A stretch of DNA of 64,000 bases from Diplosphaera chodatii (Eukaryota; Chlorophyta; Trebouxiophyceae; Prasiolales; Stichococcaceae), in assembly GCA_032358165.1 (NCBI GenBank), contig JAALGY010000061.1, positions 992,001-1,056,000 of the forward strand, in the 5' to 3' direction. Both the position numbers and the translations under genes were made by a program. This document shows, one piece after another, positions 1-64,000 of this stretch. The notes under the pieces were generated by a model. It saw only the letters and a list, made by a program, of their open reading frames with translations. It was not told the DNA's origin and ran no database searches. Within the stretch, counting starts at the first letter, position 1. The number at the start of each line of letters is the position of its first letter.

Positions 1-3000
1 CACCAGTGGACCACGCAGAGCAATGGATGCTTGCGCCGCTCTCCTGCCTCACAAGTCTGCAGTGCCTGCGGCTGAGCCTCTCCTTTGGGTTGCACCCGAA
101 TGCCAGTGGCTGGGGTTGGCTGTATGAGCTGCGACATCTCACAGCTTTACACATCCACAACCGCAGTACGCTAGGTCGTGAACTGTAGTCCTGCCCTGTA
201 CCATGCATAGGCCGGCACTAATATGTAACCCAACCGGTGAATGATTTAAGCATGTGGATGGGTCGTCTCTGCATAGGCTCACGAATGCAGGAGGTGCTGG
301 GGTTCGACATGAAGGCGCTGGGCCAGCTGAATTTGCTGCAGGAGGTCACAATCAGGTCAGCTGCGTGTGCTGTCACACTCGACCAATCCGACCCGCCACC
401 TTCCGGCTCAGGGGACACGGCAGCCAGCACCTCCTGACCCAAGTGCATGATGCTGCTCAGGGTCGATCACACCGGCGACGTGGCGCCACTTGCACGGCTT
501 CCAGCCCTGCGCAGGTGCAGCGTGTTGCAGCACTGGCCTCCCGTGGTCATCATTGTCACCGATGAATCATATGCATTCTGCCCTTGGGGTGCCGACTGTG
601 CACTCTGCTGCTGCTTGACGAGGCATACGAAACCAGGTGAGCTTGCTCCAGCAAAGGCGAAGCTGCTGATAGGGTGATGAGGAGGATGAACTTCTGCATG
701 TGCAGCCTGACCCTGTTGCTGCCAAAGTGCGGCAATTTACGCCAGTCGCATTTCGAGGATCTGGTAGCGCGCTGGGAGAGCCTCAGTGGTGAGGGTCTGC
801 ACAGATATCTCTGACAGTTGCTTAGACTGTTCGGAAGCGTGCGAGTTCATGTTCAGAGACTCGACATTGGCATTGTAAGAGCAGGCGCACCTTCTGCACT
901 GTAGGTTTGACCACCCTGAAGACGCTAGTGCTGCTGCCGCCAGGCGACTCTCGTGACTTCGATGAGGGTTATCCCACCGTGCCGTCTAATGCGGCGCTCA
1001 GTCACTTGACCAAGCTGACTTGCCTGCAGCTTCAAGTGGGCGACATCTGTCAGCACGCCATGCCTGAATATATCATGCACCTTGCACGCACTGCACTTGG
1101 GCGTGACAAGGCGTGACCCAGTCTCTTGCGTAAGCCAGCCCAGAAACTGCCAGATTGGGTTGCAAAGGTGGCCGGGGTGGAGCCGGCAAACGGGTCCATC
1201 CAGCCCAGCATCACAAGGCTGCATCGCCTGGCACGGCTGAGTGTGGGGGGCACCCTGGAGGGGAACGTGTGCGAGCTCCCAGCAGGGTTTGGCGGCCTCA
1301 CAGCGCTGACCTCCCTGAGCTTCTGTGTGGTGCGTCATGTGATCAGCCAGCCGGCTGGACGAGATTCAGCTCCAGCCTCGATGGTCGAAAGGCTACAGCA
1401 TGCGCAAGCATGTGCGGCATTGCTGTGTGCACTGCATCCAGGCACACCACCACAGAGGTGCAGCTTCTGCCCACTTACAAAGCAGCCAGAATTCGGGACA
1501 CCCAGACATCACGATCATGTGCTTGTGGCTGCGTAGGTCCACTTCAGCCCTGGGGCGCCACTCCAGGGTGGACTGGAGGCGCTGAGGGTGCTAGAGGTGG
1601 CGGGCTGCTCTGGTCCCTTGTGCATCGCCTGCGTCCTGCCAGCCTTGCAGGCAAGCAACTTCAGCAGGGGAAACAGATCGATGTCTTGCATGTTTGTCTG
1701 CCTGCTGCACCATGCTGCTTGGGGTGTTCTGTTCGACCACGTCAAGTGCACACTGGACTCTCCCCGCAAACAGCGATTGATATAGTGTAGTCATGTGAGC
1801 AGTGTGTTTTCACCTGCAGCGCCTGAGCATTGCAGATGTTGACGATCTGGAGTTGCACCCTGCCTTTGTATCGGCGCTGCAATCGATGCCAGACACTCGC
1901 TGTGAGGTCACAACAGCCTGGTTCTGGGTGTGCCCTTGCTTTCCCCCATCGGATGCTTATGCTGCTGGCACAAAACTGCATGTAATATTCAGCCGTCCAC
2001 TGCGTGATCATAGTTTACAAGAGTGCTACTGATATGCTGTGAATTGCACATCAGTAGATCTGTTGAAGTGTGTGTCCATCTGCAGGGTGAGCAAGCAGGG
2101 AGAGTACCAAGCATGCTTCCACCAGCGGCAAAGCAGCTGCCACGAGTGCACTCTCTTGTCATATACGACCCTCCGTCATGGCGTGGGTTCCCAATGACAT
2201 TTTCGTTGGACCACCTGGAGGACTTAGACCTGCAGGTATCACTGAATCGCAGTCCCAACATCAGCTGCAGTGGCATCTAGTGACCTGTCAGCTGAGCACG
2301 GTGTTGCCCTACAGTCGTCACGAAACCCCGCCCTGCAGAAGCATCGAACAGCCTGATGATCTCTGCAGATTACGACATATACCGTGAGGAACAAGCACAG
2401 CACACTCGTGGGAGGCAAGCTGAAGCGGCTTGTGATGTCCACAGGCCTGTGACCTACATAGCATTCCGGCTCAGCTGAGGTCTGCGACGCGGCTGCAGCA
2501 CCTGCGCATCGGCGGCAATGGCGCTGTGTTGCGCATAGAGCCCGCAGACCTGGAGACGCTGTCAGCCATGTGCAGCCTCACGTTCCTGAGCATTGCACAG
2601 GTAATCGCTGACCACTACGTGTGCTGGTGAGGTGCTTGCTTGCATGCGCTGATGCACGGTATTCACTAGTCAACGGTCAAGATGCCTCGATGACTGGTCG
2701 GTCGAATGGACTACTCCAAGCTTTATGGTGCAATGGGACATGAAGCAGCATGCGACCTTGAACAACGTATGAGCTGGTGCTGCAGCCGATTCCCCCTCAT
2801 GGAGGCTGTGCGCCAAGTGGGTCATTCGAGGTGCGGGTAGCCTGGGACGGGAGCTCGCTACAGGCGCTGTGCTGCATCCTCTGGGAACTTCGGGTGCGTC
2901 CTGTTCGTATGGAGCTGCCTGCTGATTCCCAGCCTGCTCGTTGCTTGATATGCGCTTCGCGTGCTCAGGGGTCAGAGCACTGATGCAAGCGCCCAAAGTT

Positions 3001-3378
3001 TCGTGTGTTACACAGTCAACCTGATGTGACGCGCTCTGCCTTGCTGTGGTGCAGGCCCGCAGCCTGACGGTCGTGCTCAGAGAACCACACGAAGTGCCGC
3101 TGGCCACTGCGGCCGCACTGCCTGCGGATGCTCTGGGACGCTGTGCAATTTCCACTCGGTCGGTGGCGGACAAGTTCAAGGGCAGCCTGCCCTGGTGTGA
3201 GCAATCCAATGACAGCACAGCGGTGGTGTGGGCCTGGCTTGATGAGGTGTTTCCGCAGCACAACACACCCTTTGACGACATTGCTGAGCTTGACGGTGCA
3301 GCAGCGATGGAGGCAGCTGTACCCAGTGATGCTAGAGATTGGCTGCAGCTGCTTGAAATGGCCAGAGGCTTGTCGTGA
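1..3378 (+). CDS. Leucine-rich-repeat protein, 5' part outside the window
   Basis: Short plus-strand exons carry LRR-like segments such as LTSLQCLRLSLSF (about 45-85), LRHLTALHIHN (about 130-165), LSHLTKLTCLQLQ (about 990-1040) and LTALTSLSFCV (about 1297-1330). Further exon pieces lie near 285-354, 470-520, 907-1040, 1161-1325, 1530-1600, 1820-1880, 2085-2235, 2465-2600 and 2770-2900. Most are bounded by CAG acceptors and GT donors. The last exon (about 3056-3378) encodes a non-repeat acidic tail ending DWLQLLEMARGLS and the TGA at 3376-3378. LRR proteins of this kind in green algae are usually protein-binding scaffolds, with or without an F-box. No F-box or kinase domain is visible, and the N-terminus is cut off by the window edge. 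The exact exon chain is not resolved. The gene is convergent with the symporter gene downstream. Confidence 0.7.
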
Positions 3379-3995
3379 CGGCCATTTGGAGCAAGCTGCA
3401 TGCAAAGCGCTTGCTGAATTATATCCAGTTGAGTGGCTGGCAGCGGTTGGTGTACTGTCTGTGATCTGATCTGCCGGCAGGGCCATCATTTACCAGGCAA
3501 GAGTTTGCTTGATGCATACCTATCCAAAGGTCAGTGTGGCTCATGTGCTTTATTCTTGCCCACATGCAAGCTGCAAGTGCCCAAGCAGACCCAGGGTCAC
3601 GAGCTGTGCAGACCATGCACATGAGGCGACGGCACTCGCTGGCATGGTAGAAGCTGGCACGAGGCACTCTCGACATGCTTCATGCAGCAGTGGCGGCTGC
3701 TCACTCTGCCACAGCTGCCGAAGGCAGTGTTCAGACCATGTGATGTCGTTGCTGATATGATGACGTTGCAGCAATGCGGGGCAGCTGTACAAGGTGGTGG
3801 CTGCTGTGCTGCAGACAGTGGCCATACCGGGGTATAATCTGAGAACATCAACACATCTACAATTTTCCAGACCGCTTATACATGAACAAGCGAAGCAAGC
3901 GCGACATTGACGGTCATGAGTATAGTGCAATGTCATTGCCCCGACACCTTGGAGGTAGTCCCATAAAGATAACAGCAACTTCAGTTATGCGAACA
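3379..3995. other. Convergent intergenic region, 3' UTRs
   Basis: About 0.6 kb between the stop codon of the LRR gene (+) and the stop codon of the symporter gene (-). It contains only short overlapping open frames in several phases with no recognisable motif. It probably holds the 3' UTRs of both genes. No terminator-like hairpin or RNA gene was recognised. Confidence 0.5.
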
Positions 3996-6900
3996 TCAGA
4001 GAGGGTGTGCTGCTGCATTGGCTGCCACAGGCGCCATCTTAGCATCCGCTTCGTCGCTCGCGTCCTCAGATGTGTCCTTCTCGATGTCTGGGCCTGTGGC
4101 GGTGGTGCTGTAGGAAACAGGAAGTTCCCCTTGCACTGCCCGCCGCTGCCGCCGCCTGCGCCACAGCTGTTTCGCCGCACCCACGAAGTTGTTCCCAGCC
4201 TTCATATCCTGTGCAAGGCCAGAGCCCAGAGGATTCTCCAGCAGGCATACTGCCGCCAGTCCCCTGCATGGAAAGGTCTGTGCGCTTGCACAGCGTTCAT
4301 TGAACCACACAACAGAGCCATCACACGCTTAGCCCTAGGTTGTAAGGTTCTTGCAAGCCCTGAGTGGCCATCAAAAGTGTATAGTGCATGTATGATGCTC
4401 ACCAGGCGACGGCGGTCCCTATCACATTAATACCCAACAATGCCTGCAAGCGTCAGAGTGCACAGCAGCTCATGCTTCCAGCCGTTAGGGGTGCTCAGGA
4501 ATTGCTAACGTGGCCATGTGCATTTTGACGGCACAGGCAGGTGGCAGTGTAGCTACAGGGAGCTGCCTGCAAGTGTCAACAACATGCCTCATACGGCCCG
4601 CCGCCCATGTACCAGCCCGTCATGTTGATGCTGTCCTTACAGCAGTCAGCCGTGGAAAGCTGGTACACAATGGCGACTGTCACCCCCCTGCACAGCGCAG
4701 CAGAGCATGAGGTGTGCACACAGCTGCTCCAGGCAGCAGCAGATGTAGCAGGCACCGGGTCGACCATGCCACACAGGAGCAATCTTGCAGCTACCACATG
4801 GATAGAGTACCCACCACCAGAACGGGAGATGGAACAGGAGCGGGTTGTACGAGTTACGAGGCAGAATAAGCAGGGCGTAGATCGCCGGCCCAAGCCCCAT
4901 GATCACTGCAGCCATACAACTGCCATATCATGATTTGCCAGGTCGTGCAAGGGCAGACGCCACACAAGAGCTGAAGCTTATGTGGATATACACACTTCAC
5001 CAGTGAACCAGGGTGACACCTGTGCCAGAGGTGGTGGTGGCGTCCAGCGCTGTGGGGGATGCAAGCAGCGGAAGGATTCCCACGACCGGCAGTACCAATA
5101 TGATGAGACGACCAAAAGCCAAGTGCCTGCATGGCGTGCAGGCGGTCATGAATGAAGGAGCTATTGCAACCATTGGGTTGGCAAATGAAGACCATGCACT
5201 TGTGTTGGGTTGATGCAGGAGGAGTGGCTTTATCCAAGCATGCAAGACGCAGCAATATCCACCTCTTGGTGGCTTTGTTGGGAGGCCGGGGCACGCCATC
5301 CTCGACAAGCCCTGCAGTCCCGTGTGCATCAATGGGTCGAAGAAACTGAACACAACATGCCTCGAGAAGAAGCATTGCAAGAAAAGGGGAAAAAGGACGA
5401 AAAAGGGGGCAGATGGCTGGTGGCACCAGGGACGCATCAATGCAGTGTACCCTGCAAGGCAAGCCTGCTGCGGAGCACCCACCAGTGAACTCGGGGCCCA
5501 TCAGCTTGGCAGCCGATGTGAATGTAGAGTCCAATGTGGACAATGATTGCGTTATAAAGATCAGGTTCACAATGCTGAACACGGCGGTGCCTGCGGGCGC
5601 AGGGTACAGAACAATGTGTCAGCGGTTGCCAGGGTCACATGGCCGACACTTTGAGCCCATACCCATCGATTGCAGTTACAAGCACACACAAATCGGTCCT
5701 GCTCCCCACCAAAGAATCGGGCCACATCCGAAGGCTGTCCTGCCTTGAAACCCGCAAAAATGTCGTCGCTAACCCTGCAATATTGATCGCCACCAGTCAG
5801 CCAGATTTGCTGCACGCATGAGCATGGTTGCAATCATGCAGGAGGCTTGTTGCAGAAGGGACTTGCCTCCAGGGCTGCAGAACAGCCACCATGCTGCCGA
5901 AAATCCCCAAGAAACCAAAAAAGAAAATGAATAGGGCGGCTATGATGCCTCCCAGTATGAACGCCTTCACCATGGTTTTCGGCTCGGCAAGGAATGCACG
6001 ATCAGTCAGCACCTGCAAGCAATGCAAAGCTCACTATCAAGGACGCCCTGAAACGTTATACAGCGCCGGCAGGGCACAGCACCACCCACACATGCATGCA
6101 GCCGCACAGGAAGTTGCAGCAGGGGCGGAGGCTCACAGGATCAAAGAACGGGTAGCTCAGCAGGCCCTGGAGGAGGCCCACAATGAGCAGGTCCACACCT
6201 CCCTGCAGCATCGAGCCAGCACAGGCTCAGGCCGGGCATTTGAAAAATCCACGACTGGCTGATGCTTGTGCAGAATGACAGAGTGACCTGCGGGATCACA
6301 TTGTGTTACACTATGCAAGTGCTTCCAATGTATCCTGACCTTCAGGCTCCACTGTGTAGACTTGTCCCAGTTGCCACCAGCAGCCTGGGACACAACATGC
6401 AGTGCAAGGTTGGGAATTGGCGACATTCGATCCGATACATTGCAAAATCTTGCGGGGGCATGATGCGTGGTGGGCGCCGCCAGCATGGCGTGCTGTCACT
6501 GCAGTCCACCGCGCTCACCTGACAAAGCGGCTGGGTCTCGATGGCGCAGTCTGTCGGCGTCCAGACGCCGCCCACATTGGGCGCGGTGCAGACGGCCTGG
6601 CTGGTGATTGCTGTTGCACCGACCAGCAAGATGTGTCAGCTGACTGGCCACAGCAAACCCACACCGCAGGCATGCTCAACATCACACAGGCAGCCACTCT
6701 GGTTGCAGCGACATGCCGAAGAAGCAGCACAACTGTTGCGAGAGGGGTCAAGCACAACTGTTGCGAGAGGGGCCGCACTTGCGTAGTTGCAGGTGGCATT
6801 GGTGTATGTGAAAGCCGCCTTGGTCAGGTTGCCGACGCCCTGGCCGACGGCAGCGCACTGGTCGTACGTCAATGTCGACTCGTTTGGCAGGGCACACGTG

Positions 6901-8684
6901 CCATTGGCGTTCCACGTGGCAAAGGACCTGCGCCAGTCGCAGCCAGCATGATCACTGCGTCCTGGCAGGGCTGCGGACAATCTGCTGACCCGCCACCGTG
7001 GCACTGCAGCTGGCAAGTGGGGCGTGTGCCTCTTACCTGGGGTTGTTCACGCCAAGCAGGATCAAAATCGCCACCAGCAGCCCCACGCAAGTGACCATCT
7101 GTGGCGCACGAGCACACGCACGGTATGACCAAGGTGCACGTGCTTTGCTGGTGCTCACCAGGCATGGGCGAAACTTGTGCAGCATATCGTTGCTGCTGGC
7201 CACACACCTGACCGGCGTCTGTGACGAGGCTGGCCCGCATGCCGCCGGTGAATGCATACACCACCGGGATGAGCGTTGACATTGTGGCCCCCAGCCACCA
7301 CTCCTTTGAGTGCTGCAACATGACAGAGCAAATTCAGCACACGTTCGTAAAGGACAAAATGGACAGCTGGCAGCCTGGCCCGGTGCCGCTGTGTAAAGTG
7401 TGGCACCAACATAACAGGTTGCCAGTCACAACAACAGCATGCATGCCACACCTCCACGCCGAAGAAACCCGCAACGACGATGGCATTGGACCAAACTTCC
7501 TGGTACAGTCTGAATGCCACTGCCAGCCCAAAGCTGATCACGGCCAGCGTGCCGTACCTGAGCAAGACAAGCCAGCAAGCTATTCGCCCGCCTTGTGAAA
7601 CAGATACTAGGTGCACATTGATACTTCTGTACGACTGTGTACGTGTGACGTGCACACAGCACGCACCTGTCGTGGATGGCTTCAGGCAGGGAGCGGTATC
7701 CCTTGCGGGTGCGCAGGAAGTAGACAACAAATGCAACAGAGGCAAAGGATGAATAGTATGCCTGCGCAGAAGCCCTGCGGTCGATGGTGAACGTACAGCT
7801 GGCACTTCCAGCTTGCAGATCAACTCAGCCAAGCATGCCACCTGCTCACCATGTATGCAACAGCTCCCACGATGCCATAGCTGCCACCGAGCAGTGACAC
7901 ATTGAGGATGGACCTGCGGCAGGGGACCAGACCATTGTCAGCACCACCGTCTGTATGTGTGCAGGTGATGAGACAATAGCCCGCTGTTGGCGGCATAAAG
8001 CGCGAGAAGCCTTTGAACGCACTTCGCAAACACCCAGCTGATGGACACCGATGCAGCCAGCATCAGCAGCGCCCGCAGATCGGTCCTGGTGTCGACCAGG
8101 CCACCCCTGCAGAAAGCAGCAGCTGGATCAAACATTGATCGCGCGACCTCTTACAAGATCGCCAGGCGAGCTGGAATTGTCTCCCAGCATCACCTGAAGA
8201 AGCGTGATGGATTTGCCACATACGGCGCAAAAGGCACAGTGATCGCGGCATAGAGCACAAGCCAGAACCACTGCAGGTCAACCTGTGGCGAGAGGTATAT
8301 GGGGTCGCACTAGCTTCGCTCAGACTGCATGTCAGCTGAACAGCGGAAAGACTTGCAAGAAGAGCACGACAGCAGGCAGCGGCTGTGCTGTGCTGCATGG
8401 TGCACCTGGCGAGCAATCAAGGCGATGAAGATGACCAAGAGCACCTGCACACATCAGAACGAGACACTGTACGTCGTTGCGGCGCATGGACACCCACAAC
8501 AAGCTACATCAGCTGCAGGAGCATCGACCGATGTTGGTGACAAGGCATCTATCCGGCAATGGGGACAGAGGCTTGCCCCGATGCTAGCCCAAAACCATTT
8601 GCTCTTCAGGGGTGCTGTAACCCGACGGAGAGCGTTTTCCAGCCTTCCTCGATCCTGGACGGCTGGATCCGCAGCCGTCTCCAT
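3996..8684 (-). CDS. Sodium:solute symporter (SSS) family transporter
   Basis: A multi-exon minus-strand gene for a polytopic Na+-coupled transporter of the plasma membrane or an organelle. The first nine exons fit in phase: 8577-8684, 8406-8444, 8194-8282, 8023-8106, 7850-7913, 7667-7761, 7452-7557, 7208-7312, 7037-7098. SSS hallmarks are SWVFAK (exon 4), YGIVGAVAY (exon 5), FLRTRKGYRSLPEAIHDRYG (exons 6-7) and FTGGMRASLVTDAGQ (exon 8), which matches the family's GG-R-x-T-D segment. A Cys- and Asn-rich loop follows (about 6560-6930). Next come PKTMVKAFILGGIIAALFIF (about 5900-5985) and ITQSLSTLDSTFTSAAKLM (about 5490-5560), the conserved SSS serine/threonine segment. Last is a charged cytosolic tail ending DAKMAPVAANAAAHPL (stop 3996-3998). 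The first intron appears to use a GC donor (GCAAGC). The substrate cannot be read from the sequence; urea (DUR3), proline or another solute is possible. A 38-bp tandem repeat abuts the start codon. Confidence 0.9.
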
Positions 8685-8796
8685 GCTGAGCAGGCTCACA
8701 CAGCCGACACCGCCGGTCGGATGCTGAGGAGGCTCACACAGCCGACACTGCCGGTCGGATGGTGAGAAGGCTCAAGCAGCCGACACTGCCGCTGAA
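8683..8796. repeat. Three tandem copies of a 38-bp unit at the symporter start codon
   Basis: Three consecutive copies begin at 8683, 8721 and 8759. Copies 1 and 2 differ at two positions; copy 3 is more diverged. Each starts ATGCTGAG or ATGGTGAG on the plus strand. The array lies immediately upstream of, and just overlaps, the ATG of the minus-strand symporter gene (8684-8682), so it occupies its 5' UTR or core promoter. Read on the minus strand, only the copy nearest the gene ends in CAGCATGG and so supplies an ATG. Confidence 0.9.
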
Positions 8797-9436
8797 CCTG
8801 ATGACGCGACTGCACGGGCGTGGACGCCGTCACTGAGTGCGAACGGTCATCTGCAGAGCGAAAGCATGAGGTTATACATCGCAAGCTGGTCCTGCACCTC
8901 CATGCACGATCAGGGCGGTGACGTGTCGCCAGATTTATTAGGTTAGAGCACGTGCAGCACACCAGTAGGTTTTGCTAGGGGTAGTTAAAGAACCTCTTTA
9001 ACTACCCCTAGTTTTGCGGGCAGACTGTCAGTGAGATAACCTGGCGGTCTGCCTAGGTGGTTGGCATGTCCACGGCTTGTGTTCGGAAGCGTCTCTCCAG
9101 GGACTGCATAGCTGGAGCAACCTCGACGGGGCATCCGTCTCTGTGGACGCTGTGCTGTCTGGATCTGGTCTTGCGCTGTGCCGGTGGCAGGCTTGTGAGG
9201 ATGGCGCGGGCTTGCTGCGGTGTTTTTTAAATCCCAAACACAGGTTGCTTCTGCAAGCGTTGCGTGGGCCACTTCGAAGCTGCATGGTGCTCACGTTAGC
9301 AAGATGCTGATGGTGCTGTTCCACCTCATCACTAGGCTGAGAACACTAGGCTGACATGGACTGATGCTGATAAGCTCTCTCTACAATGCAGGCGCTGCCC
9401 ACTGCCCTGCATATTCCAGCAGGCGCCAGCAGACGT
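8797..9436. other. Intergenic region with a perfect hairpin
   Basis: Spacer between the symporter promoter and the 3' end of the SGNH hydrolase gene, both on the minus strand. Apart from the 37-bp palindrome described separately it contains no supported coding sequence, only short overlapping frames. Confidence 0.5.
8970..9016. repeat. Perfect 17-bp-arm inverted repeat flanked by TTTTG direct repeats
   Basis: Arms at 8975-8991 and 8995-9011 are exact reverse complements (CTAGGGGTAGTTAAAGA and its complement) separated by only ACC. A 5-bp direct repeat TTTTG lies directly outside each arm (8970-8974 and 9012-9016). A short palindrome bounded by a direct duplication resembles the footprint of a tiny inserted foldback or MITE-like element. 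A 3'-end processing or termination hairpin for the upstream minus-strand gene is the alternative. Confidence 0.75.
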
Positions 9437-9613
9437 TCATGTTTCCTTCTGCGTTGAGCCTCCACCGCGCTGCTGCTCTCGGCCACTGTCAGCGCTCTCG
9501 CTGGCTTGCTGTGGCTGCTCGGCTTCCGCACCGCTGCCGCCTGAGCCCTGCTGGTGGTGACCTGCGCCAGCACCGCTGTTGCTGCCATTGGCAGACTGCT
9601 GCTCTATCCCTGC

Positions 9614-9656
<43 letters not shown>

Positions 9657-12600
9657 TGAGACGAGTCCGACTGGCTCTGTTGCTGCTGCTTCGCTTTCTC
9701 CGCCGCCTGTGGGCGTGCACAAATGAGCGGGTTTCAGGCACTGGCTGACTGGCGATGCACCCTGAACCAGGGGAGACAGGGCAACACAAGTAACCGCGCT
9801 TGTTTCAAGGCTGCATATGCACTTGCCTTACGGCGCAGCTCCCGCTGGTGCTTCTCCTCCAGCTCGTCGATGTGGCTGAACCAGCGCTGCGCCGACTCGT
9901 GCAGGTTGGTCACAAGGAACGAGTCCACCTTCACCTGGCGTGTCACAGGAATCCTGGCCCCTCAGCGTTGCTGCATCACAGCCACTGCTGGCTGGTGTCA
10001 TGGCGGCTGTGGGCTGCACGCCAGTCATCCATGCACGTTTACAGCCCTTGAGCAGTCACATGAATGGGGACTGGGGAGCACCTTGTGCTCTCCGCTGCTG
10101 GTGCTGTCCATGTTGTGCACGGCAATGGTGCACTCCTCGTGCTGGCTGACTGCACAGCACATGAAAGAGCATGCGAATCCGTGACCATTGCCTTCAGCAT
10201 GGACTCTACATGATGAGGAGCCGACACCATCACCGCAGAATGAGCACCATCGATATGACACATCGGCCTGGCACAGTGCGAACCTGCAATGTATTGCCAT
10301 TCTGACTGAGACGTGCGGGACTCCCACTGACCGTCCACAAGCTTCGACTCGCACTCGCAGCCTGTGAGGTGGAACATTGCGGTCGTCAGCATGGCCATCC
10401 CAGAGCTACTAACCGGCTCCGGCTTCAGAAACGCAGGGGGATGTTCCCCGATATGCACTCCATCGTCTTCACATCGTGCACACCGTCACATAGCAGACAG
10501 CCTGGAGAATCAGGTCATTCCTCCCCACCTGAGATGCAGCTCAGCTCTGCGATGCCCATGTGCTCGTACGAGCGCAGGATGCCGACCCCGATCAGCACCT
10601 TGGAGTCCCCACGGTATGTCTTTGTGTTGGCCTGTGGCATGCAATGGAGTGAATGGTACCGACACCCTTTTACTATTTGTTGAGTTCTTGTACTGAGTGC
10701 ACGGTCCTGGCATGAAGACCATGAACACCAGCTTATGACAGACTGGCAGGCCTGCGGACTCACCTTCAGCACAATCTTGTCGCCTGGCTTCCAGCTGACA
10801 TAACCCCACTTATGGCGCCCATTCCTGCCCTCGTCCTTCCATTGGAAGCCCTGTCAATGTGGCGTTCAACCAGCTCTCACGCTTCAAAGGTCCCTCCTCC
10901 TGCAACAACAGTGCTTTGCATCTACTTCTCAAGTCCTCACCTGCGTCTCGACAACAGCGTCCTGAAGCTGCTCGTTTCTCAGGCAAGTGGACTTGCCCTC
11001 GTGATTCCCTGCGGTACCAATATCGAAGTTTCAAGCAGGTTCAGGCCCTGGCTGCTGTGCAAGGACATCACCATTCATGAGCCATGCTCATGCACTGTCT
11101 GTCGTTCCCACCTTCAAACATTGGCTCTGGCACACGGGCCAGATCACTTGCTGCCGCCGGCTGGGCTGACACATCCAGGCCGCGTAGTACAAGCGCAGCT
11201 GCCTCGTTGCGCAGGAAGCCAATGATCATGTCGGCGAAGTACCTGTGTAACAGGAGCGAGTGGCGTTGAGAAGTCAGGCGCTGTATCTACCCACATGTCG
11301 CATGCAACTGAAGACACAAGTGTGCTCTACCCTGCAGCCACACACACTAATGCTGCCAAGCTCCTGTGTATGGTGAGAATGTGGATGACGACTTTACCTG
11401 TGACCGTTGTAGCCGTTGGGGTGGCCCTTGTCAAAGTACAAGTCCGATACCTTGAACCCTGACACATTGTGTGCAATGAGGTCGTGCACAGTATCGCGCC
11501 ATGACAGCGACGGCAGCCCGTAATACTTGCCAAAAACGTCCAGCTGATCTTCTGGCGATACCCAGAAGTCCTATAGGTTTCATGTAGCAGACATCGGTTG
11601 TCGCAATGGAAAATGTCGTTTGTAAAGCTGCAGCACTGAAGCTTGCAGATGTGTGCAGCCCTGACGTGTAGGAAATGACAGCATACATACGAACCTGTGT
11701 GACAGGCGACCACCAGTGCAGGATGATCACAGCTGGTGCGCTGCGGTAGTTGAGCAGCTTCCGCAGCAACACCTCAAAGCCACGCCTGCATGACACCGTC
11801 ACAGCAGCTGAGGAATGCAGTACAGCAAGCATATAGCAAGCATGTCAGAGCTCCCAGGTCAGAACCCTTTGATAGCACATGCGCTACACAGGGTCATTAG
11901 ATATCATCAAGACTGTGCACCTGCCATCTGTAGTGACATCGCACATCTTCTGGCCGTCGTTCATGGTGAACTGCAGGTTGGCATGCGAATGTAGGACCCA
12001 CATCTGCTGCAGGGCACCTACTGAACTTCGCAAGATCACCGAGCACCTCTGCGGCCAACACTTGGCCAAGACTTCAGCGTTACCTCAACGAACACCAAGT
12101 CTGAGTGCGGGGGCGCAAAGTCATGGATGCACTGGCTCATGTAGGACGACGGCGCCGCCGCCAGGGCGCCATTGTGGAACGTGTGGTTTTGATTAGGAAA
12201 CACGGTGCGGATCCAGTAGAAGAGCCGCTCCCGGTACGACAGGTCAATTGTAGCTGCGCCCACGCCAGCTGCGTCCATCACAGCCAAATCGTGAGCCTCG
12301 GTCACATGCAGCAGCATGCATGCATGCACTGCAAAGCGGCGTGCCTGCAGATGTCTGGCCGACCAGCAGGTTCAGAGCAGTGTGCATGCACAGCTGGTCG
12401 ATAGTGTGCAACTCGCGACCCACCCGTCACGCTGCCGCCGACAGTTGAGACGGTGATGGCGTCACCGCGGATGAGCTTGTGCAGCACGCGGTGCAGCCGC
12501 TCGGGGTCGCCAGCATAGCTCACAGACCTGGAGTGCATGCATGGATGCTACACTCATTCACCACACCAGTGATCTGTTGCTCACTGGGTGCTATCAGCCA

Positions 12601-13514
12601 ACCCAGGATGCATTGGTGACCATTCCTCAACAGCTGCGTGGGTAAGGGCATGCGATTGCACCTCCGCAGACGCTCCTCAGGCAGTCCGATGTCATGCTGG
12701 AACAGACGCTCCAGCAGCTGCCGCTGCGCCAGGACCTGCAAGCATGTGATCTGTCACCTCAAAGCCTGCTGCACGATTTCGACGCGAAGCATGCATCAAC
12801 TAGGCTGCGAAACGCAGTACTCCTGCCACAAACAGCACTCACGCTGCTGCGGGATGCGTAGGTTGGCACACGCCCCACGCCGCCCACCGCCACCTGCGTT
12901 GCAGACACACACACACCTCAGTGACCCAATTTCACCTCCGTTCATGCACAATTGCAAGGGCATCGCAACAATCGACTCACCTGATTCAGCACGAATGACT
13001 CCTGGTCCGCCATATCCTGGTTCTCCGACTGCGCTGGCTTGGCCGGCGCCGTCTTTGGCTCAGGCGCCGCCGCTCCATCCCAATCATCGTCTGTTGCTGG
13101 CGGCAAGCCGCTGGACGCATCGTCCAGGCGGTGCCGCACACAGCCGGCTGGGTCCGATTCGCAGCTGCGCAGCACCTTGACGCGCGCCTGCAAGGGCGGG
13201 AGCATCTCGGGGCGCCGAGGCTGGTGCATGGGTGACATGCAAGCATGGCAGTCTGCACTGCCCTGGCAGTTTGCACTGGCCTCTCACGAAAGAAACCTCT
13301 CAAACTTTGAGCTCGTAGTCAGCATATGAAGCACGGATAAGGGGCGTGAAAAGCCTACAGTGCACTCTGTGGACATCAGGCGCACCCAGCGGACGGCCTC
13401 TCGCCGTGTTGATGGGCGGTAGGCAGCGTATGCCAGTACGACCACCACCGCCAGCAAAGCGAAGGCTGCTGCGTAGGAGCGGCGGCCTGTGCTGCCGCCA
13501 AAGTGTCGGTTCAT
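9437..13514 (-). CDS. Membrane-anchored SGNH/GDSL-type hydrolase with poly-Gln tail
   Basis: The first exon starts at ATG 13514 and ends near 13359 or 13386. The remaining exons are 12981-13187, 12843-12893, 12662-12735, 12424-12527, 12084-12268, 11921-11970, 11695-11785, 11398-11570, 11112-11242, 10941-11008, 10764-10850, 10529-10631, 10284-10361, 10082-10149, 9827-9934 and 9437-9706. Together they total 616 codons plus about 43-52 from exon 1. An N-terminal helix (AAAFALLAVVVVLAYAAY) suggests a type II Golgi or secretory protein. Block I is VSTVGGSVTAG across exons 5-6 and carries the candidate nucleophile Ser. A VFVEF strand and the catalytic pair region DKGHPNGYNGH follow. The C-terminal half resembles the extra domain of green-lineage SGNH proteins (LRSYEHMGIAEL, SCISGCEC). 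The tail is a coiled coil followed by 13 consecutive Gln. Its last intron appears to use a GC donor (AAG|GCAAGT). A carbohydrate or acyl-esterase role is likely; the substrate is unknown. Confidence 0.87.
9617..9652. repeat. CTG/CAG trinucleotide repeat
   Basis: About twelve CTG triplets in a row on the plus strand, read as CAG and giving the poly-Gln run near the C-terminus of the SGNH hydrolase on the minus strand. In another frame the same tract encodes poly-Ala. Confidence 0.9.
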
Positions 13515-14949
13515 GGCAGCGGCATGCGCTGCTAGTCAGGACATCCTCTGTGTGCTGTGCCAGCTGGCGCTATTCTCAGCTGCGATACCGGCCGAGTTGT
13601 GTGGATCCAATGGTTACCAGCTGTTGTCGGCAGCCAAGATCAGTCGTTGAGGCGGGCACAGCGGGCATGCGTCTTCCGCCTCTGACGCAATCAAAGCCAG
13701 CTACTTGATGCGGTGTGTCTGGCAAACTGCACGGCAACGTCACAAGGATGCAAGCTTGGCGCCTGTAGCATGCAGAAGTAACAGTGAACAGCTGCGTGTG
13801 TCTATGCGCTTGTTACCCTGCGATTGCAATGTCACACCACACCACGACACCAGACGATGCTGATGCCCACGGATTGAGCGCCTGACTTTCGATATGTTTG
13901 TGTCGCCGAGGCTAGCAAACGATGCACTGATGCCTTGCAAGCTTCAACCGTGGCAAGTGTGTAACCGGCTGGCATCAGAGTCGAAGTGTCAATGTGTCAT
14001 CACATGCAATGTTGCAGTGGACGAAGGGGGCATGATCTGTAGAGTTGCAACTTGAACACTGGTCGGCAGAACGGCACATGGAGCAAGCGGGTCACACGCA
14101 CATCTACTCCACCAATGCAATCGCGACGCACAGCAGCAGTAATCAGTGCTGTATCGTTGATTGTTGCTGCGTGCGCCCTGATTGCCAGCTGAAATGCAGG
14201 GTCTGCAGCGGTGTCCGCAGCTGGGGCAGAGCAGCAGCCAAAACACCAGCACGACGACGTTCATGCATGACATTCACACAACGCTGACATATAAATGACA
14301 AGTGAGGACTGCGAGAGATTGGCACCTGTGAGATCCAGCAGGTCTCTCAGCGGCGCTTTTGGCATACCGTGCGTACTGCAATCTGAATCTGGCACAAGGT
14401 GTCAGTGCTGCAGCAGAGCACACCGGTAAAATCTGAGGACGTGAAGCCGGTGTTGCGGTCATGCAGCAAAGTTCAGCCGCTGCAGCTGTCGGCCCTGGCA
14501 GATTGCACACTGAAACTCACCGCATGCATCAAAACACCGTGACACAAGTCCAAACCAAGCTAAATTCCACACAGCAGCAAACAAATCCGAGCCAAAGTGC
14601 CGACGTGTGCACTATGTCCAAGTCCACGCACCCTCGGGGGCAGACCCCACAAACGGGAGTGCAAGGACATCAACAAACAAATAGGGTTGTGCGCCTGACG
14701 GCTCGTACAGCCGTGGCTCGCTGGCGTGTCGATCATACTGGTTCCTGGTGTGAAACGCTGAAGGGCAGGCCTCATGGTCGTTGTGAAGTGAGCAGAGGGC
14801 AGGTGGAGATGGCAAGGCCTGTCCCCGCGCATGGGCTTGAAGATTCGAGCACTCTGTGCCTTGCCCCCCCCTCACACTGCTAATTCTACTTCTGGCCTTC
14901 GCCTGTCGCCTCTCCGGCTGTGTCGACCTCCACCGTAGCCCCCCAGCTG
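13515..14949. other. Intergenic region without supported genes
   Basis: About 1.4 kb between the SGNH hydrolase start and the stop codon of the zinc-finger gene, both minus strand. Open frames on both strands are short and show no family motif or consistent splice framework. It should hold the hydrolase promoter and the 3' UTR of the zinc-finger gene. Confidence 0.45.
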
Positions 14950-17900
14950 TCATTGCTCCGCCGGCACCTGCTCTGCAGCCTGAGCTGCCGAGGGTGCCTC
15001 AGGCTGCGCCGAAGCCTGTCCAGGCGCCGGTGCATCGACCTGCTGCGGCGCTGGTTGCACAGCTGCATGCTCTGCGGGCAGATGCTCCGCTTGCTGCTGC
15101 GCTGCACCATCGACTGGCGGCTTTTCCGGTATTGGTGGCTGCGGCTCGGCGGCCAGCTGCTGCTGCGGCACTGGCACTTGCTCAGCAGCCTGCTGAGCGT
15201 GTTCCTCCTCAGCCACCTGCTGCGGTGCCTGCTCGGCTTGCGCCGGCGGCTGCTGCCCCTCTAGCTTGACGCCTTCCACAGGCTGTGCATCCGCCGCCGC
15301 CGCCGGCGGCGCAGGCGTCGCGTGCGCCGCCGCCGCCGCCTGCTGCACCGCCGCGGCCAGCTCCTGCTCGAGCTGCTGGTGCAGGTGCTGCTGCAGGGTG
15401 GGCGCCGGGCCTGGCTGCTGGGCGCCGGGCTGCTGCGCCGGCTGCAGGGCGGCCTTCTCGGCGGCCGGGGTGCCCAGCAGCGCCTGCAGCTGCGCCGCCT
15501 GGTGCGCGGCCTGCAGCTGCGCCGCGGCGCCGCCAAAGTCGGGGATGCCAGCGCCCAGCGCGGCGCCGCGCGCGCCGTGCACGCCGGCGCTGGGGGTGCC
15601 CGGCAGGGAGCCCGGCAGCGGGGGCGTGGCCCCGCTGCCGGCCGCCCGCGTGGCCATCGGGCGCAGCGGCGAGATGAGGGCCGCAGCCTGCGCTGCCACC
15701 TGCGCCGCCGCCGCCGCTGCACAGCAGCAGAGGACGACGCCGGTCAGCACGGCCCTCTGATGAGCCTTCTTCCCCTCCACATGCACAGCCTGCAATGGTC
15801 CGACGCTCATGTGGGCAATGTGCACGCAGCATGCGCACGCCTGTGGCGGCTCAGCGGGCCCACCTTGCTGCGGGGAGGGCGGCGAGTGGCTGCGGGACCG
15901 CGCCTGGCGGGCCGCCGCCGAGGACCCCAGGATGAAGTCCGCCCAGCGGGCGGCGGCCGCCTCGGAGGGCGATAGCGCGGGGGAGGGGGCGGAGATGCGG
16001 CTGCCTCGGGGGGTGGACAGCCCGCTGGCGCGGCGCAGGATGTCGGTGTGGTTCGGGTCCAGCAGCACGCTCGTGGCGGCCGCCATCGCCGCGGGGTTGG
16101 TCGCCGCCAGCGTGGCCACCTCGGCGGCGAATGCCGCGGCGCTGTAGCCGCCTGCTGGCGACGTCGCCTGCAGCAGTGTGTTGAGTACATGAGTCTGGTG
16201 TGCAGACAGCAGGTAGCGAACACTGTTGCAGCAAGCAACTGGGCTGACGTGATTGGCTGGCGCTGCCCGAAGCCCACCTGAGGCACGCCAAAGGGGATGG
16301 CTGGCAGGCCGCCGCCGGCACCGCGGGGCGGGGAGAAGGGCGCCCCCGACGCGCCGCCGCCGCGCATCTGGGCAGCGTACGCGGAGATGGCGGCGCTCGT
16401 CGCAGGCGGCAGGTAGTTGTCGATCAGCGTGCGGCCGGTGGGGTTTGCGGCGCCGCCGCCGGGGGCGCCGCTGGTGCCCCACGCAGCAGCGGCCGCCGCC
16501 GCTGCGGCCGCGGGGTCCGCCATTGCACCCGACAGCCCGAAGTTCTGCAGCGGCGCCTGCGCGGCCGCGGGCAGGTGGCCGCCGCCGGCGACCGCGCCGC
16601 CGCGGAAGCTGCCCGGCAGGTCGGGCGGCGGCATCAGCATGCCGCTGGTGGTGGCCGCCCGGCGCACGGCCGCCGAGTTGGCCGCCGAGGGGGCGGAGGG
16701 ATGCGCCGCCGCTGCGGCCGCCCAGGGGCTGCCGCCGGATGCCTGCAAAGACACGGTGAAGCTGTTTTATTAGATCTGGATGATGCATGGATCTTATTCC
16801 GTGATACCAAAATGCAGCTGTCGTACCCCTGCCATGATGTTGCAAACCGTACCAGCACCGTGTTGACTTCAGTGATAGGGCCATATTTGGAGCAGACTCA
16901 TGGCTAATCAGCAGATGGCACTTCAGCTTGACTGACGCGCTGCCTGCAACAGTGCTGGTGTGGCAGGAGGTATCTAGCATGATCTGAGGCGTGCGCGCTG
17001 TGGGACGCCACTCACGTCCAGGATCTGGCGCAGGTGCGCGTGGCGCTTGGGGCTGGGCAGGCCCACGTCCATGGCCGCGAGCGCCAGCGGGTCGATCTCG
17101 CGCGGCCGCTTGCCGCCGCTGCCCAGGCTGCTGCCGCCCGACACCTGCAACAGGTTGCATGCCCAGGCCTCTTGCATAGACTGGCTGGGTTACGAGCACA
17201 TCGCCATGTCGGTGGACACATGGCCAGCCGAGTGCCGGGCACAAAGCGGTGGCCCGGGTCGCACGTGCTGCTCAGAGAGACAGCCGGCCGAGCTCCCACC
17301 TGGCTGCCAAAGCCCGCGGCGCCGCTGAGGCCCAGGCTGCTGAGCCCGCTGACTGCTCCAATGCTGGGGCTGCCGGCCAGGGCGGCCCCGAAGAAGGCGG
17401 CGTTGTTGCCGCCCATGCTGCCGCCCGACATCTGGCTGCCGGCAGTGCCTGGCTGCGGCAACGACATCTGCAGCAGGGCACAGACAAAGGATCAGTAGAC
17501 TGACACTCTCCCAGACAGATGTACCCATGGGTACTCATAGCCAGAGCGTGCGCCCGCAAGCCGGACCACACGAACAGGTAAGTCGCAAGCACTGTTCATA
17601 CTCTCTTGCGCTCCTCAAGCTCAGGTTGACCTACAAAGAAGTTGCAACACGACCACAAGCCGGTGTTACCTGTGAATGTTGTAGGGTGGGTGCGAGGCCC
17701 ATCAGCTCCAGTGCAGTTTGGTATGGCGTCGTGCCGGCTGCGCCCTTGCCAAGCCCTGCTGCCAGCTGCTGCAACTGCATGCATAAAATCACATGCTCAC
17801 GCAATCTGAGGAACGATCATGGAGTTAGGCGGTTCAGACCAAGTGCCTACAGAGTGGCAGGGCAGTATGCAACAGCCTTGACACGCGAAGTTGATGGCTC

Positions 17901-20900
17901 TGCAGATGGTGACCGACATCAATGGAGAGCCACCCTGCAGCAGCTCACCTCTGGACGCATCGGCTCTGGTGGCGCCGGCAGCCCCTGCGCCGCCAAGTTC
18001 TCCAGCATGCGCTGCCGCGACATTGCCCGTGCCGCCTGCAAAGTCCAAATGTGCTTGACGAGGTGTTGAGGTGTACTTTTGACGACAGGTTCTGCCAAAG
18101 TCGCAGCACTTCTGGATCGTCCACCATTGACACGCGGCCACCGCACCTGGAGCTTGGCCAGCAGGCCGGCGGACGGCGCGTGGGCGTACAGCGGCGTCTG
18201 CGCGGAGGCCGGGCTGCCGCTGGTGGTGCTGCCGGGGCCGGGGATGCCCCAGTCGCCGGCCGCCACCTGGCCAGCGGCCTCGCCCAGCGGCCCGCCCCGC
18301 GCCGCGCGGTGCTGCCCGGACCGGTCCGTGCCCTGGCTGTTGTCCGGCGGCGAGCTGCAGGGGCAGGGGACGCAGCTGGTGATGCGCGACGCTGCCCCTC
18401 AACCATGCCCAGCCCAGACCCCTTGTGTCATAATTGGTGGAAGCGGCGGCAGCGGAACATGCCTGTGGCAAGCAGCAGTGTGCATGCGGGCTGTCTGTTA
18501 TTGACGATGTGTGAAAGATGGGCGTGGGGTCCGTGTCGCACCTGGGGCTGTCGTCGCGGTACTGGGCGGGTGCGCGCCGCGGCCGCGATGACCGGCGGCC
18601 CCTACCTGGGCTCGACGGCTGCTCCAGCTCCTGCTGCGGGCAGCAAAAAGGCACCGAGTCGGCCCCGTGGTGCATCTGTGCTAGATGCGTTCCCGCATCG
18701 CAGCCTCGAACCATCTGCACGTCTCATCTGCACCTGCGCTTGCCACCGGGACAGCCGCCAGGAGTATCAGGGATTCAGTGGCATCACGAAGGAGGCGGTG
18801 GTCTCGCGGGCGCACCTGCGGCTCGGGCGGCTCCACGAGGGCGTCCATGATGTGGCGCATGTCCTTCGCGCCCTCCGCCCGCATCATCTCGATCGCGTAC
18901 GCCGCGTTGAGGCGGCTGGTGGTGCGGATGGACTGGCGGGTGCGCCGCCGGGGGCTGGGCCGCGCGGCCTCCTCCCCCGCGGCCTCCTCGGCGGCGGTGG
19001 CGGCGGCGCTGGAGCCGGGGCGCCCGCTGCCCAGGGAGCTGCTGTTGCGCAGGCTGGTGCGCGTGGCGGCGGAGGCGGTGCCGGAGGGGTCGCCCGCCAG
19101 CGACTGCGGGCTGCCGAAGGCGCCGCCGCCGATGTCCGCCGCCGTCAGCCCCAGCGCCGGGCGCGCGCCTGCACCCACAGCAGGTCGCCAACAGTCAGGA
19201 GACTAGGCCCCTGAGAGCGCATTCAACGCTTGTGGGATGTGTGCGGCTGGCGCCCACTCAACACATGCAAGACAGCCGAAACATTCTGAAAGTCTGTGCA
19301 GACGCTCTGGCCAGCCAGAAAGCATGCAGCAGGGGCGGCCGGACGCACCGATGGTGTCGGCGAAGCGGGTGTGGCGCGGCGGCATGCCCGAGGCGCCCGA
19401 CCGCCCGGAGCGCTGCTCGCTGCGGCCGTCGCGCGAGGCTGTGTGCGCGGAGTCGTCGCTGTCGCCGAGCTCATCCGAACTCCCGCCTGTGTGAATCAAC
19501 GAAATTGTGGGATGCTGTGTACGGGATTGGGCCCATCTGCACGTTTTGCATGCCTTCATACAGTGCACAGCGGTGCAGGAGGGTGCAGCGCCCGCACCTG
19601 GCATCATCCCAGCAGGGCAGCTGCAAGCAATGGAAGTGCAGCTCACCTGCTGTCTCGGTGGCGACGCCGCTGGCGCCGCTGCGGCCAAAGAGCGTGGAGA
19701 CGAGGCCAGGCAGCCGCGTCTCCACAGCCTCGCGTGGCGTGCCACCCTGCAGCAGGGCCACTGCCAGCTCCTGCGGCGTGCGCGCCGGGTTGCCGCTGCG
19801 CGCATTCTCTGCCACCAGCTCCGCCATGGCCTGCAGTACGGAGGGCAGGCACTGGAGAAATAGACCTGAACTCGTAGGATGTAAACCAGCTGCTGGCCGT
19901 GGATGTCAACTTGCAGACCTCAACAGGGCAGTCTGGCTCAGCTTTGCAACTGCCCTGCGACATTGCTTTGTGGGCTGTCACCTTTGTGATGGGGTCGCCG
20001 TAGCGCGTCGCATCCGACAGCATGCTGCCGATGTCGGCGCTGCCCAGGCCGCCGCCGAACATCGGCTCGTAGGACTGGTGGCGGCCGCCGCGGCAGCTGC
20101 TGCTGTGGGGCACGGATGACACGGGGCCGCCCTCTGCAGCGGCCCGCCGCCGCTGCAGCGCCGCCGCGCAGCACCGCTTGCACTTGCCGTACAGCCCATC
20201 ATTGTACGACTTGGAGCGGTGGAACGCAGCCGCCGGCTGGTCCTCGCCACACTCGCTGCACACCTGCAGGGGCATGTGCAGACTGTTGAGGACGTGGATA
20301 GCTCAGAGCATGGTGACTGGGTAAGGGCGCTCACCATCTGGCTTGTGGCGTGGTGCAAGGCAGTGCCCAGTGCAGTTGCCGTGTGGCAGGGTACGACGAC
20401 CTCACCTTGTGCGAGACGGTGGGCTCCAGCACCGGCTGCCGGGTCTTGCGGCGCTCCGCGGCCGCCGCGGCGTTGCACACCTTGCAGTAGCTGCACAGGC
20501 CATCCGGGCGGACCTTGTTGCGGTTGAAGGCCGCCGCCGGCTTCTCCTTCCCGCATCGCACGCACACCTGCACATGTGCGCACCACACGGGTGAGCAGTG
20601 CAGCGTTGGGCCTGACAGGCTGCGCCACAGTGACCAGGCTGCCTGGGCACACCCATCGAGACGCGATGCTGACACAGCGCATGTTGTGCAGGCTCCCGCG
20701 CCACGGGCTGCTGTCGACGGCCGTCCGCCTGACGCGCTGCGACTGGCGCGCTGCGGGCGGGCCTGCTGCTGCGGCCGCAACCCACCTTGTGCGAGACCTG
20801 GGCGGTCAGGACAGGGGCGCGGCGGGCCACGCGGGCCGCCACCACCCGCGCCGTGCACCGCTTGCAGCGGTTGTCGCGCCCATCCTGCCGGTTGCGGTTC

Positions 20901-21291
20901 CTGCGCACCACGCACCCGTGTGCTCAGGCTGCTGCTGGCAGGCTGAGAGCCTCTTATCATCGTCAGCTGTCCATAGCTGGCAACAGTACCAGACAACAGC
21001 CGCAGCGCGCATGCAATGCTGCGAGTCACACTGCAGCCTCCTCCGGGGGCCCCCTGCCGCTGCACCCCGGCACATCTAGCTTATTGTGACCGTTAGCAAC
21101 AGACGTCCGCATGTCAGCACCTGGGGAAGTCGTTCAGGGACTTGTAGTCGTGGCACTGGATGCAAGCCTTGTGCGGGCTGTCTTGCCCGGACATCGGCGG
21201 GCTGTCCGAGGTGGCGGGCTTCGCCTGCTTCGGGCTGCAGGACTCCTCAGCAGCCCGCTGGTTGCGCACGGCCCTGCGGGGTGCCAAGATA
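14950..21291 (-). CDS. Large multi-zinc-finger, low-complexity protein (5' end uncertain)
   Basis: The N-terminal part holds three copies of a Cys4 motif, CxxCx(4)PxxxFxRxKxxxDGLxxxCKxC: near 20890-21140 (split by an intron, divergent), 20470-20570 and 20165-20270. Copies 1 and 2 each lead into an SHK linker, and exon ends follow the repeats, suggesting exon duplication. The rest, in about twelve exons down to 14950, is Ala/Gly/Ser/Pro-rich. It includes KRPREIDPLALAAMDVGLP (about 17070-17130), a possible nuclear localisation signal, and ends in a Pro/Gln/Ala tail with VPAEQ before the stop (14950-14952). Such zinc fingers occur in algal proteins of unknown role; a nuclear, nucleic-acid-binding regulator is a guess. 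The start codon was not found; the first recognised exon is near 21113-21291. Two genes, one zinc-finger and one low-complexity, cannot be excluded. Confidence 0.65.
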
Positions 21292-23182
21292 CAGATGTCG
21301 CCTACAATTGCAAGCAATCAGCCAGGAAGTCGCGGTCGGGTTTGCCGAACTACACAGCTCGCACGTTACGTCCTAGCAATCGACGTCGTGTCTGGAATGC
21401 AAAGGGCGTGTACGGAGGCCGCCACAGCTGGGCGGCAGGCCTCAGGTGCCCGGTAAGAGCACGACCCCGGAGCCGGCCCAGAAGGCTGCCAAGAGTGGTT
21501 TGATAACAGGCGGCCACGCGCCTCACTCTCGAACTCAGCCCCTCGCAGAGCTACAGCCGCTGATGGGTGGCAGCTGGCGCCGGCCCCCGGATTGTAGACC
21601 TAACTGCCAGCGCCCAACACGGGGGTGCACGTCTTCTGTGCAGCATGTCTGCCCGGGAGCCCATCGTGAAAGGGGCCGCCCGTGGCCATGCCACTCGCAG
21701 ATAGAGACCCTCGACGGCCTCATAGAGTGCACAAGCGCTGCTCGCCCTCGCACCAGGCGAAGTTATCGCGCCCGGGCAACCGCCCAGCCAGCACTTGCCC
21801 GGCAGCTTGACTTGCAGCATGACCTCACCTCCTGGGTCGCGCCATGGCACCAGGCCGGACTGCTCAGCACGCAGCACCCATGTCAAGCGGCGGGGCGCAA
21901 GGAGCAGTGGGAGAAATCGCTGCACGGGTGGTACGCAAAAGGGCGAAAGGAGGACGAGGTCAGCCGTGGGAGAGTGGCAGCGTGAACCACGCTCAAACCG
22001 CCACAGGGGGCGTCGCATCTGCAACCATGCCGTGCTGTTTGCAGCCCCATCGGACCCGGGACCCGCGGTTGCTGATTGATGAGCGTGCCGGACCAAATGC
22101 CACCTCATGGCCAACAGGGACGGAGATTCCCGACCCGGAATGGGACTCTGAACGAGGTGACTGCAGGCCCAAACGGTGTGGTACCGCAGCGGCCGCGCTG
22201 CGAGCGGCTGCATGCCTTGAAGAACTGCAAGGAGTCGTATGCCAAAGCGTGAAGTGGCACCGAGCGTGGCTTCCTGCGAAACTTTGCAACTTAAGGTCTG
22301 CATGTTCAAACCAAGCGTCAGGGCGGTGCCCCACAAAACGAAATGGGCGACCGGAAACGACGCATGATGTATTGAGGAGCAGGGCCGCGCTGCGTCGCCA
22401 GCGGCGTCCCTATACCAGCCGTTGCGACGGGACCTCAGATAGGACGTATGTTAACACTATCTGGCAGGCCTGACTGCTGCAAACTAGGGGCCGACGCGTG
22501 TTGCCTGTCACCGCAGGCAGTGCCCGATAGACGTGCTGCGCGCCTGCGCCGCTCACACTGCCCGAGCTGGCAGCGGAAGCCGCTCATAAAGGTCGTCATT
22601 TCATCTAGTACAACAGGCCTCAGCCCTCAGCAACCTCGGAGGCCGGCGGCGGCGCCCAGGGCCTGCGCGTTGGTGACCAACGGCGTTTGATTGATCATAC
22701 CTTGCTTGATTTGCCGCTGAACACCGCAGAAGATCCACTTCCTTCGACCTTCCCACGCGTCCTCCCGGTCCGATGACCCACCCTTTGTCCGGCCCGGCGG
22801 CTGCACTTGCTGTTGAGTCGCTGGCGTGCGCATCAAGGGCTGTGCCCCTGCCGTGCTGCACCGGGCGCAGAATGGCAAAAGATGGCAAGCATTTGCTCGC
22901 TGATGGATAGCATAAGGCGGTCCCTTTGCACCGGCCGACCGGCCATGCCTTCTGGGCTGACTGGCCTTGACCCTTCAGCTTTCACTCGATCAGTCAGGCT
23001 GGCCGTAATCAGGCAAGATGATGCATTCCTTCGCTGCCGAAGCAAGTCAAGTACAGTGGCGTTCCTCGTTTGCAAAACACCTATGCTGTCCATGCCAAAA
23101 TCAAATACGTTGTTGGACGAGGATGGTAACAACGTCAGTGCCTCACTATCCCACTGCCACGAGCAGCGGGTACGCATAAAAG
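21292..23182. other. Intergenic region with unexplained long open frames
   Basis: About 1.9 kb between the zinc-finger gene and the prolyl hydroxylase. Open frames of 261 codons (21551-22336, -), 179 codons (21446-21985, +) and 209 codons (21844-22473, +) overlap each other. None contains a domain I recognise. The region must include the promoter, and probably the missing first exon, of the zinc-finger gene. It could also hold a degraded mobile element, but no terminal repeats or transposase motif were seen. Confidence 0.4.
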
Positions 23183-23974
23183 TCACACGCCATATGGTTG
23201 TACATGTATCCACTTGGTGGCGCTCCGTTTCTCCCCCTTCAGCGTGGGGCAGCTGCCGTGCAGGCTGGAGCGGTCCTTGCTGCCGTCAGGCTTCAGCGCC
23301 CAAAAGAATATGGCATCCCCCCTGGTTGCCTTCACAGCATGCCCCTTTTTAGCGCATTCTGACCAGCCATCCCCTCGCGCGTGGGGCCGTCCCAGTGGGA
23401 AGACTGTTTCTCCACCCTCCTCTGGTGTGGTCAGGTACATGAGGACGGTGGCGATCCGCTGGCCTGAGCCGCGGTCAGGGAAGCCGTCGTGGAAAAAGTC
23501 ATGATGCGGCTGATACTCCTGCCCATTGTGGTAGTTGAGCACCTGCATGCCCTCGCCATGCTCCACCGGCAGGTGTGTGACCTTGGCTATACGCTCCTCA
23601 ATGTTGCGGAGGACCGCATTCTCGCCTCTGCGGAAGAACATCCCAGCGCTGGTGCGCACTTTGCTGGGCGTCGGCCGGTGCGACTTGTTGTCAAGCACCG
23701 TCGAGTTTTTGAGGTAAGGCATCGCCTTTGCGATCAAGAAGTCGCACTCTGCAGGCGTCAGGAATTTCCTGAATCGAAATGCGCGCGGGCGCCAGTTGAT
23801 GTTGTCCACCACACCGTGCCACTCAGCGCTCGAAGATACGTCGCTGCCCTCGTTCCGGTCGTGTGGCTGCCAACCCAGCCCACTGCATGCTGCCGCCACC
23901 ATGAGCAGGACCGTACAGCGGATTGCTGCTGGTGGAAGCACCACCGCACCGCGGCACTTACAGTGCCGCTGCAT
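23183..23974 (-). CDS. P4H: Prolyl 4-hydroxylase (2-oxoglutarate/Fe(II) dioxygenase)
   Basis: A single uninterrupted 263-codon frame, unusual here because neighbouring genes are intron-rich. A hydrophobic N-terminal segment (residues about 18-34, CTVLLMVAAACSGLGW) looks like a signal peptide or anchor for the secretory pathway. The catalytic 2OG-Fe(II) domain shows YQPHHDFF (Fe ligands H157 and D159), LTTPEEGGETVFP, RGDAIFFWAL, the distal ligand H239 in SLHGSCP, and the 2OG-binding basic residue in KRSATKWIH. P4Hs of this class hydroxylate peptidyl proline in cell-wall hydroxyproline-rich glycoproteins in algae and plants. The length is close to the core enzyme and no C-terminal ShK domain is present. 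The start is the ATG at 23974-23972. A GTAAGT-like string lies just after it, so an alternative upstream exon is possible but not needed. Confidence 0.95.
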   Translation of the reverse strand: MQRHCKCRGAVVLPPAAIRCTVLLMVAAACSGLGWQPHDRNEGSDVSSSAEWHGVVDNINWRPRAFRFRKFLTPAECDFLIAKAMPYLKNSTVLDNKSHRPTPSKVRTSAGMFFRRGENAVLRNIEERIAKVTHLPVEHGEGMQVLNYHNGQEYQPHHDFFHDGFPDRGSGQRIATVLMYLTTPEEGGETVFPLGRPHARGDGWSECAKKGHAVKATRGDAIFFWALKPDGSKDRSSLHGSCPTLKGEKRSATKWIHVQPYGV

Positions 23975-25104
23975 CTTCTTGACCGTGTCCCAGGGGCCTT
24001 CGCTCTACTACCACCTTGCTGATCTTCTTTTTGTTCCAGTCCTGCGAGGTAGATGCTGTGCCACCCAACACCGCGGGCTATCAAGCTCGAGCCTTGATTA
24101 CCAAGCTCCAAGCTGACCACCCCGCAACTCACGTCTGGCGTGCCCTGTCCAACAGTACACTACTTCACGAAACGGTCTGCACGACTGCTGTCAGTGCGAT
24201 CCAGCTTTCTTGGCACCAAACTTTGTCAGCAGGCTACACAGCAAAGACCTCGACCATATTTACTAAGGAGACAGCCAAACAGCTATATGGCATGCGGCGG
24301 TGCAAGCCAATGGCAGCGTGACTTGCTTTGCATAGAGGCTTCTGCTTACAATGTATGACTTTGAGGGCAGCACACCCACATTCGCGCTGATGTATGTCCC
24401 TCATGTCACGCGCCAGCCACGTGGCGTTGATGCAGATTCCTCAAAATGCAGAGGTTGCAGCGCCCTCATCAGAGCCAGACACGGTGTGCAATTGTGAGCG
24501 AGCTAGTGAAGAGAAATTCACTAGCAGAAGCACTCCTTGCTCACGCTCAGTCTATGTTCGAACTCCATTGCACCTGGCTCAAGCCATGCACGCCAGCTGG
24601 CGGCGGCTAGCTGCATCGATTTCCACCAGCGGTCCGGCTTGATGTGGGTAAAGGTGCAGCAACCACGGAACCACGGCATTGATAACAGCTTGCAGTCCGT
24701 TCCGGGTCAGCCCAACCGTGTTTGCTGTGCAACCAGGAATCAGACGGTAACTAAACACCATGCCAAAACCACAGGACGACACCATAGTGAACCTGATGTG
24801 TGCACGCTGCAGTGGTGCAACACGGTGACGAGATACTACTGGAGCAGAAATGCAGAGTCTGCTGCGGCTGAACAGTTCAAGCCACCCTTGACAGCCGCTG
24901 ACCATGGACGACGCCCACCCTAGGCATTGTTTTGTTCTGGACCAAGATGCGCTGTGTACTGCCGTCGGAAGCGTGTTGCACTTGCTCTGGTTGAGCCGCC
25001 AGAAGCTTATGCTGCACTGCTTGTCACCTCAGCCCTGATGGAGGCTGTCATGATGCTGCCAAACGTGTTAGCAGCACGGCTCAGAGCTGCACATCCCTCG
25101 GGTC
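23975..25104. other. Intergenic region; contains a small hairpin
   Basis: About 1.1 kb between the prolyl hydroxylase start and the stop of the Grx-DEP-DUF547 gene. No coding exon could be supported. A perfect 9-bp-arm inverted repeat, GCTAGTGAA / TTCACTAGC with a 6-nt loop, lies at 24502-24525. Confidence 0.5.
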
Positions 25105-28100
25105 TCAATCATCCTCTGGTGGCTCCCCGCAATTGTTGAGTGACCAGTCGTAAGGCTTGTACGAGATCTTGACGTTGTCGGGGCCCAGGTGTGCGAGCAA
25201 GTCCTCGAGCTCATGCGCTGGGCCGTCCGGCAGGAAGCGCAGCAGCCATGGCAGCATCTGCGTGCCACGTCGAGCCCGAAATCAGCAGCAGATCGTCTTG
25301 GTTGCAATCGTCTTGTAGGTTGTGCTCAGCAGCACCTCAAAACCGTACTGTGCACCAACCACAGGCAGCAACTGTGACACTCGGCAGGCTGGCACACGGA
25401 AGCAGGAGCAAATGAGAGGGAGGTGGACGCACCACATCAGGCGGCCCAAAGTCATCTGCATACCATTTGAAGATCATGGACAGCGCCACACTTCGGCCCT
25501 CGTGATCCACATTCACCTCCCCTGCAGCGCAGAATTGTATGTGCGCATACTCATCCAATGAAGACGTAATTGCAAGCCAGATGCTGGCTGGGTGTCTGAT
25601 CTACCCAGTGAACGTAACATGCAGGGTTTCATGCGCAGCACACCCTCGCAGAAGGCAGCGGCGGCTGCATCAAGGCCTTCGTCCAGCTCCTCAGGGGTGT
25701 ACACGCGGATGGGCGGGCAACTCTTCGCACCACAGACCAGTGCAAAGTGGATGCGCTTGTCCATTGGCTGCACCGCCTGCACCATTGAGTTGCTCATGGT
25801 TCAGCTTGCATTAAACCTCAGGAACAGGGGCCCGACGAGTGCACATCAAACTCAACGACAGTTTTCTGCACTGAAGCGATGTTGAGGTACCATCTCCGAC
25901 TGCCACGTGTGCGTCTGAGCTGGCGGTGGTGGACACACATGGCAGTGCCTCACCAGGCGGGCGCGCGGGTCCTTCTTCTTGAAGGTGTTGCTGGCCCAGC
26001 GGGGCCGGCCCAGCAGGACGCCGATGGACGCGGGGCTGGGCGCGTTGCCCCGCAGCACGCCGTGCTCGATGTCGTTGCAGCTGAACTCCATGCCGCCGAT
26101 GTTGTACCGCACAGCGGAGAACCACGCCAGCCTGAGCATGCAGGACCACAAGGTGACGTGAGCTGCCACCAGGAAGGGCATTTTTTAACTGATAGTGCAC
26201 TGAGCTGGATGATTGCCGAACTGCTGTCAAGATGATGCGTCTGAACGGGCGGCAATTAAGACGGTGCTGCATGCCGCATGCGGAACGCACCGCTTGAGGG
26301 TCGACTCGGCTGGGCCAAACAGCACCATGCCATGGATGACCAGCGCATTGTAGATGTTGATGAAGAATGCTGTCAGCTCTCGTCTGTCCAAATATGTCAG
26401 GTCAACCTGTGGCACACAAGTTGGCTGAAAAGGCTGAGGAGAACAACCATGGACAGACAGCTGTGACTATGGCCGCGCACAGCAGGTTGGTGCAGCATGC
26501 ATCACCAGCACACACCTTTGTCAGCTCCGCAGAGGCAGTGATATAGTCCCGGAAGCCCACATCGTGGGCAAGGCTAGCATAGTCTACGCCGCGGCCATCT
26601 GCTGCCAGATGTTTGGCGTACAGGCCAGATATGAGCGTGCGCAGGCCCTCTGCCACCTGCAAAAGGGTATGAACTGCAATGTAAGGAGGTGCCAAATTAA
26701 AATCATTGATGATCGATGGACTTCACGAGCCATGGCGTGCTCGTACACCAGGGTATCAGACTCGAGGACCAGTGGGCTGATTACGCAGACACAGTATTTG
26801 CTCACCTGCGAAGCGGGGTGTGCGTCGCCATACCATGGCACCTGTACATTCAAGCACTCTCCCCAGCCCGCGTGCGGTGCATCATCCACCAGTTGCAGCA
26901 CTGTGCCTGCTGACGGTGGCGCCCCCATGCCTGTTTGCACGCAACATTCAAAGCCTGGCCTCGGTAGTTTGGCCCCACGTGGTGGCCGTTTCAACTGTAC
27001 GGCTCGACACGTTTGTGTGTGTCACAATGCACAGAGGCATTGATCCAGACAGGTCATTTGGGTTATGGCGACGCAATACACCAGAGCCGTACACATCAAG
27101 GAGCAGGCAGGCCCGCTGCATCTATGGTCATTTCCGTCAGAGGATGCATGCATTGACTCTTGCCCGCCCACCTGGCTCCACTGTTGCGAGGTCGGCTCCC
27201 GAGCCGTCTGCAACAAACAGCAGATGCGCGCGCTGCAGGTCGGACAGCAGGCCCAGGCCCGCGTCTGGTGAGGGCGTCACACGTGCTCGCCGCAGCCACT
27301 CACCGCCCTCTGCCAGCGTGAACATCCGGTTGCCATTCGGTAGCAGCCTGCAAAGCCAACGGGACACAATGTCAAGTGACGACCTGCCGTGACTGCAAGC
27401 CACGCTGGAGCAATTCTGCTGCCTCTTTGTATGACTCATTGCACAGAGGGTAGGGTGCTTCAAGGGTTGGCGACGATGACTGTGCCACCATTGTCGTGCA
27501 GAACAGTGCTGGTTGTCAACAGATGGTAGCAATGCACAGCTGTTCTCACCCTTCGCCAATCTTGCGTGCAATGCCCTGCAGGTGGCTGTACCGCTCCTCG
27601 CTCATGCCATCAGGCAAGAGTGGGCGTGGGACCGCTGCCTGTTCATACGGAGCAACACGAAACCTGGACATCTTGGAAGAGCGGCATGTCATGACAGCGG
27701 ACTGGCAAGTCACATTGTTACTATTGCAGGGCGGTTGAAATTGGCAGTTTTGAGCAGATCAGTGCTGTTAGCAGGGTGCAATGTCATGCGTCACAACATC
27801 CCGCGTGCAGTGTACCCTTGCATTCACACTGCGTGGAATGTGACACAGAAGAGCACAGCACACCGCTGGCTGCTGGGCGAGGGTGCGGTCCACGGCCTCG
27901 CGCAGGTCCGCGGGCAGCGCGGGCTCGTTGCTGCCGTCCAGCGCGTCTTTGAAACTGCCGTCTGACAGCGCTGCCTGCAGCTCCTCCGCCCCGCCAATGA
28001 GGAGGCCCCCCAGGAACACCTGTTTGTCGGCAGGGCGCCCGGTTGATGTGCTTGCCCTGAGAATGTGCTGCGGTTTTCACCAGCTAATAACATCTGCATG

Positions 28101-28579
28101 CACTGGCAGGCGAGCTGTGTGCAGGCGCATAGGGCTGCATCAGTGAAATGCACACAGCGCTGCAGAAGCACCTGCGGCACCGTGACGCGGCCAGTCGCCT
28201 GCTTGACCTCCGTCAGCAGCTTGGGGTACTGCCCCAGGTCGATCTCCTCGTATGCAATCTCTGCATCCTCGAGAGCTGTCTTTGCCTGCGCCGCATTGTG
28301 TCAGCAGTATGTCCCGCACGTGCACTCAGTGTCAAGTGCGGACTGATACATGAGGTGCAACACGCAACCAGCACCCAAAGGTGGCACCGTGTGCACCTGG
28401 TTGCAGAACTGGCAGCCAGAGGTGGTGATCAGGGCCACGGGAAGCTGGCGTGCAGCTGCGCCCGCGCTGCTGGCAATCGAGTCCTCATGCTGCAGGCTGC
28501 TGATGGCCCGCACCGCGAAGCCACCGGCTTGCATGTCATGCACCTTGCTGCCAGGCATGAACTGCTGTGTTGCTTGCAT
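25105..28579 (-). CDS. Glutaredoxin-DEP-DUF547 domain protein
   Basis: Twelve exons join in phase to 543 codons (542 aa): 28397-28579, 28172-28285, 27864-28019, 27550-27638, 27172-27347, 26806-26906, 26516-26656, 26291-26406, 25954-26131, 25644-25776, 25433-25521, 25105-25257. Residues about 46-130 are a glutaredoxin fold with active site CQFC (C56, C59) and TVPQVFLGGLLIGG. A degenerate DEP-like region follows (about 165-250). A DUF547 domain (about 280-530) shows TAFFINIYNALVIHGMV, YNIGGMEFSCNDIEHGVLRG, IHFALVCGAKSCPP and SMIFKWYADDFG. The same three-domain order is known in plant proteins, such as the Arabidopsis At4g08550 type; no biochemical role is firmly established. The chosen start is ATG 28579. 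The frame stays open upstream to an ATG at 29086, so a longer N-terminus or transit peptide is possible. Confidence 0.9.
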
Positions 28580-29892
28580 GCAGCGGCTCCTGAGACCCTG
28601 CCGTTGCTGGCAGGAGCTGCCTGCGGCTGCCACCGCCCTGCCTTTGGCGGCTGGCAAGCCCGCTAGCTCCGGAATGCACTGACGTGCCGCGGCTCCACAG
28701 CTGGCCTCCCGTGCAGCGCCTGGCCAGCTGCTGAGCTGGATGAGTCCGAGAGCAGCGAGCCGATGTCTCCGACTCAGGACTGCGACGGCATGACGGTGCT
28801 GATCTATGCTCCTGCCCTGAGCAGAGAGTTTGCCGCTGGCGCTTCTGCCGCGCCTGTCTAGGTTCCACTGTCCGGGCCAGCCCTCCCGCCGTTGCGATAC
28901 AGCGCTTGTCAGCTGATATCCGCGCCACTTGCTGTAGATGTTCAGGCTGTTATGCACCTGCAGAGCAGCATAATCAATTGATGGAAGCGCACATGTGCAC
29001 TGACCCCTGCCTGCAGAGCCACCCGGAGGAGTGCCACACCGTCGTTTGCCGGGCACAGCACTTTGGTATCCACTGTTGTTTGACATCTACATGCGTCTGA
29101 TATCTCAGTAGCCATGTGTCCGTCGTGCTGTAGATAGTACGAGGCGTGGAAACACCGAGACGGGAGTGCAGAGCCCATCGCCCACCACTCAAGCGCAAAG
29201 CATGCGGCAATGTACAGAGGTGATTATGACATCAGACACACATGGTACCGGGGTTCTCTCGCGGAAGGTGATGCATTTCGCGCCGGATGTCCGACTCGAG
29301 ACGCACCGAATTTTAGTCAGGCAGACTGTGACACGCTCGAGCGCCAAACACGTTTGACAGGAAGGACATGTGCAACCGACGTGCTCAGATCAGAACGGCT
29401 CCATCGTATGTTTACCAGGGTAGTGGAAGTTTGCATCTATGTGTCCGGCTCCCCTGCCGTGCGGCGCCTGCTGCCACTCGCTTGTTGCCACAGCACTGAT
29501 GCAGGACTACGTCACCCTGAACAGCAACAAGTGGTGTTGCGGGGCTGTCATCTACTGCGTCAGCAGGAGCCCTCTGGTGCACTTGCCCATGTGAAGCCGA
29601 CGACTGCCAGCACACAAGTGACGACACAAGGTCATTTGCAAAGGGCACCCTACAGTACTGGGTACTCGCTGTCTTGTATTATGTCCTGCTGCAGCGAGCA
29701 CTTTTGGAGGCGCGTCAAAACTGCCATTCAGATACACATGTGGCTATCCAGTGTTCGATCGTTCTCTGGCCTGGCAAGGGGAATAGGTAGGGTTCTATTC
29801 CCCTTGTGCTTGGCGGGCGAGCGAGAACGGAATATGTCACAAGTACCTGAACCAAATCCTCAGCCGGCGCAACCTTCGATACGCTGCCCATG
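28580..29892. other. Intergenic region between two minus-strand genes
   Basis: Contains the possible N-terminal extension of the Grx-DEP-DUF547 gene up to 29086 and the 3' UTR of the gluconokinase gene. No other exon with recognisable similarity or clean splice framing was found. Confidence 0.4.
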
Positions 29893-30989
29893 CTACGCAG
29901 CCGCCAAGGCTGCTGACTGCGCCAGAATGGCGTCCACAACCATGTCTGGCGGCAAGACGTCCCGGATCACAAGGAGTGGCGCCGCATCTGGGGCCAGCTC
30001 TGTACCCTGCATACCAGGGAAGACGACGTGGTTGGTGGCTGCTGTGTGCATGTGCCGCACTGCAACGCGCACGAAACGTGCGTTGTGGTGCATCTTAAAG
30101 TCGAGCAGGGCGTCATGCAGTGTGAAATGGCGTGCCTGCGTGTCCGTGCCCATGGCGGATGCCCGCTGCAGAGGTTGCTGCGTCGGCGGTGGTGGTGCCG
30201 CATCCACCTCCAGATCCGCAAGCTGTGCATCCAGCTGTGATGGCGGCATGAAGTGCTGACCTGCACGCTCCAAGCAACGTGGTGCTCGGCCACACATCTG
30301 TACGTGCACTGCTCGCGCTGTGCAACACTTGCTGCCCAAACGATGTCAGGCAGCACATGCTTGACCTGTCTTCCATCGTGCCTCAAGTCGCGCCCGCACC
30401 ACGTCTTGTGGCGGCATGAGCACTACCTGCAGACCGAGCGCAGACACACACTTTTTTGCAATGCTTTGTGCGACACGTTGCGCTCTCGAACGCAACTCTT
30501 GTATTGGAGTACGGTGCACTGGCTGAAAGTTGTGAAACTCACGAACAGAACGTGTGCTGGGCTGCCGCTTGCTGCCTTGGCTGCAAGTACATCCCGATAC
30601 TTCCGCTTGAGGGCCGAGCACGCAAACACTGTGGGCTTGTCGGCTGAGGCGTGCTTCCGAATGGCCTCTGCTAACAGCGCCAGCCATGGCATGCGGTCCT
30701 CATCTGTGAGGGGCTGCCCAGAGCGCATCTTGGCTGCAACACAGCATTTGCACGACCTCCGTAATGCATCGAATACTTTGGCAGATGCAATAATGCTGTA
30801 CAGGAGCAGATCACCACTGTGACCACCTTTGTTTGCCGCGGTGTGGAAGTCATCACCGTCAAAGAACTGGCTGCCAAGGCGTGCAGCCAGCAACTTGCCG
30901 ATGGTGCTCTTGCCGCTGCCTGTAATGCCTGCTATGACGTACGTGGTGAGCAATGGACTTTTGGGCTGGTGTCGCGCGACACTGCCCAT
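29893..30989 (-). CDS. GNTK: Gluconokinase
   Basis: Phosphorylates D-gluconate with ATP to 6-phosphogluconate, feeding the pentose phosphate pathway. Five exons (30827-30989, 30543-30733, 30366-30426, 30208-30260, 29893-30006) give 193 aa, close to the family's usual 170-190. Motifs are the P-loop GITGSGKST (residues 21-29), FFDGDDFHTAANK, MRSGQPLTDEDRMPWL, FACSALKRKYRDVL and QHFMPPSQLDAQLADLE, followed by a C-terminal VVDAILAQ helix. The start is the ATG at 30989-30987; the upstream frame has no ATG. The last intron (30007-30207) is 201 nt, in frame and stop-free, so retention would give a 260-aa protein. The gene is divergent from the SOS1 gene. Confidence 0.94.
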
Positions 30990-31901
30990 TGCCGCATGGC
31001 CTGCACGCCCACAGGTGGTGACTGGCGCCCTGTGCACCCACCAACGCGGAAAATCACAATTTCGAATACAGGCAGACGCGTTGAACTGCTGCTCTACAAA
31101 ACTGTCTGATGTCTGAGTCTTGCTACATGGCTGGATCCCTTTCGAAGCTGGGAACTGACTTGCAGGCAATGCATGTGCAGGTGCAGTTGGAGGTGTTGAT
31201 GAGTTCAGCTCTACCGCAAGCCGGGACGCAGTTTGCAGATCACGCTGCAGCCTTTCACATAAGAGTGAAGACGTGCAAGTGCGGCGTGTCTGTTCATCTA
31301 GCGCGTGTTGGCTGCTGATGTGTCATGAGGTGAACGTCACGTGAGTGTCGGAGTGCAGCACTGATGCACGCACTGAACATGTTGGCACGCTTGAAACTGC
31401 AGATGATAATCAGCTTGAGGCGGTGTGTGCACCTCGGTGAGCGACTCGGCCGGATGACTTGGCCGCCCCCAATTCCGATACGGCAGCCTGAAACTCGCCT
31501 TCGCCAGCACACTTGTCACCAGCTTCGTGATTCCAGTTCAGCGCTGAGATAATAGCAGGCAACATGGTATGTCACGACCTTAGCGAATGAGGAGTACCCA
31601 AAACTGGTGGCAGTAGGTGCCCTAACCCGAAGTTCGAGATGCAGACGGGGGACTGGCCAGGTTGGGCTGCCGCAGCGTTGCTGCAGAACGCCTCATCTGT
31701 GATCAATGTCAGAACGTTGGCAAAGGGCCACAGGGACAAGGATATATGCGAGCATGCCACGTATGAGCATCGCATAGACGGTGCGCGCCATGTGCTATTC
31801 TGCAGCATGCCAATGCCGACCTGCAAGATGCCTGCTAGCAACCTCCAGCTCTGGCGAACTGAATGAGGCGTGTGCATGTGTGATGCAGATCCGGACAGGT
31901 G
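30990..31901. other. Divergent intergenic region, gluconokinase / SOS1
   Basis: About 0.9 kb carrying both promoters. A 51-codon minus-strand frame (31410-31565, starting MLPAIISALNWNHEAGDK) is open but unrecognised; it could be an upstream ORF or chance. No other feature is supported. The true first exon of SOS1 may also lie here. Confidence 0.4.
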
Positions 31902-34900
31902 ATGCTCGCTGGACGATCTGACCACGATTGCGACACACAGCACAGCATGGGCCTGCTGCAAATGCTCCCTTGCTGTGGGTGCATCATTGGTTTTGCATCA
32001 GGGCAATGCAACTCACTGCTGAACAGCTGGCTACTCTCTGATGACAGGTACAACTTCTGCCCGATACCTGAGTCGGGCGAGGATGCAGTCCTCTTTGCAT
32101 CCCTCGCATTGGTGTTGGCCTGCCTGCTCAGCGGCCGACTCTCTGCGCTGTGGGTGTTCATTGCAGGTAAAGTCTGGATGCATGTGGAGTCATGCAGACA
32201 TGTTTGCGACACCCCGGCTTGCATGACGGACTGCCAAAGGGGGAACAACAACTGTGGTGTTCAAACTCATCTGCAGGCGGTGCGCTGCAGCTGTTCAACA
32301 GTGTGTGCAACTTGGGGCCGCTGTCAAATGCCTTCGCGATCTGGCTGTCCATCTCGCCAGCAGACCTCTTCCTGTACATCTTCCTGCCGCCGCTGCTGCT
32401 GGACAGTGCCGTGCGCATGGAGTGGTTCGTCTTCAGAAAGGTTGGACCCTGCCCATGTAGTACAATACTACATGAAGTGCAATGATCATGCAGTGCGTGG
32501 ATGGACAGCCCTCAGCATTGTGGTTCTCTTGCTGTGCAGGTCATGCTGCAGGTGTTCACATTCGCATTTCTGGTGGTGATTGGTTGCGTGATCATCATGA
32601 CACCAATAATGCTGTATGTCTTCCGTCTGACGGTGAGCAGCATTGCCAGCTTTGACTGGCCTGCACCACAGCTGTGACCTGGGTTCTGTTTTGGTTGGAC
32701 ATGAACCCTAGACGTCTGCACATGGTCAACATCCAAACGTCCCCTTGCATGAGCAGGACCTCGGGTGGCACTGGCAACATGCTGCCTTGTTCTCGTCTAT
32801 GGTTGCGTCCACCGATGCGGTCGCGGTCTCAGCTATCCTGCACTCAGGTGCTTGCAGGGCATGGTCCCAGTGGCATCATGCAGAGTTGTTGTTATGGTGG
32901 CTCGTTCATGAGTACAGCTCACGAAACTTTTGGTACAACATCAGATGCTGTCCTCTCGCTGCAGCTGGCGTCGGTCCAGAGTTGCTGGCGGTGCTCGAGG
33001 GCGAGTCGCTCTTCAACGACGCCAGCTCAATCACGCTCTTTGAGGTGCAATGTGCTAGGCTTTGGCCAGACGCTCTGCTGTTGTAGTGATGCTCGTGCAG
33101 TCCTCATACCAACTTCTCCTGGCTGGATTCCAGCCTACATGGCAGCGGCGCTGAATGTGCAGCTTGCCGCCACCCAGTCCCTGCACTGCTGAGCCGGCCG
33201 ATGTGGCATCTCTGCCTGTTCGTAGGTGTTTCTGGGCCTGGTGGTACGGCTGGAAAGCGGCAAGCATGACATGAGCTTCGCCGCTACTGCGCTTGACCTT
33301 GTTAAGCGCATCGTCTTCCTGTCTGTCGGTATGGCATGTCTTTCCACCAGCCAATGCTCCTGTTGTGTGGTGTATGCATGCAGACCGCAACTGTGCTGGT
33401 GCAAGCAGGCTCAATCTTGAGCTGACTCTGCACACTCTGAGCAAATGCATGCCATTGCTGGCCAACACAGGTGGTGCGCTGATCGGCTACGCCTTTGGGG
33501 TTGCCACACGCTACCTGCTCAAGTGGCTACAGAACCATGGTGCTAAGCCACCCCAGGTGCATCCTGACGACAATCCCACAGTATTGGGGTGTGCATATCC
33601 ATGGCCGTTTTTATGGCAGCTGCTCATGTGCTTCGTCCGGGCATTTCACAGCTGCTGACTTCAAGGCATCGTTGGTGAGGATGCTGGATTCATGAAATGA
33701 GCTCAAAGGCCGTGCTCTGTCGCATGTTGACAGGAGCTGGCCATCACGCTGGCAATGGCCTACCTGGCCTTCTACGTGGCAAACTCCCCGGCCATCGCTG
33801 GCACATCCGGCGTGGTGGCTGTAGTCATTATGGGCATCTATGGCAGTGCCACTGGCAAGTGGGACATGTCGCCGCGCACTGCTGAGAGCGGTCACTTCTT
33901 CAGGTGAGGGACAGCGGGTCACAGGAGCAAGGTCTCAAGGGTCAGGCAGGCATCTCATGTGCAGCAAAGCGCCTGAGCATGCACATGCACCCTGTGTATC
34001 AATTGTTGGCTTGAGCATGCTCATGCACCCTGCACCGGCAGCGTGGTCCATCATCAAGAGCACGGGCACGAACTACCGCCAGTCACCTACTGCATGTTGA
34101 CTGACTTCCTCCGCCATGCAGTTTCTGGGATACCGTCAGCTTTGCCGTCAATGGCATTGTGTTCTTCTTTGCCGGCACGTCTGCGGTCAACTTCTTTGTC
34201 AGGTGTGGAAGTGACCCCCATGTCCAAACACTTATGGATCCATGACATGTGAGAACAACCGTGTGCAGTATCCAGCCTGTCATCTGCATTACTGACGGCA
34301 TTTCCTCCAACTCAGTGCACCATCGTGCTGTATCGCTGCATTCAGGTCGGCAGAGGAGCTGAAGGACACGGGCACTGTGGATGTGCTGTTCGGCACCTTC
34401 TGGCGCTTGCCATTCGTCTACGTGGCCATGTTCCTGGCCCGTGCAGCGTCCATCGCGTTCTTCAAGCCCATGTTCGACTGCGCTGGCTCAGGTGCGCAGC
34501 GCACACCTGGAGTACACAGCTGCAGGTTGGGCAACATGCTACGCTCGTCCGGGTACATGTGTACGTGCGTCTTGCTGCGATCCTCCTGAAAGCAGGCAAT
34601 GCCACCGTGTGCCTGACACGAACCGCAGGCATGTCATGGGGCGTGGTCCTGTTCACGACGTTTGGCGGCCTGCGCGGCGCGGTGTCCCTGATCCTTGCTC
34701 AGATCCTGGTGCTGGATCAGGAGAAGAAAGTGCTATCCAGCCGCCACATCACTGCCGAGGTATTTGAATTTATGGGCTGCACTAGAGGACACAATGCGCA
34801 GGGCCCTGCATCATAACAGCTTGGCAGCAGAGATGGAGGCTAGCAGGCTCACCTGCCTTGCTGCTGATCTGCGCCGTCATCTGTGCTTGCAGATTGCGCT

Positions 34901-37900
34901 GTGGACCTCTGGCTTCGTGGTGCTGACCCTCATCATCAACGCGCCTCTGATGCCTTGGCTGCTGAAGGTCACCGGGTACGCAAGCGCAGAAGCCTCTCTT
35001 ATATATAGCGCAGGAGTCAATTTGGTGACCGATCTGACAGCGAGTGAATGGCTGGTGCAATACGACATTGCTCGGCATGCTGCAGGGTGGCTGAGACTGG
35101 TAGTGTCAAAGCCCGAATGCGGGCCAAGGCGGCACGTGCCCTAGTCCGGTACACACACTCCGCCATTGAGGACCTGAAGGGGGACGAGGACGAGATGCTG
35201 CGAGGTGCGCCTGCACCTCCATGTGCTTGAAGGCTGCTGCTCAATGCAAGCAAGCAGTAGTACCTGTACAGACTATTGCAGGGTGGCTCTGGCTGACTTG
35301 TGCTCCAAGTCCACAGCATGATAGCCAGCTCAAGTTTTGTGTCTCCAAGTGATACGCTGCTGTCTTGCTGCTGCAGGTGTCGATTGGAACATGGTCGCCA
35401 AGTATGTGGACATCAGCGATGCGCTGCCGCTGCTGGATGTGGCAGGGGAGAGCGAACAAGGCGAGGACAGTGACAGCGACACCGGCGGCGGCGCTGCGGA
35501 CGAGCCCAGCCGCCGGGTGACGCGTGAAGTCCAGGGCAGCCACGCCTCGTGGACTGAACGCATTGGCTTGGCGCAGGTCGGCGCGTGACTTATCGTCTCC
35601 TGTGTTCCCATAGCTTCAAGGGCATGCTCGACACAAACACCCTTCCTGCACGCCCGCAAGTGGCTGCACTTCATGGTGGCAGCACGCCAGTGTGTCATGT
35701 GCAGCACGCACACCAGTTGCAGCAAGCTGCCACCCAGCGCTACTCGAGACGCCTCGCTCACGGTGTCCGCAGGCAGCGGCGTGGTCAGCCGAGCGCATGC
35801 GTAACATAATGGGCTCTCAGCGGCCAGGCACCACGCTGCCTCGCTGGATCGGCGACCCGCAGTGCGCCTCCTTCACCACGCCACTGCTGCGGCCGGAGTC
35901 GGATCACAGCAACTCGGAGCGAGGTGGCCTGCACGCATGCGGACCCCTGCCATTGCATTGTGGCACACTATATCACTGTTGATGCACACCAAGCCACATG
36001 ATGTACTGCTGCTTTCCAGGCCGTGGGTGTGGCGACTGGACACTGACATCTGCCCTTGCGACACAGGCGACGAGGATGAGCTCCACGCGGTTGTGACGGA
36101 CCATATCCCCAGCTCGCTGTCGGACGGCCCTGGTCCTGGGAACTGCGGCACGCAGGTGTTGCAGCCCTGGCCCAACAACCTGGCCGACCTGGAGGAGGTT
36201 GGTGCTTCGTTGCTCGTGTTGACTCTTGCTAGGCTACTGCCTGGGAAATGCTGAGCACACAGTGCAGATAAAGGGTGTCTTGCAGCATATTACAACATCG
36301 TCTCGTCCTGCCAATGCTGTCACAGTGGCTTGCTGCTCATGCTGCTCATGCTGACTCACTTGCTTTTGCGAAGTGACCAGAACCTGCTTTGAGGATGCAG
36401 TGCCATCATTGAGGCTTGCTGCTGATGTTGGTCGCAGGCACACGGCCGCTTTGCAGAGGACCTGCCATTCATGGGCAAGGACCTGGCAGGTGACGCTGCC
36501 GATGCCAGGAGTGTGGACGGCGATGAGCAGGGCGCAGACGGTGGCCTGGGGCGTAGCAGCGGCTTGAGCCAGGAGATGCCACCTGCTGCAGTGCGCCTCC
36601 AGCAGACTAGCCGTGTTAATTGTTGAACTTCACAGGGCACTCGCCCGTACCACCAGATTGCCAACGAATGACAGGCCCTAGCTGAATCCTCACCATCTCT
36701 GAGCCCTAACTCTCCCACCCGTACAATTCCAGGAGGCGGCAGGTGGACAGGGTATTGCGGCAGAGGCAGCAGATGCGCTGCCTGTCAATGTGGTGCCGCC
36801 GCAGCCCAGCGGCTCGGTCAGGTGCGCAGTAGGCCTGATGTGTCGGGTGGCAACCTTGTGCCTTCTCACACAGATGGCACGGTGGCAGGCGGTATGCTAG
36901 CAACCTCGCCATAGCACATCTGGGGAATGTGGCCACTGCCACGGTAGCCAAGTGCCCCACAAGATTGATAACCTCGGTCCAGCTGTTCGCCACGTGAATT
37001 GGCAACTGTCGACTCTCCTGCAGCACGCCGCTGGGCACGGGCGTCATCTTCGAGGACAGCTTCGCACTGAAAGAGGGCAGCGCCGGCACCGGCGGCGCAC
37101 TCGCGGCTGACTTCCCGGAGGACGCCTCCACCCACGGCGGCCGGTCGCACGGGCACCACGTCAGCTTCCAGGATCAGGCAGGCCCAGATGGCGGCAGCGG
37201 CGGCGATGGCGGCGATGCACAGGCGCCGGGGGAGCAGCCCGACAAGCAACACGCAGCGCTCGACAGCGTGCTCAACCCGCAGACGGCCCAGTGGGAGCGC
37301 CACCCCGAGGTGGGTATCTCTTGCGGATGCCTGCTGCAGCGTCATCCATGCACTGCTGTCGTCTTCGTCTGGCTGCAGGCATGCTCGCCTGCGTGGACTC
37401 TGCATCAAGCCTGCCACCCCCCAACTGCTGACTACGTGCTGCTTCCATCCTGCTGCAGCGTGTGGGCTCCGGTGCGGTGCGCACGGCGAGCGGCGTCAGC
37501 AGCGGCTCCGATGGCAGCGGCAGCAAGTACCTGGTGATGCCGCAGCCGGTGTTGGTGCCCCGCCTGGGCAGCACCGACGAGGAGGGGTGCGCCCCTCTGC
37601 ACCATGCATACAGCCGCCTGCCCGTGCTGTAGTACAGTGTCAGCACAATATAGCATTGTCTGACTGCAGTACTGCGGGGCACTTTAGGGCCTGATGCAGA
37701 GACCATATCCCAGCACCTGCTGCGGACATTACACTTGTAGCAGTTGTTGTCTGCGGCTGGTGAACCTGACGTACAGTAGCCTGGGCATGCTGTCAGCCCA
37801 AGTGGCAAGTTGAAGACAGTGCTCATGTTGCGTGCACGCCAGGGGGGAGGCCGCTCGCCAGACTGTGAGCTGGCAGGCTGTGGATGTGCAGCGGATGCTG

Positions 37901-40900
37901 CGCCGCGGTGCGCGTGCGAGCGAGGGACCCCCGGACGACTGGGCACAGCCTCCCACCCCGCAGCGAGCTGGTAGGCCGTAGAAGTCTTCCTGCGGCCTAT
38001 ATTTACACTTGCAAAGCATGGCAGCTTGCACGCTCTGTCAGCTGCATAGTGTTACGCCTACCGAATTACAGCTGTACACCAAAATTCCAACTGCTTTCGT
38101 ACCAGTCATCGTGTCTTCTGTTTTAAGCCACTCAACGTAAAGTGATCGGCCAACATGTCTGTGGCGCCACACCAAACAGGAGCCAGCAGCGGCTCGCACA
38201 GCAGCGGCGGCAGCCTTGCACGCGCATCCTGGAGCGGGATGCCCGGCACCGAACGCCAGGCCAGCGGCGGGTCCCAGCTGTACAGGCGGCAGAACAGCGG
38301 CAGTGCGCACGGCGGCAACGCATTTGGCAGTGCTGGCATCCCAATCCGCCGCGACTTTGGTGACAGCTTGCAAGAGTCGGAGGTGAGCCCTTGCCTGTGT
38401 GCTGTACTGATAATGCTGGCAGGCATGTGGCAGCTGCTGGCCGTGCTAGCACGCAAAAACGAGCAGCATCGTAGACTGATCCTGTTGGGCTTCTCGATGC
38501 AACGCATGAAGTCAGGCCGTTGATGCACCATCTTTTACGCCACAGTCGTACCGGCCATCATCAGCACCCAGCGGCAGCCGCCTGCTTTCCAGCGGCCACT
38601 GGGGAGGTGAGCAGGGCAGCGACGCCTTGCAGCGTTTCTCAGCCATGCGCGCCGGCAGCTCGGACATGGAGGCGTCCTCCCCCCTTGGCTCACCAGGTCA
38701 GCCCACTCGAGCAGACCACCAGCAGCGCGGCTGTGCAAAGACTGGCTTGCTGCAAGGTGCTGTTACTCACATGACAAAAATATTCAGCAGGCATTTTTCA
38801 TCCAATCTCGTCAGCGTTTGGAATTATGGCGCTGCAGGCCGTGGCAACAATGCAATGGACCACGGCTTCCATGTCTTCAACACACACGAGCCGGGCGTGG
38901 AGGCGCAGCAGACATCGGAGACTGCTGCACAGCGGTGCGAACGACATGACAACACTTACATGAGCCAGTCTTCGGAGGGTCTTGCTTCGCCTGCGCAGAG
39001 GTTGCAGACCAAACCATACCAACATAGGAGGTCCTGCGCTCCCTCAAGTGATGTCTTGGTTATCAGGTATGAGGCGCTGGCACCAGCAGACGCATCGGCG
39101 ATGACTGCCGAGGCGCGTATGCGGCTGCTGAGCGGCTTGAAGCGCTTCTTCCACACCAAGCGTGCTGAGGGCCTAGTGTCTGGCCAGGTACAACTTGGTC
39201 ACTGCCAACCGCGTGAGACATGTTGTGTTGTATGCTGCGGCGCCATGGTGGTTGGTCACAATGTCGTACCTAGTGTGCATCTAGGCCTCATGCACAGTGG
39301 TTGCCCAAGTGCAGGGCGTCCGCATTCTCGACTTTGCCTGCGACATTGCGATGGACTCTGCAGACAAGCCGCTTGCCGTCTGGTCTTCGATCCAGGTGAT
39401 TGTTGGAACCGTGTACTGTCATGTTGGCACGGATGAACATCACACAGATGCCGGCGCTGCTGGACTCGCATTGTGTTGCCTGTATTTGCAACAGAGGAGC
39501 CATCTGCGCATGATAGCTGAGTAAATGCTTCTGACGCAAATCAGCACACTTGACGTTCAAGACCTCAAAGGTACCAACCACGCGTCGTTGTGCGATTTAG
39601 GCGGAGGTTGCGGGCGGCTGGCGAGTGAAGGTCCTGGCGTGGGCGCTGTTCCAGACGGCGGTGCTGGGGAACTGGCTGCGGAACTCCAATGTGCCGTTCC
39701 TGCGCTCGATGCTGTCCTGGCCGCGCAGCATGTTGTCACGTGAGCCTCGATGTAAACCTGACTGTATTTGGAGGTGGCGATCGTACCATTGTTCAGTGTG
39801 CATCCACACCTATCGAAGCGCCGCTCTTGCATCAGGGGGATGCAAACAACATGGTTGGGTGTGGTGGTGCTGGTGTTGCTGCTGACGGTGATGTAGTCCG
39901 ACGCTGTTGAACAGCAGTGAGTTGCATTGCAGGGTGGCTGAACTCGCAGCTGAGCGCAGTCATGCTGGTGGGCATTGAGGCGGCGGTGGAGTTCTGGCTT
40001 GCGCTCAACTGGTCACCCCAGGCGCAGTGGCTGCGCTACTCGGATCCTTCTGGGTGCCTCTTGGTGCGTCATGTGGCATATCATAGCGCAGATGTGGCTG
40101 CCTGCACTTCAGGCACAGCGCGGCATTAGTAGTTCAACTGTCCTACCACTGTACCCATGTAGATGCTTGGCAAGTGAGCAGCGGGCGCTGGAGTCAGCCC
40201 CTCGACTCCTCATGCACACCTGGAGTACTTTGCTGCAGGAGGAAGTAAGCGCTGAGAGCAAGCGCGTCTGGCGCTTCATCATTGAGCGTGAGATCGAGGC
40301 GCCTGACCGCTTCCAGGCCATCCAGTCCTACAGGTACCATGTCCCTGAGGCAAACTTTGGCATTGTCCGCGCAACGGTTATGCATTTGTTGACATTGCCT
40401 CTGCTTGGCTGCACTCCATGGGAAGCAGCTCCAGCCTCCCATGTGCAGCATGTGCACACCTGCAAGCATCCCATGTGGCACAGGGCGGCGATGGCCATCA
40501 TGCGGCAGCAGGCACGCTTCATTGAGCAGCTGTACGCCACCGGCATGGTCGACGAGCAAGAGGTTACACCCCTTCGTGCATTTACCTAGCAACCCATGTC
40601 AGTCGATTGTTGTGCACCCCAGTACACTCCTCACCTGCCGGTGATTACATCAAAGTATATCAAAGCCCTACATCACCCTCATGCCCGACCATGCTCGTGG
40701 TCCATGCCATTCTGTGTATACTGTGATATGCCTCTATATTGTTATAACACCCTCAAGTTGGGTTGCATCGCAGAAAGAGGAGCTGACAGAGCCAGTGGAG
40801 GCGCGGGAGCGGGCGCTGATGCGCCTGGGCGCCGTGTGGCGGCCGCCCCTGCTGCTAGATGTGCGGCTGCGGTCGTCTGCCACCTGATGTAGCGGCAGTC

Positions 40901-43900
40901 ATGACACACCTGCCTTGGACACCGCAGCATAGCTTTCCAGCAGTGCGGCTCCATTGCACATCTTTTGTCACTGACTGACCTGGCAACATGCCAACGTTGC
41001 AGATCCTGCACTCGCTGCCCTTCTTCGCCAATGTGCCAGAGTCGCTGTTCGATCGCGTGCTGGAGGCTGGCCAGCTCATCATGTACACAGCAGGTCCGCT
41101 GGGTTTGAAGGCAAACAGCAACCCTGCTTTCAAAGCACGTTCCTGTGCAGCGGAGTGTTGAGCACCCACCGCTGGCACCACAACATTCACGTGCTGCACT
41201 TCCAAAGTGTGCTGGTTGGCGGTGCTCAGGTGACGTGATCTGGCGGCCGGCGCCGGATGAGAAGGACCTGCAGCGGAGCAGCAAGTCCTTTGGCCGCCAC
41301 AGCGATGCTGCCACACGTCAGGCCAGCATCGCCAGCCTAAAGGTTGGTGATTGTTTGCTACCCTGCTGTGCAGGTCGGGCTGCTGCGTACATGTGTACCC
41401 ACATGCGTGTGGCAGCTTGCTGGGTCGCAGGTCCCCAGAACTGGGTGATCGTCCCGCTGCGCAAGTAAGCAGCGTTGCTGTTGACCCCCTAGTGTCAAGC
41501 TGAATAAACTCTCCTGCATGATGCCAGGCGGACGGCAGCAGCAAGGAGGACAGCCGTGAGAATGGCGACACCATGTTCGGCCCTCCAGCACAGGGGCCGC
41601 GCCAGGGCAGCCAGGGCGTGTTTGTTGTGCTGCACGGCATCGTGCGCTCTGCGTACGCAGCGCCTGATGGCACTCAAAGCGTGAGTGTCGGGACACACAC
41701 AGTTTCAGACTCTCCTTGCTGTGACCTTCAGTTTCGTGCGGGCCTCTGGCCGCCATTACAGCGCCAATAAGTTGCAAGCTGGTTGCCATGTGTCATGCCA
41801 TGTGCAATCCCAGGCAGGGGACTCTTGCCCAAGGATTCCTACTGCCAATGACGCTGCGAGTGCTGCAGGAGTACTTCCTGGGGCGCGGGGGCATGTTCGG
41901 ACTGTTGCCAGCGCTGACTGGGGAGGCGCTGCCTGGCGCTCGCCCCGTCATTGCGGAGGTGCGTCGGATCATCAGCGCGACATGCACTGCCTCGTAGCTG
42001 CTCTATGTGTCCCAGTGCATGTTGCAGTGCGCCCTGAGACCCGCTGCTCACATGACATGCAAGCGATCCCATGCTGCAGGGCAACCTGCTGCGCCGGGGC
42101 CCCGTCGTGTTCCGGATCCCGCCCGAGGTGGTGCGCTCCGTCCGCAAGGACGCCGACGGCGGCGACGCGGCCTGCGAGCAGCTCATGCTGGACCTGTACA
42201 GGTGCTCCGATGTTGCAAAGACTCGCGGAGCTGAGGCTGCAGCAGGCGCTCTGGCACAATGCATGAACGCAGTCATCACCAACGCACTCTGCAAGACGCC
42301 CGTGCCAGTCCCTGCTTTGAACACGTGATGCGGTCGGACGGTTCATGGTGCTGCCCGGCAGGGTGTCGGCACTGTATGTGGCGGAGCGCATGCGGAATGA
42401 GGTGGTCGCCACGGTCGCCGCCCACTACCAGCAGCTGGCGCTCGTGGCGGCCCGCCGTGCCGCGGTGCGCGCCACCCACCGCCGCACCATGTCCCTCCGC
42501 GAGTCGGTCAAGGTGCGCGCCCAGCTCCAGGCGGGTCACGTGCATGCACTGTCACTGGACTGGTACAGCATGCTTGAATTCAAGCTGCAAGAGGATCGGA
42601 ACGCACACCGTCACCTCTTCAGGGTTTCCCCAAAACAACGGGGAAGCAGGGCTGCGATTGCGACAAGCTGGCGATGGCATGAGTTGGAGACCTTCGAGCC
42701 AACGGCAGCCAGCCTCGCACAACAAACAGTGTTTGGCTGCTGCGCAGCATCCGAAGGACGACAAGAAGAAGGAGGGCAAGAAGGAGGGCGGCGGTGGAGC
42801 CGACAAGGCGCAGCGGGCCCGCACCTTCCTGGAGGCCGAGTTCGACGAGGCCGTCGACGCTTTGAAGCAGCAGGTAGCATGGGCGACTGCTGCGCAACCA
42901 AGGGACATGGCGTAGTTGCGGCGCACATGCTCTCCTTGTGGCCCATGCGACTGCTTCTGAGCACATGCTGTTCGCCACGGCCATGCCAGGAAGCAAGTAT
43001 TTTGCAGGTTGGCCTGATCAAGTGCGACTCTTGGGTACTGGACTTAGTGACACCTTGACGCTTGCCGCCATGCAGAGCCTTGCCAAGTCGTCTGGCAATC
43101 CAGAGCAGGAAGGCACGCCGCATGTCGCTGCGCCTTCGCCCTTTGCCAGAGGTGGGGTCGTTGGGCCACCGCAGTTCCTGGTCTTGAGGGACATGTGGCA
43201 GTGGCAAGTCCCTATGCCATGCATGACTGCAGATTCGTCCGAACCCCCTGACACTTTCATCATGTATGCCTGGTGGGCAACCAGCAGTTGGCACACGGAT
43301 TGGTGCTTGGTGCAAGGACTTGCTGCCTTGAACAGCTGGTAACCTGTCGACCATACAGCTATCATGCGGTTTTCAGACAGTCTGGCGGAAAGGCTTAGTG
43401 AAGGATCTGCTGAAGGCCACCTTTCTCGGAAAGGGTTGCAGTGATAGCAAACCGCCTCCACCGCTAGCCACATCGTCTTGCGGTTGTCACCATGACTGCG
43501 CCTGACTGCTTCGATGTCGTGGATGAGCAGGAGACAACGCGCAGCAGCAGTCGCACGGTGAAGCGCGGGGCATCCCGACGGACGCAGAGCTGCTGGACGC
43601 CATGGACCCGCAGGCCATGTACAAGGAGGTGCAGAAGCACGCGTCCGCAGGTGCGCACGTTGTGCAGCAACGGGTCGCATCGGTTCTGCGGCATGACACG
43701 CAACCGCTGACCCGACGTATAAGTGCAACCCTGCGCTGACTGGACCGTGTCAACAGGTCGACGCTCTGCTGCTGTTGCAGAGCGCTGTACTCTTGAGCAC
43801 CTTCTGTCGTGGCGCCTTACACACAGACCGCACTGGACAGTGCGTTCACAGGGCTGCAATCAAGAGCAGCTCCTTCCAATGCGCCCCTGGCTCAGCTGCC

Positions 43901-45780
43901 GCCTCCTGTGCTTGCAGTGCTGGGCAACCTGAAGGCCGGCCTGCGCGAGGCGGAGGTGCTGGAGCTGCCCCCGGGCGCGTCCATCTCCCAGGTGACACCT
44001 TCTTCTGAGTTCAGATCGTGTTGCTGCATATGCCAGCTTTGTGTCTGCAAGCTGCAGCACGTAGCCCCGTGGCCCCGCACACGGCTACGGTGCGACTAGC
44101 ATGCGCGGTCACTGGTGCACACAGCGTGTGCGCATCTATACATGACCCCAGCTTTGCCGTCGCACCCCCCTGCAGCGCTCCAGCCTGGTGGTGCTGCGCG
44201 GCACGCTGCGCGCCGCAGCCCAGGCCTCGAGCCTCCCCACCTCCGCGGGCAGCCCCGACCCCGCCCGCCACCACCCTGACGACCCCAAGGCTGCAGGTGG
44301 GCGGATGAGCTGTGGTTGTCATTGACAGCACCTCCGCTCGGGGCGCCACGGTGCCGATCCAGCAGCAAGCAGTGTGGTTGCTGCTGCACTTGGTGCAGTC
44401 GCCACTTGAGTCCTGGATGTGCACTTGACGCTCATATTGTATGTGGCCGTTCCAGGGGGCGAAGTGGCCAAGGACGCCGGCAGCGGCGACTTCTCGGTGC
44501 TGGTGCAGTACCACGCACCGTGCATCATGCCATGGCTGTGGGACGAGGCGGCCCCCTCGGCGGACCCGCGCATGCGCCCCTCGCACATCAGCCTGCGCGC
44601 CGGCAGCCGCGGTGCGTCCAGCCCTCCCAGAGTTACAGACAAGCAGGGTGTCCGGCTGTCATCGCCCTCTCAGAGACCGCTTGGAGCTGCACAGGGGCTG
44701 CCGGGAATGCGGTCCCAGCTTGCCTTCAGGCAGCTGCACATGCGGGGCGCTGCTTGTGCACCTGCGTGATGCATGCCAACCATGTCATGCCAACTCCCTG
44801 CAGGCGCCATTGTGGTGATGTGCCCGCCGGAGCACGAGTCCGACACTGACATGACAGAGTCAGACGACGGCTCCCGACACAGCAGCGCGGAAGCTAGCCC
44901 GCCGCCCGAAGCAGGTGTGCTGCTGTGGGATTGCCTGCGGCAGGATGCATGCTTGGCTGTTTGGCGGGTCGAAATCAGCACTGTTCCGCTTTTGGAGGCA
45001 GCTGTCCCTCGGAGTTGGTCAAGACTGTTTCGCACACCAGCTTACTACAGCTGCTGCCATTGTGGCAATCCCTGGGCTTATCAGCGATGTGGTTGATCCT
45101 TGTTCAAGCTTTCGACTGCCCACCCCAGTTGGCGGACCTTCACTGTTGGTGCACCGCTGGCAGCAGGCGCGGCAGCTGCCGCGCTGATGCATGCATCCTT
45201 CATGGCGGGGCCCAGCGGCAGCATCGCGAAGTATGTAGCATCACATTTTGCTTGCCGTGCCACCGTGACGTGTCGTCGAGCAGGTGACATTGGCGATGGC
45301 GGCCCCCGTGGCAGCGGCCTCAGCCAGGGCAGCAACGGCTCAGAGCCGCCAGCCAGCCCCGCGGGCGGCTCGCCGGAGGGCGGCGCGCCGTCGGGGGCCA
45401 GCCCCGGCGATGCGCCCGAGCGGCAGGTCTGCCGCAGCGTGACGCTGCGGCGCATGGGCTCCATGCAGCGGCTGCCGGCGATGGCGTCAACGACTGGCAA
45501 TGAGGCCGTGGAGCTGTCTAGCTTTGCGAGCGGCACTGGCAAGTCGTCGGCCGAGCGCCTGAAAGTCATCCAGGTCTGCCTCCGCTTGCTAAGCAGCAGC
45601 CTAAGTTTGTAACAACCTCGCAAGCCCCGCATGTGCATGTGTTTGCCGCACATTGTACTGACGGCGACACAATCATATGTTGTCAGCGGCACCACGGGCC
45701 ATGTCTTGCCAATTCAGGTGTCTCGCCAGGCGAGCAAGCGCCGTGAGACATCAATCGCAGAGGGCGCTGACGAGTCGTGA
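31902..45780 (+). CDS. SOS1: SOS1/NHX7-type plasma-membrane Na+/H+ antiporter, very large
   Basis: An approximately 14-kb plus-strand gene with dozens of exons. The CPA1 exchanger domain (about 32.0-35.0 kb) shows IFLPPLLLDSAVRMEWF (32380-32435), ASTDAVAVSAILHSG (32805-32850), LAVLEGESLFNDASSITLFE (32980-33042, the conserved Asn-Asp pair), GGLRGAVSLI (34668-34697) and several other helices. The long cytosolic part includes the SOS1-type helical region, for example MTAEARMRLLSGLKRFF (39100-39150), VSAESKRVWRFIIEREIEAP (40240-40300) and MRQQARFIEQLYATGMVDEQ (40500-40560). A cyclic-nucleotide-binding-like domain follows (ILHSLPFFANVPESLFDRVL, 41000-41060, continuing to about 42300), then a disordered Ser/Gly/Pro-rich tail. 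The last exon ends RQASKRRETSIAEGADES, stop 45778-45780. It exports Na+ in exchange for H+ in plants. The start is uncertain: 31902 is the first ATG in the frame of the first recognised exon. Confidence 0.88.
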
Positions 45781-46605
45781 TCAAGGGCAAGGGCGGCCAG
45801 TCATGCAGATTGACCAGGGCTGGTCTTACAAGCGGGATCTGAATGGTGTTGTTCCAGGTGACAGTGTGGTCAATGGCGCTAGGTTTGCCGGGCCAGACTC
45901 CTTATGTGGCAGCACCCGATGGCTTCTTTGGAAGGGGTTTCGTTAGCAGCTACCGTGGGTGCAGTTGAGCGTAGGTATTCATTGGCCGAGTCATGCTGGC
46001 ACGGCTTGTGTATGTAGATAAGAAACTCGATTGATCACTGCCAATGCGGTGGTGCATCATGTGCTTCTGGCAGGCACGTGTTGCAGGTGCTACAAGCTCG
46101 AGCAGGCTCAAGATTTGGATGTCTGCGACGGCGCATCGGTCTGCCTCGAGCTCAAGTGTCTGGCGATTCTCATTACTTAAAACTCCACCCCATTCACATT
46201 GCTCGCAGCAACAGATTGACCACATGTCATGCCCCAAAATGATGTACACTAACCATCTGGTCAGTTTCCAGTAGATGCAAAACACAACAGCATGGACACA
46301 CGACCATCAAACTTGGTGCGTCCCCACCCTGAAGAGCAGCTTATGCCAAGCAACTGCAGCCCCCGCAAGCTGCTGTGCAAACCACAGCCAGTCGGCAACC
46401 ATGTCACAAGGCCACCAGATGCTCAAGTGACCCTGATAGAGCGTAAGACTGCTGCCTTGCAACTCCCTCAAGCCCTGCGGTGTGCCATGAGGGTGCAGAT
46501 GACAGCATTCGTACCCTGCCATGACAAGGTGTCGCGGACACACGACTGCTGCACTGGAAGTATGTTGTTGGCTTGCCAAATGCACGCGCCGTCACTGATG
46601 GCAGA
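45781..46605. other. Convergent intergenic region, 3' UTRs
   Basis: About 0.8 kb between the stop codons of the SOS1-like gene (+) and the SAP-domain gene (-). No coding or structural feature is supported. Confidence 0.5.
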
Positions 46606-49277
46606 TCACACATTTCCCAGGGCCCAGGTGGCCATGACGCCGATGCCGCCGACCGCTGCCACCGCCGCCGCATCCACGACCCCACGCTTCTCCGGCGGCG
46701 CGAGCCGCCGGACGGTGCCCCACGCCTCGCCGGCCGCCTCCGCCGCGGACAGGGTGCCGGCGGCCAGCGCCACGCCCAGCGCGCCCGGGTGCTGCAGGAT
46801 GTCGCTCCTGCCGTGCACAGGACCGCAGCGTCAGCCCTGGGCGGCGCAGTGTGCAATCGCACCGGCAGATGCCTGGGAACGCATGCCACACCTCACATGC
46901 CAGGCGCTTCACACGTAAATCAGCAGTACCTGAAGACAGGCTTGCTGCGGGGGGCCTCCAGCGGCCAGCTCGCGGGCGAGGCCGATGCCGACAGCACCGC
47001 CTCCGCCATGGACCCGCCGTTGCCCGCCTACAGTTGGCAGCAGTGAAGCCCATGGCACAAAGCATAGAATGCGCAAGCTGCTGAGCTGCGCCGGATCTGC
47101 CAGGGGCGGGTGCGGAGATGTAATCTAGGTCTTGGTGAACTCATGTCTGCAAGGAGGCGGTGTGCATGTGGTCATCGGCTACAACAACCGATAATGCCTC
47201 GGGGAACACTCACCGGACTTGCGGGTAGCATGGTGCCGCTGCCCAGGCCGGCGAACAGCTGCTCCAGGGTGGGCACATTGCTACTGCCGCCCACCTCGGC
47301 TCCTGCCATCGCGTACGCCGGCTGCGCGACTTCCAGCTGGCGCTTCAGCTCTGCAATCTTGTCGTCCTGGGTCTGCACCAGGAGTGATGCTGTCAGCGCA
47401 GGAGCCTCCGACAGACACGTGCAGCCGATTTTCAGGTGTGCAAACCCTACAAGCTGCTCTGTGTCGAGTGAGATTGCACAGCAAGGTGGGCAACCTAAAT
47501 TGCTGAATACTGCAGGGTGTGGGGCCTCCTGGACAAATTTGGACCTGGAGGAGGGTTTGCAGCTTGACGACGCGCCCGGAGAAGTGGACCGTCTGCGCCT
47601 GCAGCTCCCGCACCTCCTCCTCGCTCTCCTCCAGCTGCACACGTGAGCAGCACAGCAGCTCGGCACGATGACATCGGCTCCTGGGTCTGCAGCCCACAGC
47701 CGTCCCTGGCTGGCACATGCTGTCGCACTGCATGCAGACCAGAGTCCATGCGCAGGGCAGCAGGCACCAGCCCAGCCTGTCTGCAGTTGCAGCCCGGTGC
47801 GGTTGTCGGACAGATGGGCCAGATTACAGGTCGTCGTGCAGAGAAACGCTGCACTCGGGCGGTGTCGTGGGGTTCACCGTGCGGGCAGAGTCCACGGCGT
47901 CCTGCAGCGCCTCCTGGTCCGCCGCCCAGGTGGCACGCAGCTCGGACAGCTCTTCCCGCAACACATCCACCTGCCGCCTGCAGCAGCGGAAGCTGTGCCT
48001 CCCTTCAACGACTGCAGCCGGGCAGCTGTGGCGGTAGCGCACGTGTCTGGTTGCGAGTGTCGTGGCACAGCTGCTCTGTGTCATGTTGTATCAAGCTGCC
48101 AGGTGCCGCGCACCGCTCGGACAGCCGCGCCGCGGTGGCCTCGGCCAGGGCAAACTCCACCTCTGCCAGCTGCGAGTCAAGCGCCACCACCTGCGGAGCC
48201 GACAAGCCGTGCTTCTTGCATGCTCCGCCAGACACCGGCTGAACGTATTGTAAGATGGCTATGTGCTCCTGCTGTCTAGTGTGGTCAACAGTCGGCAGGC
48301 AAGTGATGCATTTGGACAGGCATCTCAAGGCGCACCATTTCACGCAGGTGGACCAGCTCGGCGTTCGCCTGTGCTGGGCGATCTTGCACGACCGCATGCT
48401 GGGCGACGACACCCTGCAAGGCGTCACACGGGCAGTCAGCACTGCAGTCACATCCTCTGTTCGCCGCAAGCGCACAGGCACCCTGCTGTCCCAGCTGCCA
48501 TGCCAGCTGCCAGAATCACAAGCGCACCTGCAGCGGCTGCCCAGAAAGCGCGGCGTGCAGGCGGTTCACGAGCGCCGGCTTGTTGCCGCTTGCTTGCAGG
48601 CCGCGCGTCTCCAGCTCCGACTGCAGGCGTGCCTGTCGCGGGCGCAGTTGGCACATCAGACACCGCATGGTGTTACACACAGCGGGGCAGTTAGTCGTAC
48701 TGTTCAGCAGAAACCTATACAAAGCTTCTTGTGTGGGGCTTTGCAGCGGCAGGCTGCCGATCGGACTGGGGAACACAGCTAGAGCTGCGCCAGGTCACTC
48801 CGCACCTTGGGAAGAGTCCGCAGGGCGGCCTTGGTGGGGTTTTCGGGCAGCGGATCGGTCGATGAGCAGCGCGCCGGCAGCGCCGACCGCAGGCCCTACA
48901 GAGGCGCGGTTGCTAAGACTGGGCGAAAACTGCAGCCATACCTTGCACTGATCACTCGCAAGATTCTTAGTGGCATCATCCTCCAGCACCGCGGCGGGCT
49001 GGCCAGCTCACAAAATGCCAATGTACAACCGCGGAGGTGTGGCTGCCACTTGGCCGGTGCAGGGCGACATGCAGGGCGCCGACAGCCATGCCCTGGGTTT
49101 GAGTTTTTGAGCAGCATGCACGGCCTGACCGGCCGTCAGAAAGCCTGCTCCAGCGCGCAGCAATCTGATCCTCACCTTTGGCGCGCCACGCGTCTTCAGT
49201 CGCTGCATCAGGCTGCGTGCCCACGCGTATTTGGGCATTCCCGCCAGCGGTGGTGCGGAACCGATGACGATGGCCAT
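46606..49277 (-). CDS. SAP-domain coiled-coil protein with C-terminal membrane helix
   Basis: Ten exons join in phase to 367 codons (366 aa): 49176-49277, 48806-48895, 48528-48632, 48336-48413, 48114-48190, 47878-47977, 47545-47634, 47214-47372, 46930-47027, 46606-46807. The N-terminus is basic and acid-poor (MAIVIGSAPPLAGMPKYAWA, then RSLMQRLKTR), as in organelle transit peptides. Residues about 65-98 match a SAP motif (LQSELETRGLQASGNKPALV followed by NRL), a helix-extension-helix DNA-binding fold. Long heptad-rich stretches follow (VDVLREELSELRATWAADQE; LEESEEEVRELQAQ; DDKIAELKRQLEVA). The end is a hydrophobic helix (AAVAAVGGIGVMATWALG). The combination suggests an organelle protein that binds DNA and a membrane. 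Exon 2 is the least certain. The gene is divergent from RAD51B. Confidence 0.75.
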
Positions 49278-49818
49278 GACGCCCTGATTGCTTGTCGCCG
49301 GCAGCAGCAGTGTGGTGGCGCTGCGATCAGCGGTAGCGTTAAGTCGCTGCCTGGACTCCGCGCGGGCGGAGGCACAGATCGACAAATGCGAAGCCAGACT
49401 GCTTCGTTGAGCTCGTGAGCATCGAACCTGCGAGTCCAAAGGAAGGTCCCAGTGTAGGGTCCCTACTCACGTGCAGTCCACGTCTGCAGGACCACTCCAA
49501 GTGACATTGCACATGCAATGCTATGCGACCCAGCCAAAGTTGAAGATCGCTTGGGCGGCCATTGTCGTGCGACCATATCTGTGACCTGTAAACGCACGTG
49601 TCCAGCATGATCCTCAGCGGGCGAGACCACAGATGATTCAGGCGGCTCGCAGCAGTGGCGCATATGGCACTGAACCAGCTGGTACTGTAGCAGTAATTGA
49701 GGTTGCATGCTTCCAGCCATGTGCTTGAAGTAAAACTTGCCAATGCTACGTCACTTGCTGACCAAACTGCAATTCCTATCAAGCATTCTCATATCTGGCT
49801 TGCCAAGTGCAGGATCCC
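49278..49818. promoter_or_regulatory. Divergent promoter region, SAP protein / RAD51B
   Basis: 540 bp between the two start codons, so it should contain both promoters and 5' UTRs. No specific element was recognised, and no additional exon is supported. Confidence 0.4.
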
Positions 49819-52415
49819 ATGTTGCGCCGTGCTGGCATCAACAATGCCACACTGCTCAAGCTGGCGGCCCTTCGGTTGTTGACGCCACGCGATGTCCTGG
49901 TGCACTCGCCGCTGGACCTGATGGAGATGCTGGATCAGTCGCTGCCCGCAGGTGGCCTCCAGGCAACACAAGCCGCAGCATTGATCGTGCCGTTACTTTG
50001 AGACGATGAACACTGATCAGTCGATCAAATGCACCGAACGTGGTCCAGAATGCTTGCGGACGAGACAGCATGGTGGTGTCAGCCAGACATGCTCACAGCT
50101 GGCTATGGATAGCAGCCTATATAAAATTCAGGACTGGCAAATGGGTGTTGCAGTGGAGGCGCTGCTGCGGCTGGTGGCTGCTGCGTCGCTGCCACAACCC
50201 CTCACAGCGCTGGATCTGGCCCGCATGCAGGCAGCTCGGCTGACACACCTGGCCACACAGCTGCAGGTCACCTACTCTCTTGCACTGCGCAGAGTGTCGA
50301 CTCCCTGGCAAAGCATGACACGAAGGAGCACATCGTGTCCATCTTGCCATGAGCAGATCACAGCAAAGCTGTAGGGGTGTACCGGCATGGAATGCAGCAT
50401 TGAAGGCATGTTGGCAGAGTAGAAGGCAGATGATTGGCATAAGGCAAGGCGGGTGTGCAGTTGACAGGCCTTGGACCGGGTGCTGCGCGGCGGGTGTGCC
50501 TGCGGCAGCATCACGGAGCTGGTCGGACCCGCGGGTGTCGGCAAAACCCAGCTGTGCCTGCAGCTGGCAGCCATCGCAGCATCCCTGCCTATGAGCCCTC
50601 AGAGCAACCAGGTGTGCTTAGGTGCATGCCCAGCCGGAAGTCTTCGCTGTCATGTTACTGCTGGATCTGCGCTATGCTGTCTTTTAAACCGCTGTGCATT
50701 CTGTCGTCCATCTTCGCATTATCGCACGGAGCGCTTGTTTGCCTGTTGGCACTTCTGGAGTGGAGCGTCAGTCGACGCTTCTTGCAACAACCATTGTAGA
50801 TGGACATAGTGAACCCTGCTGACTGCAGCCCGGATCCGCATGCTACATCGACACCGAGCGCAGATTCAGGTGCCAGCAAGTGTTGAGAGTACTGCCTGTC
50901 GGACTCCTCTGATGGCACAGTTGATCAGCCACCCGCAACTGTCAATGGCAGCCTATTCTATGCTGTTTGTCTGGTGTATGTGCAGTGCGAAGCGCATAAA
51001 GGAGATCGCTGTCACGCGGTTTCCACAGCAGTACGCCACACAGCCAGCACAGATCGCGCTCCTAGGGCGGATACATGTCATCACGCCTGACGGCGTCCCG
51101 GATCTGCTGCAGAAGTTGCAGGTGTCATGCGACTGCTAGCTGTACTGTGGAGTCTGTGCACAGTGTATCAAACGTCTTGTCACCTAAAGTGTCCACCTGC
51201 ACACATGCACACAGGCTCTCGAGCAAGGAGAGACGACACGCAACAACATCAGGTGAGCAGCTTCCGCTTGCGTCCCGACCCTCGTGCTGCTATGCTGGGT
51301 CAGGCCCTCCTGAGCAGCGTGTGTGGCGCAGCTGCTCAGTTCCCTGTGCTGCGGCGCAGGGTTGTGGTGGTCGATAGCATCGCAGCCCTGGTCCGCAACG
51401 ACACGGACCGTCAGTATTCAGACCAGCAGCAGCTGCTGGGTGATGATTATGCATGCCATGCCCGACACTGCTGTGCACCACTGCTTTTGCACTTTGCCTG
51501 CTCCTGCATGCTTGTAAGCATGCGGTTCCTGCATATGTGCCAGCTTCTGTTGCTGCCTCCACCCAGGTCAACAGGCGGCTGTGCTGAAGAGCTTGGCTGC
51601 ACGATGTCATATCCCGGTCATCGTCTCCAACCAGGTACATGCATGTTGCTCTGCATCAGGCGAGCAACGCGTTGAACGGCTTGCACGCAGCCACGTGTGG
51701 CCTGCTGGCACTTTGAGCCGCTGACTTCAAACTTTGGCAATTGGTTCCCCGCAGATCACCACAGCTTTTCAGACGCCTACACATGTCTTTGATATGACGT
51801 CGCGGCCCCAGCAGACATCCTATATGACACCAGCACTCGTGAGCATGCCTTTCACCTCTATGCTCAAACGTAGTGCGACGAAAACGTGTTGCATGGCAAG
51901 GGTCAGCACTGGCGAAGCCCTGTCACTGCGCAACACAGTGCTGCATGCTGCAGGGCCCTCAGTGGGCGCATGCCGTGAACACAAGGCTGGTGCTTGAGGC
52001 GTCTGCAGGGGTGCGATGGATCAAGGTGGGCACAGCTGATGCAGTTCGCACTTGAGTGCCCACACTGTTTTCATGAGACGGGCTGTCGCATGTTCTGTCT
52101 TGTGTGTGCTGTGGGCATACTAATGTGCACTCGTTCACTGTTGTGGCAGGTGGCCAAGAGCCCTGTGGCCCCCACAGTAAGCACAGTTTCCGCAATCTAC
52201 GGATGTTGTACAGGTGGTTCCAACCAATGACTATCCTATGATATGACCTGACGCTGGACAACACCTATTTCAGATCAGTTCTGATGGCTTTGCAGGTCGC
52301 ATTTGCCTATGCCATCGACGCCTCAGGCCTTCAGCTGCTGGACCGTCCGCCTTTGTCAAGTGCCGTGCTGCATGGGGGCTTGCTAGCAATGCCTGTGGCC
52401 AATGACAGCTTGTAA
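49819..52415 (+). CDS. RAD51B: RAD51B, RAD51 paralogue for homologous recombination
   Basis: Twelve exons join in phase to 352 codons (351 aa): 49819-49951, 50154-50266, 50468-50611, 50829-50869, 50986-51121, 51215-51252, 51360-51439, 51567-51634, 51755-51838, 51954-52025, 52150-52176, 52296-52415. The N-terminal helical region (RRAGINNATLLKLAALRLLT) matches RAD51B. The ATPase core has Walker A GPAGVGKTQ, CYIDTERRF, Walker B VVVVDSIAALVR, HIPVIVSNQITTAF, and GPQWAHAVNTRLVLE followed by KVAKSPVAPT and a VAFAY strand. RAD51B works in the BCDX2 complex, helping RAD51 load on single-stranded DNA in the nucleus. The length is typical. RAD51B is preferred over RAD51C, RAD51D or XRCC2 because of the N-terminal pattern and the LGPQWAHAVNTRL and VAKSPVAP segments. 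The stop TAA is at 52413-52415. Confidence 0.94.
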
Positions 52416-52574
52416 CTCGGCAGCAGGCAGCGTGTGGAGACCACAGGATGCAGGTTCAGGCAGTACACAACAGGGCTGGTTTAGCATGCCCCACAGGGCG
52501 TCTGAACTTGCCTGCAGCTTCCGTGCGCGCAGCGTGTGGCAGACTGGAGGTCCCGCAAGCATGGTACGATGCTG

Positions 52575-53054
52575 CTATTGCTTCTTGCCTTTCCCGCTTC
52601 CTTCCCGTTGTATCAGCCAGTTCGTCAGGAGGAAGATGCCAATGGACACGAAGAACAGCGGGTTCCAGACCCCGCCCTCCCAGGGCGCAACCCAATTCTC
52701 TGAAGCTGTCTCAGCCTGCGGCAACAAGATGGATTCAATACCGTGAGAGCCTGTAGCACATGATTGCTGCTCAGCTGCCGCACACAGGTGACGATCCTCT
52801 TACAGTGCGCATACTCTGCTGGTGGGTCGCTTGGAAACCGCTGACTCCGGCGTCGGGACACTGATGTCAGCGAGCGTCATGCGGACTGGCGCGCCGATGT
52901 GTGAACCTCCTGTCTGCCTCTCAACAGACGCTGAGTGGCGACACGATGTGCACAGCACTCGCAGTGACGACCGGGCTGCTGATGTCCCGCTGCCAGCGGT
53001 GGACACCAACCGGCATGTCACAGCCACCGGCCAAGTGCAGCTTGATACCACCAT
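52575..53054 (-). CDS. Small one-helix membrane protein with transit-like N-terminus
   Basis: Two exons (52815-53054 and 52575-52715) give 126 aa. The first ~60 residues are rich in Ser, Thr, Arg and Val and poor in acidic residues, like a plastid or mitochondrial presequence. The second exon encodes NWVAPWEGGVWNPLFFVSIG followed by a hydrophobic stretch (IFLLTNWLIQ) and a short Lys/Gly-rich tail (REGSGKGKKQ). The size and topology resemble small thylakoid or respiratory-complex subunits, but I do not recognise the family. The splice site used for exon 1 (AGA|GTATGC) is chosen by phase. The gene is convergent with RAD51B; the two stop codons are 159 bp apart. Confidence 0.6.
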
Positions 53055-53543
53055 GCTTGCGCTAGCGATTCGATCTGAGTTGCGGGTCGGCTGCAATGTA
53101 GAACTCTGTGTAGACTGTAAGGTCTGCGACATGCAGCTGGAGTCCAGCCCTGGATCTGCGCATGCAATACCCTGCATCTGTGCTGCATGGCTGGCATACA
53201 CATCAGCACTTGACGGGACGGCGGAATAGCCGGTCGCATCACACTATCGCCGTCCAGTTGGGGTGCTACGTATCACGCGGTGTCGTGATCTCCTGGCGTT
53301 CACTGGTTTGGGCCGAATGCTTTTGGACCCATGCGGCAGCGGTCCTAGATAGGTTGCCAGCATTACCAGCTGATCGTGGTGCACAGCATTGGACGTATGC
53401 TGCAAATTCCTGATGTGATCACGAGACTGCATGTATGTCTGGACAGTAGTTGCATCAGCACTGGTGAGCACATTGCATGTGCAAATGCGTGTCGCTGCAT
53501 GTGTGCCGATGCACCATGCATGACCGCTGAAGTTACACGCTCT
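53055..53543. promoter_or_regulatory. Divergent intergenic region, small membrane protein / glycosyltransferase
   Basis: About 0.5 kb between divergent start codons. It holds an alternative in-frame ATG for the glycosyltransferase at 53520. No defined promoter element was recognised. Confidence 0.35.
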
Positions 53544-55386
53544 ATGCAAATGCAGATCGTTCAGTACTGGTACTACCGTCACAGAAGCAATCGACGCTAC
53601 GCTGCTATTGGGCATCGATCATCAGAAACGGTCTCGATCGTCATTCCGGTGAGCAGACTGTGCCAACGCACCGTAGCATCTGCGGTCAATCTCGACCCCG
53701 CCTGCCAAACCTGCTGATCTGATTGCTGCAGGCACTGAACGAAGCAAAGACGTTAAGGCGGACTTTGGAGGTGCAGAGCTCTTGCTACTGCTGTCCTCGC
53801 CAACACATGCATGTTGCTGTGGTGCGCCTAAACCTGCTTCAAAACCTCCTCGACAGACTTGCAGTCCGACATGCAGTGGCTGCAACGGCTCCAGCCACCC
53901 GCGCGGGAGATCATCGTGGTGGATGGCAACAGTGAGGACAGGTGCAGATTGGTTTATGGTCTTTGGATCGTCGCGTTTATCTGGCAGTCAGCCGCAGGAA
54001 TGGGCGATGTGGGAGGTGCACACAAGCGGCATGGTTCCCGACTTCTAGACTCCCATCCTGCAGCACGGCCCAGGTAGCACAGGCTGCCGGCGCCACTGTG
54101 GTGTCATCACATAGGGGTCGGGCCATCCAGATGAACGCAGGAGCCGCCAAAGCCTCAGGCAGGTCGCTGCATCGCACTCGCGTGGCGCTTGATGGCAATT
54201 GTCGGATGGTTGACGGTGTAAATAGTGTGGAGACAAGACACAATACCAGGTTGTGTACTGCAGGCGAACTGCTGTGCTTTGTGCACGCCGACAGCCGCCC
54301 GCCGCTAGAATTGGTGCGCATCATGCGCTTGACACTGGCAGACCCAATGACGGTTTTGGCTGGTGGGCGGGTCTTCCGGATGGGACGTCTCGCTGTGCTT
54401 GTCGTGCTCTCCAGACCTGGCAGATTGCCACGTATTTTGTCGTGTTCCTACTGACCTGTTCAAGTCCGTAGTTCAGCGTGACTCTGCTTGGCAGTTGTCG
54501 GTGCAATTGCTACAGAGTGCACATGTCCGACGCACTTCTTGACCAACGACCACAGGCTTCCGCACGCTGATAGAGCGCCACGATGGCTCGCTGCTGCGCT
54601 TCATGACCGTGCACCACCTGCTTAAAAGCTACTACCTGGTGATGGTCGCGCGCCCTCTGATGTGGCTAGGGTACGATTTTGCTCCGTCAGCAGAACCTGC
54701 AACTGACTCCAGTCCGTGCACCTCATGAGGGGCGTGGGTGCTGCCAGCCTGCAGACACCCGTTGATATATTTCATGGCTGTTTGCGCAGGGGCGGCTTAG
54801 CGCTCTTTGGAGACCAGAGCATCTTTTGTCGAGCGGCCGACTTTCAGCATGCCGGAGGATATGATGAATCGCTGCCCATCATGGAGGACGTACAGCTTTG
54901 TATAAGGTGCAGTAAAATGCTGTTGATCCGGCAAGATGCAAGGGTGCTCAGCAACGTTGACATGCGCCTGAGAAATTATCGTGGCACTGCAGCATGCATG
55001 AGAGGCTGCCATCGGCTGCAAACAGACAGCGGCGATATTGGGAGGTGTGGCAGCTGCCCTGGTCATTGCGCGGCCACATCAAACAGGTGAGATGCCAATG
55101 CAGTGATATGATGTCGTCTTCTCATAACAGGTCTGATAGTCGATGAGCTCGGTGTGATAGCTTCCTAGGGCTTGCATGGGTGGCTGTATTTGTGGCATGT
55201 GCTATATGATGCCATGTGCAGATCCTGTGGCCGCCAGCGTACACCAGCGGACGGCGGCTGGAGGCCCTCGGCAACTGGAAAGCCACGAAGATACATTTCA
55301 CGATCGGCTTAGGCTGGTATCTGGGCATCTCACGGGAAAGGCTCATCAGGCTGTATAGGACGCTGTACGCCGACAGCTACCGATGA
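53544..55386 (+). CDS. Family-2 glycosyltransferase of the rSAM/selenodomain-associated type
   Basis: Nine exons join in phase to 302 codons (301 aa): 53544-53648, 53732-53770, 53865-53941, 54064-54158, 54264-54362, 54556-54670, 54790-54906, 54993-55086, 55222-55386. The GT-A signature reads VSIVIPALNEAKTLRRTLE, then EIIVVDGNSED, QAAGATVVSSHRGRAIQMNA, LLCFVHADSRPP (the HAD metal-binding triad), FGDQSIFCRAADF and GGYDESLPIMEDVQL. This order matches bacterial proteins annotated as 'transferase 2, rSAM/selenodomain-associated' (TIGR04283). It ends with a partly hydrophobic helix, HFTIGLGWYLG. The intron after exon 4 uses a GC donor (CAG|GCAGGT). The start could also be 53520. It is convergent with arsM. 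Donor and acceptor sugars are unknown; its place beside arsenic genes suggests a role in arsenosugar formation, which is inference. Confidence 0.85.
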
Positions 55387-55736
55387 CATAACTGGACAAG
55401 CAATGGACTACAATACTGAAATACGAAACAAACAATACAATTGCAGTCTTACGTCGCTTCGTCCCTGCTAAAATTGCAAGACTTACGTTGCTCTGCAACA
55501 CCTTCCAACGACCCCAATGTCTGTCTGCAAACCATGTGCCAACCTTGCGCATGCTGCACTTTAGCTACAGCTTCTGCTACAGAGCAGCACGAGAATACTT
55601 CAGCCTCCTTCATCTTGCAGCTTCACTGGCGCTGCTGCAGGCTGAAGGGTGAAGTAGTTTAGCCCCCAGGTTGCAGATACATAAGAGCGGCTGTAAGCTG
55701 CGCAACCATGCGCCAGCTGCATTTCCTTAAACTTGT
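55387..55736. other. Convergent 3' region, glycosyltransferase / arsM
   Basis: 350 bp between the two stop codons, presumably both 3' UTRs. A plus-strand TGTAA, the usual green-algal polyadenylation signal, occurs near 55692. No other feature is seen. Confidence 0.4.
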
Positions 55737-58402
55737 CTAGTAGCAGCTGCTGGCAACTGTTGGTGGCGCCTCTTCTGGCAGCTTGTAATCCGAGGCGCAT
55801 GCGGTGTACGCGCCGAAGTGCACTGAGCGGTCACCAACGACCTGCGCAGGTAGCCAGATACAGTGCACTTGGCACAGATGGACACACTGCATCGGGCAGC
55901 TTGCAGGGTTGCCATTGAGCGCAGACGACGAGTCAGCCGAGCAGCTGCCCATCAAGATTGCAGGTATACATGAAAGGCAGGGGTACATGCGTTGCTAGAG
56001 TGTGCGGCGATATGTCAAACTTGACAGCATTATCACGAGCCAGTATTTGCACTTCCGGGGTCTGCTGGCAAGGCATCGTGACGGACCACATCCACATGCC
56101 CCAAGCTTGCTGCATCATGAGGGATGTTCTGCACAGGACTCTGACCTCAAAGTGCTTTGCAAGCCAGCTGACGCCGTTCTCGCCAAGCATGGCGGCTGTG
56201 TTGCCGCACACCGACGTGCGGCGCCCTGTCTCGAAGACATGCCCCTGGTCCAATTTGTACGCATGCGGCTGCCCCTCAATGCTGCCCTGCAGCACACGGA
56301 CACCACATAGTCTGCAACTTGGCTTTAGTGTTTGAGTTCAGGGTGGACCTCTACATGGATTGCCCTTCATCAGACAACCACAAGCATAGCTGCCGACTCA
56401 TGCTAGCCAACGGGTTCATGCAAAGGTCTGCAGGGCGCAGTCGCGACACTGGCCAACGTGCCACACCCATCGGATGGCCATCCAACATGCCTAAAGGGTA
56501 GGAGCACATGCCGGTGCAAAAAAGCCAATCACCTTGTAGACAGCAACCTGCCCGTACTCCTCGCAGTCGGGCTCCACCAGGCCCGGAAGCTTGAACAGCC
56601 GGAAGGTGATGCTGTAGAAGCGAATGTTTCCGACTGCATCCTGCGTGAGGCGGGGGCCGCAGCAGACGAAAGTGGGCGATGCAGTATGCACTTGAGTGCA
56701 ACGAGGACACAGAAGGCCGCAGACTGCAGCACTTGACGGGCGCTGCGAGCCTGAGCAACCTCACAAATGATCCCTCTGCCACGCACCTGGATCTCGGGGT
56801 CGTTGATGGCAACGGGCCCCTGGTGCAGGATGCGCGGGTCGGCAAAGCCCGCCTCCTTCGCGATGCGCAGGAAGTCGTTCATGTACAGGGCCCCAGCAAT
56901 GCACTCACCCCAAATCACCTGCAGCCCAAGCAAACCTTGTGCGCACATGATGCAGCCATCCTGGCTTCCCTTAATGTCCTGACTTGTCCTGACTTCGACA
57001 ACATGTAAGCAGACATGCACAGTCAAGCAAAAGCAAAAAGCAGAGCAAAGACTGAGCTGGCGAGGTGCAGCAGCATGTGCAGCAGCCAGTTGATGCACAC
57101 ACGTACGAGTCTGCTTGGAACATCCATTGCTGCTGTCACAGGCGCACCTCATCTTTTTGCAGAGCTGCTGGAACGCGCCTATCTGCGTACACATCGCTGA
57201 AATGCATCTCGCCCCCCGGCCGCAGCACACGGTATGCTTCACGAATGACGCGCTGCTTGTCTGGGCTGAGGTTGACGACGCAGTTGCTGATGACGAGATC
57301 CACAGACTCGTCCGGAATCCCGGCCCTGCAACATGATGTTGGAAGGACCTTGCTGCCCTTCGATGCTAGGCATCTCAGCAGCTTTCACAGTAGTCAGTGA
57401 AATTCTGCAGCACTGGCTCTGCAAGTGCTGCGTGCCTGTCGAGGTACTCTATGTGGCCAGTGACAAACCGCATGTTGCTGCAGCAGTGGCCAAGCTGCCT
57501 GCTGTATGCCTCCATATGTCGCTTTGCAACCTGCACAACCATCCAAGACGTGATGGAGGTGCTATCCAGCATTCCGTTTCATCAGGATGCCACCTGAAAT
57601 GCTCTTTCGTACAACAACACTGCGGCCATGGCACATTGAGGGCCCGTGCGTTCGAGCCGATAGATTGGATTGACCTGATTTTGCTCCTCCGTCATGTCAA
57701 TGCCAGTCACGCTGCCGCGCGGGCCCACAAGCGCTGCGCACACGTAGCAGTCGCGCCCGGATCCGCTGCCCAGGTCCAGCACGTGCAGGCCGTCGATGCC
57801 GAGCGGCAGCGGCGCCCCGCAGCCGTAGAATTTGGACGTCACCTCATCCGGCACCCGCGCCAGGATCTGCGTTGCATGTTGGGACCTTGCGGACTGCTCA
57901 ATGTGCAGCGACTCGTCGATAGTGGACTGCCTTGTTGTTCTGCATTCGCACCGTTGAGGTTGCAAGGGAAGCAAGCAGCAGATGCACATCTGCACCTGCC
58001 GAATCTGCTTTGGCGGCGCGCCGCCGGCTGTGCATGCCCCTATGAGTGAAGCAACACACAAGCTCCACTGTGTGCCAGTAAGCAACACTGCAGCCATCCA
58101 TCGATGACAGGAGTGCAAGGGCTCACCTGTTTTGAGGTTCTTGGAGGATTTCAGTACCTGCGCATGGTGCAGAGCAGGCTATGTAGATGGCTGGTGGTGC
58201 CTTGCTGCACATCATGCAATGACGCAACGTTCGGCTGCACAATGCACTATACCTTGCCGTAATACTCCTGGACCGACTCATACGTTCCGTTCGACGGGGC
58301 CGCAGTTGTCCCATTGACCATGTCTGGTTCGACCGCGCCGTTGGCCACTACCTGGTGCACGTTGCCATCCGTGCCATCATTGCAGGACGTGCAGGACCTC
58401 AT
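55737..58402 (-). CDS. ARSM: Arsenite S-adenosylmethionine methyltransferase ArsM
   Basis: Converts As(III) to methylated arsenicals using SAM. Ten exons join in phase to 392 codons (391 aa): 58253-58402, 58127-58157, 57996-58039, 57675-57866, 57436-57530, 57148-57325, 56787-56918, 56533-56640, 56146-56286, 55737-55841. Motifs are VQEYYGK, KTGACTAGG (C63), SKFYGCGAPLPLG, SAM motif I VLDLGSGSGRDCY (104-116), GIDMTEEQ, VISNCVVNLSPDKQR (C186), YRVLRPGGEMHFSDVYADRR, VIWGECIAGALY (C236), HVFETGRRTSVCGNTAAML and VGDRSVHFGAY. C63, C186 and C236 correspond to the three cysteines needed for As(III) binding in algal ArsM; the 50-residue gap between the last two is as in the Cyanidioschyzon enzyme. The intron after exon 5 uses a GC donor. 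Ten exons rule out bacterial contamination. There is no clear transit peptide, so it is probably cytosolic. Confidence 0.96.
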
Positions 58403-58846
58403 GTGGCTATCACCAGCTGAGCGACAGACTTGCCCTAGCACTTTTCTACGTGGTGAACTTCCCGGGACGTAAGCACTACTGAACGCTGCAGCACGCTGGC
58501 CGACAAAGGTGCACGCAACAGGCAGCTGCCGCCAGACCTGCACTGCACAACGCTGCGCTGCTGTGACCTGCCTTGGTGTCTTATGGCGCCACGCAAGTCA
58601 ACCATGCAATCATCGAACATGCACTTGCACACAGGCAGAGTGGAGCAGAAGTGGGAATGGTGAAAGTGCAGCAAGACCCGGGTCCCATGTACCAGCTTAG
58701 CAAATAGTTCCAGTAGGCAGACACCCCCTCTACCCTGGCCAGCTGGCATTCGGACAGTTGAGGTTAGTCCCCCTTGTGCAGCATCATGCACGGGAACAAA
58801 TGCTCTTTTGTGTCGCGTCACGATACAGCCCAACACTTCCACATTC
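58403..58846. promoter_or_regulatory. Divergent promoter region, arsM / small membrane protein
   Basis: 444 bp between the arsM start (-) and the first membrane-protein start (+). It contains GCGTCAC at 58815-58821, a string that includes the bZIP TGACG core on the other strand. The same 7-mer occurs in the arsH/bZIP divergent promoter. The regulatory role is unproven. Confidence 0.4.
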
Positions 58847-59113
58847 ATGCCGCCGTGGTTTTGGGTGGTGATTGCACTCGGGCTGCAAGCTGTGTTTGTC
58901 GTCGCTTACTTCAAGCAGGCGTTCCTGCAGCGCCACCTGCGCGACCATGCTCGGGCTGCAGCTGAGGCAGAAGCACCTGCCATCAGCCCTCCGCTCCGAG
59001 ATATCTGCATCACCGTGAAGGATGGCATCTACTGTCAGCAGCCCGCAGGGCCAGTTTTTGTAGCATTCGTGGATGCAACGCAACATCCGACCATTTTAAG
59101 CGCCCAACAGTGA
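58847..59113 (+). CDS. Possible 88-aa single-pass membrane protein
   Basis: An uninterrupted 89-codon frame (88 aa) from ATG 58847. It starts PPWFWVVIALGLQAVFVVAY, a strong membrane helix, then a basic amphipathic stretch (FKQAFLQRHLRDHARAAAEA) and a soluble tail with one Cys pair. No family is recognised. It ends only 80 bp before the start of the next small membrane protein, which has the same design (N-terminal helix, Arg/Leu-rich stretch, polar tail). It may therefore be a tandem paralogue, an alternative first exon, or an upstream ORF of the same locus. Confidence 0.4.
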   Translation: MPPWFWVVIALGLQAVFVVAYFKQAFLQRHLRDHARAAAEAEAPAISPPLRDICITVKDGIYCQQPAGPVFVAFVDATQHPTILSAQQ

Positions 59114-59193
59114 GCAGCACGTAACACTCCGCGAGCCCACAGCGCGACCCGTCAGCACGGCCTACTGCTGCCGCCTGGGCGTGACAGGGCAGC

Positions 59194-60167
59194 ATGTACG
59201 AGGTCATCTTCGTCTTTGTGGTGATATTCACGGCAGTGTACCTGTGCCTGCGGAACCGCAGGCGGTTATTAGAGGCGCAACTGCAGGTGGGGACACAGAC
59301 AGCACCTGAAGATACTTGCAGCACGGCTGGTCACAGATACACACCACATGCCTGCAGCATGTGCAAACAGGCGTGCCAGCCTGATTGGAAGTGAAGTGCT
59401 TCTTTGCACTCGTGTGTGTCATGGATGGGATGCAGGAGCACGCGGAGGCACATGCCAATGGCAGCGACGGCTTGGTGGCAGTCCGAATCAACAATGACTG
59501 GTACCTGTTTTCACGGGCCGCAGCACCTCCGGGCCATGAGCAGGTATGCTCGACAGCCAATGCCTGCCACCAGTGAACCCAATGGTGATGCGCTCCAGGT
59601 GCTTGCATTGCACCAATGTGCACAGGCTTGCAAGCCACCATTTTTCGCTTTGCCACCATGTTTTCGCTTTGCTTGGTGGTCATTCAAGGCATACACTGCA
59701 TGAAAAAAAGGCGGCATGACACCATGCTGCCAACCTGATGCATATTCGATGAACCGCAGGCCGGCGTGCCGCTCGGACCAGTGGTTGCAGGACAGCCGCT
59801 GCCTGACGCCAAGGCGCTGCTGGTGGCTCAGCCCGATGGCGAGATGTCAGTGGCGCTGGAGGATGAGAAGGTCTGCAGCCTCCTCCTGGGAGTTCAAGTA
59901 CATATGGGCCACGCCCACCTGCGCAAGCCAAGTTGTCAGGCGCTGAGTGCTCAGTAGTGCGTGCGCCGCGGCATGCAGCAGTGTGTCAACGGCCGGAGTG
60001 GAAGCCTCGCGCCGTGCATGCAGGCTAAGCCCGCGGCCGGGCAGGCGGCCTCACGGGAGGTGCCCCAGGACCCGGCGTGGAGTGCGGCTGATGAGGAGGC
60101 GCCCCCGGCGCCGCCGCCCCGGGAGCGGTTTGTCACCCTGGCAACCATCCCGAGAAGGGGCAGATGA
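59194..60167 (+). CDS. Unknown 151-aa single-pass membrane protein between arsM and arsH
   Basis: Four exons (59194-59286, 59436-59543, 59760-59870, 60024-60167) join in phase to 152 codons. The N-terminus is one transmembrane helix (MYEVIFVFVVIFTAVYLCLR) followed directly by a basic, Leu-rich juxtamembrane segment. The soluble part contains GLVAVRINNDWYLFSR and ALLVAQPDGEMSVALEDE, which could form a small beta domain. A Pro-rich tail ends ERFVTLATIPRRGR (stop 60165-60167). It resembles no arsenic transporter (ACR3 or ArsB need about ten helices). Its place between arsM and arsH makes a supporting role possible, but nothing in the sequence proves it. Confidence 0.6.
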
Positions 60168-60598
60168 TCCAGTGGTGACTACCTGAGCAGCGCAGCGCTA
60201 CAGGGGTGTACAGTCGGGCGTGGGCAGTCGCATCGCTGTTAGCAGCAGCAGATCCAGGGGCAGTTGCAGTGGCAGCGGGTGGTGCAGGTAGTGGAGGCTG
60301 CTACGATGCACACTTGATTGTGTCCCTGGGTCCTTGTATTGTTACCTGTTTTCACAGCCAGTGTCGTTTCGTACAGCTTGGTCAGTTTACAGTGGTTTCC
60401 ATGTACTCCTTGGTGCTAGTGATCCATCAGCGTGCACACTGCCGGGTCATGCTTGGGTTACCCATGCAGTTTCCACATCATCAAATCCTGCAGCATCTCA
60501 TCGACGTTGAAAGCAAGTGCATTTAGACAATATCAATATGTTCCTGTAGGCACAATGTGTGCCTACGCTACACAGGAAGTTAGCCCGTCTAGGCAATA
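60168..60598. other. Convergent 3' region, membrane protein / arsH
   Basis: 431 bp between the stop codons of the membrane-protein gene (+) and arsH (-). Presumably 3' UTRs; no other feature recognised. Confidence 0.4.
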
Positions 60599-62602
60599 TC
60601 AGCCCTTTGCAGCCACGTCCTTCTGCTTTCCTGCTTCCTTTTCCGCCTGCACGAGCATTCCCAGGTCGTTGGTCTTGTTTGGAGGTACTGCGAGCAGCTT
60701 CATATCAGGCAGCCTTTCAATACTGTAGAACAAGCTGCTGCAGCAGCGGCCATCAGCAATTGCTGGAAAAGTCACCCAATGACAAACACCTGTGAGAGCA
60801 GCCGACCATTGCGGCGCTTTTCCTCCCGCTCGCTGTACCTACGGCACATGAAGAAGACATTGCATGGGTGTAGCAGACAGGGCTGCAGTGAGTGCGTGGT
60901 GTGCACACACAAATGCTGGGCTCAGGCAGATGAGGATCTGGTCCAACCTCTGGGGCCCTCGCACTTCCACCTCCCAATGACCCTGCTGGAGTACCCAAGG
61001 ATGATGCCATGCAGGTTCACTGTGGTACCAGCACCACTGACATGCACCTGTCCACGAGGTAAACGCTGTGCGGCCGCAGAAGCAGCCCGAACTTCAGGAG
61101 CTCCTCGGCAACATCGACAACCCGATCCCGTAGGCTGCTGGGCTGCAGGCAGCAACATATGGAAAGCATTCGAACATCCAGCGCTGGAGATATGATGGTG
61201 TTGCACTGTAGAATCGCCTTGGTGAACTGCGCAGTGCATGCCTGAGGCTGGCAATGCGACACAGTTTCTGCTTACTGCATCTGGGAGGCAGCAAGAGCAT
61301 AGGCAGGCAAACCTTCATGCGGCCTTCTTCGTCAAATTCTGTCCAGGCTTTGGGGACACTGGATTGGTTTGGGATGGTAAACATACGCATCCAGCGGCCC
61401 TGTGTACACCCAGCAGCGTCGTGTTGTAGCACATAAATAGCAGTGTACACGCTGCAGGACAGTAACTCGGTGCCCGACTCACCAAGTTTCGCAACGTGCT
61501 CACGACGTTAAAAGATTGTGAGCCGCCATTAACCTGTACGGTATCGGATCAAGTGACCCTCCAGCACACGCTGTAGCTTTGCTACAGGCCTGACAAGATC
61601 ACATTGATGCCTCACTCGCCAGAGCATACCTGCGCAATGGCCAGTGTCCGGCCCTGTGTGGGCCTCACAGACCCTAGGCTGAGCGGAATCCAGTCGATCT
61701 GGTTCTTGAACACGCCTGTGATGGTGCCATGCTGCTCCGGCGACACCCAGACCTACATTCCCGTCAGCGGCATTCAGTACACCAAATGCCAGACGGAACA
61801 GGCAGATGCAGAGGCCTGTCATGGGTGAATCAGCACCTGCGCCTCACTCCACATGCTGAGGTTTCTGATCTCCTGCACTTTGGGGTGCGATGTGGAGGCC
61901 TCGTCCTTCATTGGCAGTCCTTCTGGGTTGTACACACGCACCTCCGCCCCAAGCCGCTCAAGAACTCTGCAACAAGCGACGGCCACGCAACCTCCTTGTC
62001 CGCGTGTTTGATTTATCAGGCATAGCCAGAGAGCTCATACCAGCTCTTGTACATACAAGCAGGGGAATCTTCGCGGCTCTGCTGCGCCTACCTGGAGAAC
62101 TCATACGCCAGCAGCTTGGAAAAGCTCCGCTGTCGCAACGAGCCATATAGTACCAGTACTTTAAGAGGATCCTCGGCAGTAGCATCTGCCGTGGAACGCG
62201 CTGTATCCAGCTCAAGATGTTGAACCCAATCACGTTCTGCAGCCTCATCAACAAGACGGAATGGCTGGTAGTTGGGCACTGATAGCTCTGCAGGAGCCTG
62301 CGGCAGCACAGCACAAGCTCACGTCAAACCGAATAAGTTCAATCGGTTGCACAAGCTGTCATCATCAACTCCTGCTGCTCTGTTACGAGCAGCCAGCATG
62401 TGGTTTGCATGAAATCATGCAGAGTCCTGACCATGCTCACCTGGTGTCCGTTGGAGTTTGGTGTGACTGCTGAACACATGAGCGCTGGATGGATTTGCCT
62501 GCTCGTAGCGGGCGACCTCAGTGCAGCAATCAGGGGCTGGAACTGCTGCTGCACAGGCTGGTTTTGCAGCCAGACGCGTGATCCGCTGACGACGCGCAAC
62601 AT
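60599..62602 (-). CDS. ARSH: ArsH, NADPH-dependent FMN organoarsenical oxidase
   Basis: ArsH flavoproteins oxidise toxic trivalent methyl- or aryl-arsenicals to less toxic pentavalent forms. Nine exons join in phase to 347 codons (346 aa): 62441-62602, 62092-62297, 61837-61966, 61630-61752, 61483-61533, 61313-61399, 61048-61142, 60776-60838, 60599-60722. Diagnostic ArsH segments are [17 protein letters not shown] (FMN phosphate loop), [72 protein letters not shown] and SVYLVDRYSER. The first 54 residues ([20 protein letters not shown] onward) are basic with few acids, like a plastid or mitochondrial transit peptide. A tail of about 55 residues beyond the usual end finishes [14 protein letters not shown]; its last intron has a weak donor (TTGG|GTGACT) but restores the phase exactly. 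Convergent with the membrane-protein gene, divergent from the bZIP gene. Confidence 0.95.
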
Positions 62603-62811
62603 CAAAGTAGGGCCGCGAGTCAGAAGAGCTACCGGAAGCGATTAGGGGAGGACAAACAATTGCCTGCGTCACTCGTCTGCAACATTCTCATGCTGCGCCG
62701 GTGATGTGATTTGGGGCATCCAATGCTGATTGATTCTGTACGGTTGTACCTGCAAACGATGGCCCTGCAAGCACTGAATCTCAGGACATTCACACCGCCA
62801 GTGCTGCGTTC
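62603..62811. promoter_or_regulatory. Compact divergent promoter, arsH / bZIP
   Basis: Only 209 bp separate the two start codons, so the genes probably share regulatory sequence. GCGTCAC (62666-62672), containing a TGACG-type bZIP half-site, is also present in the arsM divergent promoter. No Yap8-type pseudo-palindrome was seen. Confidence 0.45.
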
Positions 62812-64000
62812 ATGGAGTCGGAAAGCAGCTTCCTGAGCTCGCTGGCTGCACAGCTCCTGGAGGGCAGGAGCCCCTTCGAGGTCGGGTGCATGACAAAAGT
62901 GGGCATGCAGAAATCCGTGCAGCCTGGCTTTGGTGCATGCATTTGATCACCTGTATGATGTGGCTGTATATGCAGGCACAGCTGTCACGTAGCGGAGCAG
63001 GGTCGCAGCCTGATGCTGACGTGCCGCTCTGTAGCCGCAGCCGTGATGCCGGTCCAGCAGAACATGCTGACTCCTCGGTGGAGACCAGGCTCGGAAGGAA
63101 GGCAAGCCCTGCAGCCGAGCATGACGCTGTTCCTCTTGCGGTGCCCAATGTGTTCGCGACTTTCGTCATCTCCTTATCAGGTGTCGATGCTGCGCGCCAA
63201 GAACCGGCGTTCTCAGTCTCGGTACAGGGCCAAACAGAAGGTCCGAGGGCTGTGATCTCCGCCGACATGGCAATAAAGCGTAAACTCGATGTCACAATAG
63301 TGTTGTGCACGCCTCAGACGCCTATACGGTGGCTTGCAGGAGCGACAACAGACGACCGAGGAGCAGCTCAAGGAGCTCCAGCAGCAGCTGCAAAGGTCGT
63401 CTGCCGATCAGGCAAGCATGCCATGTCAGCGTGCCGGAGACTGTGTAGCAGATATGGTTTGGTCGTGCAGGGACGCGATCGACAACGCCTCTGTCTTTTG
63501 CGCGCATCATGCTGCAGGTGTTGCTTGAGCAGCGCAACGCACAGCTGGAGGCACTTGTAGCAGAGCAGCAGCTGCTGCAGCAGGAGAGCAGCCCGGTGTG
63601 CTCAAGCACCAGCGCTTCAGCAGTTCCCAGCCCGACGAATGGCATATCTGCAGGCGAGGAACCGTGCAGCAATGGCTGCGCAGACGCCTCATGGCAGGAT
63701 GCCACAATGCAGGTAGCAGTGCTCCAACACCGCCAGCATGGTGATCACCATGAGACATGCAGCTGGGCACCGTACAAAGTGTGACACAGTGCAGCTTGTT
63801 GGATGCAAGTTTTAGCCTCCCACATCTTCCTGCATGGGGCAGGCGCTGCTGGCAGACGAGCTGCAGCTTGCGGAGGGCTTCACATTCACAGTGCGGCCTG
63901 GCGCAGCGCTACAGCTCACGCAGCCGCAGGCGGGTGGTTTTCCCCTGCCAATGAGGGCAGGATGCATCAGCTTGCGACCAGCTCTGTGAAGGCACTCGAC
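62812..64000 (+). CDS. bZIP transcription factor with Yap-like basic region (3' end possibly outside)
   Basis: Modelled exons are 62812-62880, 62976-63101, 63181-63240, 63340-63411, 63518-63712 and from 63843 on. The basic region is in exon 3: RAKNRRSQSRYRAKQK, with the invariant N-x7-R, Gln at +4 and an aromatic at +7. This is the fungal Yap/PAP pattern rather than the usual plant NRxSAxRSR. A leucine-zipper coil follows across exons 4 and 5 (EEQLKELQQQLQ ... LLEQRNAQLEALVAEQQLLQ), then a Ser/Cys-rich region with several Cys (VCSS, EPCSNGC), of interest because Yap factors sense metalloids or oxidants through cysteines. The exon 2 and exon 4 donors read GCAAGC (GC-AG introns); exon 2's end is the least certain. 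Exon 6 runs to at least about 63990. Divergent from arsH. Confidence 0.78.

Follow-up and report, generated by a model that had tools for sequence, protein, structure and literature searches.

A probable arsenic detoxification cluster with ArsM beside ArsH, ACR3 and ArsC in the nuclear genome of the green alga Diplosphaera chodatii

Introduction

Bacterial ars operons that carry both arsM and arsH exist. The set of functions is the same at the locus described here, whose genes in Diplosphaera chodatii are nuclear and spliced, stand separately and occupy both strands. Among algae, the cited part of one report places ArsB/ACR3, ArsH and ArsC in common neighbourhoods in Chromochloris zofingiensis, Coccomyxa subellipsoidea and Klebsormidium nitens, with ArsM outside these neighbourhoods and with a duplicated arsenic cluster in C. 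zofingiensis (PMC7826186). In Aspergillus fumigatus, the genes for ArsC, ArsB, a Cyt19 methyltransferase and ArsH carry consecutive numbers twice, as AFUA1G16090-16120 and AFUA5G15000-15030, in the rows cited from PMC3289889. The yeast YAP8-ACR2-ACR3 cluster, in the excerpt cited, has a bZIP gene beside an arsenate reductase and ACR3 (PMC6545440).

We compared our locus to these systems. As in the algae of PMC7826186, ACR3, ArsH and ArsC lie together as intron-bearing nuclear genes, and a duplicate is present as in C. zofingiensis. In contrast to the neighbourhoods given there, ArsM lies inside the block, and a bZIP-like gene and small membrane proteins are interposed. The A. fumigatus runs likewise bring together ArsC, an arsenite permease, an arsenic methyltransferase and ArsH in two copies, but they are fungal and have no bZIP gene among the consecutive rows cited (PMC3289889). 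Fungal and algal methyltransferases are assigned to different groups, with fungal ArsM forming Group IV, in the cited part of PMC5552862. With the yeast cluster, as excerpted, the locus shares an arsenate reductase and ACR3 with a putative bZIP-type gene adjoining; here, however, the protein is only weakly bZIP-like, none of the five upstream regions tested contains the core TTAATAA, and ArsC is of the LMWPc type. Since partial precedents exist in algae, A. fumigatus and yeast, the locus can be seen as a fuller version of known arsenic clusters. No algal arsenic cluster with ArsM was recognised in our literature search, which took in mostly titles and abstract openings and scarcely covered subscription journals. 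Relative to the cited parts of these sources, what is new is ArsM beside the algal ACR3-ArsH-ArsC core; that core and the fungal runs were already known.

Results

We analyzed a window of 64,000 nucleotides (C51:992001-1056000) from a genome of 85.6 Mb in 55 contigs. Everything past position 64000 lies outside the window and is given in window-equivalent coordinates. Comparison of contig C51 with a duplicate block on contig C1 yielded conserved exons, from which spliced models were built and scored against curated families. The predicted genes of the block are, in order:

53626..55386, plus strand: GT, family-2 glycosyltransferase (TIGR04283); 9 well-supported exons, model of 277 residues
55737..58321, minus strand: ArsM, arsenite S-adenosylmethyltransferase; 10 exons, 364 residues, spliced model with a match to 5evj
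58847..59115, plus strand: TM1, small protein with one N-terminal hydrophobic helix; intronless reading frame, divergent from ArsM
59194..60167, plus strand: TM2, small protein with one N-terminal hydrophobic helix; 4 exons, 151 residues, spliced model
60599..62297, minus strand: ArsH, NADPH-dependent FMN organoarsenical oxidase family; 8 exons and a possible first exon at 62441-62479
62812 to about 65870, running past the window end, plus strand: bZIP-like gene, transcribed divergently from ArsH; basic motif N-x7-R recognised by eye
66263-69213 (window-equivalent, past the window), minus strand: ACR3, arsenite efflux (TIGR00832)
69316-69757 (window-equivalent), minus strand: small gene of no family; model with an uncertain first exon
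70204-71069 (window-equivalent, past the window), plus strand: ArsC, arsenate reductase; LMWPc domain

GT forms one edge of the block. ArsM, ArsH, ACR3 and ArsC span 15.3 kb, and between them lie the bZIP-like gene, TM1 and TM2, and one small gene of no family. The original prediction had named a glycosyltransferase, ArsM, small membrane proteins, ArsH and a bZIP gene, and the gene models place GT, ArsM, TM1, TM2, ArsH and the bZIP-like gene where these had been claimed; the spacing of ArsM and ArsH, put at about 2.2 kb, was measured as 2.28 kb. Its limit of the cluster did not hold, as ACR3 and ArsC continue beyond the window. The description of all genes as intron-rich does not hold for TM1, which has no introns in the C51 copy; the C1 counterpart is broken by three GT-AG introns at matching places. 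Searches of curated family profiles gave no family match for TM1, TM2 or the small gene at 69316-69757. Gene identity, intact models and location are direct observations of this analysis.

The solved structure nearest to ArsM is 5evj (425 bits, with a query version four residues short), which we take to be the Chlamydomonas arsenite methyltransferase, and the protein scored 101 bits against Methyltransf_31. Against the bacterial model PRK11873, the version four residues short remained below the cut-off (185.8 versus 263), a shortfall that carries little weight because a eukaryotic sequence was scored on a bacterial model. All 10 aligned homologs share cysteines 36, 64 and 159, and 9 of the 10 have cysteine 209; presumably they correspond to the catalytic cysteines of CmArsM. 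The methyltransferase fold and the conserved cysteines expected of an arsenite methyltransferase are both present. In CmArsM itself, cysteines 72, 174 and 224 are named as conserved in the cited part of PMC5552862. Among 120 listed relatives, the highest score belongs to a Plasmodiophora record that carries a repeated domain and has 55% identity, the closest by identity among the matches listed reach 71% and 69%, and those bearing an organism name, a minority of the 120, come chiefly from green algae (Myrmecia and Coccomyxa, for example) and include no fungus. Three of the 120 listed relatives (P0064, P0076, P0087) are fusions of ArsM with an LMWPc domain, which over short stretches is 29-38% identical to our ArsC. 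The fusions may be taken as a modest, independent sign that the functions of ArsC and ArsM go together.

ArsH passed the TIGR02690 cut-off (348.2 versus 292.25 bits) and matched the structure 2q62 with 293 bits. Its similarity to fungal and to algal proteins is alike (about 70-78% each), and the model on C1 begins later than that on C51. ACR3 passed TIGR00832 (382.1 bits, cut-off 282.8). The LMWPc domain of ArsC likewise passed (46.9 versus 23.2), and the protein scored below all arsenate-reductase cut-offs: PRK13530 (58.1, cut-off 215), TIGR02689 (53, cut-off 157.6) and TIGR02691 (52.3, cut-off 174.3). ArsH, ACR3 and ArsC lie close together, which is the criterion for an algal ArsH-type neighbourhood in the cited part of PMC7826186.

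Searches of the genome with its own arsenic genes, which score the best candidates only, placed all 10 ArsH exon matches, all 11 ACR3 matches and all four ArsC matches within the blocks on C51 and C1. The ArsC matches come from a protein search, which replaced a search with the profile NF010053 that gave no match in the genome (short exons). For ArsM, one of three and three of seven matches lay outside the two blocks, all of them weak. Strong matches to ArsM, ArsH, ACR3 and ArsC are found in the C51 block and its C1 duplicate only, and four arsenic genes within 15.3 kb are far beyond chance. ArsM and ArsH had been put forward as a logical pair in a real nuclear arsenic cluster. Because ACR3 and ArsC follow them, and because strong matches are confined to the two blocks, this reading is now stronger than when first claimed.

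Contig C1, reversed, is collinear with C51 from at least window position 41585 to window-equivalent position 90069. DNA identity between the blocks is mostly 72-80%, with short pieces of up to 98%. The C1 models of seven genes contain no inner stops, and dN/dS between the copies (NG86) ranges from 0.028 to 0.096 across eight genes (ACR3, 0.028; ArsM, 0.052; TM2, 0.057; ArsH, 0.062; the small gene of no family, 0.069; ArsC, 0.070; the bZIP-like gene, 0.071; GT, 0.096). Purifying selection is acting between the two copies, and both look functional. The genes neighbouring the arsenic block are also collinear between C51 and C1, and an ArsS-like gene and a second GT likewise lie in paired contigs with about 75% identity over some 8-10 kb. 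The arsenic block is part of a wider doubling in the genome. We therefore rejected the C1 duplicate as independent proof of selected clustering, since the neighbouring genes share its collinearity.

The gene predicted to encode a bZIP protein is present, and its identity is a motif-only assignment. With the first 111 residues, the best Pfam bZIP family was bZIP_2 at 12.1 bits, below the cut-off of 22.3 (E = 0.22), and the match to jun-D had an E value of 3.7. It is a plausible guess that this putative factor is an arsenic regulator; it would then control the cluster, whose genes may be co-expressed. The five upstream regions shared no promoter word in any of six word classes. In 25 random controls, the mean number of words was 1.2 for 7-mers (four regions), 1.72 for 8-mers (three regions) and 14.9 for 10-mers (two regions), and the control stretches could overlap, which leaves this test little power. 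The motif TGACGT is scattered across the upstream regions and is present in both copies upstream of ArsC only.

GT just passed TIGR04283 (184.8 bits, cut-off 182) over profile positions 1-221 of 221. Its first exons are uncertain, with possible ones from 53431, and the C1 model differs in that part. A tree built from 32 proteins joins both GT copies to one relative at 100/100 and unites the cyanobacterial proteins with one from Chloroflexaceae in a group; most forks among the green-algal sequences are open (of the tree's 29 inner branches, 14 are open). We inspected 80 bacterial GT loci kept from at least 482 relatives. In 38 of them, GT identity was at least 49%, and 31 of the 38 are titled cyanobacterial. 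None of the 38 had ArsM (at least 80 bits), ArsS, ArsH, ACR3 or ArsC in the flank covered, 15 of these loci being shorter than 16 kb. Five of the 38 had a 43-47-bit methyltransferase match, UbiG-like by eye, and the common neighbours resemble, by eye, a rhodanese, a methyltransferase of the UbiG type and a protein with DUF547. Of 42 more distant loci, six had such a neighbour: ArsS was present in four and an ArsM-like match scoring 80 bits or more in four, two loci having both. For algae we used a proxy, namely contig sizes and gene names in three protein lists (120 listed each), by which the GT contig differs in size from that of ArsM or ArsH in all five comparable species (Myrmecia bisecta, Coccomyxa subellipsoidea C-169, Trebouxia C0010, Chlorella vulgaris and Monoraphidium minutum). 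In every species used, the comparison is of GT with ArsM or ArsH. Coccomyxa viridis and Trebouxia C0004 were dropped for differing name prefixes, perhaps from different assemblies, and Klebsormidium nitens for contigs of 4.8 and 15.5 kb. Within our genome, a second GT of the TIGR04283 family is located elsewhere, and the ArsS-like gene, seen as exon matches and a spliced model, lies on other contigs; arsenosugars are therefore possible, though not from the arsenic cluster alone. The family originally proposed for GT is thus borne out by TIGR04283, but its arsenic link is weak given the bacterial and algal comparisons. GT is probably a bystander of the arsenic cluster, and its membership in an arsenic unit is doubtful.

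Discussion

We consider it likely that the block is a green-algal nuclear arsenic detoxification cluster of ArsM, ArsH, ACR3 and ArsC, with GT probably a bystander. The enzyme activities of the cluster proteins are predicted from their sequences, and the following route is proposed from their family assignments. ArsC would convert arsenate to arsenite, which ACR3 would pump out of the cell. Retained arsenite would be turned by ArsM into trivalent mono- and dimethyl forms, and ArsH would convert these toxic trivalent methyl products into pentavalent forms. We infer that TM1 and TM2 may have an arsenic-related part as well. A tentative extension, which we hold to be possible but would not favor, is a supercluster of convergent origin that unites reduction, efflux, methylation and organoarsenical oxidation with its own bZIP arsenic sensor, and in which TM1 and TM2 would be new small membrane proteins related to arsenic. 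If true, it would join in one place the ArsC-ArsB-methyltransferase-ArsH set of Aspergillus and the bZIP-reductase-ACR3 set of yeast.

The selected cluster might instead be the ACR3-ArsH-ArsC core alone, with ArsM, and GT too, brought next to it by a chance rearrangement and not tied to it in regulation. The position of ArsM outside the neighbourhood in the algae of PMC7826186, as far as cited, would fit this, as would the lack of shared promoter words in the low-power test of five upstream regions and the descent of both copies from one block. Yet ArsM is the natural supplier of the ArsH substrate and lies 2.28 kb away; by our own arithmetic, the chance that this one named gene falls so near ArsH is of order 1 in 10,000. 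The A. fumigatus cluster, in the rows cited, also includes a methyltransferase (PMC3289889), and we regard a core selected without ArsM as unlikely. If GT were the sugar-side enzyme acting on ArsM products, the block would be an arsenosugar biosynthesis cluster. TIGR04283 is named arsenosugar glycosyltransferase, GT lies just over its cut-off, an ArsS-like gene is present in the genome, and ArsS or ArsM-like matches occur near GT in the 6 of 42 more distant bacterial loci. However, ArsS lies on other contigs and the second GT of the family elsewhere too, no arsenic neighbour was seen in the flank covered at the 38 close bacterial loci (15 of them shorter than 16 kb), and GT is apart from ArsM or ArsH in all five comparable algae. 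An arsenosugar cluster thus seems quite improbable to us.

The equal closeness of ArsH to fungal and algal proteins (about 70-78%) could point to bacterial or fungal contamination, or to a complete cluster recently acquired from a fungus or bacterium. Against this stand the many introns, the duplicate within the same genome, and the ArsM relatives, of which the named minority among the 120 listed is mostly green-algal and free of fungi, while the top-scoring listed row is the Plasmodiophora record with its repeated domain and 55% identity. Contamination itself is rejected: besides the introns and the duplicate, the host contig measures 1.96 Mb, and conserved exons next door resemble, by eye, an RWP-RK factor and an exportin. 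This agrees with the earlier claim of a nuclear, resident locus, and a foreign origin of either kind is scarcely credible. The reading as an algal detoxification cluster is the one we retain.

In algae it is unusual for the genes of a pathway with toxic intermediates to be clustered. That toxic intermediates favor clustering is an idea put forward, in the cited part of the source, for the ACR3-ArsH-ArsC set (PMC7826186); with ArsM beside ArsH, ACR3 and ArsC, it becomes testable for eukaryotic gene clustering. The locus also nominates a candidate arsenic regulator and two small proteins of no family, and its two diverged copies in one genome make a direct comparison feasible.

Gene structure of the arsenic block

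One intron of the predicted arsenite methyltransferase gene ArsM apparently uses a GC donor (57436, minus strand), as the residues YLDR can be retained only with this donor. Among the listed relatives of ArsM, three proteins from other protists (P0064, P0076 and P0087) carry an ArsC-like LMWPc domain fused to ArsM.

In bacteria, close relatives of the TIGR04283 glycosyltransferase at the block edge often adjoin a DUF547-like gene (16 of 38 loci, L054-L091), with a rhodanese-like gene found beside them in 15 and a UbiG-like gene in 11 of these loci, all neighbors being named by eye. Upstream of the algal glycosyltransferase gene, an open frame at 50465-50809 contains a P-loop, GPAGVGKTQLC, that by eye resembles that of RAD51 relatives.

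Two copies of an ArsS-like radical SAM gene, assigned by exon to the arsenosugar family TIGR04167, are located far from the arsenic cluster:

C38:828-831 kb, copy 1 (locus L048)
C24:1795-1797 kb, copy 2 (locus L049)

Duplicate blocks

The small-protein gene TM1 (58847-59115) is intronless in the window, and its counterpart on contig C1 (about C1:951.55-952.36 kb) contains three GT-AG introns at matching positions. This difference points to joint loss of adjacent introns (or else to gain), perhaps via a reverse transcript. Collinear duplicate blocks of about 75% DNA identity are found on three contig pairs (window 41585-64000/C1, C38/C24 and C35/C52), and the genome looks as if it arose by an ancient doubling or by hybridization.
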